This document shows, piece after piece, positions 1 through 64,000 of a stretch of DNA of 64,000 nt; within the stretch, counting starts at the first letter, position 1; every line of letters begins with the position of its first letter. The notes under the pieces were generated by a model that worked only from the letters and a program-made list of their open reading frames with translations, was not told where the DNA came from and did not search any database. A program made the translations under genes and the position numbers. Location of the stretch: NCBI RefSeq assembly GCF_034092375.1, contig NZ_CP139302.1, positions 1,550,001 to 1,614,000 of the forward strand, written 5' to 3'. The stretch comes from Prochlorococcus sp. MIT 1300 (GTDB taxonomy: Bacteria > Cyanobacteriota > Cyanobacteriia > PCC-6307 > Cyanobiaceae).

Positions 1-524
1 GGTAATCGACTTACTGGAAACAATAAACCCTCAAAGGCTTCATTAAATAAATTTCTTTCCCCAACTGCCATCGCTCCGAAAGTGTCCCCATGGTACGCGC
101 CCTCGAAAGCAATAATTTGTTGGCGTGGTTCTCCTTGATTAGCCCAAAACTGGTAGGCAATCTTCAACGCAACTTCTACCGCAGTCGAGCCATTGTCTGA
201 AAAAAAGAGTCTTTCTAACCCTGTTAAAGCACTTAGACGAGTAGCAAGTTTTTCCGCTTGTGGGTGCACAAAGTTTGCAAAAATAACTTGTTCAAGTTGT
301 TTGGCTTGCTCATAGATTGCAGATGCAATTTCTGGATGAGCATGACCGTGAAGAGTTACCCACCAGCTACTGATGGCATCAATAAGTGATTCTGAGTTTT
401 CGAGATGCAGGATGGCTCCATCTCCTCCAAGAACTCGTATAGGTGGAGATGCTGAAATGATTTGAGTAAATGGTGGCCAGAGATGTGGGCCCCAAGGGTT
501 TTTCTTAGATGTTGTTGAGCTCAT
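1..524 (-). CDS. bioA: Adenosylmethionine-8-amino-7-oxononanoate aminotransferase, N-terminal part (cut by window edge)
   Basis: This enzyme uses S-adenosylmethionine as amino donor to convert KAPA to DAPA in biotin synthesis. About 174 N-terminal residues are visible; the PLP-binding lysine lies beyond the left edge. Recognisable are the substrate-pocket region with SSWWVTLHGHAHP, the segment FFSDNGSTAVEVALKIA and the GAYHGDT motif of class III aminotransferases. The ATG at 524 overlaps the bioD stop by one base (TAATG), so the two genes are probably translationally coupled. It is the last visible gene of a bioF-K-C-D-A cluster read leftward. Some cyanobacteria use BioU instead of BioA; here the classical enzyme is kept. 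Confidence 0.93.
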   Translation of the reverse strand, partial: MSSTTSKKNPWGPHLWPPFTQIISASPPIRVLGGDGAILHLENSESLIDAISSWWVTLHGHAHPEIASAIYEQAKQLEQVIFANFVHPQAEKLATRLSALTGLERLFFSDNGSTAVEVALKIAYQFWANQGEPRQQIIAFEGAYHGDTFGAMAVGERNLFNEAFEGLLFPVSRL

Positions 525-1171
525 TAGCCAAGAAGTTTTTTGAAGCTGTCTTCAATCTTTTGTCTTTCCCATTCTCTTCTAAGGCTGTCAGCATTCAGAG
601 AATTCAAAAAGGGCAATTGAGCAATCACCGGAACCCCCCCAAATTGTTCAAGTGTGGTGGGATTGTCTGGGTGAAGTGGACCATTGAGAACAAGGCCAAG
701 AACAGAAATTTTGCGCAATTGCAGTGCTTCAAGACTGAGAAGGGTGTGATTAAGTGTCCCTAGACCACTTTTGGCTACTAGAACGATTGGCAGTTGCCAT
801 TTCTCAAGCTGATCAATTTGTAGCCAGTCTCTAGTGAAAGGGACCATGAGCCCTCCAGCAGTTTCTATAACTAATGGACTTTTGCTTATTGGCAAAGTTA
901 AGTTTTCAGGTTTGATTACACTGTTTTCTTGCTCTGCTGCCCAGTGAGGAGAGACAGGAGCTTTAAAGATATAGGTCTCTGGAAGACATCGTGTAGTTGG
1001 AAGATTTAGTAGTCGGCAAATTGTTTCTCTATCCACCTCACTATTAGATCCTGTTTGTACTGGTTTCCAATATTGGGCCTTTAGTCCTTGCACTAGTAGA
1101 GCACTGACAATTGTTTTCCCTACCTCTGTACCGGTTCCACATATCACGAGGCTTTTCATAGAAGATTTCAT
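524..1171 (-). CDS. bioD: Dethiobiotin synthetase
   Basis: BioD closes the ureido ring of dethiobiotin from DAPA, CO2 and ATP. The protein is about 215 residues, usual for the family. The P-loop GTGTEVGKT is at residues 12-20. The reading frame is open further upstream to 1375, but that extension lies inside bioC and has no family resemblance. I chose the ATG at 1171 because it gives a 4-base ATGA overlap with the bioC stop and places the P-loop at the expected distance from the N-terminus; an ATG at 1159 (MKSLVICG) is the alternative. It sits between bioC and bioA in one leftward operon. Confidence 0.93.
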   Translation of the reverse strand: MKSSMKSLVICGTGTEVGKTIVSALLVQGLKAQYWKPVQTGSNSEVDRETICRLLNLPTTRCLPETYIFKAPVSPHWAAEQENSVIKPENLTLPISKSPLVIETAGGLMVPFTRDWLQIDQLEKWQLPIVLVAKSGLGTLNHTLLSLEALQLRKISVLGLVLNGPLHPDNPTTLEQFGGVPVIAQLPFLNSLNADSLRREWERQKIEDSFKKLLG

Positions 1172-1923
1172 TTTCTGGCCAGTAATAATTGAATCACCCA
1201 GGTAAGTTTTCGTTGGTTTTTCTCTGCTTCTTGTGGCCAAGTCTTTATGAGACGTCGTAATTCGCCAACCTTTAATGTCTGGCTTTGACTGGCATGCGCA
1301 CCTATTTGGCGTATAGGACGTAATAGAGAAATGACTTCTTTGTTGTGTTGGGTGACTGTGTGAGCAACTTGCCATTGGATGGCATGGGAGGGGATGGATT
1401 TGAATAATTGAGACTTAGATGGCAATTGAAGTGCGGTGCAGGGAACTGCTGCGTTATTTGCTGCAAGACGCCATTCGGGAAAACTATCTGCTCTAGGAAC
1501 GGCTATTGCAAGCCAACCCCCGGGGGAGAGCGCTTCAAACCATTCTTTTACTTTGTATTCGACATTTGGGAACCAGTGAAGGGCAAAACTTGATGCAATT
1601 AGATCAGGAGGTTTTGGCCATTGTGGTAAACCAAGATTTAGGTCCCATAATTGGGTGTAACTATTGGAAGTTTGCTGTTCTAACATTCTCATACTTCCAT
1701 CTATTCTTATTACCTTTTGGAATGGATGTAGTTTTTCAATTGCATCGGCTAGGAAACCAGTACCTGCTCCGAGATCCACCCAAAACCCTTTAGAAATATT
1801 TTGTGCCGCACAATTTTTAGCGAGTAACTTTGCAATATCCTTTTGAAGTTGAGCATGGGTGCTATACCTGTGAGCGGCAAGATCAAAGTTGGAGATAACC
1901 TTCCTAGACCATTTTTCAGCCAT
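1168..1923 (-). CDS. bioC: Malonyl-ACP O-methyltransferase BioC
   Basis: BioC methylates the free carboxyl of malonyl-ACP so that fatty acid synthase can build the pimeloyl chain for biotin. The 251-residue protein has the SAM-binding motif I, VDLGAGTGFL, at residues 49-58, an acidic loop after strand 2 (RIDGSMRML) and the segment LIASSFALHWFPN typical of BioC. It overlaps bioK by eight bases upstream and bioD by four downstream, which indicates a polycistronic message. The N-terminal segment VISNFDLAAHRYSTHAQLQ is also characteristic of BioC. Confidence 0.92.
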   Translation of the reverse strand: MAEKWSRKVISNFDLAAHRYSTHAQLQKDIAKLLAKNCAAQNISKGFWVDLGAGTGFLADAIEKLHPFQKVIRIDGSMRMLEQQTSNSYTQLWDLNLGLPQWPKPPDLIASSFALHWFPNVEYKVKEWFEALSPGGWLAIAVPRADSFPEWRLAANNAAVPCTALQLPSKSQLFKSIPSHAIQWQVAHTVTQHNKEVISLLRPIRQIGAHASQSQTLKVGELRRLIKTWPQEAEKNQRKLTWVIQLLLARK

Positions 1924-2635
1924 TTTTCTGTTCTAGCCAATCACAAACTTTTTCGATTACTTCTGAGGTCATGAGAGTGTGACCTCCCTCTTCAATAATC
2001 CAATGGGAAATTGGTTTTTCTACTTTGGTTGTCAAATCTTTTATTAGATCTTTTCTCGTTTGTGGAAGGATGATTTCATCTTTTGCACCTTCTATAACGA
2101 GAACTCTTGCATTTGATGGAAACTCAGCAGGCAAAGCTTTCGTTTCTATAAGTAAATCAAGGTCTGCTTTTAGTTTCTTTCTACCTTCAGAGGAAATACC
2201 TTTCTGTATGGGACCAGCGATTGTATTATCAACTGAATTGGGATGAAAGGCTTTGCCTAGAAAAGTTTTAAGCATTTGATTTTCATTTTGGGTGCCTAGA
2301 AGATTTCTCATTGAATTTAAGGCAATTGATATTGAGCGATTAGTAGAGTTTTTGGGGACAAAACGACTAAAACTTGCGACGAGTACAACATCGGTTGCTT
2401 CGCTAAGAACTTTGCTATTGATTAGATGAAGTCCAAGTGAATGCCCAATAAATACATTTTGCTTGTGATTTTTGATCGGTGGAGTTTCCGTCCATTGGGC
2501 CTGGTGGGTTGGGATGCTTCCATACCCTCGTTCGCAACTTTGCCAATTCCATCCACGAGCTTGGAAGTGACTTGCCCATGCCTGCCACCCTTCACTGTCA
2601 CCAGCCCAGCCATGCATCGCAATCACTTCATTCAT
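1916..2635 (-). CDS. bioK: Pimeloyl-ACP methyl ester esterase, BioK-type alpha/beta hydrolase
   Basis: This 239-residue alpha/beta hydrolase is in the position where other bacteria carry bioH, between bioC and bioF. It should cleave the methyl ester of pimeloyl-ACP methyl ester, ending chain elongation. The nucleophile elbow GHSLG is at residues 64-68 (Ser66); an acidic residue follows in VLVIEGAKDE, and the catalytic His is likely in EEGGHTLM near the C-terminus. From memory, BioK is the name given to the marine cyanobacterial esterase that replaces BioH. The assignment to the pathway rests mainly on context; the fold is clear from sequence. It overlaps bioF by four bases. Confidence 0.85.
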   Translation of the reverse strand: MNEVIAMHGWAGDSEGWQAWASHFQARGWNWQSCERGYGSIPTHQAQWTETPPIKNHKQNVFIGHSLGLHLINSKVLSEATDVVLVASFSRFVPKNSTNRSISIALNSMRNLLGTQNENQMLKTFLGKAFHPNSVDNTIAGPIQKGISSEGRKKLKADLDLLIETKALPAEFPSNARVLVIEGAKDEIILPQTRKDLIKDLTTKVEKPISHWIIEEGGHTLMTSEVIEKVCDWLEQKNG

Positions 2636-3774
2636 AAATTCTTCAAGGCTTCTATTAGCTTTTCCAATGTCTCATTAGGCAGATTTCTATGAATGACAAT
2701 CCTGAGTCTGGCCGTCCCTTCTGGCACCGTAGGAGGGCGAATGGCAACACTAAGTAGGTTTGCAGCTTCTAATTTTGCTTGATAGGACAAGGCTTTTTGG
2801 TCATTACCGATTAGGAGAGAAATGATTTGACTATTCCCTGGTGGGCGAGCCCATCCTGCTGAAGCCAGACGGTTTCTCCATTGTTCTGCATTGTGTTGTA
2901 TTTCCTGGCACCAGTGAGGATTGGTTTTTATTAGATTTAGTGCTGCCAATGAGGCTGCGGCTATTGGTGGTGCAAGCGCAGTGGTATAGCGAAAGGCTCC
3001 ACTGGTTTGTAGAAGATTTTCTCCTAGTTTAGAACTGCAGGCTAGAAAGGCTCCACCAGCTCCAAAAGCTTTACCGAAAGTACCGCTAATCATTTTTAAG
3101 GAGCCACTTATTCCATAGGCAAGACCTTTACCCTGCGGTCCCATGACTCCGATTGCATGTGCCTCATCAACAAGCATAATCGCGCCATGTTTTTCGCAAA
3201 GATCAGCCATTTCTATTAGAGAAGGACTAGTCCCCTCCATGCTGAAAACACTTTCAGTAATAACAAGAGGAGGATATTTTGGATCCTTGACTATACATTT
3301 GCTTAATTTAATTTCTAAATCTGATAAATTATTATGTGCAAAACGTTGAATACGTGCTCCACTTGCCTTGGCTCCAACTAAAAGAGAATGGTGTATCAGG
3401 CGATCTGCTATTACAGTAGTATTTCGATTTGCGAGAGCTATAACTGCGGCCAGGTTTGCTTGAAATCCACTTGGAAATACATAGGCTTTGTCTTTCCCGA
3501 GCCAATGTGCAAGCTCTTCTTCGAGCGCGCAATGTATAGGCCGACTGCCCGTGATTAGACGTGAACCACCTGCTCCAACGCCCTCCATATTCATGGTTGA
3601 GGTAGCTGCTTCAATAAGATCGGGATGTCTGCTGAGACCTAGATAATCATTACTGGCTAGATCAATCAGTATTTTTTGCTCCTTTGTTGGTGCTGTTGAT
3701 TGCAGGAGATTATCTCCTGGACCAAGAGCCCAAGTCCTGATTTTTCGACGTCTTGAGGGTGGAATGCTCTGCAT
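2632..3774 (-). CDS. bioF: 8-amino-7-oxononanoate synthase
   Basis: BioF is a PLP-dependent alpha-oxoamine synthase that condenses pimeloyl-ACP (or -CoA) with alanine to give KAPA. The 380-residue protein has the glycine-rich VGAGGSRLITG segment at 66-76, VDEAHAIGVMG at 202-212 with Asp203 and His206 for the cofactor, and SGTFGKAFGAGG with the Schiff-base Lys235. It is the promoter-proximal gene of the leftward biotin cluster. The 121-base gap to the divergently transcribed helicase probably holds promoters for both, but no clear boxes were recognised. Confidence 0.94.
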   Translation of the reverse strand: MQSIPPSRRRKIRTWALGPGDNLLQSTAPTKEQKILIDLASNDYLGLSRHPDLIEAATSTMNMEGVGAGGSRLITGSRPIHCALEEELAHWLGKDKAYVFPSGFQANLAAVIALANRNTTVIADRLIHHSLLVGAKASGARIQRFAHNNLSDLEIKLSKCIVKDPKYPPLVITESVFSMEGTSPSLIEMADLCEKHGAIMLVDEAHAIGVMGPQGKGLAYGISGSLKMISGTFGKAFGAGGAFLACSSKLGENLLQTSGAFRYTTALAPPIAAASLAALNLIKTNPHWCQEIQHNAEQWRNRLASAGWARPPGNSQIISLLIGNDQKALSYQAKLEAANLLSVAIRPPTVPEGTARLRIVIHRNLPNETLEKLIEALKNL

Positions 3775-3895
3775 TTGCTTCCTTTGGAGTTCGTGATGAA
3801 TCAGGTTTGCTTTGATTGATGAATAATGATGTGTTTCTTCAAGCTGAAATTACTTATCAATGACTTGAAGACTTCTTTAGGATTAAGTCGATGAG

Positions 3896-6667
3896 TTGAG
3901 TGGCGCTCGTACGACCTCATTTGATGTCGCCATGGGTGATGTAGATCCTTCAGCGATCTTCTCATTTCCGCTGGATAACTTCCAGTTGGAGGCTGTTGAT
4001 GCACTTAATCAAGGGCATTCTGTAGTTGTTAGTGCCCCTACTGGTTCTGGCAAGACTTTGGTTGGGGAATATGCCATATATAGAGCTATAGCCCATAAGC
4101 AAAAGGTTTTTTATACCACTCCTTTAAAGGCTCTTTCAAATCAAAAGCTTCGTGACTTTAGAGAACAGTTTGGGGATAAGAACGTAGGACTAATGACTGG
4201 TGATTTGAGTATGAATAGGGATGCCTCGATTGTGGTGATGACCACTGAAATCTTCCGAAATATGCTTTATGCGGGAGTTGAGGGCCATGATGACCCTCTC
4301 GCGGATGTTGAGACGGTTGTACTCGATGAATGTCATTACATGAATGATGCCCAACGCGGAACGGTTTGGGAAGAATCAATTATTCATTGTCCTTCGACAG
4401 TTCAACTAGTTGCCCTTTCTGCGACAGTTGCTAATGCAAGTCAATTGACTGATTGGATTCAACGTGTGCATGGTCCAACTGAACTCGTGATTAGTTCTCA
4501 CCGTCCAGTTCCCTTAAATTTTCTTTTTTGCAGTGCAAAGGGATTACATCCTCTTTTAAATAAAGAGGGAACTGGATTAAATCCGAATTGCAAGGTTTGG
4601 CGAGCACCTAAAGGATATAAGCGTAAGGGGAGAACTCAGAAACCTCCTCAACCAGAACCACCGCCGATTAGTTTTGTTGTTGCGCAGATGGCCCAAAGAG
4701 ATATGTTGCCAGCAATTTATTTTATTTTTAGTCGACGTGGATGTGATCGAGCTGTTAGAGATCTTGGGTCTCAGTGTTTAGTAAAACCATTTGAAAAAGA
4801 TCGTATCCGTGAAAGATTGAACTTATACATACAGACAAACCCAGAGGCTGTTCGTGATGCCCATCATGTTGATGCTCTGCTTAAAGGTATAGCGGCTCAT
4901 CATGCTGGGGTTTTGCCAGCCTGGAAGGAATTGATTGAGGAGTTGTTCCAGGAGGGGCTTGTGAAGGTCGTTTTTGCTACTGAGACTTTGGCAGCTGGAA
5001 TCAATATGCCAGCTCGTACAACTGCTATTGCTGCTTTGTCGAAGAGAACAGAGCGTGGTCATCGACAACTTATGGGTAGTGAATTCCTTCAAATGGCTGG
5101 TAGGGCAGGTAGACGTGGTTTGGACTCGCAAGGTTATGTGGTTACCGTTCAAAGTCGCTTTGAAGGTGTTCGTGAAGCTGGATATTTGGCAACCAGTCCT
5201 GCTGATCCGTTAGCAAGTCAATTCACGCCAAGTTATGGAATGGTTCTTAATTTGCTTCAGCGTTATGAGCTTAATAAGGCAAAGGAGTTAGTTGAGAGGA
5301 GTTTTGGTCGTTATCTTGCCACGTTGGATTTGGTTGAGGAAGAGGAGCTTTTAGAGCAGTTGCAAATTCAGTTAGGAACCCTTCAAGGTGTAGCCGGAGA
5401 TGTGCCTTGGGAAGATTTCGAGATATATGAAAAGTGTCGCAGTCGACTAAAAGAGGAGCGACGTCTTTTGAGAATCTTGCAACAACAAGCGGCAGAGACT
5501 CTTGCTAATGAGCTTACATTGGCACTTCAATTTTCAAGTCTGGGAGCCTTGGTGAGTCTTAAGGCTCCTCAGTTACGTGGAAGGATTACGCCTGCTGTTA
5601 TTGTTGATAAGTTAGATGGCTCTGGTCAGTTTCCTCTCCTTCTTTGCCTTACAGATGAGAATGTTTGGTTGCTTTTACCTTGTCATGCAGTTGTAAGTTT
5701 GCATGCTGAATTGAGCTGTTTGGAGGTAAGTGGTTTTGCAGGATCTGATCTCAAGCGATCTGGTGAGATTCGACATGGGGATAAGCACAGTGCAGATTTA
5801 GCTTTAGCTGTTTCTCAAATGGCTAAACGCCATGACATGAAAACCCCTCAATATGATTTGGCTGGTGAAGTGCTTACTCAGGCTAAATTAGTGAATGAGT
5901 TGGCCCAAGATTTAGAGCAGCAACCAGCACATCGTTGGGGGGATAGAAAACAACTTAAAAAGCATCGTCGAAGGATGGAGGAATTAGAGATAGAAATTCG
6001 CGAAAGGAAGAGAGTCCTTTATCACAGAGCAAATCATCACTGGGAAAAATTTCTGGTATTGATTGCAATACTCCAGCATTTTGGATGTTTAGATGATTTA
6101 GAGCCGACCGAAATAGGTCGCACTATTGGAGCTTTACGAGGTGATAACGAATTGTGGTTGGGCCTTGCCTTAATAAGCGGGCACTTGGATGAGTTGCCCC
6201 CCTGTGACTTGGCTGCCGTTTTTGAGGCAATTAGTACAGAAGTTAATCGACCTGACTTGTGGAGTGGCTATTCCTTGCCGAAAGGAGCTGAGGATGCATT
6301 GCATGATTTATCAGGAATTCGTAGGGAGGTGTTACGTATTCAAGAGCAACATGAAGTAGACATCCCTGCGTGGTGGGAACCTGAATTAATGGGATTAGTC
6401 CATGCCTGGGCAAGAGGTGCGACATGGAGCGATTTGATAGCGAACACGTCGTTGGATGAGGGTGATGTTGTAAGAGTTTTGCGCCGAACTATAGATTTAT
6501 TGGCACAAGTCCCCTATTGCGAGGCTGTTAGCGAGCAACTGCGAGGTAATGCCCGCTTGGCAATTAAAGCTTTAAACCGCTTTCCAGTTTGTGAGGCTGA
6601 GGATCTTTTGAAGGCTTCTGAAGAGACAGATGGTGGGAAAAATCCCGCCACAGAACGTGTGGTTTGA
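3896..6667 (+). CDS. Ski2/Mtr4-like superfamily 2 RNA helicase
   Basis: A 923-residue DExH helicase. Walker A APTGSGKT is at residues 47-54, the DECH box at 144-147, motif III in LSATVAN, and motif VI QMAGRAGRRG around residue 400. The long C-terminal part with the KRTERG linker, an arch-like insertion and a DSHCT-like end (NRPDLWSGYSLPKG, then EVDIPAWWEP) matches the Ski2/Mtr4 group found throughout cyanobacteria. The exact substrate in bacteria is not known; RNA unwinding in decay or processing is a family inference. The frame begins with TTG at 3896; an in-frame ATG at 3932 is a competing start and neither has a strong Shine-Dalgarno site. Confidence 0.9.
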   Translation: MSGARTTSFDVAMGDVDPSAIFSFPLDNFQLEAVDALNQGHSVVVSAPTGSGKTLVGEYAIYRAIAHKQKVFYTTPLKALSNQKLRDFREQFGDKNVGLMTGDLSMNRDASIVVMTTEIFRNMLYAGVEGHDDPLADVETVVLDECHYMNDAQRGTVWEESIIHCPSTVQLVALSATVANASQLTDWIQRVHGPTELVISSHRPVPLNFLFCSAKGLHPLLNKEGTGLNPNCKVWRAPKGYKRKGRTQKPPQPEPPPISFVVAQMAQRDMLPAIYFIFSRRGCDRAVRDLGSQCLVKPFEKDRIRERLNLYIQTNPEAVRDAHHVDALLKGIAAHHAGVLPAWKELIEELFQEGLVKVVFATETLAAGINMPARTTAIAALSKRTERGHRQLMGSEFLQMAGRAGRRGLDSQGYVVTVQSRFEGVREAGYLATSPADPLASQFTPSYGMVLNLLQRYELNKAKELVERSFGRYLATLDLVEEEELLEQLQIQLGTLQGVAGDVPWEDFEIYEKCRSRLKEERRLLRILQQQAAETLANELTLALQFSSLGALVSLKAPQLRGRITPAVIVDKLDGSGQFPLLLCLTDENVWLLLPCHAVVSLHAELSCLEVSGFAGSDLKRSGEIRHGDKHSADLALAVSQMAKRHDMKTPQYDLAGEVLTQAKLVNELAQDLEQQPAHRWGDRKQLKKHRRRMEELEIEIRERKRVLYHRANHHWEKFLVLIAILQHFGCLDDLEPTEIGRTIGALRGDNELWLGLALISGHLDELPPCDLAAVFEAISTEVNRPDLWSGYSLPKGAEDALHDLSGIRREVLRIQEQHEVDIPAWWEPELMGLVHAWARGATWSDLIANTSLDEGDVVRVLRRTIDLLAQVPYCEAVSEQLRGNARLAIKALNRFPVCEAEDLLKASEETDGGKNPATERVV

Positions 6668-6684
6668 ACATCTCGTTCTATACC

Positions 6685-8091
6685 CTATGAAATAGTTTTA
6701 TCGGGGGTAGTCATTCGAGCAGGATTGACTATTTCATCGAACTCATCTTTGGTTATATAGCCAAGCTGCATTGATGCACTACGAAGACTTAGTCCATTTT
6801 TATGAGCATGGTGAGCTATCTGACTTGCTTTCTCATAACCAATCTTTGGCGCTAATGCTGTGACTAGCATTAATGATTGATTTAAATCCTTCTCGATTTT
6901 GTTTTGGTTTGGTTTCATGCCTTCTACCATCGCTACTCTAGAGTTGCGGCATGCGTCATGAAGTAGATCTAGGCTGTGTAAAAGGTTGAATCCGATCAGA
7001 GGTTTGTAGGCGTTCATTTGTAGATGTCCACCACTACCAGCCATGGCTACTGCCGCATCAAGCCCCATTATTTGGGTACAAATCATTGCCATCGACTCAC
7101 ATTGAGTAGGGTTTACTTTCCCTGGCATAATTGAGCTTCCTGGCTCGTTGTCCGGTAGTTCTAGTTCAGCAAACCCAGTTCGGGGCCCACAGGAAAGAAG
7201 CCTCAGGTCGTTGTAGATTTTAAGTAGTGCGACTGCCAATAGGCGAGCTTGGGACATCGTATTAACTAATCCATCATGGCTTGCCATTACGGCAAATTTA
7301 TTTTGGGCAACGGTAAAAGGAAGCTTTGTAAGACGCGCTAGTTCAAGTGTTGCTTTCTTGTCAAACTGTGATGGAGCGTTTATTCCTGTGCCTACAGCGG
7401 TTCCTCCTATTGGGAGAGGGTAAAGCTCTTTTAGAGAGTCTTTCAGCCGGTTGTAAGCGACTATTAATTGGGTTTCCCACGCTGATACCTCTTGGCCGAG
7501 TGTAATCGGCACTGCATCTTGCAAATGTGTTCTACCTGTTTTGACAATATTCTTCCAATCGCGACTTTTTTGAGCAAAGGTGTTGATGAGTAATTTCAGT
7601 TCAGGCAAAAGTTTTTTTGTAATTGCTTCTGTTGCTGCAATATGAATTGCTGAAGGGAAGGTGTCATTTGTTGACTGGGATAGATTTACGTGATCATTCG
7701 GGTGAATTGGTTTATAGCTGCCTACAACTTCTCCCTTAAAAACAGATGCCAGATTGCTTATTACTTCGTTGACATTCATGTTTGTATGAGTTCCACTTCC
7801 TGTTTGCCAAACTGTTAACGGGAACTGGTTGTCGTGAATGCCAGCAATGATCTCTTTTGTCGCTTTGATGATTAGATCTTGTTTTAGAGTATCTAGTACC
7901 CCTAAGTCATGGTTCGCAATAGCTGAAGCTTGTTTGATTTTTGCTAATGAATAAACTATTGCTATTGGTACAAGATCACCTTGTACGGCGAAATTCTTTA
8001 GGGAGCGCTGAGTTTGGGCGCCCCAAAGAACATCTTTTGGGACTTCTACTGCTCCCAAACTGTCTTTCTCGATGCGAATTAGTTCAGCCAT
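6685..8091 (-). CDS. fumC: Class II fumarate hydratase
   Basis: Fumarase interconverts fumarate and L-malate; in picocyanobacteria it links purine and arginine synthesis (which release fumarate) to the incomplete TCA cycle. The 468-residue length is normal for the oxygen-stable class II enzyme. The superfamily signature GSSIMPGKVNPTQCE is near residue 320, TGRTHLQDA near 187 and SQSTNDTFPSA near 137. It lies tail to tail with the helicase, with only 17 bases between stop codons and no visible hairpin terminator there. Confidence 0.95.
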   Translation of the reverse strand: MAELIRIEKDSLGAVEVPKDVLWGAQTQRSLKNFAVQGDLVPIAIVYSLAKIKQASAIANHDLGVLDTLKQDLIIKATKEIIAGIHDNQFPLTVWQTGSGTHTNMNVNEVISNLASVFKGEVVGSYKPIHPNDHVNLSQSTNDTFPSAIHIAATEAITKKLLPELKLLINTFAQKSRDWKNIVKTGRTHLQDAVPITLGQEVSAWETQLIVAYNRLKDSLKELYPLPIGGTAVGTGINAPSQFDKKATLELARLTKLPFTVAQNKFAVMASHDGLVNTMSQARLLAVALLKIYNDLRLLSCGPRTGFAELELPDNEPGSSIMPGKVNPTQCESMAMICTQIMGLDAAVAMAGSGGHLQMNAYKPLIGFNLLHSLDLLHDACRNSRVAMVEGMKPNQNKIEKDLNQSLMLVTALAPKIGYEKASQIAHHAHKNGLSLRSASMQLGYITKDEFDEIVNPARMTTPDKTIS

Positions 8092-8242
8092 TATATTTTG
8101 AAGGGTGGAGGTTTAGATTGATCTTGACTCTTAGTAGGTTCTTAGATGTGAGCCTAAAATGATGGACTTATTATTGAGCATAGATATTTAGCAAGTCTAT
8201 TTTTTGTTATTATGCAATAATTAAATCGGATTAGATATGAGA

Positions 8243-9547
8243 TCATGTGATGTCAAGCTCTAGTCGGTCCCAAATTGCATGTAAGTTTGCTTGATGTAAG
8301 TCAGTGCTAAAGCAATCAGCAAGTTTGGCATTGCCAAGCCGTTTTACTACAGTTGGATCGTTTTCAAGATTCTTCCTAAAGTTTCCTCCCTCCTGATTCC
8401 AAGCTGAATGCGCATGAAGTTGAACAACCTTATAAGCTTCTTCTCGGCTCATGCCAGTTTCAACTAGAGCTAAAAGGACTCTTTGGCTGAAAACAACACC
8501 TCCATATATGTTCATATTTTGAATCATATTTTTCGGGTAGATGCCTAGTCCTTCAATGACCTGAGTCATTTCTCTGAGCATGAAGTGGAGTGTGATTGAG
8601 CAATCAGGCAGCATCATCCTTTCTGCAGAGCTATGACTTATATCTCTTTCATGCCATAGAACCACATTCTCTAATGCTGCTACTACATAGCTACGTAATA
8701 CTCGAGAAAGACCACTAATCCGTTCACTGCGAATTGGATTGCGTTTATGAGGCATGGCAGAGCTGCCTTTTTGGCCTTTTGCAAAGCTCTCCTCTACTTC
8801 AAGAACATCCGTACGCTGTAAGTTGCGAATCTCTGTTGCGAAACGATCTAGGCAAGCGCCTACAAGTGCAATTGTCTGTATGTAGTCTGCATGTCGGTCT
8901 CTGGAAATAACTTGAGTACTTGCTGTGTCTGGCTGTAAACCAAGCTTTTCACAAGTAAGTTTCTCCACTCTTGGATCAGTATTCGCATAAGTTCCCATAG
9001 CCCCACTTATTTGTCCTACTGAAATATCTTTATCTAATCTTTCTAGGCGTTTTGAATTGCGTATTGTTTCGGCTAACCAGCCTGCCAATTTGAATCCAAA
9101 GGTAATTGGTTCGCCGTGAATTGCATGAGACCTGCCAATCATCACAGTGCCTTTGTGCTTTTTGGCTAATTGATGAATAGCACCTTGAAGTTGTTCGATT
9201 TCCTTGAGAAGAAGCTTTATGGAGGAATGCATTTGGAGAGCGAGACCAGTATCCAATACGTCACTACTGGTCATACCCACATGGATATATCGCCCTGCAT
9301 CTCCAACATGCTCATTCACATTTGTGAGAAAGGCAATCACGTCATGACGAACTTCTTCCTCTATTTCGAGAATTCTTTTGGGGTCGAAGTTGGCTTTTTC
9401 TCGAATTTGGGTGATTGCACCTTCGGGGATTGTCCCTAAGTCAAAGTTGGCTTCGCAGGCTGCCAACTCAACATCTAGCCAGCTTTGATATTTGGCTCGT
9501 TCAGTCCAAATTTGCCCCATTTCGGGCAGGGTATAGCGTTCTATCAA
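8243..9547 (-). CDS. purB: Adenylosuccinate lyase
   Basis: PurB catalyses two fumarate-releasing steps of purine synthesis: SAICAR to AICAR and adenylosuccinate to AMP. The 434-residue protein carries the signature KGSSAMPHKRNPIRSE, the TSSDVLDTG segment and GRSHAIHGEPITFG with the active-site His. It neighbours fumC, which consumes the fumarate it makes, but a 151-base AT-rich spacer separates the two genes, so separate promoters are possible. The N-terminus MIERYTLPEMGQIW matches the family and fixes the start. Confidence 0.95.
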   Translation of the reverse strand: MIERYTLPEMGQIWTERAKYQSWLDVELAACEANFDLGTIPEGAITQIREKANFDPKRILEIEEEVRHDVIAFLTNVNEHVGDAGRYIHVGMTSSDVLDTGLALQMHSSIKLLLKEIEQLQGAIHQLAKKHKGTVMIGRSHAIHGEPITFGFKLAGWLAETIRNSKRLERLDKDISVGQISGAMGTYANTDPRVEKLTCEKLGLQPDTASTQVISRDRHADYIQTIALVGACLDRFATEIRNLQRTDVLEVEESFAKGQKGSSAMPHKRNPIRSERISGLSRVLRSYVVAALENVVLWHERDISHSSAERMMLPDCSITLHFMLREMTQVIEGLGIYPKNMIQNMNIYGGVVFSQRVLLALVETGMSREEAYKVVQLHAHSAWNQEGGNFRKNLENDPTVVKRLGNAKLADCFSTDLHQANLHAIWDRLELDIT

Positions 9548-9587
9548 TGGTCTTTGGATTTAGAAGTTTTTGAACAGAGACCTTTGT

Positions 9588-9851
9588 TCAGGCTGACTTT
9601 AGCCGGCAATGCTCTACTTCCCAATGGACGTAGCCCCCCCATGATTGTTGTCGTACCCAACAACGGCCTCCCTTGCATTGAATCACTTGAAATGGAGGGA
9701 GATCATTAGGCTGGTTTTCAATGGTCACAAATCTGCCTGGTGGTAGTAACTCCAGAACATTGCCTGATTCATGACTTGGCAGAAGCCGAAGGCCTTCTTC
9801 TTGAAGCTCTTTGCGTTGGTTTTCTGAATCTGATGATTTTGATGGAGACAC
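9588..9851 (-). CDS. Small conserved hypothetical protein
   Basis: An 87-residue protein read leftward just before purB, with a 40-base gap. The start would be GTG at 9851. Its N-terminal third is polar and probably disordered; the C-terminal part contains LPPGRFVTIENQP, IQCKGGRCWVRQQSW and GGYVHWEVEHCRL, a compact Trp/Cys-containing module. I recognise the general look of a picocyanobacterial conserved small protein but cannot name a function. Coding potential is supported by the absence of a rival gene and by the balanced sequence. Confidence 0.7.
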   Translation of the reverse strand: MSPSKSSDSENQRKELQEEGLRLLPSHESGNVLELLPPGRFVTIENQPNDLPPFQVIQCKGGRCWVRQQSWGGYVHWEVEHCRLKSA

Positions 9852-9950
9852 GTCCTTTCGGGCGAGTTGGAAGGATCCTCTCGGGGTTTTTGCTGTTTAG
9901 CCTGACTTCGAAGGTATTTGTTCCGTTTTCAACCCCACTTATATGACGAA

Positions 9951-10757
9951 ATGTCAGCAAAGTGCCGTTTAGATCTTTATTTGGTCAGTCTTGGCCTCGC
10001 CTCATCAAGGCATCAGGCTCAGCAGTTAATTCGTGCTGGAAAAGTTCGGGATAACTTTGGAAAGCTTTTAGATAAGCCAGGTCAGCTCATTCCGTCAGGC
10101 GAGGATCTGGTGGTAAAGGCTTCCCCACGCTTTGTATCGCGTGGAGGAGAAAAACTTCTAGGTGCACTTAATGCTTTCCCTATAAAAATTCAAGGAAGAA
10201 TTTGCCTCGATGCAGGTATTTCCACTGGGGGATTTACTGATTGCTTATTGCAGCATGGTGCCGCTCGTGTGTATGGGGTCGATGTTGGTTATGGGCAGGT
10301 TGCCTGGACTTTGAGAAATGATTCGCGTGTGGTTCTAAAGGAAAGGACAAATTTGCGGAAGTTAATGCCTGAGCAAATTTATGGGGTTGATCACCCATGG
10401 CCAAATTTCGCTGTAGCAGATTTGTCATTCATTTCACTTCGATTGGTTCTGCCTTCAATTAAGGGTTTAATAGTTGCCGAGTCTTCTGAGTGCATTCTTT
10501 TGGTAAAACCCCAATTTGAGGTTGGTCGTGAGAAAGTTGGCAAAGGAGGAGTAGTTAGAGATCCTGCTGATCACCTTGGGGCTTTGCAATCTGTGATTTC
10601 AGCAGTCGAGGCTAATGGGTGGGTCCCTCGAGGAGTTATAAGATCTCCTCTTAAAGGACCTGCTGGTAATCAGGAATATCTTTTATGGACAAGTACTGCA
10701 GGAGAGCCATTAAACATGTCTCAGTTGGAGGATTTAGTTGAAGGATCTTTGACTTGA
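9951..10757 (+). CDS. tlyA: TlyA-family rRNA (cytidine-2'-O)-methyltransferase
   Basis: This protein of about 268 residues joins an N-terminal S4 RNA-binding domain (CRLDLYLVSLGLASSRHQAQ onward) to an FtsJ-like Rossmann methyltransferase. Visible are LDAGISTGGFTDCLLQHGA (SAM motif I), VYGVDVGYGQVAW, VADLSFISL and VKPQFEVGR. Mycobacterial TlyA methylates 16S and 23S rRNA; the old name hemolysin is misleading. The frame is open upstream to a TTG at 9918, but the ATG at 9951 starts directly at the S4 domain and is preferred. It converges on glnB with only seven bases between the genes. Confidence 0.92.
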   Translation: MSAKCRLDLYLVSLGLASSRHQAQQLIRAGKVRDNFGKLLDKPGQLIPSGEDLVVKASPRFVSRGGEKLLGALNAFPIKIQGRICLDAGISTGGFTDCLLQHGAARVYGVDVGYGQVAWTLRNDSRVVLKERTNLRKLMPEQIYGVDHPWPNFAVADLSFISLRLVLPSIKGLIVAESSECILLVKPQFEVGREKVGKGGVVRDPADHLGALQSVISAVEANGWVPRGVIRSPLKGPAGNQEYLLWTSTAGEPLNMSQLEDLVEGSLT

Positions 10758-10764
10758 AGAACTC

Positions 10765-11127
<363 letters not shown>

Positions 11128-11147
11128 TTAATTTATAAGCAACTTTG

Positions 11148-11375
11148 TCAGAATTTTCTTTGAACCGTTGCAGCTGAAAGGTGATTTAAAGATAGACCTG
11201 CATCTTTGGCATCTTTAGATAGTGATGAGACATCCTCCTCTGGAAGAACTACTTGACTAGCAGCTAAAGCTTCCCAGTGTTCGTCTTCGAAATGTGTTTG
11301 CAGCCAAAGCATTCCATGAATGCTGATTGGACGGACTTGTATCCCTGACTCGGTCCCAATTAGCCACATATCCAT
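11148..11375 (-). CDS. Small conserved hypothetical protein upstream of glnB
   Basis: About 75 residues, read in the same direction as glnB and separated from it by 44 bases. I chose the ATG at 11375 (MDMWLIGTESG), which has a GGCGGA stretch six bases upstream; a TTG at 11390 and an ATG at 11369 are also possible. The sequence is soluble and acidic, with a hydrophobic middle (HGMLWLQTHFEDEHWEAL) and the motif LPEEDVSSLSKDAKDAG. It may be a picocyanobacterial protein of unknown function. Co-transcription with glnB is possible from the spacing. Confidence 0.65.
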   Translation of the reverse strand: MDMWLIGTESGIQVRPISIHGMLWLQTHFEDEHWEALAASQVVLPEEDVSSLSKDAKDAGLSLNHLSAATVQRKF

Positions 11376-11459
11376 AAAAAAGTCCGCCAAGTGACCCTAT
11401 TAAGGGGTCTAAGGCGAACCTTCGTTGTTGCTGTTGTTACCGATTTGGCTGTTTATGTT

Positions 11460-11669
11460 TTATGAGTCAACACTTTGGCGGTGTTGATAAACCTTGCCTC
11501 TATAGCGAAGTTTTACTTGTGTATCGGCAGGAAGCACTTCGTGCTTAAGGGACGCTTGATAGCGCTTGCCTCTATATACGTGTTCAACAAGCGCGGTACT
11601 GGCTTGTTCGTGTTCAGTGCTCTTGTATTGAACACCTCTGTAGACCCGTTGCTCGGTAAGCATTGCCAT
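11460..11669 (-). CDS. DUF4278 domain protein
   Basis: A 69-residue basic protein with three YRG-type repeats (VYRGVQY, VYRGKRY, RYRGKVY), the hallmark of the cyanobacterial DUF4278 family. The function is unknown. Two ATG codons (11669 and 11663) stand in frame at the start; a GAGGT stretch lies four bases before the first. It has its own spacing from neighbours on both sides, so it is probably monocistronic. Confidence 0.75.
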   Translation of the reverse strand: MAMLTEQRVYRGVQYKSTEHEQASTALVEHVYRGKRYQASLKHEVLPADTQVKLRYRGKVYQHRQSVDS

Positions 11670-11997
11670 TGACCTCGAAGGGATTGATTGGAAAATTCCT
11701 TACTAAAAGGAACTACCGCTTCTAGGGAAGGAGCGTTGCTTCGCCTTGCGGGGGGCTACTTCCTGCTTTATGGCCAAGGATTATCGCTTGACCTAGCTCA
11801 ACGTTTTGTCCTTCCATATAGTTCTATACGATTTAGGCTGTTCATGGTGAACACTTTTGCGCTTTTCTTCTAAAGACTTTATAAAGATATTTTTGTTCGG
11901 GATGTTTTTGTCGAATTTGCTTGGTCTGGCCTTGATAAGCCATTGAGTGATTTGAGAGACTTTGATTCTTGGCTTTGTTTTCGTGACCACTCATTCG
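11670..11997. other. Non-coding stretch between the DUF4278 gene and queF
   Basis: This 328-base gap separates two divergent genes and should contain their promoters. It has some GC-rich local inverted repeats near 11,729-11,760, around a run of six G residues, which could fold, but no tRNA, known small RNA or convincing reading frame was recognised. Confidence 0.4.
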
Positions 11998-12378
11998 ATG
12001 AATACCAAGCAACCTCTCTATGGAGAAAGGGCCATTTCAGAGGCTGAGTTGATTTGTTTTGAGAATCCAAACTTAGTAAGACCTTATGAAATTTCTATTG
12101 AGTTGCCTGAATTCACCTGTAAATGTCCGTTTTCTGGTTATCCAGATTTCGCGGTCTTGAGGCTAATTTATGAACCAGGATTAAAAATTTTGGAGTTGAA
12201 ATCTATCAAATTTTACATAAATAGCTATCGTGAAAAGAAGATATCTCATGAGGAAGTTGCTAATAGAATACTGGATGATTTAGTTGAGGCATGTGAGCCT
12301 AATTGGATGAAATTAGAAGTTGATTTTAATCCAAGAGGGAATGTCCATACTGTTATAAGAGTTAGTCATGGTAAATGA
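11998..12378 (+). CDS. queF: NADPH-dependent 7-cyano-7-deazaguanine reductase
   Basis: QueF reduces preQ0 to preQ1 in queuosine tRNA modification. The protein of about 126 residues is of the short type. The motif [15 protein letters not shown] at residues 38-52 holds the nucleophilic cysteine (Cys43) and the acid Asp50; [15 protein letters not shown], around 65-79, is the substrate and NADPH-binding stretch. The frame extends to 11962, but the ATG at 11998 ([12 protein letters not shown]) gives the family-like N-terminus. It converges on ccs1 with a five-base gap. Confidence 0.92.
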
Positions 12379-12383
12379 AATAG

Positions 12384-13673
12384 TTAGTTTCCATTGATTG
12401 TTGAAAGTAAGATTGGCAGTTCTTCGGCTAGCCCACTTAGGTTCCTATTGCATAGTCCTCCCACATGTAAGGAGGAATTCTCTTGATCGCAGATTGCCCA
12501 AAGTTGTCTTGTGGCAACCATGCTTAGAGCACCACCAGTAAGTGTGATGGCAAATGCTAAATAAACAATTGGTACGCCAGGATCTCTCTTTAGAAGTAGA
12601 CCACTAGCCGGTAAGATTTGAATCACTTTTAATGGTATTCCATTGATTTCAGCGGGTTCGCCTCCAGGGCGAAGGTTGGCTAGAAGTTCACCTTTCGGAT
12701 TGAAAACTTGTATAGGGCCTGCTTCATTTGTCAGGCTGATAACAACAGGCTCGCTTCCATCAGTACGGGTTGGCAGTACGAGCCCCCAAACGTTTTCGCC
12801 AAGCTCAGGCAGTTTGTTTAGTGGAAGTTGAAGTTTTGGGCTGCGACCTATTTGTAAGGTAATTGCGGCTAAAGACCAGTCGGCTTGATAAACGGTAATT
12901 CCTTTGAACCTTAAAGGATGATTTACGCTTACTTCTTTGATACTTTTCTTGGCTTTAGTAGTTTCCAAAAGTTCTATCTTCGACCTGAATTGTTCAGGCC
13001 TACCTTTTGGGTCCCTTTCAATATTGAAGTCAGTAAGGCTGAGGGTAAGTTGACTGACTCCTTCCTTGTTCATTAGTTCTAATGAGCGACCAGGAGCAAG
13101 AAATCTTTCGACTCGTTGTCCTCCAAAAGCACCCCAAACAGCTCCTATCATTAAAAGTACTAGGCCAATATGAACTAATGGGGGGCCTATGCGGCCAATC
13201 ACGCCTTTTCTGGCAGCAAGCCTCCCTTCGTGATTTTGGACATCCCAACCGCTTTCCTTTAAAAGCTTGGTTAGTTTCTTTAAGAGAACTTGGTTTTGTG
13301 TGGTTGGAAGAGTTTCTGCAATTGCTAGTTTGCTGATTTGTCGAGGCTCTTTGTAATCAATCCAACGAAGTGCAGCTTGTAAGGTTGGCCATTGACGTCT
13401 CCAACTACAAATCATTAATGCAATTCCAAGCCAGGCTAACAGTGCTAAAAACCAATTACTTGTATAAACATGATCCAGTTCGAGACGAAGGATCATTTGA
13501 CCATCAAAAATGCCTAGCCAGGGATTTTCTTGATAGATATCTATGTAATTAGCGCTTGGCTCGCCTTGAGGTATTGCTGTTCCTAGGGCACTAGATAGAG
13601 CAATTACTAATAGGAGAGCAATGGCTACTCTCAAGTCTGAAATCCATGAGAGCAAGCGTTTAAAAAATGCCAT
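12384..13673 (-). CDS. ccs1: Cytochrome c biogenesis protein Ccs1 (ResB family)
   Basis: Ccs1/ResB works with CcsA in system II cytochrome c maturation, moving and attaching heme on the lumenal side of the thylakoid. The 429-residue protein starts with a transmembrane helix ([20 protein letters not shown]), has further helices near 75-90 and 165-185, a large lumenal domain, and a last helix near 370-390 ([20 protein letters not shown]). The segment [20 protein letters not shown] is typical of ResB. It lies three bases downstream of ccdA, which supplies reductant for the same process. Confidence 0.92.
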
Positions 13674-13676
13674 GCT

Positions 13677-14390
13677 TCAAATCCACCGAGAAAGCAGGCT
13701 TAATAACCCTATTGATAAAAATAATGCGCCACTTATTGGTGGTATCCAACTTCCTATAGGTTTTAAAGCTAGAAGACCTGGCAACACGGCGGCTGCAGTT
13801 CCTGCTAATAGCAAAGGAATTACTTGCCCGATACCAAAACAAGCAAGCATTATCATTCCAAGAATTGGGTTTTCACTTTGGCTAATCCATCCGAGTAGCA
13901 CCGCTAATACTGGGGTCGTACATGGGGAGGATGCGAGCCCGAAGGTGAGTCCTGCCGCGACAGGTGCTATGGCTGGAGGGATTCTCTTTAAGACTGACGA
14001 GGAGGGATCAGGTCCTATAGGTAATGGAATCTTTATTAGCCCAAGAAGATTTAGTCCCATTACTACTGCTAAAACAGCAACTAAATTTGGGAAATAAGAA
14101 GGTAATTGCCCATACAGCCTTCCTATGAAACCGCTGAGACTTCCTAGTATTACTAAAGCACCAACTATTCCGCTGCAGAAGGCGAGGCTCCGTTGGAATG
14201 CATTTTGTTGATTCTCAAACCCAGCCAAATAAGCGACTGTGATTGGTAAAAGAGATAAAGAACAAGGCCCCAAACTTGTTAACAGACCTCCCAAAAAAAC
14301 AATTAGGAGGGTTAATGGACCTGGATTGCTAAGGCCATCTGTTAATAGTTGCTCGCTTATGCGAGCTAGATCAGATATTGCGAGTTCCAA
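13677..14390 (-). CDS. ccdA: Thiol:disulfide transporter CcdA
   Basis: CcdA carries reducing equivalents across the membrane to keep apocytochrome c cysteines reduced. The 237-residue protein has about six transmembrane helices and the two family cysteines, Cys43 in LGPCSLSLLPI and Cys157 in ASSPCTTPVLA, which form the redox pair. The apparent start is a TTG at 14390. Directly upstream of ccs1 in the same direction, so the pair forms a cytochrome c assembly operon. Confidence 0.92.
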   Translation of the reverse strand: MELAISDLARISEQLLTDGLSNPGPLTLLIVFLGGLLTSLGPCSLSLLPITVAYLAGFENQQNAFQRSLAFCSGIVGALVILGSLSGFIGRLYGQLPSYFPNLVAVLAVVMGLNLLGLIKIPLPIGPDPSSSVLKRIPPAIAPVAAGLTFGLASSPCTTPVLAVLLGWISQSENPILGMIMLACFGIGQVIPLLLAGTAAAVLPGLLALKPIGSWIPPISGALFLSIGLLSLLSRWI

Positions 14391-14446
14391 TGAGGGAATG
14401 GTTAAGATTTACTAGCACTTGGCCAACATACAGGTCTTTAAACAAT

Positions 14447-15694
14447 TTAGGCGCGAGTTCGTTTGATTGGTCTGTTACCTAATAGTCCAGTGGACTCTAA
14501 TGAACACCGAACTAGTAGGCCAGCAATTAGAAGGCTTGAAATAAGTGAGTTGCCACCATAACTTACAATTGGCAAAGGCAATCCTGTTGTAGGCATTGCT
14601 CCAGATGCTACAGCTATGTGCATTATTGCTTGCCCTACTAGCATAGTGCTACAACCTATTGCTACTAGTTTTGACTGGTTGTTCCTGCACCGAAAGGCAA
14701 TTCGAATACCAAGGAATGCTATCAAAAAAAGAAATATTAAAAGCATTAATGAACCTACAAAACCAAACTCTTCGGCGAACACTGCGTAAATAAAATCAGT
14801 ACTTTGAATTGGAAGATATTGCAACTTTTGGGTAGACAGGCCGTATCCTTGACCAAGCCATCCTCCTGACCCAATTGCTAGAAGACTTTGGATAAGTTGA
14901 TAACCATTCCCTTGCGCATCTTTCCAGGGATCAAGAAAAGAGATGACACGTAACTTTTGATACTCATTGCTAAGTATGCTCCAGGTTCCAATGAATCCAC
15001 CCCCTAGAACTGTTCCAATTAGTGGCATTAATCGCACCCCTGCAGCCAGGCCGATCAGCCAAATCAAGATTCCAGTTAAAGCTGCAGTACTTAGGTTGGG
15101 TTGCTTAAGTATTAAGAGTAATAGGCATACAAAAGTGCCCAGCCAAAAAAACTTTTGATCAGCACCAATTCTCTTCCAGTGTGCAAAAAGGTTTGCTGCT
15201 TGCAAGATAACGAATGGTTTGACTAGCTCTGATGGTTGAATTTGCAAAGGACCTACGATTAACCATCTACTAGCACCATTAACAGTGGTCCCTGCGATTA
15301 GTGTGAATGCAACCAGTAAGCAACCCAAGATGAGTCCAGGACCCGCAAGTTTTAGCCAACGCCGGATACTTGTCGAGATCGCAAACAAAAGTAAGCTCCA
15401 GCTAGCGGTCATCCATATCAATTGCCTTTTGATGTAGTAAGCCCCATCTCCCATTTCTCTTGTTGCAACCCACCAACTTGCAGAGCCGAGGATAAAGAGT
15501 CCTGCGATGCTCCAAAACCCGATGAGGCTAATTAGCAAACGTCCTTCAGCTGGCCAGATTGGCCATGGGAGAGGTAAGAATTTTTGCCAAGAAAACGCGG
15601 TGGAGTTTTGGCCAGAAGTATTGAAGTGACCGTCTCTTTGATCATTTAGTGCGTTCACTCGCCTAACTTTTGAGGAACTGCTCAAGATGGTCAA
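14447..15694 (-). CDS. ftsW: Peptidoglycan glycosyltransferase FtsW (SEDS family)
   Basis: A 415-residue SEDS protein that polymerises septal peptidoglycan with a partner PBP. About ten membrane helices are visible. The SEDS signature ASGAMPTTGLPLPIVSYGG lies near residue 365-383, and LQIQPSELVKPF contains the conserved Pro-Ser-Glu. The N-terminal 45 residues are polar and cytoplasmic. The frame begins with a TTG at 15694; the true start is uncertain. RodA is an alternative, but gene context in picocyanobacteria and overall length fit FtsW. Confidence 0.87.
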   Translation of the reverse strand: MTILSSSSKVRRVNALNDQRDGHFNTSGQNSTAFSWQKFLPLPWPIWPAEGRLLISLIGFWSIAGLFILGSASWWVATREMGDGAYYIKRQLIWMTASWSLLLFAISTSIRRWLKLAGPGLILGCLLVAFTLIAGTTVNGASRWLIVGPLQIQPSELVKPFVILQAANLFAHWKRIGADQKFFWLGTFVCLLLLILKQPNLSTAALTGILIWLIGLAAGVRLMPLIGTVLGGGFIGTWSILSNEYQKLRVISFLDPWKDAQGNGYQLIQSLLAIGSGGWLGQGYGLSTQKLQYLPIQSTDFIYAVFAEEFGFVGSLMLLIFLFLIAFLGIRIAFRCRNNQSKLVAIGCSTMLVGQAIMHIAVASGAMPTTGLPLPIVSYGGNSLISSLLIAGLLVRCSLESTGLLGNRPIKRTRA

Positions 15695-15845
15695 GGCTAA
15701 TGAAGTTAGTCTATTGAGACGTCTCTTGAGTGATTTGCCAAGCCTTTAATAAGAACAGAAAAAGGTTTTGCAATGCTTTTTGGCTTGTTGTAAGTCACAC
15801 TTCATATGATTTATCTGCCAATTTGCCATTGCCTTATTATTGATT

Positions 15846-15897
15846 TATAGGGATTTAGTGAGATATAGTTAACTATACATCTCGCTAAATCCCTATA
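15846..15897. repeat. 52-bp near-perfect palindrome between ftsW and a methyltransferase gene
   Basis: The left arm begins TATAGGGATTTAGTGAGAT and the right arm ends ATCTCGCTAAATCCCTATA; the centre contains TAGTTAACTA. The arms differ by one substitution (T versus C near the GAGAT) and a two-base insertion in the right arm. It lies between divergent genes, so it is not placed as an ordinary terminator. It could be a cruciform-forming site, an operator, or a miniature repeat. Confidence 0.85.
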
Positions 15898-15971
15898 ATA
15901 TAAGTTGGTTTTTATTTGCCTTTAGGGGGGTATATTTAGCTGGCCTATGTTATTTGCTTGGCTCAGGTTAT

Positions 15972-17201
15972 ATGACTATTCCTTCTTTTGATTTAAGTAA
16001 AAAAATAGATAGTATGGTTAGTGCTTTCTATGATGAATTCCCTTATCCTCCAGATGGTTTAGTTGATGGCCCTCCCCCAGGTTTCAACTGGAGATGGTCG
16101 TTCGAAGATGTTTACTCAAGTTGTACAGGGTTAAGCCCTGCCAATGTTGGGGCCTTAAAGCCTTTGCGAATACTTGATGCAGGCTGTGGCAGTGGCGTTA
16201 GTACAGACTATTTGGCTCACCAAAATCCCGGCTCAGAAATTTTGGCAATTGATATATCTCCTGGGACCCTTGACGTGGCTAGGAAGCGATTGAAGCGATC
16301 TGGTGGCGATGCAAAGGCGAGGGTAAGAATCAAAAATTGCAGTCTTCTTAAAGTTGAACATGAAGAGTCGTTTGATTACATTAATTCTGTTGGTGTATTG
16401 CACCATTTGCCGGACCCAAAAGAAGGCCTTAAGGCATTGGCTAAACTGCTTAAGCCGGGAGGAATTATTCATTTGTTCCTTTATGCTTCACACGGTCGTA
16501 AAGAAATCCAATCTATACAGCGGGCCCTTAGCCTTTTGGGGGCTGATCATGGTGGAGAAGGCGTAAGGCTTGGGAGAGAGCTTTTTGCTACCTTGCCGGT
16601 TAACAATCTTCTTCGCCGCAGTCATGAGCAAAGATGGCAAGACTTAGAATTGGTTGATGCAAATTTTGCAGATATGTACCTACACCCAATGGAGAAAAGC
16701 TTTGTTCTGTCTGAATTGTTTCAGCTAGTTGATTTTGCTAACCTAAAATTTTTAGGTTTCTCGGATCCTGCTACATGGGATATTTCAAGATTATTAAATG
16801 GAAATCTTCTTGAAAGAGCCAGGTCTCTTACAAGAATTAGTCAATGGCAACTTATTGAATATTTGGATCCTGAAATTAATCATTTTGAATTCTTCTTATC
16901 GAAAGGGCCTTTGCCCCAAAAAAATTGGAATGATGATTCGTCTATTTTATCTTCATATGGAAAACTTAGTAAGTGTATTTGGGGTTGGCCGAATAAGAAC
17001 TTGCTCGATTGCAATTTGAATCGGCTGGTTCTTACTGATGATGAGTTTGAGCTTCTAAAGGCTATTGAGATTCTTTCTTCCAGCGTCCCACTAGGGGCAT
17101 TGCCTTTGGGTTGGAAATCCTCTCGGATTGCTTGCACTGCAAGGACTCTGCAGGAAAAGCAAGTCTTATTGATCTCACTACTGCCAAATCCACCCACGTG
17201 A
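15972..17201 (+). CDS. SAM-dependent methyltransferase with long C-terminal extension
   Basis: About 409 residues. A class I Rossmann methyltransferase domain occupies roughly residues 60-200: motif I ILDAGCGSGVSTDYL, the acidic AIDISPGTLDVA, and SVGVLHHLPDPKEGLKALA followed by LKPGGIIHLFLYA. The C-terminal 200 residues have no motif I can name. The N-terminal YDEFPYPPDG resembles cyanobacterial methyltransferases of this type. The substrate is unknown. The ATG at 15972 is preferred over a TTG at 15954. It precedes the ATP synthase operon by about 40 bases but need not be functionally linked. Confidence 0.82.
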   Translation: MTIPSFDLSKKIDSMVSAFYDEFPYPPDGLVDGPPPGFNWRWSFEDVYSSCTGLSPANVGALKPLRILDAGCGSGVSTDYLAHQNPGSEILAIDISPGTLDVARKRLKRSGGDAKARVRIKNCSLLKVEHEESFDYINSVGVLHHLPDPKEGLKALAKLLKPGGIIHLFLYASHGRKEIQSIQRALSLLGADHGGEGVRLGRELFATLPVNNLLRRSHEQRWQDLELVDANFADMYLHPMEKSFVLSELFQLVDFANLKFLGFSDPATWDISRLLNGNLLERARSLTRISQWQLIEYLDPEINHFEFFLSKGPLPQKNWNDDSSILSSYGKLSKCIWGWPNKNLLDCNLNRLVLTDDEFELLKAIEILSSSVPLGALPLGWKSSRIACTARTLQEKQVLLISLLPNPPT

Positions 17202-17240
17202 TAGATTCCGCGGGCCTTTATTAACAGAGCATAGGCGCCC

Positions 17241-17717
17241 TTGCTGGTATCCCAGCTTCTACAGAATGGAACAAAGCCTCCTAAGGGGGGTGATGTTGCA
17301 CTGCAAAAATCTGAGGATCTCATCAATGGCGTCGAGACCACTCTGAATACAGACGCATCCAATAAGGGCTTAACAGCTTCATTGGATGAATATGGGCAGC
17401 TTCAGCTCCGCTTCATCTTGGCGACATTAGTGATCACATCTTTTGCGGTTGCTATTACAGCCTTTGTCTTTGATCTCAGAACTGCTGGCAGTTTGTTAGT
17501 GGGTTCATTGTTTGGAGTCCTTTATCTACGGCTTTTAGCTCGGAGTATTGGGAGACTTGCAAGGAGTTCGGAGAAGGTGGGGAAGGTGCAGCTGTTGGTT
17601 CCTGTTTTACTCGTCATAGCGGCCTCTAGGCTGCCTGAACTAGAGCTTCTACCGGCTTTATTGGGCTTTTTGCTTTATAAGCCGGCGATGATTCTTCAAG
17701 TTCTACGTGAGAACTGA
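17241..17717 (+). CDS. atpI: ATP synthase I protein (Atp1/AtpI assembly factor)
   Basis: First gene of the ATP synthase operon, 158 residues with a start at TTG 17241 that is not certain. Three to four hydrophobic stretches (FILATLVITSFAVAITAFVF, GSLLVGSLFGVLYLRLLA, VQLLVPVLLVIAAS, ELLPALLGFLLYKPAM) fit the AtpI/Atp1 family, a non-essential assembly factor for the c-ring. The N-terminal 50 residues are polar and may be partly untranslated if a later start is used. In cyanobacteria this gene regularly heads the atp operon. Confidence 0.85.
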   Translation: MLVSQLLQNGTKPPKGGDVALQKSEDLINGVETTLNTDASNKGLTASLDEYGQLQLRFILATLVITSFAVAITAFVFDLRTAGSLLVGSLFGVLYLRLLARSIGRLARSSEKVGKVQLLVPVLLVIAASRLPELELLPALLGFLLYKPAMILQVLREN

Positions 17718-17806
17718 TCAATAGCCACACCTAAGGCAATGAAGTGTCGGATTTCCGACCTCACTATCCATCCCTCTTAACTAGCCACACCGCAAAACAA
17801 GCTTTG

Positions 17807-18532
17807 ATGGGTTCCATTTCTTTTTTACTTCCATTTGCCGAATTAGAGGTTGGTAAACACCTTTATTGGGAGATCGGGAGCCTCAGGCTCCATGGACAGG
17901 TCTTTTTGACCTCATGGATTGTGATTGGAGCTCTTTTGGCTCTTGTGGTTGTAGGCACAAGAAAGATGGAGAGAGACCCTCAAGGTGTTCAGAACCTTCT
18001 TGAGTTCCTGTGGGATTACATACGTGATTTGGCTAGGACTCAAATAGGCGAAAAGGTCTACAGGGATTGGATGCCTTTCATCGGCACATTATTTTTGTTC
18101 ATTTTTGTAAGTAATTGGGGAGGTGCTTTGGTCCCTTGGAGGTTGATTCATCTTCCAAGTGGCGAGCTAGGAGCTCCAACAGCTGATATCAACACGACTG
18201 TTGCATTAGCCCTGTTGGTTTCTCTCTCTTATTTCTATGCGGGTTTGAGCAATAAGGGTTTGCGGTACTTCGAGTATTACGTTCACCCAACTCCGATCAT
18301 GCTCCCTTTCAAGATTGTTGAGGACTTTACTAAGCCACTATCACTCTCTTTTCGTCTTTTTGGAAACATCCTTGCTGACGAATTAGTAGTTGCTGTGTTG
18401 GTTTTTCTTGTGCCTCTGGTATTGCCTGTACCAGTCATGTTTCTTGGCTTGTTTACTAGTGCAATTCAAGCTTTGATTTTCGCCACTCTTGCCGCTTATT
18501 ACATCGGTGAGGCTGTCGAGGAACATCACTGA
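17807..18532 (+). CDS. atpB: ATP synthase F0 subunit a
   Basis: Subunit a (called AtpI in plant-style nomenclature) forms the stationary proton half-channels beside the c-ring in the thylakoid membrane. From the ATG at 17807 it is 241 residues, the usual cyanobacterial length; the frame is open to 17744 but that part looks untranslated. The essential arginine is in [16 protein letters not shown], and [21 protein letters not shown] is a conserved loop. Five to six hydrophobic helices are visible. Confidence 0.95.
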
Positions 18533-18944
<412 letters not shown>

Positions 18945-19079
18945 GATACCTAATCAGGCTTTGGAGTTTTTTCTGGTAAATGTTTTTACTAGAGCTAACT
19001 CCAAACCTGATGAGTATTCATCCTCCTCAAGGGGCCTAGGCCGCTTTAAGGCTTGTTTTCACCAATAAAACCCTCGCAA

Positions 19080-19541
19080 ATGCCCAACTTATTTTTGTTC
19101 GGTGCCACTGAGGGAGGTCTTTTCGACTTCGATGCAACCCTGCCTCTTATGGCAGTCCAGGTTGTTCTCCTCACATTCATACTTAACGCTCTCTTCTTCA
19201 AGCCCGTTGGCAGGGTCGTGGAGGAAAGGGAGGGTTATGTCACGACCAGTCGAGCTGAGGCAAAGCAAAAGCTTGCTCAAGTTGAACGACTCGAGGCTGA
19301 ACTCAAAGATCAACTAAAGCAAGCCAGACAGGCTGCGCAAAAGCTGATTGGTGATGCCGAGAAGGATTCCGACAAGCTTTATAGGGAGGCATTGGCTTTG
19401 GCTACTGCAGAAGCTAATGCTTCTAGAGAAAAGGCCCGCCGTGAAATTGATTCTCAAAGAGAATCTGCTCTAAATCAGTTGAAAGCTGATGCAGATCAGC
19501 TAGGGAAGCTGATTGTTGATCGTCTATTGGCAGCCAAATGA
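19080..19541 (+). CDS. atpF2: ATP synthase F0 subunit b'
   Basis: One of two b-type stator subunits found in photosynthetic organisms (also called AtpG in plant-style naming). From the ATG at 19080 it is 153 residues: an N-terminal membrane helix ([20 protein letters not shown]) followed by a long charged coiled coil rich in Glu, Lys, Ala and Gln. The stop overlaps the next start by four bases (ATGA), coupling its synthesis to subunit b. Confidence 0.95.
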
Positions 19542-20053
19542 CTTTCTATTCTTTTTTTGCTGCAGAAGGATTTGGACTGAATCTCAACCTTTTTGAGACC
19601 AACATCCTCAATTTGGCAGTTGTAATTTTTGGCCTATACAAGTTCCTTCCTAATTTCTTAGGAGGAATGTTGGAAAGACGCAGGAAGGCTATTTTGGTAG
19701 ACCTTGAAGATGCAGAAGAGCGCCTTGCTACAGCAACAACATCTCTAGCGAAAGCTCAAAAGGATCTTGCCGCCGCTGAAGATAAGGCAATGCAGATAAG
19801 GAAGGATTGCAAAGCGCGTGCTGAGGCAATTCGACTTGAGAGTGAAAAACGTACTGTGGAGGAGATGGCTCGTATTAAGCAAGGTGCCGCTTCTGATTTA
19901 GATGCAGAGGCAGCACGTGTTAGCGCACAATTAAGGCGAGAAGCAGCGCGTCTTGCTATTGAGAAAGCTTTGGCTACTCTTCCGGGTAAATTAGATAAGA
20001 AGACAAAAGATAAATTGGTCAGTCAATCAATTAAGAATATGGGGGCGGTCTGA
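19538..20053 (+). CDS. atpF: ATP synthase F0 subunit b
   Basis: The second peripheral-stalk subunit, 171 residues. A single N-terminal membrane helix ([17 protein letters not shown]) leads into a heptad-like coiled coil ([19 protein letters not shown] onward) that reaches up to subunit delta. Overlaps b' by four bases at its start and delta by one base at its end (TGATG), as expected for stoichiometric translation. Confidence 0.96.
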
Positions 20054-20601
20054 TGCCACTACTTAATACAATTACAACTCCTTATGCTGAAGCCTTCTTG
20101 CAGATTGCTTCTAGCAGAGATGAAGTCGATCAAGTTGTTGATCAGGCAAAAGCAATCCTGGATCTTTGGGAAAACTCCCCAGAATTAAGCGAAGCAATGG
20201 CTTCCCCTGTATTGGAAGTAGAAGCTAAGAAAGCTGCTATTGAAAAGCTATTTGCTGACCAGGTCACCCCTTCTTTTTTGAATCTTCTTAAGTTACTTGC
20301 TGATCGTCAGCGGATTGGTCTTTTAGATTCTGTTTTACAACGTTTGCTCGAGTTGTATCGCCAACAGCGAAACATTGCTCTTGCAACTGTTACTACAGCT
20401 TCTGAAATTACTGACGAGCAAAAAACTGAACTGTTAAAGAAAGTCCAGTTGGTTGCAGGTACTGACAAGTTGGAGATCAACTTAAATGTTGACCCTGATT
20501 TAATTGGTGGTTTCGTTGTCAGTGTTGGATCAAAAGTTATCGATGCAAGCCTTGCAGGGCAAGTTCGACGACTTGGTCTTGCGCTTGCCAAGGTGAGCTA
20601 A
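20053..20601 (+). CDS. atpH: ATP synthase F1 subunit delta
   Basis: Subunit delta (AtpD in plant-style naming) joins the peripheral stalk to the top of the alpha3beta3 head. The 182-residue length is normal. The N-terminal TPYAEAFLQIA and the C-terminal NVDPDLIGGFVVSVGSKVIDASL signatures of the OSCP/delta family are present. Translation is probably coupled to atpF through the TGATG overlap. Confidence 0.95.
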   Translation: MPLLNTITTPYAEAFLQIASSRDEVDQVVDQAKAILDLWENSPELSEAMASPVLEVEAKKAAIEKLFADQVTPSFLNLLKLLADRQRIGLLDSVLQRLLELYRQQRNIALATVTTASEITDEQKTELLKKVQLVAGTDKLEINLNVDPDLIGGFVVSVGSKVIDASLAGQVRRLGLALAKVS

Positions 20602-20660
20602 TCCCTCAAAGACCTAACTGCCTCATCCTCTCTCCTAAACCCTCTCAATTTCCTCGCTAG

Positions 20661-22184
<1,524 letters not shown>

Positions 22185-22216
22185 TCCTGAACTATTAATC
22201 CAGGAGAAAATTACTA

Positions 22217-23167
22217 ATGGCAAACCTTAAAGACATCCGTGACAGAATTGTTTCTGTTAAAAACACTAGGAAGATTACTGAGGCAATGCGCCTAGTTGCA
22301 GCTGCAAAGGTTCGACGGGCTCAGGAACAAGTCTTGAGAAGCCGGCCTTTTGCAGATCGCCTAGCGCGCGTTTTGGAGAATATCCAGTCACGTATGCAGT
22401 TTGATATTGCGGATGCACCGTTATTGAAAACTCGTGATTTAAATAGCATCACTTTGCTTGCTGTTACTGGAGATAGAGGCTTATGTGGTGGCTATAACTC
22501 AAACATTATTAAACGTACTGAACAACGTTATGCTGAATTGAAAGGTCAAGGTTATAAACCTGACCTTGTTTTAATAGGCCGTAAGGCTATAACTTATTTC
22601 CAAAATCGTGCCAGCCAATATTCGATACGAGCAACTTTTACAGATCTAGAGCAAGTGCCCACCTCGCAAGATGCTGAATCAATAACCAACGAAGTTCTTG
22701 CAGAGTTTCTTTCGCAGAGCACAGACCGTATTGAAGTTATCTATACAAAGTTTATTAATTTGGTGAGTTGTGTGCCTGTTGTTCAGACCTTGTTGCCTCT
22801 TGATCCTCAGGGAATAGCAGAGCCAGATGATGAAATTTTTAGGTTAACAACAAAAGATAGTCGACTGACTATTGAGAAAGGAACTGCACCATCAAATGAA
22901 CAGCCTCCTTTGCCTTCTGACATAGTTTTTGAGCAAAGTCCAGAGCAGTTGCTAAACGCATTGCTTCCTCTTTACTTGCAAAACCAGCTTCTTAGAGCTT
23001 TGCAAGAGTCTGCCGCATCAGAGTTGGCTAGCAGGATGACAGCAATGAATAATGCTAGTGATAATGCTAAGGAGTTGGCTAAGACTTTGACCCTTGATTA
23101 CAACAAAGCTCGCCAAGCTGCTATTACTCAGGAGATTCTTGAGGTTGTTGGTGGTTCTTGCGCATAA
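22217..23167 (+). CDS. atpG: ATP synthase F1 subunit gamma
   Basis: The rotor shaft of F1 (AtpC in plant-style naming), 316 residues. N-terminal helix [20 protein letters not shown] and C-terminal helix [20 protein letters not shown] are the coiled-coil halves. The middle contains the 30-40 residue insertion of photosynthetic gamma subunits (region around residues 195-235), here without the regulatory cysteine pair of chloroplasts. A GGAG ribosome site precedes the ATG. It ends the large atp operon. Confidence 0.96.
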
Positions 23168-23246
23168 TCTTAGAAAATATAGATTATTTAATACCAATCT
23201 TTCATACTGACTATATTGTTGAGTTGTTTGGAGGAAAAGATTCTCC

Positions 23247-23444
23247 TTGAGATTGAAGTTCTTTCATTTAAGCTTTCAATGGCCAGAACATATGCCATTG
23301 CAGGATCTGCGCATGTATCTTATTGCGGAAATAAACAAATATGGAAAGCCATTGCGTTGGGCAATTACTTCTGTTGAAGGTAGCGCTGAGCCTTTTAGGA
23401 ACAGGAAGGTCAACATTGAGGCAGTGATAAAAATTTCATATTGA
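23247..23444 (+). CDS. Small conserved hypothetical protein
   Basis: A 65-residue protein beginning with TTG at 23247, which has a GGAGGA ribosome site about 11 bases upstream. The sequence (FHLSFQWPEHMPLQDLRMYL, then GKPLRWAITSVEG and VNIEAVIKISY) looks like a compact alpha/beta protein of the picocyanobacterial core set; no function is known to me. Its stop overlaps the following DUF3326 gene start by four bases, so the two are probably co-translated. Confidence 0.72.
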   Translation: MRLKFFHLSFQWPEHMPLQDLRMYLIAEINKYGKPLRWAITSVEGSAEPFRNRKVNIEAVIKISY

Positions 23445-24583
23445 TGACTTTTGGTGGCCCTTTTATTCCTCTCCCTCCTGCTGCTACTGACTTAGCAGTT
23501 ATGCCTACCCTGATGCTTGTGCCGTCAGGTATTGGTTGCTCAATAGGTGGTTTTGCGGGTGATGCAATACCATCAGCTCGATTATTGGCAGCGGCTAGTG
23601 GTTGCTTGATCACTCATCCAAATGTATTGAATGGTGCAACTCTCTATTGGAGTGATAGGCGCATGCATTATGTAGAGGGCTATGCCCTTGATCGTTTTGC
23701 AGCAGCTGAAATTGCTCTGCGGCCAGTGAGATCTCAAAAGATTGGCCTACTTATTGATGCTGGGATTGAGTCGGAGTTGAGATTGCGTCAATTGCAGGTG
23801 GCCGATGGATGTCGCGCGACACTTGGACTAAATGTTGGGCCTGTAGTTATTACTGAGGCTCCTTTGGAAATTCATATTCGAAATGGAAAGAGTGGTGCAA
23901 GTTGGGGAGAATTAGGAGCACCTCAATTGCTGCTCAAAGCCGGTAAATTGTTGAAGGATCAGGGCGCAACTGCGATCGCAATTGTCACACGTTTTCCTGA
24001 TGATCACGAGAGCTTGGACTTGGCTACTTATCGCAATGGCCGAGGCGTTGACCCCTTGGCTGGTGCGGAGGCCGTTATTAGTCACCTTTTAGTTGAGGAA
24101 CTCTGTATTCCTTGTGCTCATGCTCCTGCACTTGCGACCCTTCCATTAAATAGTGATGTTGCACCTGTTTCTGTAGCTGAGGAATTGGGATATAGCTTCC
24201 TAGCTTCTGTATTGGTGGGGTTGAGTAGAGCGCCAAATATTGAGCCTATTTCAGGTGAGACTGAGAAGCTACTTTCCTTGGATAAAGATATCCTTAGGGC
24301 AGAGCAGATTGGAGCGGTAGTCGCTCCGGAGTCAGCTCTTGGTGGTTCAGCAGTGCTGTCTTCTCTAGAACGTGGGACCCCCTTGATTACTGTCCAAAAC
24401 AGTTGTCAATTGACTGTTGATAAGAAGTCCTTAGGGCTTACAGACAAGATTTGTAGGGAAAATCGTTTGGAGGTTTTTTCTGCGAAAAATTATTCGGAAG
24501 CCGCTGGACTTGTTTTAGCTTTACGAGAAGGAATTTCTTGTGATGCTTTACAGAGGCCTTTGGACTCATTGGTGGAGCAATAG
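23441..24583 (+). CDS. DUF3326 domain protein
   Basis: A 380-residue protein of the DUF3326 family, known from cyanobacteria and plant plastids without an assigned reaction. The conserved start LMLVPSGIGCSIGGFAGDA and the middle IVTRFPDD, YRNGRGVDPLAGAEAVISH are recognisable. The C-terminal APESALGGSAVLSSLERGTPLITV is also typical. It is soluble with no signal peptide. It follows the 65-residue gene with an ATGA-type overlap. Confidence 0.85.
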   Translation: MMTFGGPFIPLPPAATDLAVMPTLMLVPSGIGCSIGGFAGDAIPSARLLAAASGCLITHPNVLNGATLYWSDRRMHYVEGYALDRFAAAEIALRPVRSQKIGLLIDAGIESELRLRQLQVADGCRATLGLNVGPVVITEAPLEIHIRNGKSGASWGELGAPQLLLKAGKLLKDQGATAIAIVTRFPDDHESLDLATYRNGRGVDPLAGAEAVISHLLVEELCIPCAHAPALATLPLNSDVAPVSVAEELGYSFLASVLVGLSRAPNIEPISGETEKLLSLDKDILRAEQIGAVVAPESALGGSAVLSSLERGTPLITVQNSCQLTVDKKSLGLTDKICRENRLEVFSAKNYSEAAGLVLALREGISCDALQRPLDSLVEQ

Positions 24584-24605
24584 GGCTTCAAATCAAGTTG
24601 TAGTT

Positions 24606-25745
24606 CTAGCGCAAACATGCCATTGGATGGCGCGGAGGTATGTCTAAAGCCTTAGCTACACCAGGATGACATACTGCTCCATTTACTATATTGAGACCAG
24701 AAAGTAATTCAGGCCTTTCAGTGACCGCTTCTTCTAGTCCTCTACCTGCAATTCCAAGGATATAAGGTAGTGTGACACTAACCAATGCTTCAGTAGATGT
24801 AAAAGGTACCGCTCCAGGCATGTTGCCAACAGCATAGTGTTGAACATCGTGAATAGTGACTGTGGGATGTGTGTGTGTGGTCTCAACGCTTGTAGCCACA
24901 CATCCTCCTTGATCAATTGCTACATCAACTATTACTGAGCGAGGCTTCATTTGCGTCACCAACTCTTCATCGACCAGTGTGGGTGCTCTCCCTCCTGGTG
25001 TGAGGACTGCCCCAATTAGAAGATCTGCTGTAGGAACTAGCCTTTCAACAAGTCCACGACTACTCACGACGCTAATTAGTCGACCGTTTCGATGAGACTC
25101 CAATTTTCTTAGCCTTTCTGGGGAACGATCTAGAAGCATCACTTCTGCATCCATACCGGCTGCAAGTCTTGCTGCATTCCATCCAACTGTTCCAGCTCCT
25201 AAAACAATCACACGCGCTGGTCTAACTCCTGTACACCCTCCAATTAGAACCCCACTCCCTCCATGAGGGCGTTCAAGGAGATTTGCACCTACTTGAGCAG
25301 CTAGTCGGCCTGCAATTTCACTCATTGGTGCGAGTAGTGGCAGGCTCCCATCTTCCATTTGAACTGTTTCATAACCTACAGCTGTTGTACCTGAGGCAAT
25401 TAATGCTTCCCCTACGTCTGGGTAGGCAGCTAAATGTAAATAGGTGAAAAGGACCATATCCTTTCGCAAGAAACAAAATTCCTCTGCCTGGGGCTCTTTC
25501 ACTTTTACTACTAGATGAGCAGCCCAAGCCTCCTCTCGATTGACTATATTTGCCCCGGCTTTTGCATAGGCTTCGTCATTAATGCCTGCACCTTGCCCTG
25601 CACCAGATTGAACCCGCACTTCTAAACCTTGAGTTATTAATTCTCTTACTGCATCTGGAGTGAGGGCAACTCTGAGCTCATCGGCTTTGATTTCGGTTGG
25701 TACCCCTATGCTCGCCATTGGGGCCGATAGAGCGGAGGACGGCAT
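24606..25745 (-). CDS. ald: Alanine dehydrogenase
   Basis: Ald reversibly deaminates L-alanine to pyruvate and ammonia with NAD. The 379-residue protein has the N-terminal IGVPTEIKADELRVALTPD, the NAD-binding VIVLGAGTVGWNAARLAAGM and the C-terminal VAIDQGGCVATSVETTHTHP segment with substrate-binding residues. ATG codons at 25745 and 25718 are both possible; the second begins MASIGVPTEIK, closer to most family members. It converges on the DUF3326 gene. Confidence 0.94.
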   Translation of the reverse strand: MPSSALSAPMASIGVPTEIKADELRVALTPDAVRELITQGLEVRVQSGAGQGAGINDEAYAKAGANIVNREEAWAAHLVVKVKEPQAEEFCFLRKDMVLFTYLHLAAYPDVGEALIASGTTAVGYETVQMEDGSLPLLAPMSEIAGRLAAQVGANLLERPHGGSGVLIGGCTGVRPARVIVLGAGTVGWNAARLAAGMDAEVMLLDRSPERLRKLESHRNGRLISVVSSRGLVERLVPTADLLIGAVLTPGGRAPTLVDEELVTQMKPRSVIVDVAIDQGGCVATSVETTHTHPTVTIHDVQHYAVGNMPGAVPFTSTEALVSVTLPYILGIAGRGLEEAVTERPELLSGLNIVNGAVCHPGVAKALDIPPRHPMACLR

Positions 25746-25806
25746 GGATAATTGTTGTTTATCTAAGACTGGCCAAATCTTGCTGTGATTGCCAGTATTT
25801 GTATTG

Positions 25807-27501
25807 TCATGCAGAGGCTATTGGAATACGCCAGCCGGTCCCAAATGCTTGGAAGCTAACTTTTAGTAAAGGTGGTGATTGTTTTCTTTTGAATTCTCCT
25901 TTCTTTAGTAGCTGTTTTATATGATTGATTAAATCAGGGCTATATCCTTTGTTGATAAGGATTTCAGTACTAACACGATCTTCTATAAGAGCTTTTAAAA
26001 GAGGATCTAATAAGGAGTATTCAGGAAGAGAATCACAGTCAAGTTGGCCTGGACGCAATTCTGCGCTGGGAGCTTTTGTTCGGATTACTTCTCCAATTAG
26101 ATCACCTTGCAGAGGAAGACCAAGGTTTTTGCGGCAAGTCATTGAAGCAGAACTATCCAGCCACTCGCATAGAGAAAACACAGTTGTTTTATATACGTCT
26201 CCAATAACTGAAAGCCCGCCATTCATATCCCCATAAAGTGTGCAGTAGCCAACTGCTAGCTCAGATTTATTTCCTGTGGAGAGTAGTAGATGACCTCCTT
26301 GATTTGCTATGGCCATTAACAAAGTTCCTCTAATACGCGATTGAAGATTTTCTGCAGTTATCCCTTCTGGAAATTTGCCTAGGGTGTCCAGAAGACTCAA
26401 ATTAAAGCTTTTCATGAGCTCTTCTATGGGGATTGTGTGTGATTTGAGGCCCAGAATCTCTGCCAAATTCAATGCATCATTAATTGAGCCTTTTGAACTC
26501 CATGGAGATGGCATTAAAATACCCGTAACTTTGTCAGCACCTAATGCTGCTGTCGCAATTACAGCTACTAGTGCTGAGTCGATACCTCCACTAAGGCCTA
26601 TCAATGCGGTATTAAAGCAACATTTTCTCGCATAGTCCTTGACTCCTAGGACGAGAGCTTCAAATACTTCTTGAAGAGGGTCTTTTTGGAGTTGTAAGGA
26701 GAGAGTATTTGGTTCCTTTGTGTCCCAGATAGCAAGTGACTCTTTATAACTTGGCAGTTTCAAAAGGAGTTTATTGTCTTCATTGACAACAAAACTTGCG
26801 CCGTCAAAAATAAGTTCGTCATTTGCTCCAACTTGGTTTAAATAAATGACTGGACACTTGAGTCGCTTCGCCGCTCGATTGGCCAATTTTTGGCGTAAAA
26901 AATCCTTCGATTTGCTGAAGGGTGAAGCAGAAAGATTGATTAGCAAATCGATTTTATGTTCAATCAAACTTTCAACGGGGTCAGGTCCTATAACCTTTTG
27001 CCCCTGAAGTTGTTCTTCTACCCATATATCTTCGCAGATGGTTATTCCAAGGCGCCATACTCTCTCTGCACTTTTTAGTTGCAGGACTCCTGGTTTTTGA
27101 GAAGGACGGAAGTAACGCTTTTCATCAAAAACGTCGTATGAGGGTAGTAGTTGTTTACGACTGACTACTTTCCAACCTTCTTTATTGATCAGGGCGAAGG
27201 AATTAAAGAGTCTTGGCAATTGTTGATCAGGCGCTTGCTCCGCAATGCCTACTAATACAGATAGTTTGGGACATTCAATGGCGATTAACTTGGAGAGATC
27301 ATTTAAAACTTGATCTTGTTTATTAAGTAAAGATGTATTCAATAAAAGGTCTCTGGGTGGATAGCCCCATAGAGACAACTCTGGTGTTAGTAATAGCTCT
27401 GCGTCTAAGAGTGTTGCTTCTTTGCACGCAACACTGATTCGCTTCCCATTTCCGGAGATGTCTCCCACAAGAGGGTTTAGTTGTGCCAAAGCGAATTTCA
27501 T
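25807..27501 (-). CDS. nadE: Glutamine-dependent NAD+ synthetase
   Basis: NadE amidates nicotinate adenine dinucleotide to NAD using glutamine. The 564-residue protein fuses an N-terminal nitrilase-type glutaminase (catalytic Glu in LTPELSLWGYPP, Lys in RKQLLPSYDVFDE, Cys in GITICEDIW) to a C-terminal synthetase with the PP-loop LSGGIDSALVAVIATAAL near residue 305. It abuts nadD by one base at its start, so the last two steps of NAD synthesis are in one operon. Confidence 0.95.
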   Translation of the reverse strand: MKFALAQLNPLVGDISGNGKRISVACKEATLLDAELLLTPELSLWGYPPRDLLLNTSLLNKQDQVLNDLSKLIAIECPKLSVLVGIAEQAPDQQLPRLFNSFALINKEGWKVVSRKQLLPSYDVFDEKRYFRPSQKPGVLQLKSAERVWRLGITICEDIWVEEQLQGQKVIGPDPVESLIEHKIDLLINLSASPFSKSKDFLRQKLANRAAKRLKCPVIYLNQVGANDELIFDGASFVVNEDNKLLLKLPSYKESLAIWDTKEPNTLSLQLQKDPLQEVFEALVLGVKDYARKCCFNTALIGLSGGIDSALVAVIATAALGADKVTGILMPSPWSSKGSINDALNLAEILGLKSHTIPIEELMKSFNLSLLDTLGKFPEGITAENLQSRIRGTLLMAIANQGGHLLLSTGNKSELAVGYCTLYGDMNGGLSVIGDVYKTTVFSLCEWLDSSASMTCRKNLGLPLQGDLIGEVIRTKAPSAELRPGQLDCDSLPEYSLLDPLLKALIEDRVSTEILINKGYSPDLINHIKQLLKKGEFKRKQSPPLLKVSFQAFGTGWRIPIASA

Positions 27502-28085
27502 TAGGCCTTTGAGGTAAATCCGTATAAGTGATGTTTGAGAAGTAATCTCAAGACAGATGTTGGAATATGAGTTCTTTCAAGATTTGCTCGTATCGTGGAA
27601 CTTGATGTGGCGGGAATAACTAACGGAAGTAAATCAATTTTCCCTCCTAGAGCTTCGAGCTCTTGTATTTGTTCTGATTTAAGAGGCCAGCCATCTCTGG
27701 GTGCAATGGCTAAACGAGTTTTTTGCATAATGGCCTTAGCGTTTGTCCATTGAGGGATTTGAGAAGCCAGATCGCTCCCTATTACAAAAACCAGCTCTGC
27801 TGATGGCCAGAGGCTGGAAGCTTTTTTTAAAGTAGAAATGGTCCATGGACTGCTAATTGCCTGTACTAACTCCAAATTAGGATTGTTGATTGATTTGACT
27901 AGCGCATTTAAAAGTGATTGTCTTTTTTCTAGAGAGGTTCCATGTGTTTTCATAGGGTTGTCACTAGCCCAAGTGACAACTTTTGGGAAAATAGTTAATA
28001 ACCCTTCCAGTAAAAGCTGATGACCAACTGTGGGAGGATCAGCGCTAGTTCCAAATAAGGCTATTATTTGTAGTTTACTTGTCAT
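27501..28085 (-). CDS. nadD: Nicotinate-nucleotide adenylyltransferase
   Basis: NadD adenylates nicotinate mononucleotide, supplying the substrate of the adjacent NadE. The 194-residue protein contains LFGTSADPPTVGHQLLLEG near its start, a variant of the nucleotidyltransferase (T/H)xGH motif, and IPATSSSTIRANL near its C-terminus, matching the SSTxIR motif. The ATG at 28085 gives an ATGA overlap with the upstream GTPase; the frame is open to 28136 but the extension is inside the GTPase gene. Confidence 0.92.
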   Translation of the reverse strand: MTSKLQIIALFGTSADPPTVGHQLLLEGLLTIFPKVVTWASDNPMKTHGTSLEKRQSLLNALVKSINNPNLELVQAISSPWTISTLKKASSLWPSAELVFVIGSDLASQIPQWTNAKAIMQKTRLAIAPRDGWPLKSEQIQELEALGGKIDLLPLVIPATSSSTIRANLERTHIPTSVLRLLLKHHLYGFTSKA

Positions 28086-29404
28086 GGGAGAAGAGTATTT
28101 GGTTGGCCTGGCGCGTTGAGAATTGGCTTCGGCCAATTACTTAGCCATTGTCTAACTTGAGGATCACTTTTTGCGAGACGTCTCAGCATGTCGCCAGGTT
28201 GAACCTCTCGTTGGTGTTTCCCTCGGAGCAGCTCTTGCGCTGTGAGTCGGCCTGTCATTTTTGTTGTATAAACAGCCAAGGCAGCCTGAGCAAAGGCAAC
28301 TGGAGCGGCTGAAGCAAGGGTTAAACCGCCAGATATTGGAGCTGAAATGAAAAGTACTTGCCGTATCCCACCTAGTACAAGTTGGATTCCGATTTGTGCT
28401 CCTCCTAACAGGAAGTTATGAGTTGAAAGTCTCGCCAGTATCTGCCTCGCTGCCGGGCCACCTATTTGCAAACCGTACAAATTGCATAGTTGAATGACCA
28501 AGGCAGTGTCACAGGCCATTCCACCAGCTAGGTCAAGGAGTAGGAGTGGATTAGCAGCAACCCCGGAAGCTTTTACTGCTGCAAAGCGACCAATAATGCT
28601 TTGAGCTTCTAATTTGCTTCTTTTTAAGCGATTTTGTTTAAGAGATTGGGAGAAATTATCGGCTTGACGGAGAGTATTTAAAGCAAGTATTAGCTCTCCG
28701 TGCTTTGTGAGCAGTTTGACCAGGCTTTTACGCAAGGATTCAATTCTTGGAGCAACTGGATAGCTTCTTGCTTTGCCGTCATTTTGCAGTTTCACCTGTC
28801 TTGGAGCAGCAGCCACTACTTGAAGTTGTAGTTCAGAGATTCGTCTTGGGAGGCGTCTGCGAATGCTCTTCGTCAGCTCTTCTTGTTCTGTAGGTGACCA
28901 TTGATCAGATCGGTTTAAAACTAATAAAATTGGTTTGCCACTTTTAAGGAGCGTATCTAGAGCTTCGAACTCAACTCTATTGAGGTCACTATCTATAACA
29001 AATAAGATTAGGTCGATTTGAAGCACTAATTTTGCGGCCAAACGGCATCTGCTTTCGGCTGAGATTTCATCTATTCCAGGTGTATCAACTAGCTGAACAT
29101 ATTGAAGTTTTTTTATAGGTTGATCCCAGTAAGTAGTTTGAATATTTCTTGTACAGCCGTGGCCAACATCAGTGTCGAAACATGTTTTTTCAAGCAGAGC
29201 ATTCAGTAGGCTTGATTTTCCTACGCCGACTCTTCCAAAGACTCCGATGCGTATGCTTTTATTTGTTAATCGCTTTAGTTGGCGGTCTAAAGAAATCAAT
29301 TCCCCCGCAAGTTGGATCTTTTCTCTATTACTGATATGCAATTCTCTGCGCCATTTACTTAGCAATAACCGGCAGCGCTCCGGAGTGGTTGGGGTCTCTT
29401 TCAT
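28082..29404 (-). CDS. Era-like GTPase with DUF697-type C-terminal domain
   Basis: A protein of about 440 residues. GTP-binding motifs are GRVGVGKSS (57-65), VDTPG (near 107) and LNRSD (near 160). The C-terminal 200 residues contain glycine- and alanine-rich hydrophobic stretches (GGAQIGIQLVLGGIRQVLF, APISGGLTLASAAPVAFA) like the membrane-associated DUF697 part of cyanobacterial GTPases. The role is unknown. I chose the ATG at 29404, which overlaps the upstream stop by four bases. It links the CNNM-like gene and nadD in a four-gene operon. Confidence 0.88.
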   Translation of the reverse strand: MKETPTTPERCRLLLSKWRRELHISNREKIQLAGELISLDRQLKRLTNKSIRIGVFGRVGVGKSSLLNALLEKTCFDTDVGHGCTRNIQTTYWDQPIKKLQYVQLVDTPGIDEISAESRCRLAAKLVLQIDLILFVIDSDLNRVEFEALDTLLKSGKPILLVLNRSDQWSPTEQEELTKSIRRRLPRRISELQLQVVAAAPRQVKLQNDGKARSYPVAPRIESLRKSLVKLLTKHGELILALNTLRQADNFSQSLKQNRLKRSKLEAQSIIGRFAAVKASGVAANPLLLLDLAGGMACDTALVIQLCNLYGLQIGGPAARQILARLSTHNFLLGGAQIGIQLVLGGIRQVLFISAPISGGLTLASAAPVAFAQAALAVYTTKMTGRLTAQELLRGKHQREVQPGDMLRRLAKSDPQVRQWLSNWPKPILNAPGQPNTLLP

Positions 29405-30399
29405 TGGGTAGATTTCCGCCACCATCCTGCTAGAACAGCCAAAACTGCTTCTGCACCAATTAACCCTACGAAGCCACCAAATTCATCTACAACTACTCGC
29501 ATACTACGTCTATTCCCTTGGAAGCCCGTAAGTAAGGTATCTGCTCGAATCATTTCAGGAACAAATTCCACTGGCTCGCTTAGTTCGGCAGGGGTCAAGT
29601 GCCCTCGCCCTTGAAGAAGAGCTGTGAGTAATCGCTCTCTACTCGCTATTCCAAGAACATTGTCTACTTCAGCTCCTAATACAACCCACCATTGAGAGTT
29701 TTTAGTGAGTAGTTTTTGCCTAAGACTTTCAAGAGTTGCATAACCATTCAAAGTTGGTGCTGCAACTCTAGGTGTCATTAGATCTCTAGCAGTGAGATCA
29801 TTTAGTTGGAAGACTTTGGTTATCATTGCGGCTTCGTCTGCTTCTATTTGCCCTTGTTGTGAGCCTATTTTTGCCATTTGGCGGATATCTTCTTCATCAC
29901 TACTGATTTCAGTTTCGGCGGTAATTGTTGGCAGTAACTTTTCCAGTAAGCTGACTAAAGGTCTCATTATTAAACTAAGTAGATCTAAAACTGGCGCACA
30001 TGTAAGAGATACTTCCAGTGCTTTTCTGCTGCCAAGAGATTTTGGAAGGATTTCACCAAGGAGTATTACTAGCACTGTGAGACCAAATGAAAAGAGCGGT
30101 AATGCGGCTCCGCTAATCGCTCTTTGTTTAAAAACCCAGGCGGCATAACCCCCAAGCATCATGCTCCCGAATATGTTGAAGCAGTTATTTGCGACCACTA
30201 ATACCGAAAGAGTTCTTCCAAGTCTCCGTTGCAGTTTCGCAAGACGCTTTGCATTGGCAACTGGTTTTGTTCTAGCGGCTAATTCATGAATCCTTACAGG
30301 ATTGACTGTAAGAAGAGCTGCTTCAACCCCAGAACAAAAGGCAGAACCTGCAATTACAGCCACTACAAGAAGTACTAATAGCAGAAGGTCTGAACTCAT
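29401..30399 (-). CDS. CNNM/CorC-like membrane protein with CBS domains
   Basis: A 332-residue protein with an N-terminal DUF21 (CNNM transmembrane) domain of about four helices (residues 5-150) and a CBS pair (about 190-310), including VFQLNDLTARDLMTPRV, the usual linker signature. The C-terminal CorC_HlyC domain of longer relatives is absent. CNNM proteins are linked to divalent cation, mainly magnesium, transport; the substrate here is not shown. First gene of a leftward operon with the GTPase, nadD and nadE. Confidence 0.9.
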   Translation of the reverse strand: MSSDLLLLVLLVVAVIAGSAFCSGVEAALLTVNPVRIHELAARTKPVANAKRLAKLQRRLGRTLSVLVVANNCFNIFGSMMLGGYAAWVFKQRAISGAALPLFSFGLTVLVILLGEILPKSLGSRKALEVSLTCAPVLDLLSLIMRPLVSLLEKLLPTITAETEISSDEEDIRQMAKIGSQQGQIEADEAAMITKVFQLNDLTARDLMTPRVAAPTLNGYATLESLRQKLLTKNSQWWVVLGAEVDNVLGIASRERLLTALLQGRGHLTPAELSEPVEFVPEMIRADTLLTGFQGNRRSMRVVVDEFGGFVGLIGAEAVLAVLAGWWRKSTQ

Positions 30400-30734
30400 G
30401 CTTGAGATGTTGTTAGAGGGATTTTGGACGGCATGGAAGAATCCATGATTGCTTTATTTGCAAGAAATGAAGTGGCTGCAGCTTAAGTACTACTTAAGTC
30501 TATGGATTGTTGAAGGGGGGGGAGAGGTTGTTTCATACAGCCCAACCAATCGAAGAGTTGGTAATCGCTTTGGGTAGTGATTCAGTTTTTCGTTTATACA
30601 TCTAGTGGTTGAATCAGCCAAGTGCTTTTCCTATTAGCTTCAATAGTCACCCTATTTGCTCATCGAAGGTCTGTTTACCCAGTAAGTTTAAGGCCCACTC
30701 CCTTTTGGTTTGGCATGAATTCTGAGTCTTCGCT
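30400..30734. other. Non-coding stretch between the CNNM-like gene and pepP
   Basis: A 335-base gap between divergent genes. It holds a perfect inverted repeat CTTAAGTA-C-TACTTAAG at 30482-30498, a run of seven G near 30,520, and a possible stem-loop around CCAATCGAAGAGTTGG at 30,546-30,561 nested in CCCAA...TTGGG. No known RNA family was recognised. The pepP start codon is a GTG at its right edge. Confidence 0.4.
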
Positions 30735-32054
30735 GTGATTAATTTGATTGACTTTTCAAAAAGGCGCGAAAGATTTCTTGCGAAATTAGAAGGGAAAGCG
30801 GCAGTTATTCCAGCTGCATCGATGGTTGTTCACCATGCTGACTGTGAGTATCCATTTAGGCAAAATAGTGATTTTTGGTATTTAACAGGCTTTGATGAGC
30901 CTGATGCAGTTGCTCTTTTTTTGCCTCATAGAGACAAAGGAGAGCAGTTTGTACTTTTTGTTCGGCCTAAGGAACCTGAAAATGAAGTTTGGCATGGTTC
31001 GCGTTGGGGTACGAATGGCGCCATAGAACATTTTGGGGTTGACATTGCTCATCCATTAAGTGATTTAGAAGACTACTTAGTCGATTACCTTTTAGGGGCT
31101 AAAGGGATAGCTTTCAGAGTTGGTAAACATCCCAAGATTGAAACTTTAGTTTTGCGGGCTTGGTGTAAACAACTCGATCATTCCTCTAAAAGTGGTCAAG
31201 CGGCATTCGGTTTATTTGCACCCTGTTCAATCCTTCATGAAATGAGGCTTAGAAAGGAGCCTGAGGAGTTGGAGCGCATGAGGGAGGCTGCAAGAATCTC
31301 GGCTGAAGCACATGAAATAGCCCGTAGGTTTGTTAGACCAGAAATTAATGAGCGACAAGTTCAGGCAGTTCTGGAGAATTATTTTTTGGAGCAGGGAGCA
31401 AGAGGACCTGCTTATGGATCGATTGTTGCTGGCGGTGATAATGCTTGCGTACTCCATTACACAGCAAACAATTGCACACTTAGGTCTGGGGATCTGCTGT
31501 TAATTGATGCAGGATGCTCTTTAGTTGATTACTACAACGGTGATATCACCCGTACTTTCCCTGTTAATGGTCGCTTTACTCCTCAGCAGAGGGACCTTTA
31601 TGAAGTTGTCCTCGCTGCTCAAAGAGCTGCCGTAGAGGATGTTGTTGTTGGTCATGATGCTGAAGGAGTGCACTTAACAGCGCTGCGTATTTTGGTGGAG
31701 GGGTTAATAGAACTGGGACTCTTGGTCGGAAGCACTGAATCAGTCATTGCAGAAGGTAGTTATCGTCATCTTTATATGCATCGAACAGGTCATTGGCTGG
31801 GATTAGATGTACATGATGTCGGTGCTTACAGGCTGGGTGAATATCCCGTGGAGTTGGAAGAAGGAATGGTCCTTACAGTTGAGCCTGGGATATACGTAAG
31901 TGATCGCCTTGCTGTTCCTGAAGGGCAACCTGAAATAAAGGACCATTGGAAGGGTATTGGTATTCGAATTGAAGATGATGTTTTGGTAACAGGAAATGAG
32001 CCTGAAGTTTTGTCTGGAGATGCCCTAAAGTCGATTGACGATTTAGAAGCTTAA
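30735..32054 (+). CDS. pepP: Xaa-Pro aminopeptidase (M24B)
   Basis: PepP removes N-terminal residues preceding proline. The 439-residue protein has an N-terminal creatinase-like domain (CEYPFRQNSDFWYLTGF) and a pita-bread catalytic domain with the dimetal ligands in LLIDAGCSLVDYYNGDITRT (two Asp), HRTGHWLGLDVHDVG (His), LTVEPGIYV (Glu) and IGIRIEDDVLVT (Glu). The start is GTG at 30735. It stands alone between divergent and convergent neighbours. Confidence 0.95.
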   Translation: MINLIDFSKRRERFLAKLEGKAAVIPAASMVVHHADCEYPFRQNSDFWYLTGFDEPDAVALFLPHRDKGEQFVLFVRPKEPENEVWHGSRWGTNGAIEHFGVDIAHPLSDLEDYLVDYLLGAKGIAFRVGKHPKIETLVLRAWCKQLDHSSKSGQAAFGLFAPCSILHEMRLRKEPEELERMREAARISAEAHEIARRFVRPEINERQVQAVLENYFLEQGARGPAYGSIVAGGDNACVLHYTANNCTLRSGDLLLIDAGCSLVDYYNGDITRTFPVNGRFTPQQRDLYEVVLAAQRAAVEDVVVGHDAEGVHLTALRILVEGLIELGLLVGSTESVIAEGSYRHLYMHRTGHWLGLDVHDVGAYRLGEYPVELEEGMVLTVEPGIYVSDRLAVPEGQPEIKDHWKGIGIRIEDDVLVTGNEPEVLSGDALKSIDDLEA

Positions 32055-32092
32055 ATAGGTTATTGGCCTATGATTTTTCTTTGATCAGATTA

Positions 32093-32872
32093 TTAGATGA
32101 AGGGGAAATGTATAGCATCAGTTGTTTTGCAGAGTATCCTTTCAGCACCTGATTTGATAAGTTTATTTTCATATTCTTTGCGGGTATTTTGGTGTTGGAC
32201 TCCCTGAAGATGTGGAGGCGCTATAGCTAAACTGATAAATGTTTGCCCCGGCAATTTTTTCCTTGCTTCTTTAATTGTTAGAACATCTGCGACTGTGTCT
32301 CCTAGATATCCAATGGGTGGGAAGTTCGCGCCAAGCTGCCCTTTGCCAAGACTGTTGGCTAATTGCAAAAAACCTTGAGGGTTTGGTTTGTCAGGAGCGT
32401 CTCCCATCGCAATTAGGGGGGGGTTCTTGAGACCAATCCGGTCCTCAAGAACAAACCTTGCTGATTCGGGTTCGGCCCCACTAACAAACCCCCACGTAAT
32501 TTGCTTGAGGCTTAAGGCTTCAAAAAAATCTTTTTCAACTAGTAAAGGTTCGTTTCGGATAAATCCTTTCCATTCAGTTCGGTCGGCTGTGAAAGGATCC
32601 CCTCCAAAATAAAATCCACTAAAGATCTCAATCAAGTGACTTCGAGAAGGTGGATTTAATGACAAGTTCTGGGCATCTTGGAATCTTTTTATAAGCTCAA
32701 GGCTGCAATCCCAATCGTTATTCCAGCTCCCTTCGGCCTTGAGGCTGTCAATCTCCTTGAGGGCCGGCTCCCAGCCGCAGAAATGATTAACGGTTCTTTG
32801 AATGGCCAAACGGTAGCTTTTAGAGACGTCTCGAATGACCCCGTCAATGTCGAATAGAAGCAAACCTTTCAA
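32093..32872 (-). CDS. HAD-superfamily hydrolase (subfamily IA)
   Basis: A 259-residue phosphatase-like protein. Motif I LLFDIDGVIRDVSKSYR has Asp8 and Asp10; motif II is in GFVSGAEPESARFVLED; the lysine and acidic motif III/IV are in DKPNPQGF and YLGDTVADVLTIKEA. It resembles the cyanobacterial HAD-IA group of unknown substrate. It is divergent from the PSRP-3 gene and converges on pepP. Confidence 0.88.
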   Translation of the reverse strand: MKGLLLFDIDGVIRDVSKSYRLAIQRTVNHFCGWEPALKEIDSLKAEGSWNNDWDCSLELIKRFQDAQNLSLNPPSRSHLIEIFSGFYFGGDPFTADRTEWKGFIRNEPLLVEKDFFEALSLKQITWGFVSGAEPESARFVLEDRIGLKNPPLIAMGDAPDKPNPQGFLQLANSLGKGQLGANFPPIGYLGDTVADVLTIKEARKKLPGQTFISLAIAPPHLQGVQHQNTRKEYENKLIKSGAERILCKTTDAIHFPFI

Positions 32873-32931
32873 GCTTTAATTAATTGCAAGTTTGTAGGGC
32901 TGTTAGGTTAGTTGTTTATTCAAACTCTTAG

Positions 32932-33453
<522 letters not shown>

Positions 33454-33501
33454 ATACAGCCGCCACCTAGCTTTCTATATATTGGCGAGCTGTTGAATGT
33501 T

Positions 33502-34164
33502 CTATAACGCATCTTTCTCAAATAAATCTGCCGCTTCGATAGTCGCTTTTACATTAAATAAGTCTTGTGCAATTTCTTTTCTTATAGTGAAATTATTTAT
33601 TCCTTGATGAGAAAGTCTGGTTATTTCTGACTTGTTTCTAATGCTGGCTACAAGTAGCTGACAATTGCTTTCGGATTCTTTTAAAATTTTTTGCATTGAT
33701 ATGAGTTCTTTTTCGCCGTCTTTTCCATGATCATTAATTCGGCCTAAGTAAGCAGCTATATAGCTTGCTCCTAATGCAGATGCTATTAGTGCTTGCTCTG
33801 CTTCAAAGCAGGCAGTTAAGGTCACTGCAATATTTGATGCTATTAATATTTTTGCGGCTTTTGTACCATTTTTTGTTATAGGAATTTTTATAAATACTTT
33901 AATTGAGGGGGTAGCAAGTTGAGCCAATGCAAAACCACAGTCGATGATTTTGGTGGCTGTTTCACCCCAGGCTTGAATATGAAGTTCTTTTATCCCAAGT
34001 TGTTCTGCTTCTTTTACAAATCTCCGGAAATTAATTATTTCTGATGACTCTTTAGATGCTTTAAGTAGAGAAGGGTTAGTAGTGATTCCTGAAAAAAGTC
34101 CTAATGGTAAACATTCAGCCCAGGCTGTTCTGTCAGCACTGTCAAGAAAAAGTTTAAGTCCCAT
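33502..34164 (-). CDS. Transaldolase family protein (TalC/FSA-like)
   Basis: A 220-residue short transaldolase or fructose-6-phosphate aldolase. The N-terminal LFLDSADRTAWAECLP, SGITTNPSLL and the Schiff-base Lys93 in VFIKIPIT are clear; ITLTACFEAEQAL-type residues (here VTLTACFEAEQAL) and AYLGRINDHGKDG follow. It could act in pentose phosphate or Calvin-related sugar rearrangement; which activity dominates cannot be read from sequence. It is followed by atpC in the same direction after about 50 bases. Confidence 0.88.
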   Translation of the reverse strand: MGLKLFLDSADRTAWAECLPLGLFSGITTNPSLLKASKESSEIINFRRFVKEAEQLGIKELHIQAWGETATKIIDCGFALAQLATPSIKVFIKIPITKNGTKAAKILIASNIAVTLTACFEAEQALIASALGASYIAAYLGRINDHGKDGEKELISMQKILKESESNCQLLVASIRNKSEITRLSHQGINNFTIRKEIAQDLFNVKATIEAADLFEKDAL

Positions 34165-34217
34165 TCAATGCTCCTTTGCATTGGAATTGGACTTAACTTA
34201 GAAGAAATCTTATCTAT

Positions 34218-34631
34218 TTAGGGATTTAAGGATTTGCTTGCTTGGACTCGCGCACGAGCACGACTAAGCACTTGTTGAGCCTTTAGCTTTTCAGTGGAAG
34301 GTTCTTGGCCTTCAAATTGACTTAAGTTTGTTTTGGCTTTTTCAAGTTCTGCTTCTGCAGAGGATGAGTTAATACTTTCTCCTAACTCTGCTCCATTCAC
34401 TAGCACAGTTACATCATCAGCTTCGACTTCTGCGAATCCACCCATTAAGGCAATCGAATTCCAGTTGCCGTTTGTTAGAACTCTCATAACGCCTATATCT
34501 AGGGCTGTAACCATAGATATATGTCCAGGTAATACTCCAAGTAAACCAGTAGTACTTGGAAGAATTATCTCGTCTGCTGGACCATCGAAAACGCTTTTGT
34601 CGGGCGCCAGCACCCTAAGTGTGAGGGACAT
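34218..34631 (-). CDS. atpC: ATP synthase F1 subunit epsilon
   Basis: Subunit epsilon (AtpE in plant-style naming), 137 residues, regulates and couples F1 to the c-ring. N-terminal beta sandwich (LTLRVLAPDKSVFDGPADEI, LLGVLPGHISMVTALDIG) and a C-terminal helical hairpin are visible. It follows atpD by 70 bases in a two-gene unit separate from the main atp operon, the standard cyanobacterial arrangement. Confidence 0.96.
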   Translation of the reverse strand: MSLTLRVLAPDKSVFDGPADEIILPSTTGLLGVLPGHISMVTALDIGVMRVLTNGNWNSIALMGGFAEVEADDVTVLVNGAELGESINSSSAEAELEKAKTNLSQFEGQEPSTEKLKAQQVLSRARARVQASKSLNP

Positions 34632-34701
34632 TAGTTAATAGCGTTGAAGGTGACTGATTGGTTAGGGATTTTGGAAGCCTTGGAGGAATCAAGAGATTTG
34701 A

Positions 34702-36204
<1,503 letters not shown>

Positions 36205-36314
36205 CTATTGCCCTTCCTTAGCGGCGCAAGATTACCACTGTGCCCGAACCATAAGCTTGGGTTCGGTCAACCGCACAGTTGAAATGTGGCGGAGCAGTGG
36301 TGTCTCCGAATAGG

Positions 36315-36341
36315 CTCGCACTCGTCGGGGCTGACTGCTAG
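36315..36341 (+). promoter_or_regulatory. CIRCE-like HrcA operator before groES
   Basis: The sequence CTCGCACTC, a 9-base spacer and GACTGCTAG match the CIRCE consensus TTAGCACTC-N9-GAGTGCTAA at 7 of 9 positions in each half, with exactly the canonical spacer. It lies 56 bases before the groES ATG. This suggests HrcA repression of groES-groEL; HrcA itself is not in the window. Confidence 0.7.
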
Positions 36342-36396
36342 CTCAGCTCTCGTTGTGGCGTTTTACGCCCTGTTGTTGATCCTCCTGCATTAATCC

Positions 36397-36708
36397 ATGG
36401 CAGCTGTTTCTCTCAGCGTCTCCACTGTTAAGCCTCTCGGAGACCGCGTTTTTATTAAAGTCTCCGAATCGGAGGAGAAAACCGCCGGTGGCATTCTTTT
36501 GCCAGATACCGCTAAGGAAAAGCCACAGGTCGGAGAGGTCGCCCAGGTTGGTCCTGGTAAGCGCAATGAAGACGGATCTCGTCAGTCACCTGAAGTTGGA
36601 GTAGGAGACAAGGTCCTCTACAGCAAGTATGCAGGTACCGACATCAAGCTCGGTAGTGATGAATACGTTCTTTTGTCCGAGAAGGACATCCTTGCAGTTG
36701 TTAACTGA
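36397..36708 (+). CDS. groES: Co-chaperonin GroES
   Basis: The 103-residue lid of the GroEL chamber. N-terminal [25 protein letters not shown] contains the mobile loop region and GGILLP signature; [12 protein letters not shown] and [14 protein letters not shown] complete the family pattern. Lies 66 bases upstream of groEL in the same operon, behind a CIRCE-like operator. Confidence 0.97.
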
Positions 36709-36744
36709 AGTTTTTCAGTTAACTCTGCCCTTCAATTGAATTAA

Positions 36745-38412
<1,668 letters not shown>

Positions 38413-38422
38413 TTGCATTTGG

Positions 38423-38470
38423 TTAGAACAAAAAAGAAGGGACCGAAAGGTCCCTTCTTTTTTGTTCTAA
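38423..38470. terminator. Bidirectional terminator between groEL and secG
   Basis: A perfect 22-base inverted repeat with a GAAA tetraloop. The GC-rich stem core (GAAGGGACC / GGTCCCTTC) is flanked by A6 on one side and T6 on the other, so it works as an intrinsic terminator in both directions between two convergent genes. Confidence 0.95.
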
Positions 38471-38531
38471 CTTAAGTACTGATCCAGATTATTTTTGATG
38501 TATTTTTTTTGCTTATATTCTAATTTTGGAT

Positions 38532-38762
38532 CTATTTAAGCCATCCTGCACTAAGAATAATTGCAAGGCTCAAGAAGATAGTTAGACAAGCCCAAGTCGT
38601 TTTACTAAGAGTTGCTTCTGCGCTGCTTGCACTTGTAAACATTGAACTACCACTTGCTGCCAAGCCTCCCATACCATCGCCTTTTGGGCTATGCAAAAGA
38701 ACTAAAAGTATTAGGAGTAGGCCTGAAGCTACCCAGACCCAGGAAAGAATTGAAATAAGCAT
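38532..38762 (-). CDS. secG: Preprotein translocase subunit SecG
   Basis: A 76-residue auxiliary subunit of SecYEG. Two membrane helices (ILSWVWVASGLLLILLVLLH and LTIFLSLAIILSAGWL) flank the conserved polar segment HSPKGDGMGGLAASGSSMF. Downstream of gpmI in the same direction with 56 bases between them, so probably co-transcribed; it ends at the shared terminator with groEL. Confidence 0.93.
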   Translation of the reverse strand: MLISILSWVWVASGLLLILLVLLHSPKGDGMGGLAASGSSMFTSASSAEATLSKTTWACLTIFLSLAIILSAGWLK

Positions 38763-38818
38763 TTTTTCAGTCTAGAAAATTTTTTGGGAATCCCTGTTTT
38801 GGGAAAGAGAATTCTCTT

Positions 38819-40441
38819 TTATACGGGTTGAGGCAACCTTGGAGGGATTCTAGGTAATTCGATATTTTCTATTAATGAAGAACCTGTCATTGCCTCTGGT
38901 TTTGGGAGCTCTAGAAGCTGCAGAACTGTAGGAGCTATATCGGCTAGTCCTCCACCCTCTCTCAAGCGGATTTGATTCCCATGGCCAATTAGCTTTCTTT
39001 TTTCTCCTTCAACAAGAATTACAGGAACAGGATTGGTGGTATGGGCTGTCCAGGGTTGGCCATCAGGACCTTTCATTAGTTCAGCATTGCCATGATCAGC
39101 GGTAATGATCAAAGTTCCGCTCATTCGGCCAGTGGCATCTAAGAGGCGCCCTATGCAGTCGTCTACTTTCCTGATGGCCTCCTGTGCAGCTTCCATCACC
39201 CCTGTATGACCAACCATGTCAGGATTTGCGTAGTTGATGACAATTAAGGAATAGGAACCGCTTTCAATAGCTTCGATGCAGCCATTCGTAAGTGCATCTG
39301 CCGACATGGAAGGGGCTAGGTCATAGGTAGCAACTCTTGGAGATGGAACAAGGTGACGATCTTCCCCTTTTAGGGGCTTTTCTATCCCTCCATTTAAGAA
39401 GTAGGTGACATGAGGATATTTCTCTGTTTCAGCTGTGCGGAATTGACGTAGCCCGTGTTCTGAAACAACTTGTCCCAAGAGGTTGTCAAGTGATTCTGGC
39501 GGAAAGACAACTGATACAGGAAGTTCTGCTTCGTACTGAGTAAATGTCACAACATTGATATTTGGCTTGTATGGGCGGGCGAACTTATTGAAGTCTTTAA
39601 TTGTTAGAGCTTGGATTAATTGTCTTGCTCTGTCTGGGCGAAAGTTAAACATTATTAGTCCATCACCTTCTTTGATGTAGCTAGAAGAAAGTCTTGTTGG
39701 CTCTAGAAACTCGTCTGTAGTTCCATTCCCATAACTTTTTTGCAAGACCTCAGTTGAGGTGCAATTACTGATAGGTAGATTTGGATTGGTTAATAGATCG
39801 AATGATTTAGCCGTTCTCTCCCATCGATTGTCTCGATCCATCGCCCAATATCTGCCTGCAATGCTTGCAAGTTTGCCAATTCCGATTTCTTCTAATTTTT
39901 GTTGTATTCCTTTCAGGTAAGTAGTTGCACTTTGAGTAGGGGTGTCTCTCCCATCCGTAATTGCATGGATAGCTATTTTTTTCAGGCCAGCTGATTTTGC
40001 CCAATCAAGTAACCCATATAAATGTTCTAGATGGCTATGCACCCCACCATCTGAACAGAGCCCAATTAAATGAAGGGTTTTCTCAGATGCTTTTAAAGAT
40101 CCTGCAAGGTTTTTTAGGACATTGGTATCCCCAAGTTTGTTTTGATTGACTGCTTCGCTTATTCGGACTAACTCTTGTTGGATTATTCGGCCTGCACCAA
40201 TTGTTAGATGGCCTACTTCCGAGTTGCCCATTTGGTTGTCTGGTAGGCCAACATCAGCTCCACTGGCTTGGATGAGTGTATGTGGATAGGCATGCCAAAG
40301 CGCATCGATGACAGGTGTTTCGGTACTTCGAATCGCATTATTCTCACTTTGCTCACGGTGCCCCCATCCATCAAGTATTGCCAGGACTACAGGAGCGATC
40401 TGGCAGGAAGGATTGAAATCTCCGGAAATACTTTTCGGCAT
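38819..40441 (-). CDS. gpmI: 2,3-bisphosphoglycerate-independent phosphoglycerate mutase
   Basis: A 540-residue metal-dependent mutase that interconverts 3- and 2-phosphoglycerate. The N-terminal [20 protein letters not shown], the phosphoserine segment [16 protein letters not shown] and the metal ligands in [11 protein letters not shown] are present. Normal length for the alkaline phosphatase-superfamily enzyme. The 178-base gap to divergent pyrR holds the promoters. Confidence 0.96.
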
Positions 40442-40619
40442 TCTTAACCCGATGATTCCTCCTGTGTAGAGGATTCTTGTTTATTAAATTACTGGTTTTA
40501 GGAGGTTGGGCTGCAATTGTGCTGAGTTCTGTCAGTTTTTGCCAATCCCTTTAGTTTCAATAAAGGGTGGATCGAAATAAACTTTCCTTTGACAGCACGC
40601 GAAATGACTCAACCCAACA

Positions 40620-41159
40620 ATGAATAATGATCAAAGGGTCGAGATACTTTCCGAACAAGAGCTTGGGCTGACAATTACGCGATTGGCTTCTCAAGTTATG
40701 GAATCGGTTAAAGATATTGGTGACTTAGTTCTGTTGGGTATACCGACTAGGGGAGTTCATCTTTCGCGTGTCCTCGCCAAGGAACTGGAATCTTTGTCGG
40801 GGAAAGCTATTGCTCAGGGAATTCTAGATCCCACTTTTCATCGAGATGATTTGATTCGTGTAGGTACAAGAATGGTTGAGCCGACAGAACTCCCTACCAG
40901 TGTTGAAGGGCGTCAGGTCGTCTTGGTAGATGATGTGATTTTTACTGGACGCACTGTGAGAGCTGCACTTGAAGCACTACAAGCTTGGGGAAGGCCTCAA
41001 AAAGTTTTGCTTTTAGTCATGGTTGATAGAGGACATCGGGAAGTCCCAATTCAACCAGATTTTTGTGGTAGGCAAGTCCCTACGCGCCGCACTGAAAATA
41101 TTGAACTGCGCCTAAGTAAAATTGATGATGAAGAAGGGGTTTTTCTTCTTCAAGGATAA
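40620..41159 (+). CDS. pyrR: PyrR bifunctional regulator / uracil phosphoribosyltransferase
   Basis: A 179-residue type I phosphoribosyltransferase. The PRPP loop is VVLVDDVIFTGRTVRAALEAL and the N-terminal LLGIPTRGVHLSRVLA is typical of PyrR. In Bacillus PyrR attenuates pyr mRNA; in cyanobacteria the UPRTase activity is likely and RNA binding is unproven. No attenuator-like structure was identified beside it. It converges on the Hsp70-like gene. Confidence 0.92.
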   Translation: MNNDQRVEILSEQELGLTITRLASQVMESVKDIGDLVLLGIPTRGVHLSRVLAKELESLSGKAIAQGILDPTFHRDDLIRVGTRMVEPTELPTSVEGRQVVLVDDVIFTGRTVRAALEALQAWGRPQKVLLLVMVDRGHREVPIQPDFCGRQVPTRRTENIELRLSKIDDEEGVFLLQG

Positions 41160-41179
41160 TTAATCTAACCTACTATTAA

Positions 41180-42802
41180 TTATTTAACTAAACCTAAATG
41201 CTGTCTTTTAAGTGCATTGCCAGTTCGCAAGTCTTCGCCGTCAACTTGTAGCATTGATTCAGAGTCGATATTGAATTTTAAACGGATACAATCTTCACCT
41301 GGTTGTCCAGGAGGATTTAAGGGTATTGAGGCCGATACCGTCTCCCACTCCTTAGTCGTTAAGGTATTGTTTGTTGATTTTAAAGTCGGCATCCCATCTA
41401 TATAAATGACCTCGTGGGCTCCTTTCTCTTGAGGTTCTCCGAGCAGAAGTTCGATCTTGGTTTGATTAATACTACTGGCTGAAAGAATCATTTCTAGAGG
41501 GTCTGAGGTTGGCCATGGTTGACCAGGTAGAAAAATAGGGTGCCAGATATGTTGATTTGTCCTCTTTTCCCAACACCTTAGAGATACTCCTCTTTTGAGT
41601 ACATCTCGAATAGTTACCCCAGGAGTAAGTTTTAAGGCCCCTATTGCAACAGCTTCTATTGGTGGAGGGGTAATTAGTTTGGTTGGTTTAACTTGTGTTT
41701 TAAGCCAATTTTTTATTAGAGGGATCTGAGTTCCTCCTCCAACTGTCACTATTGCGTGTAAATCTTTGAGGTCACAACCATTAGCTCTGCCACTAGCCAG
41801 AGTTTGCTTTAGTAGGCCCTCAAGACATTCCAACAAACCGCGCTCGATAAGAAGTCTTTCGAGCTCATTTCTAGAAAGTCGCAAAGATTTCTTTGATGTA
41901 TTTGTTGTTTCAGCAGCAACTTCTAAAATTGTTTCTGAATCTTTTAGTGTTTGATCACTTAGGCGGCATTTAAGTGCTTCAGCTGCATTTAGAAGAGATT
42001 CAGTAAGAGGCTCTTTGGGAAATAAATAACTAGCTATCCAGTGATCAATATCCCTTCCCCCAAGAGTTAGTCCTGCTTTGCCCAGTACTTTTGCGCATCG
42101 AAGAGTCTGCTTGCTGATTCCCTCAAGGTCATGTCCAGCAAATCTAAGTAATTGCGCAACAGGAGCGGCACGACCTTCTCCACCTTCTAAGGCAACCATA
42201 GAAAGGTCGATTGTGCTCCCGCCAATATCTAGTACAAGTAGTTTTGAGCCTGGGGGCAGACCTGCCCCCATAGCGGCAGCAGTGGGCTCATCAACTAATG
42301 CTATTTCGTCTACTTTTAATGAGCTGCAAACATTAATTAGCCAAGTTCGATAGGCTTGATAACTTTCTACGGGTGCGGTTAGAACTAAACGTTTAATTCT
42401 TAACTCTTGGGGAAGTAGTTCCCATATCTTTTTAAGAAGCAATTCCCCTGCTGCGTTAGGAATTAGATCAGATTTATCATTTGCCGAAGAATTTGAATCT
42501 GTAGAACCTATAAAGCGTTTGAAATTACTTGAAAGCTTAGTACTACTCTCATTTGATAATCCGTAGTCAATAACCTGTTGCCCAAAAAGCTTTTGAGAAA
42601 GCTCTGTACCTTTTGAATAGACAAGACTTGGGACTTCCCCAGCTTTGCGGCAAATGTGCGGAAGATTAATTAACTTAGGAGAAAGATCCTTTTCCCCTTG
42701 AAAGGCTACAACTGTAGTTGTGTTACCGAGGTCTATTGCCAATGTCCCAAATTGATCTGGACTCTGAACCTTTTGATTTGGTCCTGAGAGTAATTTTTCC
42801 AT
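41180..42802 (-). CDS. Hsp70-family ATPase (divergent DnaK-like)
   Basis: A 540-residue protein with the actin-fold ATPase of Hsp70: phosphate 1 LAIDLGNTTTVVAFQG near residue 22, phosphate 2 VLDIGGSTIDLSMVALEGG near 193, and the adenosine motif IVTVGGGTQIPLIKNWL near 350. The C-terminal 150 residues are shorter than and unlike the DnaK substrate domain and lack a lid. It is a cyanobacterial DnaK-like variant with unknown clients. It is divergent from a small hypothetical gene. Confidence 0.88.
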   Translation of the reverse strand: MEKLLSGPNQKVQSPDQFGTLAIDLGNTTTVVAFQGEKDLSPKLINLPHICRKAGEVPSLVYSKGTELSQKLFGQQVIDYGLSNESSTKLSSNFKRFIGSTDSNSSANDKSDLIPNAAGELLLKKIWELLPQELRIKRLVLTAPVESYQAYRTWLINVCSSLKVDEIALVDEPTAAAMGAGLPPGSKLLVLDIGGSTIDLSMVALEGGEGRAAPVAQLLRFAGHDLEGISKQTLRCAKVLGKAGLTLGGRDIDHWIASYLFPKEPLTESLLNAAEALKCRLSDQTLKDSETILEVAAETTNTSKKSLRLSRNELERLLIERGLLECLEGLLKQTLASGRANGCDLKDLHAIVTVGGGTQIPLIKNWLKTQVKPTKLITPPPIEAVAIGALKLTPGVTIRDVLKRGVSLRCWEKRTNQHIWHPIFLPGQPWPTSDPLEMILSASSINQTKIELLLGEPQEKGAHEVIYIDGMPTLKSTNNTLTTKEWETVSASIPLNPPGQPGEDCIRLKFNIDSESMLQVDGEDLRTGNALKRQHLGLVK

Positions 42803-42844
42803 TTTGTGGGTGTGTACTCAGGCAATTAGTGAGTAAGAGGACTG

Positions 42845-43132
42845 ATGATGGATAGGTTCCAAACTTTGGTGTTTTCCTTCTACAGGGAAGAGCCAGATAT
42901 AAAAGCGAAACTTCAGCCATTAAATCAGTGCAGGATTTCGCTTAGCTGGGGTGTGATCAGAATAGATTGTAAGGATTATCAGCACATGAGGCAGATTGCT
43001 GCATTGATAGTTTATTTGAGACATCCGTTTGCAGAATTGAGGCTTGGTAGAAGAATTGCCTTGCGCTCCCCAGGCTCGTTACAACAGTTTTTTGAGCTGA
43101 ACCTCTCTTTGCGCAAAGATTTGACTTCTTAG
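42845..43132 (+). CDS. Small conserved hypothetical protein
   Basis: A 95-residue protein starting [18 protein letters not shown]. It has alternating hydrophobic strands ([40 protein letters not shown]) and a basic tail. No known family is recognised. It is divergent from the Hsp70-like gene and is followed by rpoZ after about 50 bases, so a rightward operon of small genes is likely. Confidence 0.7.
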
Positions 43133-43184
43133 AAGTTTTTGCTCACAGTCGATTAGTATCAATAGAACCTTTAATTCGGACTCT

Positions 43185-43412
43185 GTGATTTCTTCAGGCT
43201 TGGATTCGAAAGATCTCGCTAAGAGAGGAGAGAGTCTCATCCGTCAATCCACTAATAGGTATTTGACAACAGTTCGAATCGCTTTCAGAGCTAAGCAACG
43301 AAGGTTTGATGACTTTGATGGACTTTTAGAGGAGTCAAGTGTGAAGCCCGTTCAAAGGGCCATCGTGGAACTAAGTGATGAGCAGGATCAGCCTGATCTA
43401 TTGCCTGGCTAG
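43185..43412 (+). CDS. rpoZ: RNA polymerase omega subunit
   Basis: A 75-residue omega subunit of the cyanobacterial type, assisting beta' folding and sigma recruitment. Sequence segments [40 protein letters not shown] and [20 protein letters not shown] match the family closely. The start is GTG at 43185. Followed 12 bases later by the DUF1818 gene. Confidence 0.95.
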
Positions 43413-43423
43413 GTCAAGGATTA

Positions 43424-43807
43424 GTGATTCAATATGAAGGACTTGGTTGGCGAGTAGCTAGAGATTCTTCCCGAGCTTATTTCCCAGTCCTGCTAGGGGC
43501 TGATCGCTTTGCAATAGAGCTCACCCATCATGAATGGAATTCGCTCGAGAGTCTTATTCGCAATCTTCTTAAGGAGTACCAGGGCCTTTTAAATCAATTA
43601 ATGGAAGAGGAATCTCTTTCGGTAGAGCTTGAGCGGAATGTTTGGTGGGGGTGTTTGGAGGGAGATCGCAAATCTTGGAGTCTTCAGCTTGTATTGGATG
43701 GAAAGGGTGAGCCTTCTCGGCGAGGGGTGGAAATCTATTGGCCATCGCCAGCCTCCAAAGCTGTTACAGATGCAATGAGAAAGATCTGGGATTCCAGTCA
43801 GACATAA
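43424..43807 (+). CDS. DUF1818 domain protein
   Basis: A 127-residue protein of the cyanobacterial DUF1818 family, a small PUR-alpha-like fold of unknown role. Typical parts are EGLGWRVARDSSRAYFPVLL, IELTHHEWNSLESLIRNLL and RRGVEIYWPSPASKAVTDAM. The start at 43424 is GTG. Twelve bases after rpoZ, so probably in the same transcript. Confidence 0.87.
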   Translation: MIQYEGLGWRVARDSSRAYFPVLLGADRFAIELTHHEWNSLESLIRNLLKEYQGLLNQLMEEESLSVELERNVWWGCLEGDRKSWSLQLVLDGKGEPSRRGVEIYWPSPASKAVTDAMRKIWDSSQT

Positions 43808-43912
43808 GCTTTTTTAATCGCTTTCTAGGGAATGATCTCTCCATAAATTTTGCACTGTTATTTCACAGTTTTTCCACAAGCCCACCTGCGGAATTCCTTT
43901 AATTGTTTGAGG

Positions 43913-44068
43913 ATGTGGAAAACGGAGTCCTTTGGCTTTTTGCTACTTGACGAGGGCTTCGGAAACGACCCACAAGAAGACCTGCGTCGAACTATTCGCC
44001 AAAAGATGAGTGTTGCTTTGAATCTTGAGTCGAGATGGTTTGAGACCGGTACTTTTTCAGAAACTTGA
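43913..44068 (+). CDS. Small conserved hypothetical protein
   Basis: About 51 residues from the ATG at 43913 (MWKTESFGFLLLDEGFGNDP); the frame is open to 43850 but the earlier part is less protein-like. The segment QEDLRRTIRQKMSVALNLES is probably helical. It resembles short conserved picocyanobacterial proteins; no function is known. Same direction as its neighbours. Confidence 0.6.
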   Translation: MWKTESFGFLLLDEGFGNDPQEDLRRTIRQKMSVALNLESRWFETGTFSET

Positions 44069-44115
44069 CGACTGGCTATTTCAATCAAAACTAGTGGTCA
44101 TTCAAAGGAGATTAG

Positions 44116-44418
44116 ATGCCTGCAAATGATTTGAATGTGATGCCTGGTACTTCCTTGGAAGAGCAGATTTCCGAGATCATTCCAGAATTTGATGAAGAAG
44201 CATCGGATGGTTTGATTAGTTTTCAAGCAGAGTTACCAGCGGCCCTTCAAGCTGCCATGGTGGAATTTATAGAGCGTTATCCGAATTGGGATCAATATCG
44301 TTTAGTGCAAGCAGCACTGGCTGGATTCCTGGTTCAGAAAGGGGTGGAATCAAGGCAAATCACTCGCCTTTATGTGGGCAATATGTTTTGCTCTAATGCC
44401 TTGACAGAAAGCTTTTAG
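44116..44418 (+). CDS. DUF2811 domain protein
   Basis: A 100-residue protein with the cyanobacterial DUF2811 domain at residues 33-92: ISFQAELPAALQAAMVEFIE, YPNWDQYRLVQAALAGFLVQ and ITRLYVGNMF. The N-terminal 30 residues are acidic and variable. A GGAG ribosome site precedes the ATG. The function is unknown. It converges on the EVE-domain gene and marks the left edge of the accessory island. Confidence 0.87.
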   Translation: MPANDLNVMPGTSLEEQISEIIPEFDEEASDGLISFQAELPAALQAAMVEFIERYPNWDQYRLVQAALAGFLVQKGVESRQITRLYVGNMFCSNALTESF

Positions 44419-44442
44419 CTTGTTGAGTTTAACAAATAAGCT

Positions 44443-44913
44443 TTAGATCTTTATCTTGAGTCTATGAATTAAATCTAATGCTGTAACTTTGGGTACTGGG
44501 ATAATTGACAATCGGTTGCCTTTTTTTAATATTCCTAATTGCTCTGGGCTGTAGATTTCTTTAAGCTCGTTCAAGCTTATTCGGATTTGAGCATGACATA
44601 AATATCTTAACTTAACACAGTCCCATCTTGGATTTTCGGGTGATGATTTTGGATCATAGTATTTTGACTGTTTATCAAATTGAGTAGGGTCTGTTTGGCT
44701 TTTTTGAATAACTTCCATTAGTCCGACAATTTCAGGAGGCTTGCAATTTGAGTGATAGAAGAATGCTTTATCTCCTATTTCCATTGAACGCATGAAGTTT
44801 CTTGCCTGGTAATTCCTGATTCCGTCCCAAAGAGTTTCTTTTTCCATGTGCAAGGTGTTTATCCCATATACATCTGGCTCGCTTTTCATTAGCCAGTAGT
44901 TTATGTCAGTCAT
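44443..44913 (-). CDS. EVE-domain protein (modified-base reader fold); host gene of the repeated attachment site
   Basis: A 156-residue EVE (PUA-like) protein. The N-terminal NYWLMKSEPDVYGI, the aromatic/charged LWDGIRNYQARNFMRSMEIGD and FFYHSNCKPPEIVGLMEV are hallmark segments. EVE domains bind modified nucleobases in DNA or RNA; the bacterial role is unsettled. Its start codon (44913) and first 9-10 codons lie inside a repeat unit that recurs four more times to the right, so this gene appears to be the integration target of the neighbouring modules. Its present upstream region therefore probably comes from the leftmost module. Confidence 0.92.
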   Translation of the reverse strand: MTDINYWLMKSEPDVYGINTLHMEKETLWDGIRNYQARNFMRSMEIGDKAFFYHSNCKPPEIVGLMEVIQKSQTDPTQFDKQSKYYDPKSSPENPRWDCVKLRYLCHAQIRISLNELKEIYSPEQLGILKKGNRLSIIPVPKVTALDLIHRLKIKI

Positions 44914-45012
44914 AGCAAGGGATTTGGGCGAATTGCAGTGTGTGAACCTTGTGTGAACTTTTGGAAAACGAGCAGTTCTTAAGCCTGTCTTAATTGTGCC
45001 TTAAAAAGGCTT
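44880..45012 (+). repeat. Repeat unit R1: intact EVE 5' end plus right arm
   Basis: The core (CTTTTCATTAGCCAGTAG onward, to about 44930) is the first codons, start codon and leader of the EVE gene. To its right is a twin direct repeat GTGTGAACCTT / GTGTGAACTTT at 44940-44961 (period 11) and a conserved tail containing CTTAAGCCTG. There is no left arm because the left side is EVE coding sequence. The unit ends at the stop codon of the RTX gene. Confidence 0.9.
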
Positions 45013-45735
45013 TTAAGCGAGTAGATCAGGGGTTGTGGCGTTGGTTCTGTAGCTCCATTTCGCGGTGGGATCACCGGTCGTCATCCCTTGTATTTGAGCA
45101 ATGGATAAATCCCCACCGGTATAGAGCCCTTCCAAAGCACCTTTGGCATAGATGCCTATTCCAGAAACCCCTTTGGCTGTGGCTTGAGAAAAGGTCAGAT
45201 CAGGAGTAAAGACACCAACGATCTTGATTTCATCAGTGACATCTAAACCCTCGATGATGTCGACTTTTTCGCCATTGGGGTTATTGCCAGCTTTGCCGTA
45301 AATCCAATTGGAGAGATGTTGATCGGATTTGATCACAATGAGGTCTTTGGCACCATCTTTCTCGGACCGATAGGTGTTCCAGCCAAAGTCACCATGGAGT
45401 TCATCGGCACCTGAACCTCCTGTAATGATGTCGCGTCCATTGCCACCATGAACTAAATCATCTCCAGCACCACTATCAAGAACATCCCAACCGGCTAAAC
45501 CTCGAACGGTGTCAGCTCCCGTGCCACCTTCTATGACGGAACCTGATTTGACGGGTTGATTAAAAGTAGTTTGTTTGGCTTGAATTAAACCACCAGCAGA
45601 TGATGCTCTAGAGACACGATTGATATTGATTGTTTGATCCCAGGTATTCGTTGTGATATCTAATTGGGAATCAGAAATATCTTTGATTTGACTAGATATA
45701 GCGGTAGAGTTACTAAACCAGTTGTCAACAATATC
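44880..45735. repeat. Long direct duplication, left copy
   Basis: This segment aligns without gaps to 49736-50591 (constant offset 4856), covering the EVE 5' end, the right arm and the coding region for the last roughly 240 residues of the RTX protein. Differences are mostly single, often third-codon, substitutions, suggesting a duplication or exchange followed by purifying selection. Confidence 0.9.
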
Positions 45736-46950
45736 TTTTGTACTCTTGTTTTGAGAAAAGTCGAATTTAGTAGTAGAAGGAGTCGTGTTTTTAATTATTA
45801 TACGGCCAGAACTTGCAACCAAATTTGATCTATTGGAATCAGAATATATTTTCACTTCCATATGCTCATAATCATTTAATTGATCTATCTCGAACTTATC
45901 ATTCACGCTAAGCTCTCCATTGTTATTAAGTATTGCTGAACCTGTTAACCTGCCGGAGGTAAAGTCATCTCGATTTACATCGCTCAATGTATTCAAAACA
46001 TAGCCTGGTGAAAATCTCCAATATAGCCTTTTCCCTTCTTTTTCACCGGTCACCTTAACCTTAAAGGTGAAACTATCTCCTTCCTTGAAGCTATCAGATT
46101 CAGATAATTTTCCATTTAAATTATTGTAAATATTTAAGGTGTATGTTTTATGTTCAGATGCTCCACCTGACGAGTTTAATAGTTCTTCTATATTCCATGT
46201 CTGATAATAACCTCTGTTGTTTTTTGCGTATATCTTTTCTATTGAGCTAAGTCTATCTTCGTCACCAGTTATAGTGTTTTTTACAATGTAAAGACCTTTT
46301 AAAATACCTTCGAAACCTGTAAACTTTAGACTCTCTACTTTATAATCATAAATGGCGGTATCAATTCCATCCATCCCTCCAATATAGTCATTACCTGAAC
46401 CTCCCATAATCCTGTCGTTTCCTGAGTCTGCATAAATAGTGTCGTTGCCGCCGTCTCCATAAATAATGTCATTACCTGAACCTCCCCTAATCGTGTCGTT
46501 TCCTGAGCCTGCATAAATAGTGTCGTTGCCGCCTTCTCCCAAAATAATGTCATTTCCACCATGACTTGCAATTGTGTCGTCGTAGGCTGTCCCATAAATT
46601 GTGTCAGAATTTCTTAGTAAGATCTTTTGGAAATCGTATGGACTTTTTAAAACGTCAGATACAGTAACATTTGAATTCCTGCTGTTGCTACTCCCTAATG
46701 TCCCATAACTCGTGTAAATAGAGGTTATTTTCGATCTTTTATATCTACTAGTCGAGCTGTAATCGAAATTACCATATATATATTGATAGTAAGAACTTGT
46801 CCTCCCTTTTGTTCTGATTGTTCCTTTGTGAAAAATATAACTTTGATAATATTTAGACTTGCTAGTGTCTACATCAATATCTGGAATTGTACTAGGTACA
46901 ACACCAACCTCCACAGGGAGTTTGTACCGTCTATAATCTTCTATTGCCAA
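45013..46950 (-). CDS. RTX-repeat surface/secreted protein (passenger type 1)
   Basis: A 645-residue acidic protein without an N-terminal signal peptide, as usual for type I secretion. Calcium-binding nonapeptide repeats (GGSGNDxIxG) lie at residues about 116-205 and again at 478-528. Between them is a beta-rich region of about 120 residues (TYTLNIYNNLNGKLSESDSF onward). The last 240 residues are nearly the same as in the protein at 49869-51968 and end in GIGIYAKGALEGLYTGGDLS, which resembles the C-terminal 'bluetail' domain of cyanobacterial surface proteins (from memory). The start is TTG at 46950, six bases after a strong GGAGG. Likely exported to the cell surface; ligand unknown. Confidence 0.85.
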   Translation of the reverse strand: MAIEDYRRYKLPVEVGVVPSTIPDIDVDTSKSKYYQSYIFHKGTIRTKGRTSSYYQYIYGNFDYSSTSRYKRSKITSIYTSYGTLGSSNSRNSNVTVSDVLKSPYDFQKILLRNSDTIYGTAYDDTIASHGGNDIILGEGGNDTIYAGSGNDTIRGGSGNDIIYGDGGNDTIYADSGNDRIMGGSGNDYIGGMDGIDTAIYDYKVESLKFTGFEGILKGLYIVKNTITGDEDRLSSIEKIYAKNNRGYYQTWNIEELLNSSGGASEHKTYTLNIYNNLNGKLSESDSFKEGDSFTFKVKVTGEKEGKRLYWRFSPGYVLNTLSDVNRDDFTSGRLTGSAILNNNGELSVNDKFEIDQLNDYEHMEVKIYSDSNRSNLVASSGRIIIKNTTPSTTKFDFSQNKSTKDIVDNWFSNSTAISSQIKDISDSQLDITTNTWDQTININRVSRASSAGGLIQAKQTTFNQPVKSGSVIEGGTGADTVRGLAGWDVLDSGAGDDLVHGGNGRDIITGGSGADELHGDFGWNTYRSEKDGAKDLIVIKSDQHLSNWIYGKAGNNPNGEKVDIIEGLDVTDEIKIVGVFTPDLTFSQATAKGVSGIGIYAKGALEGLYTGGDLSIAQIQGMTTGDPTAKWSYRTNATTPDLLA

Positions 46951-47252
46951 AGTTTGCCTCCTTTTGATTCTCCTACAAGGACAAGGGCAGGCTTCCCCTT
47001 CCTAGGTTATCTAGTCAACCTAGCAGTCATTTAGAAGCTCTTGCCTTGCCATTCACAATTTGGACTAGATAAATAGGCTGGAGCGAATTCGCTTTTCTGG
47101 ATCTTCCAATAACACCTCTAAACCCCTCAAAAAAGCTGATTCAGCCATTGGCTCTCTTCCTAATGGTTTAAATAATCAACCCTAAATCTCAGCACATGCA
47201 GCATGTCGTTATCTATGTACTAGGCGTCTTTTAAATGCAGTAAATAAAAATG
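46951..47252. other. Non-coding stretch upstream of the RTX gene
   Basis: It contains the RTX ribosome site (CCTCC on this strand near 46957) and a small inverted repeat CTAGGTT...AACCTAG near 47003-47024. One short leftward frame at 47065-47148 (27 codons, MAESAFLRGLEVLLEDPE) has an AGGAAGAG stretch just upstream and might be translated, but it is too short to claim. Confidence 0.35.
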
Positions 47253-47398
47253 GTGTGAACTTTGTGTGAACGGATTTTTCAAATTCCTTGTAATCGCTTT
47301 CCCTCACTCAAATGCCGCTTTTCATTAGCCAATAATTTATCTCAGTCATAGCAAGGGATTTGGGCGAAAATGGGCGGTTTGAATAAGGTTTGAATAAA
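47253..47398 (+). repeat. Repeat unit R2: left arm, EVE 5' fragment, right arm
   Basis: Left twin repeat GTGTGAAC-TTT-GTGTGAAC (47253-47271), then GGATTTTTCAAATTCCTTG, then a core encoding on the minus strand a truncated EVE N-terminus (start 47349, MTEINYWLMKSGI, stop at 47308). Right twin repeat GTTTGAATAAG / GTTTGAATAAA at 47377-47398. The right arm differs in sequence from those of R1, R3 and R5 but keeps the 11-base period. Confidence 0.88.
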
Positions 47399-47426
47399 CC
47401 CTCGATCTCAGGGGCTCATAGATTGT

Positions 47427-47702
47427 CTAGTTACCAAAACGATAGTGCTTTCGGACTGCCTTATGCACTTCCCATGTACAAGACATCCCTTGAGGGAAGA
47501 CAACTAGATCACCGACTCCAAACCTGACTGGCTGCCCTCCATCAGGAGTAACGCTCACATCTCCTTCGAGAATTAAACAAGTTTCTTTGTCGCTATATGT
47601 CCAAGGGAACTCACTGGGATCACAAGTCCATATCGGCCATTGCTTTATTCCTAGTTCGTTGATAGTGCTTTCAGGGCAGGGTGATGTTAGGGAGATTTCC
47701 AA
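47427..47702 (-). CDS. Cupin-domain protein (Cupin_3 type)
   Basis: A 91-residue single-domain cupin. The beta-barrel motifs are WPIWTCDPSEFPWTYSDKET, CLILEGDVSVTPDGGQPV and FGVGDLVVFPQGMSCTWEVH, as in the DUF861/Cupin_3 group related to ureidoglycine aminohydrolase. Metal-binding histidines are few, so enzymatic activity is uncertain; a sensor or sugar/ureide-binding role is possible. It has the island's typical leftward orientation and begins just right of repeat R2. Confidence 0.85.
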   Translation of the reverse strand: MEISLTSPCPESTINELGIKQWPIWTCDPSEFPWTYSDKETCLILEGDVSVTPDGGQPVRFGVGDLVVFPQGMSCTWEVHKAVRKHYRFGN

Positions 47703-47784
47703 TTAATTATCTCGAGCTCAACCTCTTTCTAGCTGTTTTTAGCAGCGCGTCTTTGAATAGCGTCGAAGCTGATTTTTATGACCA

Positions 47785-47877
47785 ATGGAAGAATTAACCA
47801 AAAGAGTGGAAGAGCTTGAGAAGAGAGTCCAGCATTTAGAAGCAATGCTGCGATTCCAAGTAAGAAAAAGCAAATGA
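47785..47877 (+). CDS. Putative 30-residue coiled-coil micropeptide
   Basis: A short rightward frame encoding MEELTKRVEELEKRVQHLEA and ten more residues ending in RKSK. The a/d heptad pattern (L, V, L, V, L, M) is a textbook coiled coil with a basic tail, which is unlikely by chance. No clear Shine-Dalgarno sequence was identified. It lies between the cupin and the HNH-like gene on the opposite strand. It might oligomerise or act as a partner or antitoxin-like peptide; that is speculation. Confidence 0.45.
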   Translation: MEELTKRVEELEKRVQHLEAMLRFQVRKSK

Positions 47878-47886
47878 TCTCCATAG

Positions 47887-48975
47887 CTATTCACTGACTT
47901 CAGAGACTTCTTCTCTTGCATCAAGAACCGGTCTTAGTAGTTGGATTCGCCTTTTAATGTTGGCTATTGCGGCAGCTTCTTGAGTCACTTCGTCATCGCA
48001 ACCCTCAAAGATTTCATCTGATTGAACTTTTAGCCAATTTAAAAAGTCTTCGGCTGTACATGACTTGTTAAACCCTCCCATCCATGAGTGAAAGGCGTTG
48101 TGGAGCTTAGAGTCAATCGCAATTACATTATTAATTTCATATTGAAAAAATTCATAATTACTTTTGTCATACAAATGATGCGCAGTTAGGGAAAAGTCTA
48201 GGTTTGTATTGCTTTTTTTTCTTTTGGTTACCTCGCAATATTGTTTCGCTTTCTTTTTGGCTAATTTAGTTACCTCTGAAAGCTTCTTATTGTCAGCTAT
48301 TAGTGGTTTTGATACTTCTTTTAGTGTTTGAAGAATAGATTCAGAGACTGCTGAATTCCATGACTTTGTTGATCTGCTTTTGCAAATACTTTGTAAAGCC
48401 ATGGATAAGCGCTTTATCCCATTAGCGGAATAACTAAGACCAGTTTCATCAGGTAAATCAATAAAATGATCATCATGTTTCATTGGAGGTCTTCCATGTT
48501 CTTCCCCTCTTTGCTCATGTTCCAATGCAGCTTTTAATAGATCCTGCCTATTTGCTAAACGAAGGATATAGCGAGTTTGCTGAGTATTAACAAATGCTTT
48601 CCCACTTTGTATGGTCACTCCTTTTTTAAGGCCACCAATATCAGCCACTCTTTCCATTACACATGACCTGACATATTTTTTGTGTCTTCGATCAAAAAAA
48701 GTTTTTATCAGCTTCCTCCATGGCCTCTCCTTGTCAACAGTTTCTTCGACATACTTAGCTAATTCAAGTGCGCCTGCCTTTGTGAACTTTCTTGCACCAT
48801 GCTTTTTATTTATATAGATAAAATGTTCTTCCACATTCAGTGTCCAATCGTCATCAGGATCTTCATCAAAGAAATCACAAAATCTATAAATATCTTTGAC
48901 ACTCACTCTTAATATATCTGCTAATTTCTCGGCAGATATCAGAGTTGATTTAGGCTGATTAGAAACTTTATTCAT
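47887..48975 (-). CDS. HNH-like protein with N-terminal helix-turn-helix-like region
   Basis: A 362-residue protein that I do not recognise as a whole. Residues 12-35 (EKLADILRVSVKDIYRFC) look like a helix-turn-helix. Residues 100-280 are lysine-rich and helical. Residues 264-301 contain AHHLYDKSNYEF, then INNVIAIDSKLHNAFHSWMGG, an arrangement of His-His, Asn and His-x2-Phe-His like the beta-beta-alpha-metal fold of HNH nucleases. Zinc-binding CxxC pairs are absent. A nuclease role is inference. Its ATG follows the stop of the J-domain gene directly (TAA-ATG), so the two form a coupled pair. Confidence 0.72.
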   Translation of the reverse strand: MNKVSNQPKSTLISAEKLADILRVSVKDIYRFCDFFDEDPDDDWTLNVEEHFIYINKKHGARKFTKAGALELAKYVEETVDKERPWRKLIKTFFDRRHKKYVRSCVMERVADIGGLKKGVTIQSGKAFVNTQQTRYILRLANRQDLLKAALEHEQRGEEHGRPPMKHDDHFIDLPDETGLSYSANGIKRLSMALQSICKSRSTKSWNSAVSESILQTLKEVSKPLIADNKKLSEVTKLAKKKAKQYCEVTKRKKSNTNLDFSLTAHHLYDKSNYEFFQYEINNVIAIDSKLHNAFHSWMGGFNKSCTAEDFLNWLKVQSDEIFEGCDDEVTQEAAAIANIKRRIQLLRPVLDAREEVSEVSE

Positions 48976-49563
48976 TTAATTAAAGATTACCAGTAAAGAA
49001 TCTCTCATTTCTTTTAACTTCTCAAAGATATTTCTATCACCACCGTTGTAGCCTGTATCTGGATGATATTTGAAAGATAATTTCTTAAATGCGCTTTGAA
49101 TGTCTTGTTTAGTACCTGTATTTTTGTCGACATTGAAAACTTCCCAAGGTCTAAAGTTCTTAAAGATATCAATGCCATTGATAACTCCATAGCCGGAAGT
49201 AAGGTTTTTTTCTTCTCCTGGAAGTTCAACCCATTCTCTGAAATAGTGCTCCCAAGTAAGCCTTTTGGCAGCGCTAAGACCTGTATTTTTATGGTATATC
49301 TTCCACTCCTGATCTTCTTTGAGCTGAGTATAGTTGGTTTTATTCCATGCAATGGCAACAGCAGTTTTTATATCTTTTAATGGCATCTCTACAAGAGTTA
49401 AAGGAGGTGGAGAAAGTGCAAACTTAATTAATTCAATTACTTTATCTTCTGGGGAATTATAAACATTACAAAAAACCTGAATCTTTTCAAGTGTTGAGGA
49501 GTCAATTCCTCTTGGATCCCTAGAAGATTTTTTCCCTTTTGGCAAAATTCTTTCTAATAGCAA
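48976..49563 (-). CDS. J-domain protein with novel N-terminus
   Basis: A 195-residue protein whose C-terminal residues 138-191 form a J domain: FRPWEVFNVD, helix II KQDIQSAFKKLSFKYHPD with the HPD motif at 167-169, and helix III RNIFEKLKEMRDSLL. The N-terminal 135 residues have no recognised family. J domains stimulate Hsp70 ATPase, so it should recruit DnaK or a DnaK-like protein to a specific client, perhaps the HNH-like protein encoded immediately downstream without any gap. A C-terminal J domain is unusual for general DnaJ, which points to a specialised role. Confidence 0.78.
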   Translation of the reverse strand: MLLERILPKGKKSSRDPRGIDSSTLEKIQVFCNVYNSPEDKVIELIKFALSPPPLTLVEMPLKDIKTAVAIAWNKTNYTQLKEDQEWKIYHKNTGLSAAKRLTWEHYFREWVELPGEEKNLTSGYGVINGIDIFKNFRPWEVFNVDKNTGTKQDIQSAFKKLSFKYHPDTGYNGGDRNIFEKLKEMRDSLLVIFN

Positions 49564-49672
49564 TCCTTATTAGGATAGCAGCGCTGAAACTCTTAAGTAT
49601 ATATTTTTGCTTTTTGTTGGACTGCATTTCTTTGTTCCCAGAGAATGCGCCTCTTAATTGAAGTGAATAGGA

Positions 49673-49868
49673 GTTTGAGTAAAGTTTGAGTAAATCTTGA
49701 CGATTCGCTGAGAGTAGTTGCTACCACTCAAATGCCGCTTTTCATTAGCCAGTAGTTTATCTCAGTCATAGCAAGGGATTTGGGCGAATTGCAGTGTGTG
49801 AACCTTGTGTGAACTTTTGGAAAACGAGCAGTTCTTAAGCCTGTCTTAATTGTGCCTTAAAAAGGCTT
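49673..49868 (+). repeat. Repeat unit R3: left arm, EVE 5' fragment, right arm
   Basis: Left twin repeat GTTTGAGTAAA twice in perfect tandem (49673-49694), a diverged linker, the core with a truncated EVE N-terminus on the minus strand (start 49769, stop at 49728), and the right twin repeat GTGTGAACCTT / GTGTGAACTTT at 49796-49817 with the same tail as R1. Confidence 0.88.
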
Positions 49869-50591
49869 TTAAGCGAGTAGATCAGGGGTCGTGGCGTTGG
49901 TTCTGTAGCTCCATTTGGCGGTGGGATCACCGGTCGTCATCCCTTGTATTTGAGCAATGGATAAATCCCCACCGGTATAGAGCCCTTCCAAAGCACCTTT
50001 GGCGTAGATGCCCACACCACTAACTCCTTTTGCTGTGGCTTGAGCAAAGCTCAGATCAGGAGTAAAGACTCCAACAATTTTGATTTCATCAAAGGCATCT
50101 AAGCCTTCCATGATGTCAACTTTCTCACCATTGGGGTTATTGCCAGCTTTGCCATAAATCCAATTGGAGAGATGTTGATCGGATTTGATCACGATGAGAT
50201 CTTTGGCGCCATCTTTCTCGGAGCGATAGGTATTCCAACCAAAGTCACCATGCAGTTCATCGGCACCTGAACCACCGGTAATGATGTCGCGTCCATTGCC
50301 ACCATGAACTAAATCATCTCCAGCTCCACTATCTAAAACATCCCAACCTGCTAAACCGCGAACAGTATCAACACCATTACCACCATCAATAACGGAACCC
50401 GATTTCACCGGCTGATTAAAAGTAATTTGTTTGGCTTGAATTAAACCACCAGAAGACGCAGCTCGGGAGACACGATTGATATTGATTGTTTGATCCCAAG
50501 TATTGGTAGTAATAGCTAATTGGGAATCAGAAATATCTTTGCTTTGAGAGGTAATAGCTGTTGAAGTTGAGAACCAATTATCAACTATACT
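49736..50591. repeat. Long direct duplication, right copy
   Basis: Gap-free counterpart of 44880-45735. It includes the EVE fragment, the right arm and the coding region for the shared C-terminal domain of the second RTX protein. Confidence 0.9.
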
Positions 50592-51968
50592 ACTAACTTT
50601 ATCTGATTCCTGAAAGTTATATTTACTAGACGAAGTCTTTTCTTCAATTTTGTCAATATAACCAAATCTCACATAGTCTATTGTTGGCTTTAAGGAAGTA
50701 GGTCCATCATCAAAACTGCTAATATCTATGGGATAATAAAGATATGCCATGTCACCATTTATATCATCTTCTATGCGAATCTCATATTTGTAATTAGTAG
50801 AATATTTGTCCTTTTTCTCAAGAACTACTGGTTCATCTAATTTAATATTTTTTGTAAGCCAGCTCAAATCACTTAGACTTACTTCATTATTTATAGGATC
50901 GGGGTATTTCGCTGCTTGGATATACAGATCTCCTCCAGGATCTGAAAATCCATTTACAGTTCCAAATGAAGGGTATCTGTAGTTGCCATATATTTTTCCG
51001 TTAAAAGTATAGTATTTACCTGATTCCTTATCATTAAATGAATGAGCAGAACGCCAATTTTTATTGTATATAGACTCTTGTCCCCAAGGCCATGGAGTAC
51101 CTGCATAATCTGTAAAATGACCTTCTTTAAATAGACCATCTTTTGAAATAACAAGATTTAATTTTGTCAAATTAGATTCATAATCTTCCTTCGCCCATTT
51201 TCTTATTCTTTGTGTGTTAGTTTTTTTGTTATTTATATATAGTTCAAAGTCAAAGAACTTTTCTGGTTTTCCGTTTATTGTCTGGAGCCCCCAGGTACCA
51301 TTTTCTTGCTCGATTTCAGGCTGCACATTGCCTTGAATAACTAAGTCACCTTCCTTAGATATAGTCATATCATATAAATCTGTATGCCATCCGGAATGTA
51401 TTAAATTAACCCACCCCCGATCACCGTTTGAATTATACTTAACTAGTAATATTTGACTGTCATAGTCCTTAGGATGAGGGTTCCCATGATAAATATTTTG
51501 CTTAAGATCTTCAAATTTTCCTCCTCTAATATGGAAGGCTGCGAAGATATTCCCATTCTTATCTATTTCAATGTCAACCCAATCACCATCAAAATCTCCG
51601 CTATCAATTTGTTTCACCCACTTTAATTGACCTTTAGATGAAACTTTTGCAATAAACGCATCATTATCATCAGCCCATAATCCCATTGCATTCCTTCTAA
51701 ACATTCCCCCTATATAAATATCATTATTTTGGTCTATTTCTATATCTTCTATTACTGTAGTTGGATCTCTATAGCTTGTTCTAGGGTAATTCGCTCCAAA
51801 AGGTAATTCCCAATTTAGTTTTCCACTTGAGTCGTATGAGCTAAGTGTATCTCCTCTATATGCGCCCCCATTATGTGAGAAGCTTTGACTGATTACTAAG
51901 CCTCCATTTGTATCAATCGCAAATTGATCAATTGCCCCTTTTTTTTGTAGATAAATTGTTTGTGGCAT
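49869..51968 (-). CDS. RTX-repeat surface/secreted protein with beta-propeller passenger
   Basis: A 699-residue protein. Residues 1-200 contain repeated beta-propeller-type units (IDQFAIDTNGGLVISQSF, VIEDIEIDQNNDIYIGGMF, WVDIEIDKNGNIFAAFHIRG, LYDMTISKEGDLVIQGNV) resembling SBBP repeats. A central region of about 250 residues is unassigned. The last 240 residues, with RTX repeats (GGNGVDTVRGLAGWD to GGSGADELHGDFGWN) and the YTGGDLSIAQIQGM end, are almost the same as in the protein at 45013-46950. No signal peptide; type I export is likely. So the two proteins combine one C-terminal domain with different N-terminal passengers. Confidence 0.85.
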   Translation of the reverse strand: MPQTIYLQKKGAIDQFAIDTNGGLVISQSFSHNGGAYRGDTLSSYDSSGKLNWELPFGANYPRTSYRDPTTVIEDIEIDQNNDIYIGGMFRRNAMGLWADDNDAFIAKVSSKGQLKWVKQIDSGDFDGDWVDIEIDKNGNIFAAFHIRGGKFEDLKQNIYHGNPHPKDYDSQILLVKYNSNGDRGWVNLIHSGWHTDLYDMTISKEGDLVIQGNVQPEIEQENGTWGLQTINGKPEKFFDFELYINNKKTNTQRIRKWAKEDYESNLTKLNLVISKDGLFKEGHFTDYAGTPWPWGQESIYNKNWRSAHSFNDKESGKYYTFNGKIYGNYRYPSFGTVNGFSDPGGDLYIQAAKYPDPINNEVSLSDLSWLTKNIKLDEPVVLEKKDKYSTNYKYEIRIEDDINGDMAYLYYPIDISSFDDGPTSLKPTIDYVRFGYIDKIEEKTSSSKYNFQESDKVSSIVDNWFSTSTAITSQSKDISDSQLAITTNTWDQTININRVSRAASSGGLIQAKQITFNQPVKSGSVIDGGNGVDTVRGLAGWDVLDSGAGDDLVHGGNGRDIITGGSGADELHGDFGWNTYRSEKDGAKDLIVIKSDQHLSNWIYGKAGNNPNGEKVDIMEGLDAFDEIKIVGVFTPDLSFAQATAKGVSGVGIYAKGALEGLYTGGDLSIAQIQGMTTGDPTAKWSYRTNATTPDLLA

Positions 51969-52222
51969 ACACTAATTTGACTCCTTTTTTGTCCACATAG
52001 CTTTTAGCCCCCATCTCACGCTTTACGCGCAACGAGTAAATCTTAAGCAAATATTAAATCATCTTTCATCTAGATTGTCTAGTTGGCTTTACTAGAGCAT
52101 GTTGCGCTGGCTTTTAAGAAACCAAGCATTGACTTGGAACGTTGGAATAGGTCTATGTATTGCTCTTGGCTTGGCTCGCTACCTGAGGCATTGATAGAAC
52201 ACCATCAGTCATGAAAAGAGTG
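51969..52222. other. Non-coding stretch upstream of the second RTX gene
   Basis: It contains the GGAG-type ribosome site of the RTX gene (AAAAAGGAG on the minus strand near 51982-51990) and a possible small rightward frame described separately. No other structure was recognised. Confidence 0.35.
52099..52194 (+). CDS. Putative 31-residue membrane micropeptide
   Basis: A short frame starting MLRWLLRNQALTWNVGIG and ending ARYLRH. It has a basic N-terminus, a single hydrophobic stretch (VGIGLCIALGLA) and a basic end, consistent with a one-helix membrane peptide. No strong ribosome site is visible. Included because the composition is more protein-like than chance, but evidence is thin. Confidence 0.35.
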   Translation: MLRWLLRNQALTWNVGIGLCIALGLARYLRH

Positions 52223-52413
52223 GTGTGTATTTAGTGTGTATGGATTTTTCAAATTCCTTGAAATCCCTCTCCACTACTCAAATGGCGCTTTCATTAGCCA
52301 CCAGTTACATGCTGTCATATCGTTAGTCATTGCAAGGGTTTTAGCTGGTTAGAGTAAAGGTTAGAGTAATCTGTGACGCAGAGAGCTTAAGCCTGCCTAT
52401 ATTCTGCCTCAGA
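52223..52413 (+). repeat. Repeat unit R4: diverged copy with altered EVE N-terminus
   Basis: Left twin repeat GTGTGTAT-TTA-GTGTGTAT (52223-52241), then GGATTTTTCAAATTCCTTG, then a core that encodes on the minus strand a different EVE-like start (start 52330; ends CNWWLMKAPFE before a stop at 52274). Right twin repeat GGTTAGAGTAAA / GGTTAGAGTAAT at 52347-52370 with a 12-base period, and the tail CTTAAGCCTGCC shared with R1, R3 and R5. Confidence 0.82.
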
Positions 52414-52533
52414 AAAGCTTTGAAGGGTATTGGTATTAGTTGCAGCAAGACAACGTTGTGATCAGAATTACGGAATTAAGATTCGAAAAATCAAATGTTT
52501 GTCGCCTTTAACACCTTGAAGATTTCATAACTC

Positions 52534-55500
52534 ATGGGAAATCAAATTTCTCCTACAACTAATCCTAAAGGCACAACTTATAAGACAAACGATGGTGATT
52601 ATAACGATCAGGAATTTATCAATTACGGCAGACTAGAAATCTCTGGCACGCTGACTAACAACGCTGGCGGCACACTGACTAACAAGGCTGGCGGCAGGCA
52701 GAATTTCAGTCAGGAAAGTGCGCCGAAAGAGATGTATTACAACCTAGACAACAACGGCACGATGACTAACGAAGGCACGATGACTTTCGAGGGGCCTTCT
52801 TTGAATTATTACTATTTAGTCACGCTGAGTAACGAGGGTACGCTGAACAACAGCGGCACGCTGAAGTTCAGGAAAAGCAGCCTCGTGTTCCAAAACGGCA
52901 CGTTGAATAACAATGCTGGCGGCACGCTCATCAACGAAACAGAATTTGACCAAAACCTCACCCTGAATAACAAAGGTATTTTTACCAACAAACGCAGGGT
53001 GGCTAACTACGGCACGCTGAATAACAAGGCGGGCGGCACGCTAGTTAACAAAGATAGTTTCTTTAACGGCACGAAGCTGAACAATGAGAAAGGTGGCACG
53101 CTGACTAACGAGAAAGACGGCAAGCTTTCATACAGAATTACGGTGATTAACGCCGGCACGCTGAATAACTACGGCAATCTTGTTTCGACCAACGCAGGTA
53201 GGCAAGATTGGAGTGACCCCACCATACTGACCAACGACGGCACACTGAATAACTACGGCACGATTGAAAACGTAGCAGACACCACGTTGACCAATAACGG
53301 CACGCTGGATAACGACGCTACGCTGAATAACGCCGGCATGCTGTATAACGGCGCTACGCTGACTAACTACCTGACGCTGAATAACAAAGGCTATCTGCGT
53401 AACCAGGCTGGCGGCACGCTGAATAATGACGGCAGTCTGACTAACTACCTGACGCTGGATAACATAGGCAATCTGTATAACAAGTCTGGCGGCACGCTGG
53501 ATAACGACGACGAGCTTAGTAACTACGGCACACTGACTAATGAAGAAGGCGGCACGCTGTATAACACTGGCAATCTGTACAACAAGTCTGTCGGCACGCT
53601 GAATAACTACGGCATTCTTGATTTGACCAACGTAGGTAGGCAAGACACCATACTGACCAACGATGGCACACTGAATAACTACGGCACGCTGAATAACCAC
53701 GCTACGCTGAACAACACTTGGGGCACGCTCACCAACTCCGGCACACTGACTAACGAGGCTGGGGGCACGCTGAATAACAAACGCACGCTGGATAACGACG
53801 CTACGCTGAATAACTACGGCACGCTGAATAACGACGCTACGCTGGATAACTACGACAAGCTCACCAACGCCGGCACGCTGAATAACGACGCTACGCTGAA
53901 TAACCGCTACCAGCTGTTTAACGAAGGTACGCTGGATAACGACGGCACGCTTAGGAGCGACGTCACACTGACTAATGAAGAAGGCGGTACGCTGGATAAC
54001 GACGGCACGCTTAGGAACGACGGCACACTGACTAACAAGGCTGGCGGCACGCTGAATAACAAAGGCAATCTGTATAACAAGGCTGGCGGCACGCTGAATA
54101 ACTACGGCATTCTTGATTCGACCAACGTAGGTAGGCAAGACACCATACTGACCAACGATGGCACACTGAATAACTACGGCACGCTGAATAACGACGCTAC
54201 GCTGGATAACACTTGGGGCACGCTGACCAAACTGACCAACGATGGCACACTGAATAACTACGGCGCGCTGAATAACGACGGCATATTGATTAACCAAGGC
54301 ACGCTGAAAAACGAAGGCACGTTGCTCAACTACGGAACGATTACCGGTTCAGGAGAAATCATTGGTGATATCACGAATAACGGAACGATTTCACCAGGCA
54401 ACTCAGCCGGTGGTCATTTATTTACAGGCAACTTTTATCACCTTGATGACAGCATTAAAAAAATTGAATTAGCTGGCTTGCATGATGGTAATGGTGTGCG
54501 TACAGGTGCAGATCACGACTGGCTAGAAATTACTGGTGATCTTGTTTTAGCTGGAGCACTAGAGGTTTCATTGATTGATGGATTCCAACTTTCTACAGGC
54601 GATAGTTTTGTGATTGCAAAAGTTGGAGGAGATCTGATTGGTCGATACGACGACCTAAAGGAAGGTGATTCGGTTGGAACGTTCAAAGCAGATGCAGATG
54701 ACGGCGGTAGCCTTGAGTTATTCATCACTTATGAAGGTGGTGATGGTAATGATGTAGAGCTCTATAGCAAAAGCATTGTTGGGAATGAAGCCTCTGATCA
54801 TCAAGATTTTGTTGGCAATAGTTTTGACTACAAGTTTTTTAATCAGGGAAATAATCAATATGGAATTCAAAGCGATGCTGGTGGAGAGATCGTTTCTCTT
54901 GGCGAGATGACTACTGTTAATTTCGATGATCAAGCATTCAATCTGTCTGAGGATGTTAAAGACACCTTTGATCAAGTCACCGGAATGAATGATGTCTCCG
55001 GTCAGATGTTCCGTTTGTACAACACAGTTTTTGATCGCCTAGCAGATGTCAATGGCTTAAAGGGATCGATTGAAGTCAATAGAGAGGCCGTTAAAACCTA
55101 TAGAGAAATAGCGACAGAATTTCTTCAATCAGAAGAGTTCAAGAGTCTCTATGGAGAGACTATGAGTGATCAGACGTTTATTACCACGCTGTATAGCAAC
55201 GCGTTGGATCGTGATGCTGATGCAGAAGGTTTAGCGCACTATGAAAGGGCGCTTAGTTCTGGAGAAAAGACGAGAGAACAGGTCGTGTTCGATATTTCTG
55301 AATCGCCCGAGCATAAAGAGATTTTCACTGCAATAACTGGGTTAACTAGCTCTCAGGCACTGTTCTCTTCTAATGCTTTGCTGAAGGATTCAGGTTTTAG
55401 TTATGGAGCTGGTAGCAATGATCTCAACTTTGGCGAGACAAAACAAAGAGAAGATGTGACTTATTTTTATCCGCAAGATAATTGGCAAGTCAGTGGTCAA

Positions 55501-55638
55501 GGATCTGATTTAGCTGCAGATCAAATCACAAAGATGAGCTTAGAGACGTCGCAAGTAATGCTTGGCAGTCAACAAGGTTCTAGCCTTTTCCAGCAAGAAC
55601 AGTATTCCGACCTTCTAGATTTATCTGGTTTAGCTTGA
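52534..55638 (+). CDS. 1034-residue low-complexity GTLNN-repeat protein with DUF4214 C-terminus
   Basis: Residues about 33-610 consist of short degenerate units such as GTLNNYGTLNNDATLDN, AGGTLNNKGNLYN, with Asn, Gly, Thr and Leu at fixed spacing, expected to form a parallel beta-helix like those of adhesins. Next come an autotransporter-like segment (TGSGEIIGDITNNGTISPGN, then GADHDWLEITGDLVLAG) and, at about residues 822-935, a DUF4214 domain (MFRLYNTVFDRLADVNGLKG, TLYSNALDRDADAEGLAHYE). No signal peptide is visible, so non-classical export is assumed. The repeat DNA is rich in GGC, CTG and ACG codons, unlike its AT-rich neighbours, which suggests foreign origin or repeat expansion from a GC-rich seed. 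Confidence 0.87.
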   Translation: MGNQISPTTNPKGTTYKTNDGDYNDQEFINYGRLEISGTLTNNAGGTLTNKAGGRQNFSQESAPKEMYYNLDNNGTMTNEGTMTFEGPSLNYYYLVTLSNEGTLNNSGTLKFRKSSLVFQNGTLNNNAGGTLINETEFDQNLTLNNKGIFTNKRRVANYGTLNNKAGGTLVNKDSFFNGTKLNNEKGGTLTNEKDGKLSYRITVINAGTLNNYGNLVSTNAGRQDWSDPTILTNDGTLNNYGTIENVADTTLTNNGTLDNDATLNNAGMLYNGATLTNYLTLNNKGYLRNQAGGTLNNDGSLTNYLTLDNIGNLYNKSGGTLDNDDELSNYGTLTNEEGGTLYNTGNLYNKSVGTLNNYGILDLTNVGRQDTILTNDGTLNNYGTLNNHATLNNTWGTLTNSGTLTNEAGGTLNNKRTLDNDATLNNYGTLNNDATLDNYDKLTNAGTLNNDATLNNRYQLFNEGTLDNDGTLRSDVTLTNEEGGTLDNDGTLRNDGTLTNKAGGTLNNKGNLYNKAGGTLNNYGILDSTNVGRQDTILTNDGTLNNYGTLNNDATLDNTWGTLTKLTNDGTLNNYGALNNDGILINQGTLKNEGTLLNYGTITGSGEIIGDITNNGTISPGNSAGGHLFTGNFYHLDDSIKKIELAGLHDGNGVRTGADHDWLEITGDLVLAGALEVSLIDGFQLSTGDSFVIAKVGGDLIGRYDDLKEGDSVGTFKADADDGGSLELFITYEGGDGNDVELYSKSIVGNEASDHQDFVGNSFDYKFFNQGNNQYGIQSDAGGEIVSLGEMTTVNFDDQAFNLSEDVKDTFDQVTGMNDVSGQMFRLYNTVFDRLADVNGLKGSIEVNREAVKTYREIATEFLQSEEFKSLYGETMSDQTFITTLYSNALDRDADAEGLAHYERALSSGEKTREQVVFDISESPEHKEIFTAITGLTSSQALFSSNALLKDSGFSYGAGSNDLNFGETKQREDVTYFYPQDNWQVSGQGSDLAADQITKMSLETSQVMLGSQQGSSLFQQEQYSDLLDLSGLA
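52630..54350 (+). repeat. Coding tandem-like repeat tract (15-18 base units)
   Basis: Degenerate units built on GGCACGCTGAATAAC recur throughout. Longer blocks also recur, for example a stretch of roughly 90 bases around 53601-53690 is repeated at about 54091-54180. The tract is open in an antisense frame too, as expected from its composition. Confidence 0.9.
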
Positions 55639-56843
55639 TGATCAATCGAAATAAATGGGCCGTAAATAAATTCACTCTCAGAGTTTTGATGGCAGCTAGT
55701 TCATTTCTCCTTCTATTCGTTATTGCTCAATTAATTACAGCGACGTCATCCTTTAAACCAAAACTATTCAGCCGTAGTCTCCAATCTTCAATTGAGTCAC
55801 TTCGACAACAAATGGATATTCCCGGGGCTTCAATTTCGGTGATTGATGACGGCAGGATTGTTTGGGCGAGGGGCTTCGGAATAGCAGACAAAACTACTCA
55901 ACGAAAGGTAACCGCTTCCACATTATTTACTGCCAATTCGATTACCAAAACACTAACTTCTTTGGCTGTAGTGAAACTGCTTGCCGAAAAAGGGATTGCC
56001 TTGGATGAACCGGTGAACCGTTACCTCACAAACTGGAAGATTCCAGACAACAGCTTCACAAAACGGGTACCAGTGACATTCAGGATGCTCCTTAATCACA
56101 CTGCAGCTCTTACCTCGCCTTATCCCACTGGTTGTTGTGGCCCCAGAGAAACATTGCCAACGATGCAGCAGTTTTTAGAGGGAAAACCACCTGCAACTAA
56201 TTTGCCAGTTCAGGTAACAAACGTGCCAGGCGAAAGTTATGCCTACTGCAATGGCTGTTACTCGGTGCTACAGCCAGCTCTTGAGGCCATTGGAGATAAC
56301 AGCTTCAAATTATTAATGAAGGAGTTAGTGCTAGCGCCTTCCAATATGGGTGTTAGCACTTTTGATGACACGTTCTTCCTAGAAGACACTTCCACTATCG
56401 CAATTCCATACGATTCTGATGGCACTGTTCATCAACACGCGCCTATGCGCAATCCCATCCTCTCTACAGGTCTGCTCTGGACAACAGCAATTGATCTAGC
56501 CCGTTTTAATTTGGCCTTTGCTAGTGCACTGAGAGGAGAAAATGATCTGATTAATCAAAAACAGGCTGAAGCCTTGATAATTCCAAGTTCAACACCAACG
56601 CGCAGCCTGGGATTTTTTATTGGTGATAAGGATGCACAAGAAAATGCAAAGGGTGAGTACCTTTTTCATAGTGGATCCAATATTGGCTATCTCTCACTTT
56701 CTATCATTAGCAAAGACGGTAAGAAGGGCGCTGTGTTCCTGATCAACAAAGGACCAAATCCTTTCACAACAACCGATGTGCCTGAATACGCCTTTATTAC
56801 AGATAGTCTGAAGCTGATCAACAAATATTATCGATGGGATTGA
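55638..56843 (+). CDS. Serine hydrolase of the beta-lactamase / penicillin-binding (class C) family
   Basis: A 401-residue exported or membrane-anchored protein. An N-terminal hydrophobic segment (LRVLMAASSFLLLFVIAQL, residues 14-32) follows basic residues. The catalytic SxxK is Ser101-Ile-Thr-Lys104, the Tyr-x-Asn motif is Tyr203-Cys-Asn205, and the third motif is HSGSNIG near residue 345. A Cys pair (TGCCGP) is unusual. The family includes esterases, D-aminopeptidases and carboxypeptidases; antibiotic hydrolysis should not be assumed. Its ATG overlaps the stop of the repeat-protein gene (TGATG), so both are translated from one message. Confidence 0.87.
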   Translation: MINRNKWAVNKFTLRVLMAASSFLLLFVIAQLITATSSFKPKLFSRSLQSSIESLRQQMDIPGASISVIDDGRIVWARGFGIADKTTQRKVTASTLFTANSITKTLTSLAVVKLLAEKGIALDEPVNRYLTNWKIPDNSFTKRVPVTFRMLLNHTAALTSPYPTGCCGPRETLPTMQQFLEGKPPATNLPVQVTNVPGESYAYCNGCYSVLQPALEAIGDNSFKLLMKELVLAPSNMGVSTFDDTFFLEDTSTIAIPYDSDGTVHQHAPMRNPILSTGLLWTTAIDLARFNLAFASALRGENDLINQKQAEALIIPSSTPTRSLGFFIGDKDAQENAKGEYLFHSGSNIGYLSLSIISKDGKKGAVFLINKGPNPFTTTDVPEYAFITDSLKLINKYYRWD

Positions 56844-56857
56844 CGAGGAATTGCCTG

Positions 56858-57046
56858 GTGTGAATTTTGTGTGAATGGATTTTTCAGATTTCTTGTAATC
56901 GCTTTCAGTGACTCAAATGCCGCTTTTCATTAGCCAGTGGTTTATCTCAGTCATAGCAAGGGATTTGGGCGAATTGCAGTGTGTGAACCTTGTGTGAACT
57001 TTTGGAAAACGAGCAGTTCTTAAGCCTGCCTTCATTGTGCCTCAGC
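56858..57046 (+). repeat. Repeat unit R5: left arm, EVE 5' fragment, right arm
   Basis: Left twin repeat GTGTGAAT-TTT-GTGTGAAT (56858-56876), then GGATTTTTCAGATTTCTTG, the core with a truncated EVE start (56954, MTEINHWLMKSGI, stop at 56913), and the right twin repeat GTGTGAACCTT / GTGTGAAC at 56981-56999. The tail matches R1 and R3 and runs up to the arsR stop codon. Confidence 0.88.
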
Positions 57047-57047
57047 A

Positions 57048-57383
57048 TTACGCATTGTTTTCACAGCTAGCTGATGATTGCTGACAGTCTTGTGTGAGTT
57101 GTTTTAGCCAAAGTTGTAATTCATTTAATGCGCCTATATCGAGTTTGTAGTAAACCCAGCGCCCACTTTGCCTATCAGTGATAAGGCCAGATTCTTTAAG
57201 GACCTTAAGGTGAAAGGAAATCTTGGATTGAGCAAGACCTATCTCTTGAATGAGATCGCAGACACATTTTTCTCCGCTAGACAAGGATTCAATGATTTGC
57301 AATCTCAGAGGATCTGCCAAAGCTTTAAGCAGGTCTCTCGCCTGTGATTGGGCTACGACTGAACCCATTAACGAAGCAGCCAA
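57048..57383 (-). CDS. arsR: ArsR-family arsenic-responsive repressor
   Basis: A 111-residue winged helix-turn-helix protein. The metalloid-binding pair is in GEKCVCDL (Cys40, Cys42), the recognition helix is in LAQSKISFHLKVLKESGLI and the wing in RQSGRWVYYKL. It should release DNA when As(III) or Sb(III) binds. It is divergent from the gap-arsJ pair, with two operator-like sites in between, and its 3' end adjoins repeat R5. Confidence 0.93.
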   Translation of the reverse strand: MAASLMGSVVAQSQARDLLKALADPLRLQIIESLSSGEKCVCDLIQEIGLAQSKISFHLKVLKESGLITDRQSGRWVYYKLDIGALNELQLWLKQLTQDCQQSSASCENNA

Positions 57384-57427
57384 AGAAATATCGATTTCAT
57401 TTTATAAGAATTTGAGAATTCGCTTTC

Positions 57428-57443
57428 ATCAAGTGGATTTGAT
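57428..57443. promoter_or_regulatory. ArsR operator-like site 1
   Basis: ATCAA-GTGGAT-TTGAT, a 5-6-5 inverted repeat in the arsR/gap divergent region. It matches the ATCAA-N6-TTGAT pattern reported for ArsR repressors (from memory). Confidence 0.75.
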
Positions 57444-57445
57444 GT

Positions 57446-57461
57446 ATCAAAATAAGTTGAT
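57446..57461. promoter_or_regulatory. ArsR operator-like site 2
   Basis: ATCAA-AATAAG-TTGAT, a second inverted repeat with the same arms and spacer, centred 18 bases from the first. The tandem placement suggests cooperative repression of the gap-arsJ promoter, 45-80 bases before the gap start. Confidence 0.75.
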
Positions 57462-57505
57462 GAGTTGCTTCTTGGGACTCTTCGGTTTTTCTGCAATTGT
57501 CTTGC

Positions 57506-58534
57506 ATGCGAATTGGAATCAATGGATTTGGGCGCATAGGTCGTCTTGTTTTTCGTGCTTTATGGGGCCGACCAAATATTGAGTTAGTTCAGATTAATGA
57601 TCCTGCTGGTGATGCAAAAGTTGCTGCGCATTTGCTTGAGTTTGATTCTGTTCATGGGCGTTGGACTCATTCGATTCGATTTGACTTGTCTCAAATACTG
57701 ATTGATGAACATGTTTTGAGCTACGCCCAGGAAAGTGATTTCACCCTTTGCCCATGGAGAGATGCAGGGGTAGATATTGTCTTGGATTGCTCGGGTAAGA
57801 ACAAAACTCCAGAAGCCCTTAGCCCGTATTTCGACAAACTCGGGCTAAGTAAGGTCATCGTTGCTTGTCCAGTAACAGGACAAGTTGCAGGAGAAGAAGC
57901 ACTCAACATCGTCTATGGAATTAACCACAATCTGTATGACCCAAACATTCATCGTGTTGTCACAGCTGCTTCTTGCACAACTAACTGCTTGGCGCCAATC
58001 GTAAAAGTCGTCAATGAAAACTTTGGAATCATGCATGGAGCCATTACCACTCTTCATGACATCACCAATACACAGGTTCCAATTGACTCTTTTAAAAGCG
58101 ACTTAAGGCGAGCCCGCAGCAGTATTCAAAGCCTCATCCCCACTACAACTGGTTCGGCTAAAGCTATAGGAATGATTTTCCCCGAGCTTCAAGGCAAATT
58201 AAACGGACATGCTGTTCGTGTTCCACTCCTTAATGCTTCTCTCACGGATGCTGTCTTTGAATTAAATCGCAAAATCTCCGTAGAAGAAGCGAACCAAGCT
58301 TTTAAAAGTGCCTCCGAAGGAGATTTGAAAGGCATTCTTGGCTATGAAGAAAGGCCCTTAGTCTCCATTGACTACGTTAATGATTCACGCAGTTCAATTA
58401 TTGATGCTTTGTCCACAATGGTTATAGATGGGAATCAATTAAAAGTTTTTGCCTGGTATGACAATGAATGGGGTTACAGCTGTCGTATGGCAGACCTAAC
58501 TTCTTATGTCGTGAATCTAGATAGCAAAGGTTAA
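57506..58534 (+). CDS. gap: Glyceraldehyde-3-phosphate dehydrogenase, arsenate-detoxification type
   Basis: A 342-residue GAPDH. The Rossmann start is [19 protein letters not shown], the catalytic Cys157 is in [16 protein letters not shown], and the C-terminal signature [15 protein letters not shown] is intact. In ars operons with arsJ, this enzyme uses arsenate in place of phosphate to make unstable 1-arseno-3-phosphoglycerate, which ArsJ exports. Context (arsR divergent, arsJ 11 bases downstream) supports that role over central metabolism. Start: ATG at 57506; a TTG at 57497 would add three residues. Confidence 0.92.
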
Positions 58535-58545
58535 AAGATAACCAA

Positions 58546-59817
58546 ATGAAATTGTCGTCTCTGCAGCAATACGGGATCGTCACAGCCAACTATTGGGCGT
58601 TCACTCTTACTGATGGCGCTCTGCGTATGTTGGTGGTCTTTCATTTCCATCAGCTTGGATATACAGCTTTAGAAATTGCTTTTCTTTTTCTCTTTTATGA
58701 GTTCTTTGGCATCATTACCAATTTGTATGGCGGCTGGATTGGTGCTCGCTATGGCTTACGACTAACCCTATGGGCAGGAACTCTTCTGCAGATAGGTGCT
58801 CTACTGATGTTGGTTCCTGTTGCTGCTAGTTGGCCAAAGTTGTTAAGCGTTAGTTATGTCATGGTTGCGCAAGCAATCAGTGGCATCGCCAAAGACCTCA
58901 ACAAAATGAGTGCAAAGAGTGCAATCAAAACAGTTGTTTCTGAAACGCCGGAAGAAGAACAGAAAGGTAAAAAGCAATTATTTAAATGGGTTGCGGTTCT
59001 AACAGGTTCCAAAAATGCTCTCAAGGGTGTGGGATTTTTTCTGGGTGGAGTTTTGCTGATTGGTTTTGGTTTCAATAAGGCCGTTGAGCTAATGGCATTT
59101 GGCCTGGCTCTGTCTTTTGTTTTGACTCTGGTCTTGCCTGGTGATATGGGGCGTATGAAGAAGAAGCCGATGTTTAAAGATCTATTTTCAAAATCCAAAG
59201 GGATCAACGCACTTTCTATGGCACGTTTTTTTCTCTTTGGAGCTAGAGATGTGTGGTTTGTCGTTGCATTACCTGTTTTTCTAGAGACATCTCTTAACTG
59301 GAACTTTTCAGAGATTGGAGCTTTTCTAGGACTATGGGTGATTGGTTACGGCTTTGTGCAGGCGTTAGCGCCTACTTTAAGGAATGTCTGGGGCAAAAAA
59401 TCTAGCCCAGGAGTTTCCACAGTTAAGTTTTGGAGTGCTGTTCTTACTGCAATTCCTGGACTCATCGCTATTGCGTTGTGGAGGCAGAGTGATCCAGGCA
59501 TTGCTATTACCGCTGGCTTAATTGCTTTTGGAGTGGTTTTTGCAATGAACTCATCTATCCATTCCTACATGGTGTTGGCTTATACCGATGCAGATAGCGT
59601 GAGCCTGAATGTTGGTTTCTATTACATGGCGAATGCAGCCGGCAGGCTTCTAGGAACATTACTTTCAGGAGCTTTATTTATGCTTGGAGAGAATGCAACT
59701 ATAGGGATGCAACTTTGTTTATGGTGCTCCAGTGTACTCGTGCTCTTCTCATGGTTAAGTAGCTTACGTTTACCATCATTAATTAACCCTGTATCCCTTA
59801 AAGGAAGTTCGCTATAA
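58546..59817 (+). CDS. arsJ: ArsJ organoarsenical efflux permease (MFS)
   Basis: A 423-residue major facilitator with about 12 membrane helices. N-terminal QQYGIVTANYWAFTLTDGAL and the loop QAISGIAKDLNKMSAKSAIK are characteristic of the ArsJ group. It is expected to export 1-arseno-3-phosphoglycerate made by the adjacent GAPDH, giving arsenate resistance without reduction to arsenite. The gene is followed by a clear terminator. Confidence 0.9.
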   Translation: MKLSSLQQYGIVTANYWAFTLTDGALRMLVVFHFHQLGYTALEIAFLFLFYEFFGIITNLYGGWIGARYGLRLTLWAGTLLQIGALLMLVPVAASWPKLLSVSYVMVAQAISGIAKDLNKMSAKSAIKTVVSETPEEEQKGKKQLFKWVAVLTGSKNALKGVGFFLGGVLLIGFGFNKAVELMAFGLALSFVLTLVLPGDMGRMKKKPMFKDLFSKSKGINALSMARFFLFGARDVWFVVALPVFLETSLNWNFSEIGAFLGLWVIGYGFVQALAPTLRNVWGKKSSPGVSTVKFWSAVLTAIPGLIAIALWRQSDPGIAITAGLIAFGVVFAMNSSIHSYMVLAYTDADSVSLNVGFYYMANAAGRLLGTLLSGALFMLGENATIGMQLCLWCSSVLVLFSWLSSLRLPSLINPVSLKGSSL

Positions 59818-59859
59818 GTCCATAATTAAATGATTCCAAATCTTTATATAGCCAATAAA

Positions 59860-59885
59860 AAGAGGGGTTAAAAAATACCCCTCTT
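59860..59885. terminator. Bidirectional terminator between arsJ and the pstS remnant
   Basis: AAGAGGGGT and ACCCCTCTT form a 9-base stem around an 8-base AT loop, with an A-rich run on the left and AT-rich sequence on the right. Placement between convergent genes fits a two-way terminator. Confidence 0.85.
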
Positions 59886-59932
59886 AGAAATTTTGGAGTT
59901 GATCAAAGCTCCTATTAAATTGACCCTAAAGC

Positions 59933-60250
59933 TCAGTTTCCAATCCTATTTACGGCAGCGCGTGCCTTATTAAGGATGTCACCCTTCAGAGGAACAAAGC
60001 CAAGTGAAGGGGCTTTGTTTTGAGCCTTATCGCTTAATAGGTAGTTTAAAGCTTCTTTAATGGCTTCCGTCTTAGAGCCATTACCTGTCTCATAGGTTAA
60101 GACCCAGGTCAACGTAGCAATTGGATAAGCACCTTTTGCAGTTGGATTGGGATTTTGACCAGCCAAGTTTTGGTCTAGTCGAATGCCGTTGACTGTGCCA
60201 AACATAAAGTAGGAAGTTATTCCTGTTTTATGTAAGAGTTCTGCCATATA
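59933..60250 (-). pseudogene. pstS: Truncated phosphate-binding protein PstS (C-terminal remnant)
   Basis: About 104 residues from the C-terminus of the periplasmic phosphate-binding protein: FMFGTVNGIRLDQNLAGQNP, AKGAYPIATLTWVLTYE, EALNYLLSDKAQNKAPSLGF and VPLKGDILNKARAAV. Full-length PstS has over 320 residues with a signal peptide; both signal and first two thirds are absent. The upstream end runs into the 3' end of the desaturase gene in a different frame. Adjacent ars genes suggest a former arsenate/phosphate cluster broken by a deletion or island boundary. Confidence 0.85.
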
Positions 60251-61332
60251 TATCGACCATTGTGTCTCTCTGGCTCAACAGCAATGCAATTACAAGCAAT
60301 ATTCCAGAGCGCCTTATGGATTGGGACTGGATTGAAAAGATAGGTCTTAGGGAAAGATTTTTTAATTGCAATAGTTGCCTCTCTGGCATGGTAATGAGGA
60401 ATTGTTGGAAAAATGTGGTGAACTACGTGAGTTGATCCAATTTGATGATGTAGAAAATTAAGAATTTTCCCATAAGGCCGATCAATTGAAAGGAAGGCAC
60501 CTCTTATAAAAGAGAAGCCTGAGTCAGAAAGGTGGGGAACATCTGTATCCGTATGGTGAAGCCAGGTGTATATCACTAGCCAGCAGTTGACTACTAATAA
60601 TGGACCTATATACATTGCTATTAAAGGTGCTATTCCATACTTAAGTCCTGATATGAAAAGTCCCGCTAATACCACAACTACCCCAAGATCTGAGATCCAA
60701 ACCTTCTTTACCCAATTGGAAGACCAAAGTGTTTTAGAGAAGGGTTCTCTTGGCCAAAAGTGGTTCGAAGTCCCGTATTTAGGTCCCCCTGTGCTGCCAG
60801 CCAACAAATATGCAGGCCAACCAAAAATAAGGTGCAATATAAGTTGCATTAGCCCGTATCTATTTTTGCCTAGAGCAGTTGCGAGAGCTAATTCTTTTTC
60901 TCCTCCGATTTTTTCGTTAATTCCATTGCCACCTACCACTATTGGCACGTGAGTCTCGCCATCACTTATGTGATTAGTAAAACGATGATGAATGGAATGT
61001 GACCTTTGCCAAGAAAAATATGGAACGAGCAAGAACGAGTGCAATAGATAACCAACAACTGTTTGCAGTGTTTTGTTATCTGAGAAGGCTCCATGCCCAC
61101 ATTCGTGAGCGATCACCCAGAAGCCCATGGCTGTAGTCCCTGAAATAAAGGCATAAAGAATCCAAACCGGAATCATCGCTTGAGTGAAAGGAATTGCTAG
61201 TCCTATCGCGACAATTAATGCCTGGATAGCGACTGATTGAAAAAGGTAGGCCAAGGAAGTTGATGTCTTACGTGCGAAACAATGCTTAGGAATGACTTCC
61301 GCAATAGCTTTTATGCTTGGAATATCACTCAT
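60217..61332 (-). CDS. Fatty-acid desaturase (DesA/FAD2-like, delta-12 type)
   Basis: A membrane di-iron desaturase of about 371 residues from the ATG at 61332 (MSDIPSIKAIAEVIP). The three histidine boxes are HECGH (76-80), HSIHH (112-116) and HVVHH (near 315). Membrane stretches lie at about 30-72, 90-107 and 205-250. The frame is open to 61515, but the extra 61 residues lack family likeness. The last ten or so residues (WQNSYIKQE) are encoded by DNA that, in another frame, is the pstS remnant, so the C-terminus was probably replaced by the deletion that truncated pstS. The regiospecificity is not certain from sequence. Confidence 0.88.
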   Translation of the reverse strand: MSDIPSIKAIAEVIPKHCFARKTSTSLAYLFQSVAIQALIVAIGLAIPFTQAMIPVWILYAFISGTTAMGFWVIAHECGHGAFSDNKTLQTVVGYLLHSFLLVPYFSWQRSHSIHHRFTNHISDGETHVPIVVGGNGINEKIGGEKELALATALGKNRYGLMQLILHLIFGWPAYLLAGSTGGPKYGTSNHFWPREPFSKTLWSSNWVKKVWISDLGVVVVLAGLFISGLKYGIAPLIAMYIGPLLVVNCWLVIYTWLHHTDTDVPHLSDSGFSFIRGAFLSIDRPYGKILNFLHHQIGSTHVVHHIFPTIPHYHAREATIAIKKSFPKTYLFNPVPIHKALWNIACNCIAVEPERHNGRYIWQNSYIKQE

Positions 61333-61784
61333 CTGTATGGCAAGAGCCTTTCCGTTGAGACCAGAAAACCGAAAATTCCGAATTATTTTTTGGTTTGTGA
61401 TAGAACGTTGTGTTTTATTCAAGCTGATCAAAAGCTTTGTTAAACAAAAGGGTCTTCTCCCAAAGGAGGTAGAACACCCTTCTTTTAAAAATAAAATTAT
61501 TCGTGGATGATGCACTTTGCCTACTATTTGTTTTGAGAGCAGGATCCAGAGAGCCGAAATGGCCTGCTATTTTTTGCTTGTATGGCTTTTAGCGATTCTT
61601 TGAGATTGATTGCTATCAAAGCTGTTAGCCATGGCTGGTGGCGAATGAACTGAAGCGGCTTACTGTGAAACCATTACTTCAATGCATCTTCTTTAGTCCA
61701 TAGAGACAAAGGGCTTAAAGGGTCAAAGTGCTACTAGTTAGCTGAGAGGGAAAAGATTATGACTAGATCTCGAGTCTGCTTGAT
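61333..61784. other. Non-coding stretch upstream of the desaturase gene
   Basis: About 450 bases between two leftward genes. The first 180 bases are an open but unlikely N-terminal extension of the desaturase. The rest contains several short inverted words but no recognised RNA, repeat unit or gene; the desaturase promoter is expected here. Confidence 0.4.
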
Positions 61785-62156
61785 TTAATCAGCAAACATT
61801 CCATCTACTGATAGCTCTCTCCTTGTCTCTGGTGATGGATATTGCCTGTAATAGAAGGCCATTCCACCGCTCAGAGTTATTGCAATCAGTAGCCAACCAA
61901 TCAACGATTTCTTTTTACTAGGAGTCTTTGGTTTCATTGTCCTTGGCCTGGCTTGCATTTCGGGGAAACAGCTAGTTACTTGTATTAGACCCCAGATCTC
62001 ATTCCGGTCATATGAAGACAAGGTTTTCCCTGGGACTCCACTCCCCTCTTCTAATCCTTCGACTTTCATCTTTGCTCTTATTAATGCTTTCCTCTGAGCA
62101 CTAGACATCGCCTTGAAGCGTTCTTTCCTTTTTTCATTGCTCTCTTGAATTGCCAT
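61785..62156 (-). CDS. Hypothetical single-pass membrane protein
   Basis: A 123-residue protein. Residues 1-80 are polar and basic (EKRKERFKAMSSAQRKALIR); residues about 88-103 (IGWLLIAITLSGGMAFYY) form one membrane helix; a short tail with PSPETRRELSVDGMFAD follows. No family recognised. It follows the alkyltransferase-like gene by nine bases in the same direction and may share its transcript. Confidence 0.72.
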   Translation of the reverse strand: MAIQESNEKRKERFKAMSSAQRKALIRAKMKVEGLEEGSGVPGKTLSSYDRNEIWGLIQVTSCFPEMQARPRTMKPKTPSKKKSLIGWLLIAITLSGGMAFYYRQYPSPETRRELSVDGMFAD

Positions 62157-62165
62157 ATCGCCTTT

Positions 62166-62558
62166 CTATTCCGAATTTTTCAATAAATCTGGTTTCCACA
62201 AATACTTGCGTAGTTGAATTGTTAATTCATGATCTATAAAAATACCTTCGCTTTTCAATAAACCTAGTTGGACCCAGTCAGTTTCCTCTCGACCAATACT
62301 CATTGACATTTCCCCTTTGGCATTTATGACTCGATGCCAAGGGACTTTTGAAGGCAAGCGCAATCTCTTTGAGGACCATCTAATTTGCCGTGCACACCCA
62401 TATGGACCAATTAATTCAGCTATTTGACCATAGGTAGCAACTTGACCAAATGGTATGTGTGAAACAGCTTCATATGCCCGCAAATCAAAAGACTCTTTCA
62501 CGTTCATCTGATTAGTTCTCCCGATCGACACCATCGTCATCTGCGTCGGATTGATCAT
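62166..62558 (-). CDS. Alkyltransferase-like protein (ATL, MGMT fold)
   Basis: A 130-residue protein of the O6-alkylguanine methyltransferase fold. The Tyr-containing helix is in FGQVATYGQIAELIG, the arginine finger region in GCARQIRWSSK, and the active-site motif reads PWHRVI with Trp74 in place of the catalytic Cys of PCHRV. This substitution defines ATL proteins, which bind alkylated DNA and hand it to nucleotide excision repair rather than repairing it. The ATG at 62558 follows the arfB stop directly (TGA-ATG); internal ATGs at 62540, 62534 and 62507 are also possible, and the last gives the more usual length. Confidence 0.88.
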   Translation of the reverse strand: MINPTQMTMVSIGRTNQMNVKESFDLRAYEAVSHIPFGQVATYGQIAELIGPYGCARQIRWSSKRLRLPSKVPWHRVINAKGEMSMSIGREETDWVQLGLLKSEGIFIDHELTIQLRKYLWKPDLLKNSE

Positions 62559-62996
62559 TCAGTCATCTGATGAAGGTTTGCTTTGTCGCTTTTGCTTCAG
62601 GGCACCTCGATGCTTCTTGGTGTTAATTCGACGTTTTTGTGATGCACGAGTTGGCTTAGTTCCTTTTCTGGCTTTTGGAGATGGCTTTAAACCCTCTTGC
62701 AAAAGGTCTGCCAAACGACTCAATGCTAATTGCCGGTTCTGATATTGCGAGCGTTCTTCTGATACCACGATGTTTAGGCAGCCATTTATACATCGCTTCT
62801 TAAGCCGTTCAAGCAATCTCTGTTTGTGAAAAGGGCCAATTACAGAGGAACGATTTATATCGAACATAAGCTCAACTCTGCTCTCAGTTTTATTGACGCT
62901 TTGCCCTCCAGGGCCTGAAGATCTAGAAAAGTGCCATTTCAGTTCACTAGATGGAATAACAAAATTAGAATTGATAGTTAAATCCATTGTGCTCAA
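62559..62996 (-). CDS. arfB: ArfB/YaeJ-type peptidyl-tRNA hydrolase (ribosome rescue)
   Basis: A 145-residue RF-1-domain protein. The GGQ motif is at residues 30-32 in SSGPGGQSVNKTESRVEL, and the C-terminal basic tail (RRINTKKHRGALKQKRQSKP) would enter the empty mRNA channel of stalled ribosomes. ArfB releases peptides from non-stop ribosomes as a back-up to tmRNA. First gene of a compact leftward group with the ATL and membrane protein genes. Confidence 0.92.
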   Translation of the reverse strand: MSTMDLTINSNFVIPSSELKWHFSRSSGPGGQSVNKTESRVELMFDINRSSVIGPFHKQRLLERLKKRCINGCLNIVVSEERSQYQNRQLALSRLADLLQEGLKPSPKARKGTKPTRASQKRRINTKKHRGALKQKRQSKPSSDD

Positions 62997-63131
62997 AACA
63001 CTTAACTCTTCGGCTTAAACCTTTTTAGGTAGACATGGTGATGAAGGAATTTAGGCTTTCGATTCACGAGTATTACTGCTACGAAGCAATAGAGAGATTC
63101 ATAAGAGCAGTGAGGTCAATTTTGGCACCCC

Positions 63132-63683
63132 TTAGGTCAGACTTTTTGTAATCACTGCGTTTAGGAAAGCCTTGTTTAACTCTTCTAAAGGATCATTGGA
63201 CCATTGCACTAAAGCAGTCCTCATTGCACACGAGCCATGTCTATATGCTTTTGTCATTTCTAAACCTGTTAATTTATGATTGCCTAATAGGATTTGGAAT
63301 ACTAGTTCAGGAGAGCTATAAGGGAGTTTCTCCAGATAATAAGCTAACTCATTCAAGCCATCTTCTATAGAAATCCCCTTCTTGCTAAGGTGCAGATCAA
63401 ATAATTTCTTCGCAACTTGACCATACTTTTCTGCTCCGTGATCAGTGAAAATCTTTCCTATGCTTTCCTCTTGATTTGATGCATCGGTATCTATTTTAAG
63501 ATGTCTTTCTATTCTTAGTAGCCTTTCTTCAAGTGGATTGTTCTCATCCAAAGTTTGGATAGAGGATAGCTTTTCAGTTACAAATGCTGTTAATGTTTTC
63601 CCTTCCTTAATTGCTTGAGACTTAAGCCTTATAAGCAACTCTGGATTAATATTGATATTTAACTGAGTCCTTTCAGGGTTCAT
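63132..63683 (-). CDS. Ribbon-helix-helix-like protein of unknown function
   Basis: A 183-residue protein. Residues 6-42 (QLNININPELLIRLKSQAIK, then EGKTLTAFVTEKL) fit an Arc/CopG-like ribbon-helix-helix DNA-binding fold, as in some antitoxins and plasmid regulators. The rest is helical and acidic, with SIEDGLNELAYYLEKLPYSS and SPELVFQILLGNHKL; no family is recognised. No toxin-like partner is adjacent in the window. It may be a regulator specific to picocyanobacteria. Confidence 0.72.
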   Translation of the reverse strand: MNPERTQLNININPELLIRLKSQAIKEGKTLTAFVTEKLSSIQTLDENNPLEERLLRIERHLKIDTDASNQEESIGKIFTDHGAEKYGQVAKKLFDLHLSKKGISIEDGLNELAYYLEKLPYSSPELVFQILLGNHKLTGLEMTKAYRHGSCAMRTALVQWSNDPLEELNKAFLNAVITKSLT

Positions 63684-63881
63684 CTCTCTCCTTTTTGTTG
63701 TATCAATATTAGCTTTTCAGCGCAACTCTGTTAACCCTCAACTGACTAGGTACCTAGATCGACTAGCTCAGGTTTGCGTTTTCGCCTTCCTCTGTGCCTT
63801 CATTTTGAGAACTTAGAATTATATAAGTGATTATTCCTGTCTAGGGTCCACTGATTAAGTGGTTTTCACGAAAGGTAGATC
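63684..63881. other. Non-coding stretch upstream of the ribbon-helix-helix gene
   Basis: AT-rich sequence with a perfect 12-base palindrome CTAGGTACCTAG at 63746-63757, about 65 bases before the start codon on the opposite side. It could be an operator for the RHH-like protein; there is no direct evidence. Confidence 0.3.
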
Positions 63882-64000
63882 TTATTTAGTAGAGGGTGTA
63901 TTTGCGATCTGAGCATTTAAGCCCTTTGGGCTTGCCTTTTCTCCAATGAATATATTGAGATCCTCTGGTGGTAGCCAGCTTCTATTGGCCCCATTTTTAA
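63882..64000 (-). CDS. Possible C-terminal end of an unidentified protein (cut by window edge)
   Basis: A leftward frame entering from the right edge reads NGANRSWLPPEDLNIFIGEK and then about 17 residues to a stop at 63882. Composition is protein-like and no other gene fills the space. Too short to identify. Confidence 0.4.
   Translation of the reverse strand, partial: KNGANRSWLPPEDLNIFIGEKASPKGLNAQIANTPSTK

What the first reader, a model, noticed from the sequence alone, without database searches (positions are those of the whole stretch)
52534..55638. GTLNN-repeat protein with foreign-looking codon use and DUF4214 end
Nearly 600 residues are short degenerate units with regular Leu, Asn, Gly and Thr, predicted here to form a long beta-helix. 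The DNA uses GGC, CTG and ACG heavily, unlike the AT-rich DNA around it. Larger internal duplications (for example about 53601-53690 and 54091-54180) indicate growth by recombination. The DUF4214 end suggests a surface or phycobilisome-linker-like interaction. Length variation between cells is likely.
Basis: partly seen in the sequence, partly recalled or inferred. Interest (0 to 1): 0.55.

Follow-up and report, generated by a model that had tools for sequence, protein, structure and literature searches.

The report
Repeat-built surface protein with swapped tail
A marine Prochlorococcus gene encodes a predicted rod-like protein, built of about 70 copies of a short repeat, that looks like the outer part of an autotransporter but lacks that system's export parts and ends in a different, exchangeable tail, so it hints that bacteria can move such proteins between secretion systems.

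Summary
Window 52534-55635 is an intact 1034-aa gene of Prochlorococcus MIT1300 (identified by exact assembly size). Residues 30-604 are mostly 6- and 8-residue units predicted to form a beta-helix. The codon deviation is not an amino-acid effect (GC3 0.67, expected 0.32) but is confined to the array. Above background, the DNA unit recurs in two of 399 other family genomes, both of one genus; it was amplified separately in each lineage. A 495-bp-offset internal duplication is confirmed; one homologous site differs by 1.4 kb between two relatives.

Unexpected: residues about 594-748 are predicted to have the fold of an autotransporter autochaperone cap. Yet the protein has no Sec signal and no barrel, and no barrel was found in the genome. 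The same passenger type has an RTX tail in MIT0701, a DUF4214 tail here, and none in genome G328. In a low-GC genus this tail ends proteins of many kinds.

Best reading: an autotransporter-type passenger re-plugged onto type I secretion, probably an adhesin. Export and function are inferred. The phycobilisome-linker idea is not supported.

The parts
52534..55638 (+). whole gene, 1034 aa plus stop, ATG start; TAA in frame two codons upstream
   Evidence: single match in the own genome at E<=1
52534..52620 (+). N-cap, residues 1-29 (MGNQISPTTNPKG...), no hydrophobic signal; the start resembles MIT0701 L013 (MANQNYPNPNPKG) and G328 L060 (xGKQISPNPIPKG)
   Evidence: GC3 0.214, normal
52621..54345 (+). 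repeat array, residues 30-604, mostly 6- and 8-residue units (GTLxN), predicted beta-helix; DNA unit GGCACGCTGAAYAAC, 24 places with up to one mismatch, all in this stretch
   Evidence: Fil_haemagg PF05594 at residues 446-516
53488..53735 (+). first copy of internal duplication (pair with 53983-54230)
53983..54230 (+). second copy of internal duplication, offset 495, 91% identical over 248 nt
54346..54771 (+). core, residues 605-746, predicted autochaperone-like cap of the beta-helix (fold match spans residues about 594-748)
   Evidence: (pLDDT 81.7, pTM 0.81); homologues
54772..55341 (+). exchangeable C-terminal module, residues 747-936, with DUF4214 at 860-930 (55111-55323)
   Evidence: predicted structure poor
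55342..55635 (+). C-terminal extension without known relatives, residues 937-1034, ending DLLDLSGLA
   Evidence: no match at E<=0.001 outside the own genome among 300 genomes; three at E 0.065-0.0998

Best explanation
The gene encodes a surface or released beta-helix protein that is modular: an autotransporter-type passenger (N-cap, amplified beta-helix, autochaperone-like cap) joined to a type I secretion tail in place of a Sec signal and an outer-membrane barrel. SHOWN: sequence modules, repeat amplification, different tails on related passengers, lack of an N-terminal hydrophobic signal in this protein, no PF03797 barrel found in the genome, HlyB/HlyD homologues in the genome. PREDICTED: beta-helix and cap folds. 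INFERRED: the C-terminal module is read by the HlyB/HlyD exporter; the chain leaves C-terminus first; the cap folds outside and templates the helix towards the N-terminus, as in autotransporters; the array is a spacer or adhesive surface whose length drifts by recombination between near-identical units. Likely role: contact with cells, particles or grazers.
For: Fold: array strands of 4 residues every 6, pLDDT mostly 80-90 over residues 230-530; Foldseek first antigen 43 (E 3.9e-4, prob 0.97); VIA-align Vag8 Z 26.6, rmsd 3.2, 313 aligned, and pertactin Z 20.3, rmsd 3.9, 376 aligned. Cap: Ssp Z 16.4, rmsd 2.6, 166 aligned; IcsA autochaperone 3ml3 Z 12.2, rmsd 2.7, 135 of 156, model 55-209; the autotransporter rows with Z over 9 align at their passengers' C-terminal ends. 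Different tails: RTX in MIT0701, DUF4214 here, none in two G328 members. Export: no hydrophobic N-terminus in this protein (0.12 against 2.63 in a control gene; 0.17-0.95 in five relatives with the starts I chose); no PF03797 in the own genome, controls positive; HlyB-like (663 bits) and HlyD-like (159 bits) genes adjacent. The DUF4214 tail is C-terminal in 9 of 9 scanned proteins of genus g57, behind matrixin-type protease, cyclophilin, RCC1 or cadherin parts in seven of them; three have RTX over the cut-off. In print, DUF4214 proteins are discussed as possible extracellular or S-layer-like proteins (PMC11970703, passages).
Against: No export experiment. The HlyB and HlyD homologues are below the curated subfamily cut-offs (663 of 725.6; 159 of 208.7); an outer-membrane TolC was not searched. 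The protein has no RTX repeats of its own. The DUF4214 module was modelled poorly (pLDDT mostly under 50). The last 98 residues have no relative, so the secretion signal proper is unknown. G328 members have no tail, so either the tail is not needed or those copies use another route; for one of them (L060) an upstream start codon would add a hydrophobic stretch (1.78). For the array alone, phage tailspikes and polysaccharide lyases match with similar Z (15-18), so its fold by itself does not point to autotransporters; the cap does. Broken copies occur in G070, so the family is dispensable there.
Confidence: 0.6

Rival explanations
1. Relic or decaying gene: a former autotransporter or two-partner secretion adhesin that lost its signal and barrel and drifts, kept only because repeats make long open frames.
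For: Broken copies in G070 and a truncated copy in MIT0701; the duplicated copies differ by 13 non-synonymous and 4 synonymous codons, near a neutral ratio.
Against: The frame is open over 1034 codons, with normal codon use in cap and tail. The cap is 63% identical to a MIT0701 copy (88 of 139). The tail is of a type carried by many other proteins. No TPS domain or barrel remnant in the Pfam scan.
Confidence: 0.15
2. Plain horizontal transfer: the whole gene came recently from a GC-rich donor like the g30 genomes, which explains the codon use.
For: Above background the DNA unit is shared with two g30 genomes only; synonymous usage of the MIT1300 array correlates 0.70 with the MIT0701 array, 0.49 with MIT0701 genes and 0.21 with its own genome.
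Against: Only the array deviates; cap and tail have local usage. In MIT0701 itself the cap is AT-rich (GC3 0.297 against 0.518 expected). Arrays are 0.73-0.74 alike between genomes and 0.86 and 0.84 within. The neighbouring genes differ. The DUF4214 tail points to another genus.
Confidence: 0.15
3. The codon bias of the array is made in place, by GC-biased gene conversion among repeats or by selection on the repeat DNA, and is independent of origin.
For: In two hosts of different GC the array GC3 is almost the same (0.671 and 0.659) and above each host's expectation; the bias extends to variable residues.
Against: The codons themselves are shared more than by chance (same codon for same residue 0.49 against 0.34 null), as common descent predicts; the two causes are not exclusive.
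Confidence: 0.3
4. DUF4214 makes it a phycobilisome-linker-like or photosynthetic assembly protein.
For: The tail profile gives weak PDB matches to linkers (Glr2806 E 0.006, taken as a linker from recall; LR2 0.44; CpcG 0.69).
Against: No linker family in Pfam; the same tail ends many unrelated proteins with exoprotein-type domains; Prochlorococcus has no phycobilisomes (recalled).
Confidence: 0.03

Closest known systems
Antigen 43 / AIDA-type and pertactin-type autotransporter passengers (type Va secretion)
   Same: predicted parallel beta-helix with an autochaperone-like C-terminal cap
   Different: no Sec signal, no beta-barrel in the protein, none found in the genome
IcsA autochaperone region (3ml3) and the autochaperone domain of Rojas-Lopez et al. 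2018 (PMC5767081)
   Same: predicted fold, and place at the C-terminal end of a beta-helix
   Different: described there as exclusively associated with beta-helical autotransporter passengers (passages read; that survey covered autotransporters); here it stands before a DUF4214 or RTX tail
Prochlorococcus MIT0701 proteins (L025 885 aa, L024 588 aa, L013 partial)
   Same: cap 58-63% identical; GTLNN array in L025; N-cap in L013
   Different: followed by RTX repeats instead of DUF4214
RTX exoproteins of type I secretion
   Same: no N-terminal signal, C-terminal module; HlyB/HlyD homologues in the genome
   Different: no RTX repeats in this protein
DUF4214-tailed proteins of genus g57 (about 35% GC in the loci read)
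   Same: C-terminal module 33-42% identical
   Different: those read end directly after DUF4214; here 98 more residues follow
Filamentous haemagglutinin-type repeats (PF05594)
   Same: repeat region scores 33.6 bits against cut-off 21.5
   Different: no TPS domain found

Membership tests
Classical autotransporter (type Va) | N-terminal Sec signal peptide | tested here: not met
   highest 12-residue hydropathy in the first 60 residues 0.12 against 2.63 in a control gene; in-frame stop two codons upstream; no dedicated signal-peptide program was at hand
Classical autotransporter (type Va) | C-terminal beta-barrel PF03797 | tested here: not met
   none in the protein at E<=1 and none in the genome at E<=0.01, controls E. 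coli and Caulobacter positive
Classical autotransporter (type Va) | right-handed parallel beta-helix passenger | tested here: met
   predicted model; its best matches include autotransporter passengers; handedness not measured directly
Classical autotransporter (type Va) | autochaperone cap | tested here: met
   fold only: 3ml3 Z 12.2, rmsd 2.7, 135 aligned; Ssp Z 16.4, rmsd 2.6, 166 aligned; chaperone activity not tested
Two-partner secretion (type Vb) | N-terminal TPS domain | tested here: not met
   Pfam at E<=1 gives only DUF4214 and Fil_haemagg; TpsB in the genome not searched
Type I secretion substrate | no cleaved N-terminal signal | tested here: met
   no hydrophobic N-terminal stretch
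Type I secretion substrate | C-terminal export signal read by an ABC exporter | not testable with these tools
   inferred from different tails on related passengers
Type I secretion substrate | exporter genes in the genome | tested here: inconclusive
   HlyB-like and HlyD-like homologues adjacent at G000:C1:1347409-1351708, both under curated cut-offs; TolC not searched
RTX protein | PF00353 nonapeptide repeats | tested here: not met
   none in P0001; present in 3 of 3 MIT0701 members of A3
Phycobilisome linker | linker domain match | tested here: inconclusive
   no Pfam linker match at E<=1; tail profile to Glr2806 E 0.006, others above 0.4
DUF4214 (PF13946) | match over the curated cut-off | tested here: met
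   84.6 bits against 23.2

The most novel reading that the evidence does not exclude
A barrel-less autotransporter: type V passengers, with their autochaperone cap, work as portable folding modules that plug into type I secretion, because both routes deliver the C-terminus first and the cap can seed the helix either way. Picocyanobacteria exchange the tails (RTX, DUF4214, none) while the array keeps its own DNA composition and is amplified anew in each lineage.
Probability: 0.4. Interest if true: 0.72.

Novelty: new variant of a known kind. Interest (0 to 1): 0.6.

Why it matters
If true, the autochaperone cap would not be restricted to autotransporters, and it becomes testable whether C-terminus-first delivery is all it needs. 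[quoted passage not shown] this is a candidate surface protein with a built-in source of length variation. The sharp codon boundary inside one gene also warns against calling whole genes foreign from average composition.

Tried and rejected
Phage or plasmid cargo: no phage record matched the protein or the array DNA; in viral contigs none of 89 pattern stretches encoded a relative of the core and none held the doubled DNA unit exactly. Plasmid matches (61 records, all under 60% identity, none covering 80% in one place) look like general beta-helix or DUF4214 similarities.

Whole-gene transfer as the sole cause of the codon bias: rejected because only the array deviates. Two-partner secretion and classical autotransport: membership not met. 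The 389-aa ORF on the minus strand (53128-54297) is taken as a by-product of repeats free of stops in that frame (inference). Solved relatives by sequence: none for P0001 at E<=0.1 or the core at E<=1; the designed leucine-rich-repeat rows for the tail (best E 3.6e-5) were not followed.

Strain comparison within the genus: the held genus contains only this genome. Papers: among the rows listed by searches (several of which listed only a part of their hits) I saw no title or abstract start on this gene, on a DUF4214 tail as an export cassette, or on an autochaperone with a type I tail; most subscription journals are not held. Passages of PMC11559063, PMC4949707, PMC7522525, PMC11970703, PMC11357015, PMC11945961, PMC5767081 and PMC3297439 were read by term search; no paper was read whole.

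A first codon table had tail and C-terminus segments out of frame; only the corrected one search is used for segments. One search read several minus-strand loci on the wrong strand; one search replaced it.

Full report
What it is. The window is G000:C1:1550001-1614000 of a one-contig 1,855,146-bp genome. That is exactly the assembly size of Prochlorococcus MIT1300, LLVII grade, 41.4% GC, a closed genome from PacBio reads (PMC11559063, Table 3 and passages). Libraries with 21-28 kb inserts make a collapsed 1.7-kb array unlikely (inference). The gene is single copy in its genome.

Observation. The ORF, repeats, codon skew and duplication are confirmed with numbers in the observation check. The codon result needs care. 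Units are copies of each other, so z 17.9 overstates the sample. But the bias lies along the whole array (GC3 0.60-0.79 in eight blocks), also outside the xTLxN pentads (0.637), and drops to normal on both sides within the same gene.

Relatives of the array. The unit GGCACGCTGAAYAAC with up to one mismatch occurs 24 times in MIT1300, all inside the array, 16 times in G029, all inside the L025 gene, and 5 times in G070. No other of the 400 genomes shows more than 3 on one strand; one further g30 genome, G177, has 3, which is within background. Both belong to one genus, g30, which I take as the LLIV clade (recalled). In 36-nt windows the best partner is 0.864 alike inside the MIT1300 array (0.827 when subsampled to 22 units), 0.840 inside the MIT0701 array and 0.733-0.744 between them. 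So the unit is shared but was amplified separately. Codon choice is shared above chance (0.49 against 0.34), although part of this could reflect the GC-rich MIT0701 genome, whose array correlates 0.71 with its own genes. The MIT0701 array is above its host's expectation (0.659 against 0.525), while its cap is far below (0.297 against 0.518). Composition therefore follows the module, not the host. Whether common descent, transfer or biased conversion did this is not settled. No tree was built.

Length variation. Between a SIMPL-type gene and a carotenoid-oxygenase-like gene (names from looking at the ORFs, not from a family scan), G070 and MIT0701 are collinear on both sides. MIT0701 has 53 bp where G070 has 1,487 bp, covering the N-cap, the array and part of the cap. 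At another site, with a shared upstream flank, MIT0701 has two copies and G070 one broken copy. Three further g30 genomes of 74-85% completeness had no match to the protein. Variation inside a population was not testable.

The cap. Residues 605-746 are the best conserved part (58-63% to three MIT0701 copies). A core search in 400 family genomes found matches in 24, but only G000, G029, G070, G328 and G334 at E below 1e-15. In named genomes, 33 loci of 182 candidate stretches encode relatives: three in MIT0701 and 30 outside cyanobacteria. I scanned eight of those 30 with their C-terminal parts, chosen for their endings: two end in autotransporter barrels, two in RTX, one in a dockerin, one in a PEP-CTERM motif under its cut-off (18.4 of 20.7), and two gave no family. 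With 23 sequences the cap models well (pLDDT 81.7, pTM 0.81). Foldseek puts the Ssp autotransporter first (E 1.6e-4, prob 1.00). VIA-align gives Ssp Z 16.4, IcsA fragment Z 15.0, antigen 43 Z 13.8, pertactin Z 12.9 and the isolated IcsA autochaperone Z 12.2; the autotransporter rows with Z over 9 align at the C-terminal end of the passenger, and one non-autotransporter, a metagenomic beta-helix (7jvi), scores 13.5. A sequence model agrees weakly (autotransporter EprS, 4 of 6 members at E<=10, best 0.002, the window's own 0.017). In print, the autochaperone is described as exclusive to beta-helical autotransporter passengers, in a survey of autotransporters, and as the first rung that seeds folding (PMC5767081, passages). 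Folding from the C-terminus is discussed for autotransporters in PMC3297439 (passages).

The tail. Residues 747-936 match a module found in 27 of 300 family genomes, 22 of the 27 in genus g57, with 2-12 matches each, weak and partial ones included. I scanned nine of the ten g57 proteins found: DUF4214 is C-terminal in 9 of 9, behind matrixin-type protease, cyclophilin, RCC1 or cadherin parts in seven; RTX passes the cut-off in three and falls short in one; one has nothing else. All ten stop just after it. The MIT1300 protein continues for 98 residues with no match at E<=0.001 elsewhere. Two G328 members stop right after the cap.

How it works. Type I secretion reads a C-terminal signal and moves the chain through both membranes in one step (PMC3297439, passages). 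The genome holds HlyB-like and HlyD-like genes side by side, and no autotransporter barrel was found in it. If the tail is the signal, the C-terminus leaves first (recalled for type I secretion), the cap follows, and the helix can fold on the cap unit by unit. This is the same order as in autotransport, and would explain why the passenger can change machines. This step is inference. Role: adhesion or shielding, by analogy with antigen 43 and with giant exoproteins of marine Synechococcus (PMC4949707, passages); not tested.

Limits. The full-length model rests on four sequences (mean pLDDT 59.1). The tail is in effect unmodelled. The exporter homologues are under curated cut-offs. Starts of relatives were chosen by similarity; an upstream start in L060 would add a hydrophobic stretch of 1.78, below the control's 2.63. 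MIT1300's own start is bounded by a stop. The antigen 43 Foldseek alignment has a low TM-score (0.15 and 0.24), perhaps because long helices differ in curvature; the VIA-align rows are firmer, but tailspikes and lyases score almost as high for the array.

Noticed in passing
window 45013-46950 and 49869-51968 (-): Two RTX proteins share a C-terminal module of 254 residues, 89% identical, with DNA 90% alike over 679 nt; the genome has five near-full copies, these two included, the other three at 720-730 kb. This is a second shared tail type in the same genome.
   Followed up: partly
window 46000-52000: AT-rich stretch (GC 0.34-0.42) with RTX genes and a DnaJ-domain protein; possibly a genomic island beside the repeat gene.
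   Followed up: no
L060, L083 (G328): Two short members (cap plus degenerate repeats) that end directly after the cap with ...MIFGYR and ...DMIFA; L060 probably starts with a TTG. The same genome has a separate 2727-aa frame with an autotransporter barrel.
   Followed up: partly
L010, L016, L004 (G070): Broken copies with in-frame stops; the family appears to decay in this genome.
   Followed up: partly
L014 (G056): RCC1-repeat protein with a DUF4214 tail; PMC4949707 (passage) reports alpha-tubulin-suppressor-like (RCC1-type, recalled) exoproteins raised in co-culture in WH8102. Whether those carry this tail was not checked.
   Followed up: no
L129:3682-4404: A 241-aa gene directly upstream of the HlyB/HlyD homologues, with no NCBIfam match at E<=1e-5; it looks like a SurA-type rotamase by eye.
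   Followed up: no
window 55635-56843 (+): Beta-lactamase-fold protein (PF00144) with a hydrophobic N-terminus; the listed ORF overlaps the end of the repeat gene by four bases.
   Followed up: no
window 46387-46554: 81-bp tandem repeat (2.1 copies, 93%) inside the 45013-46950 RTX gene.
   Followed up: no
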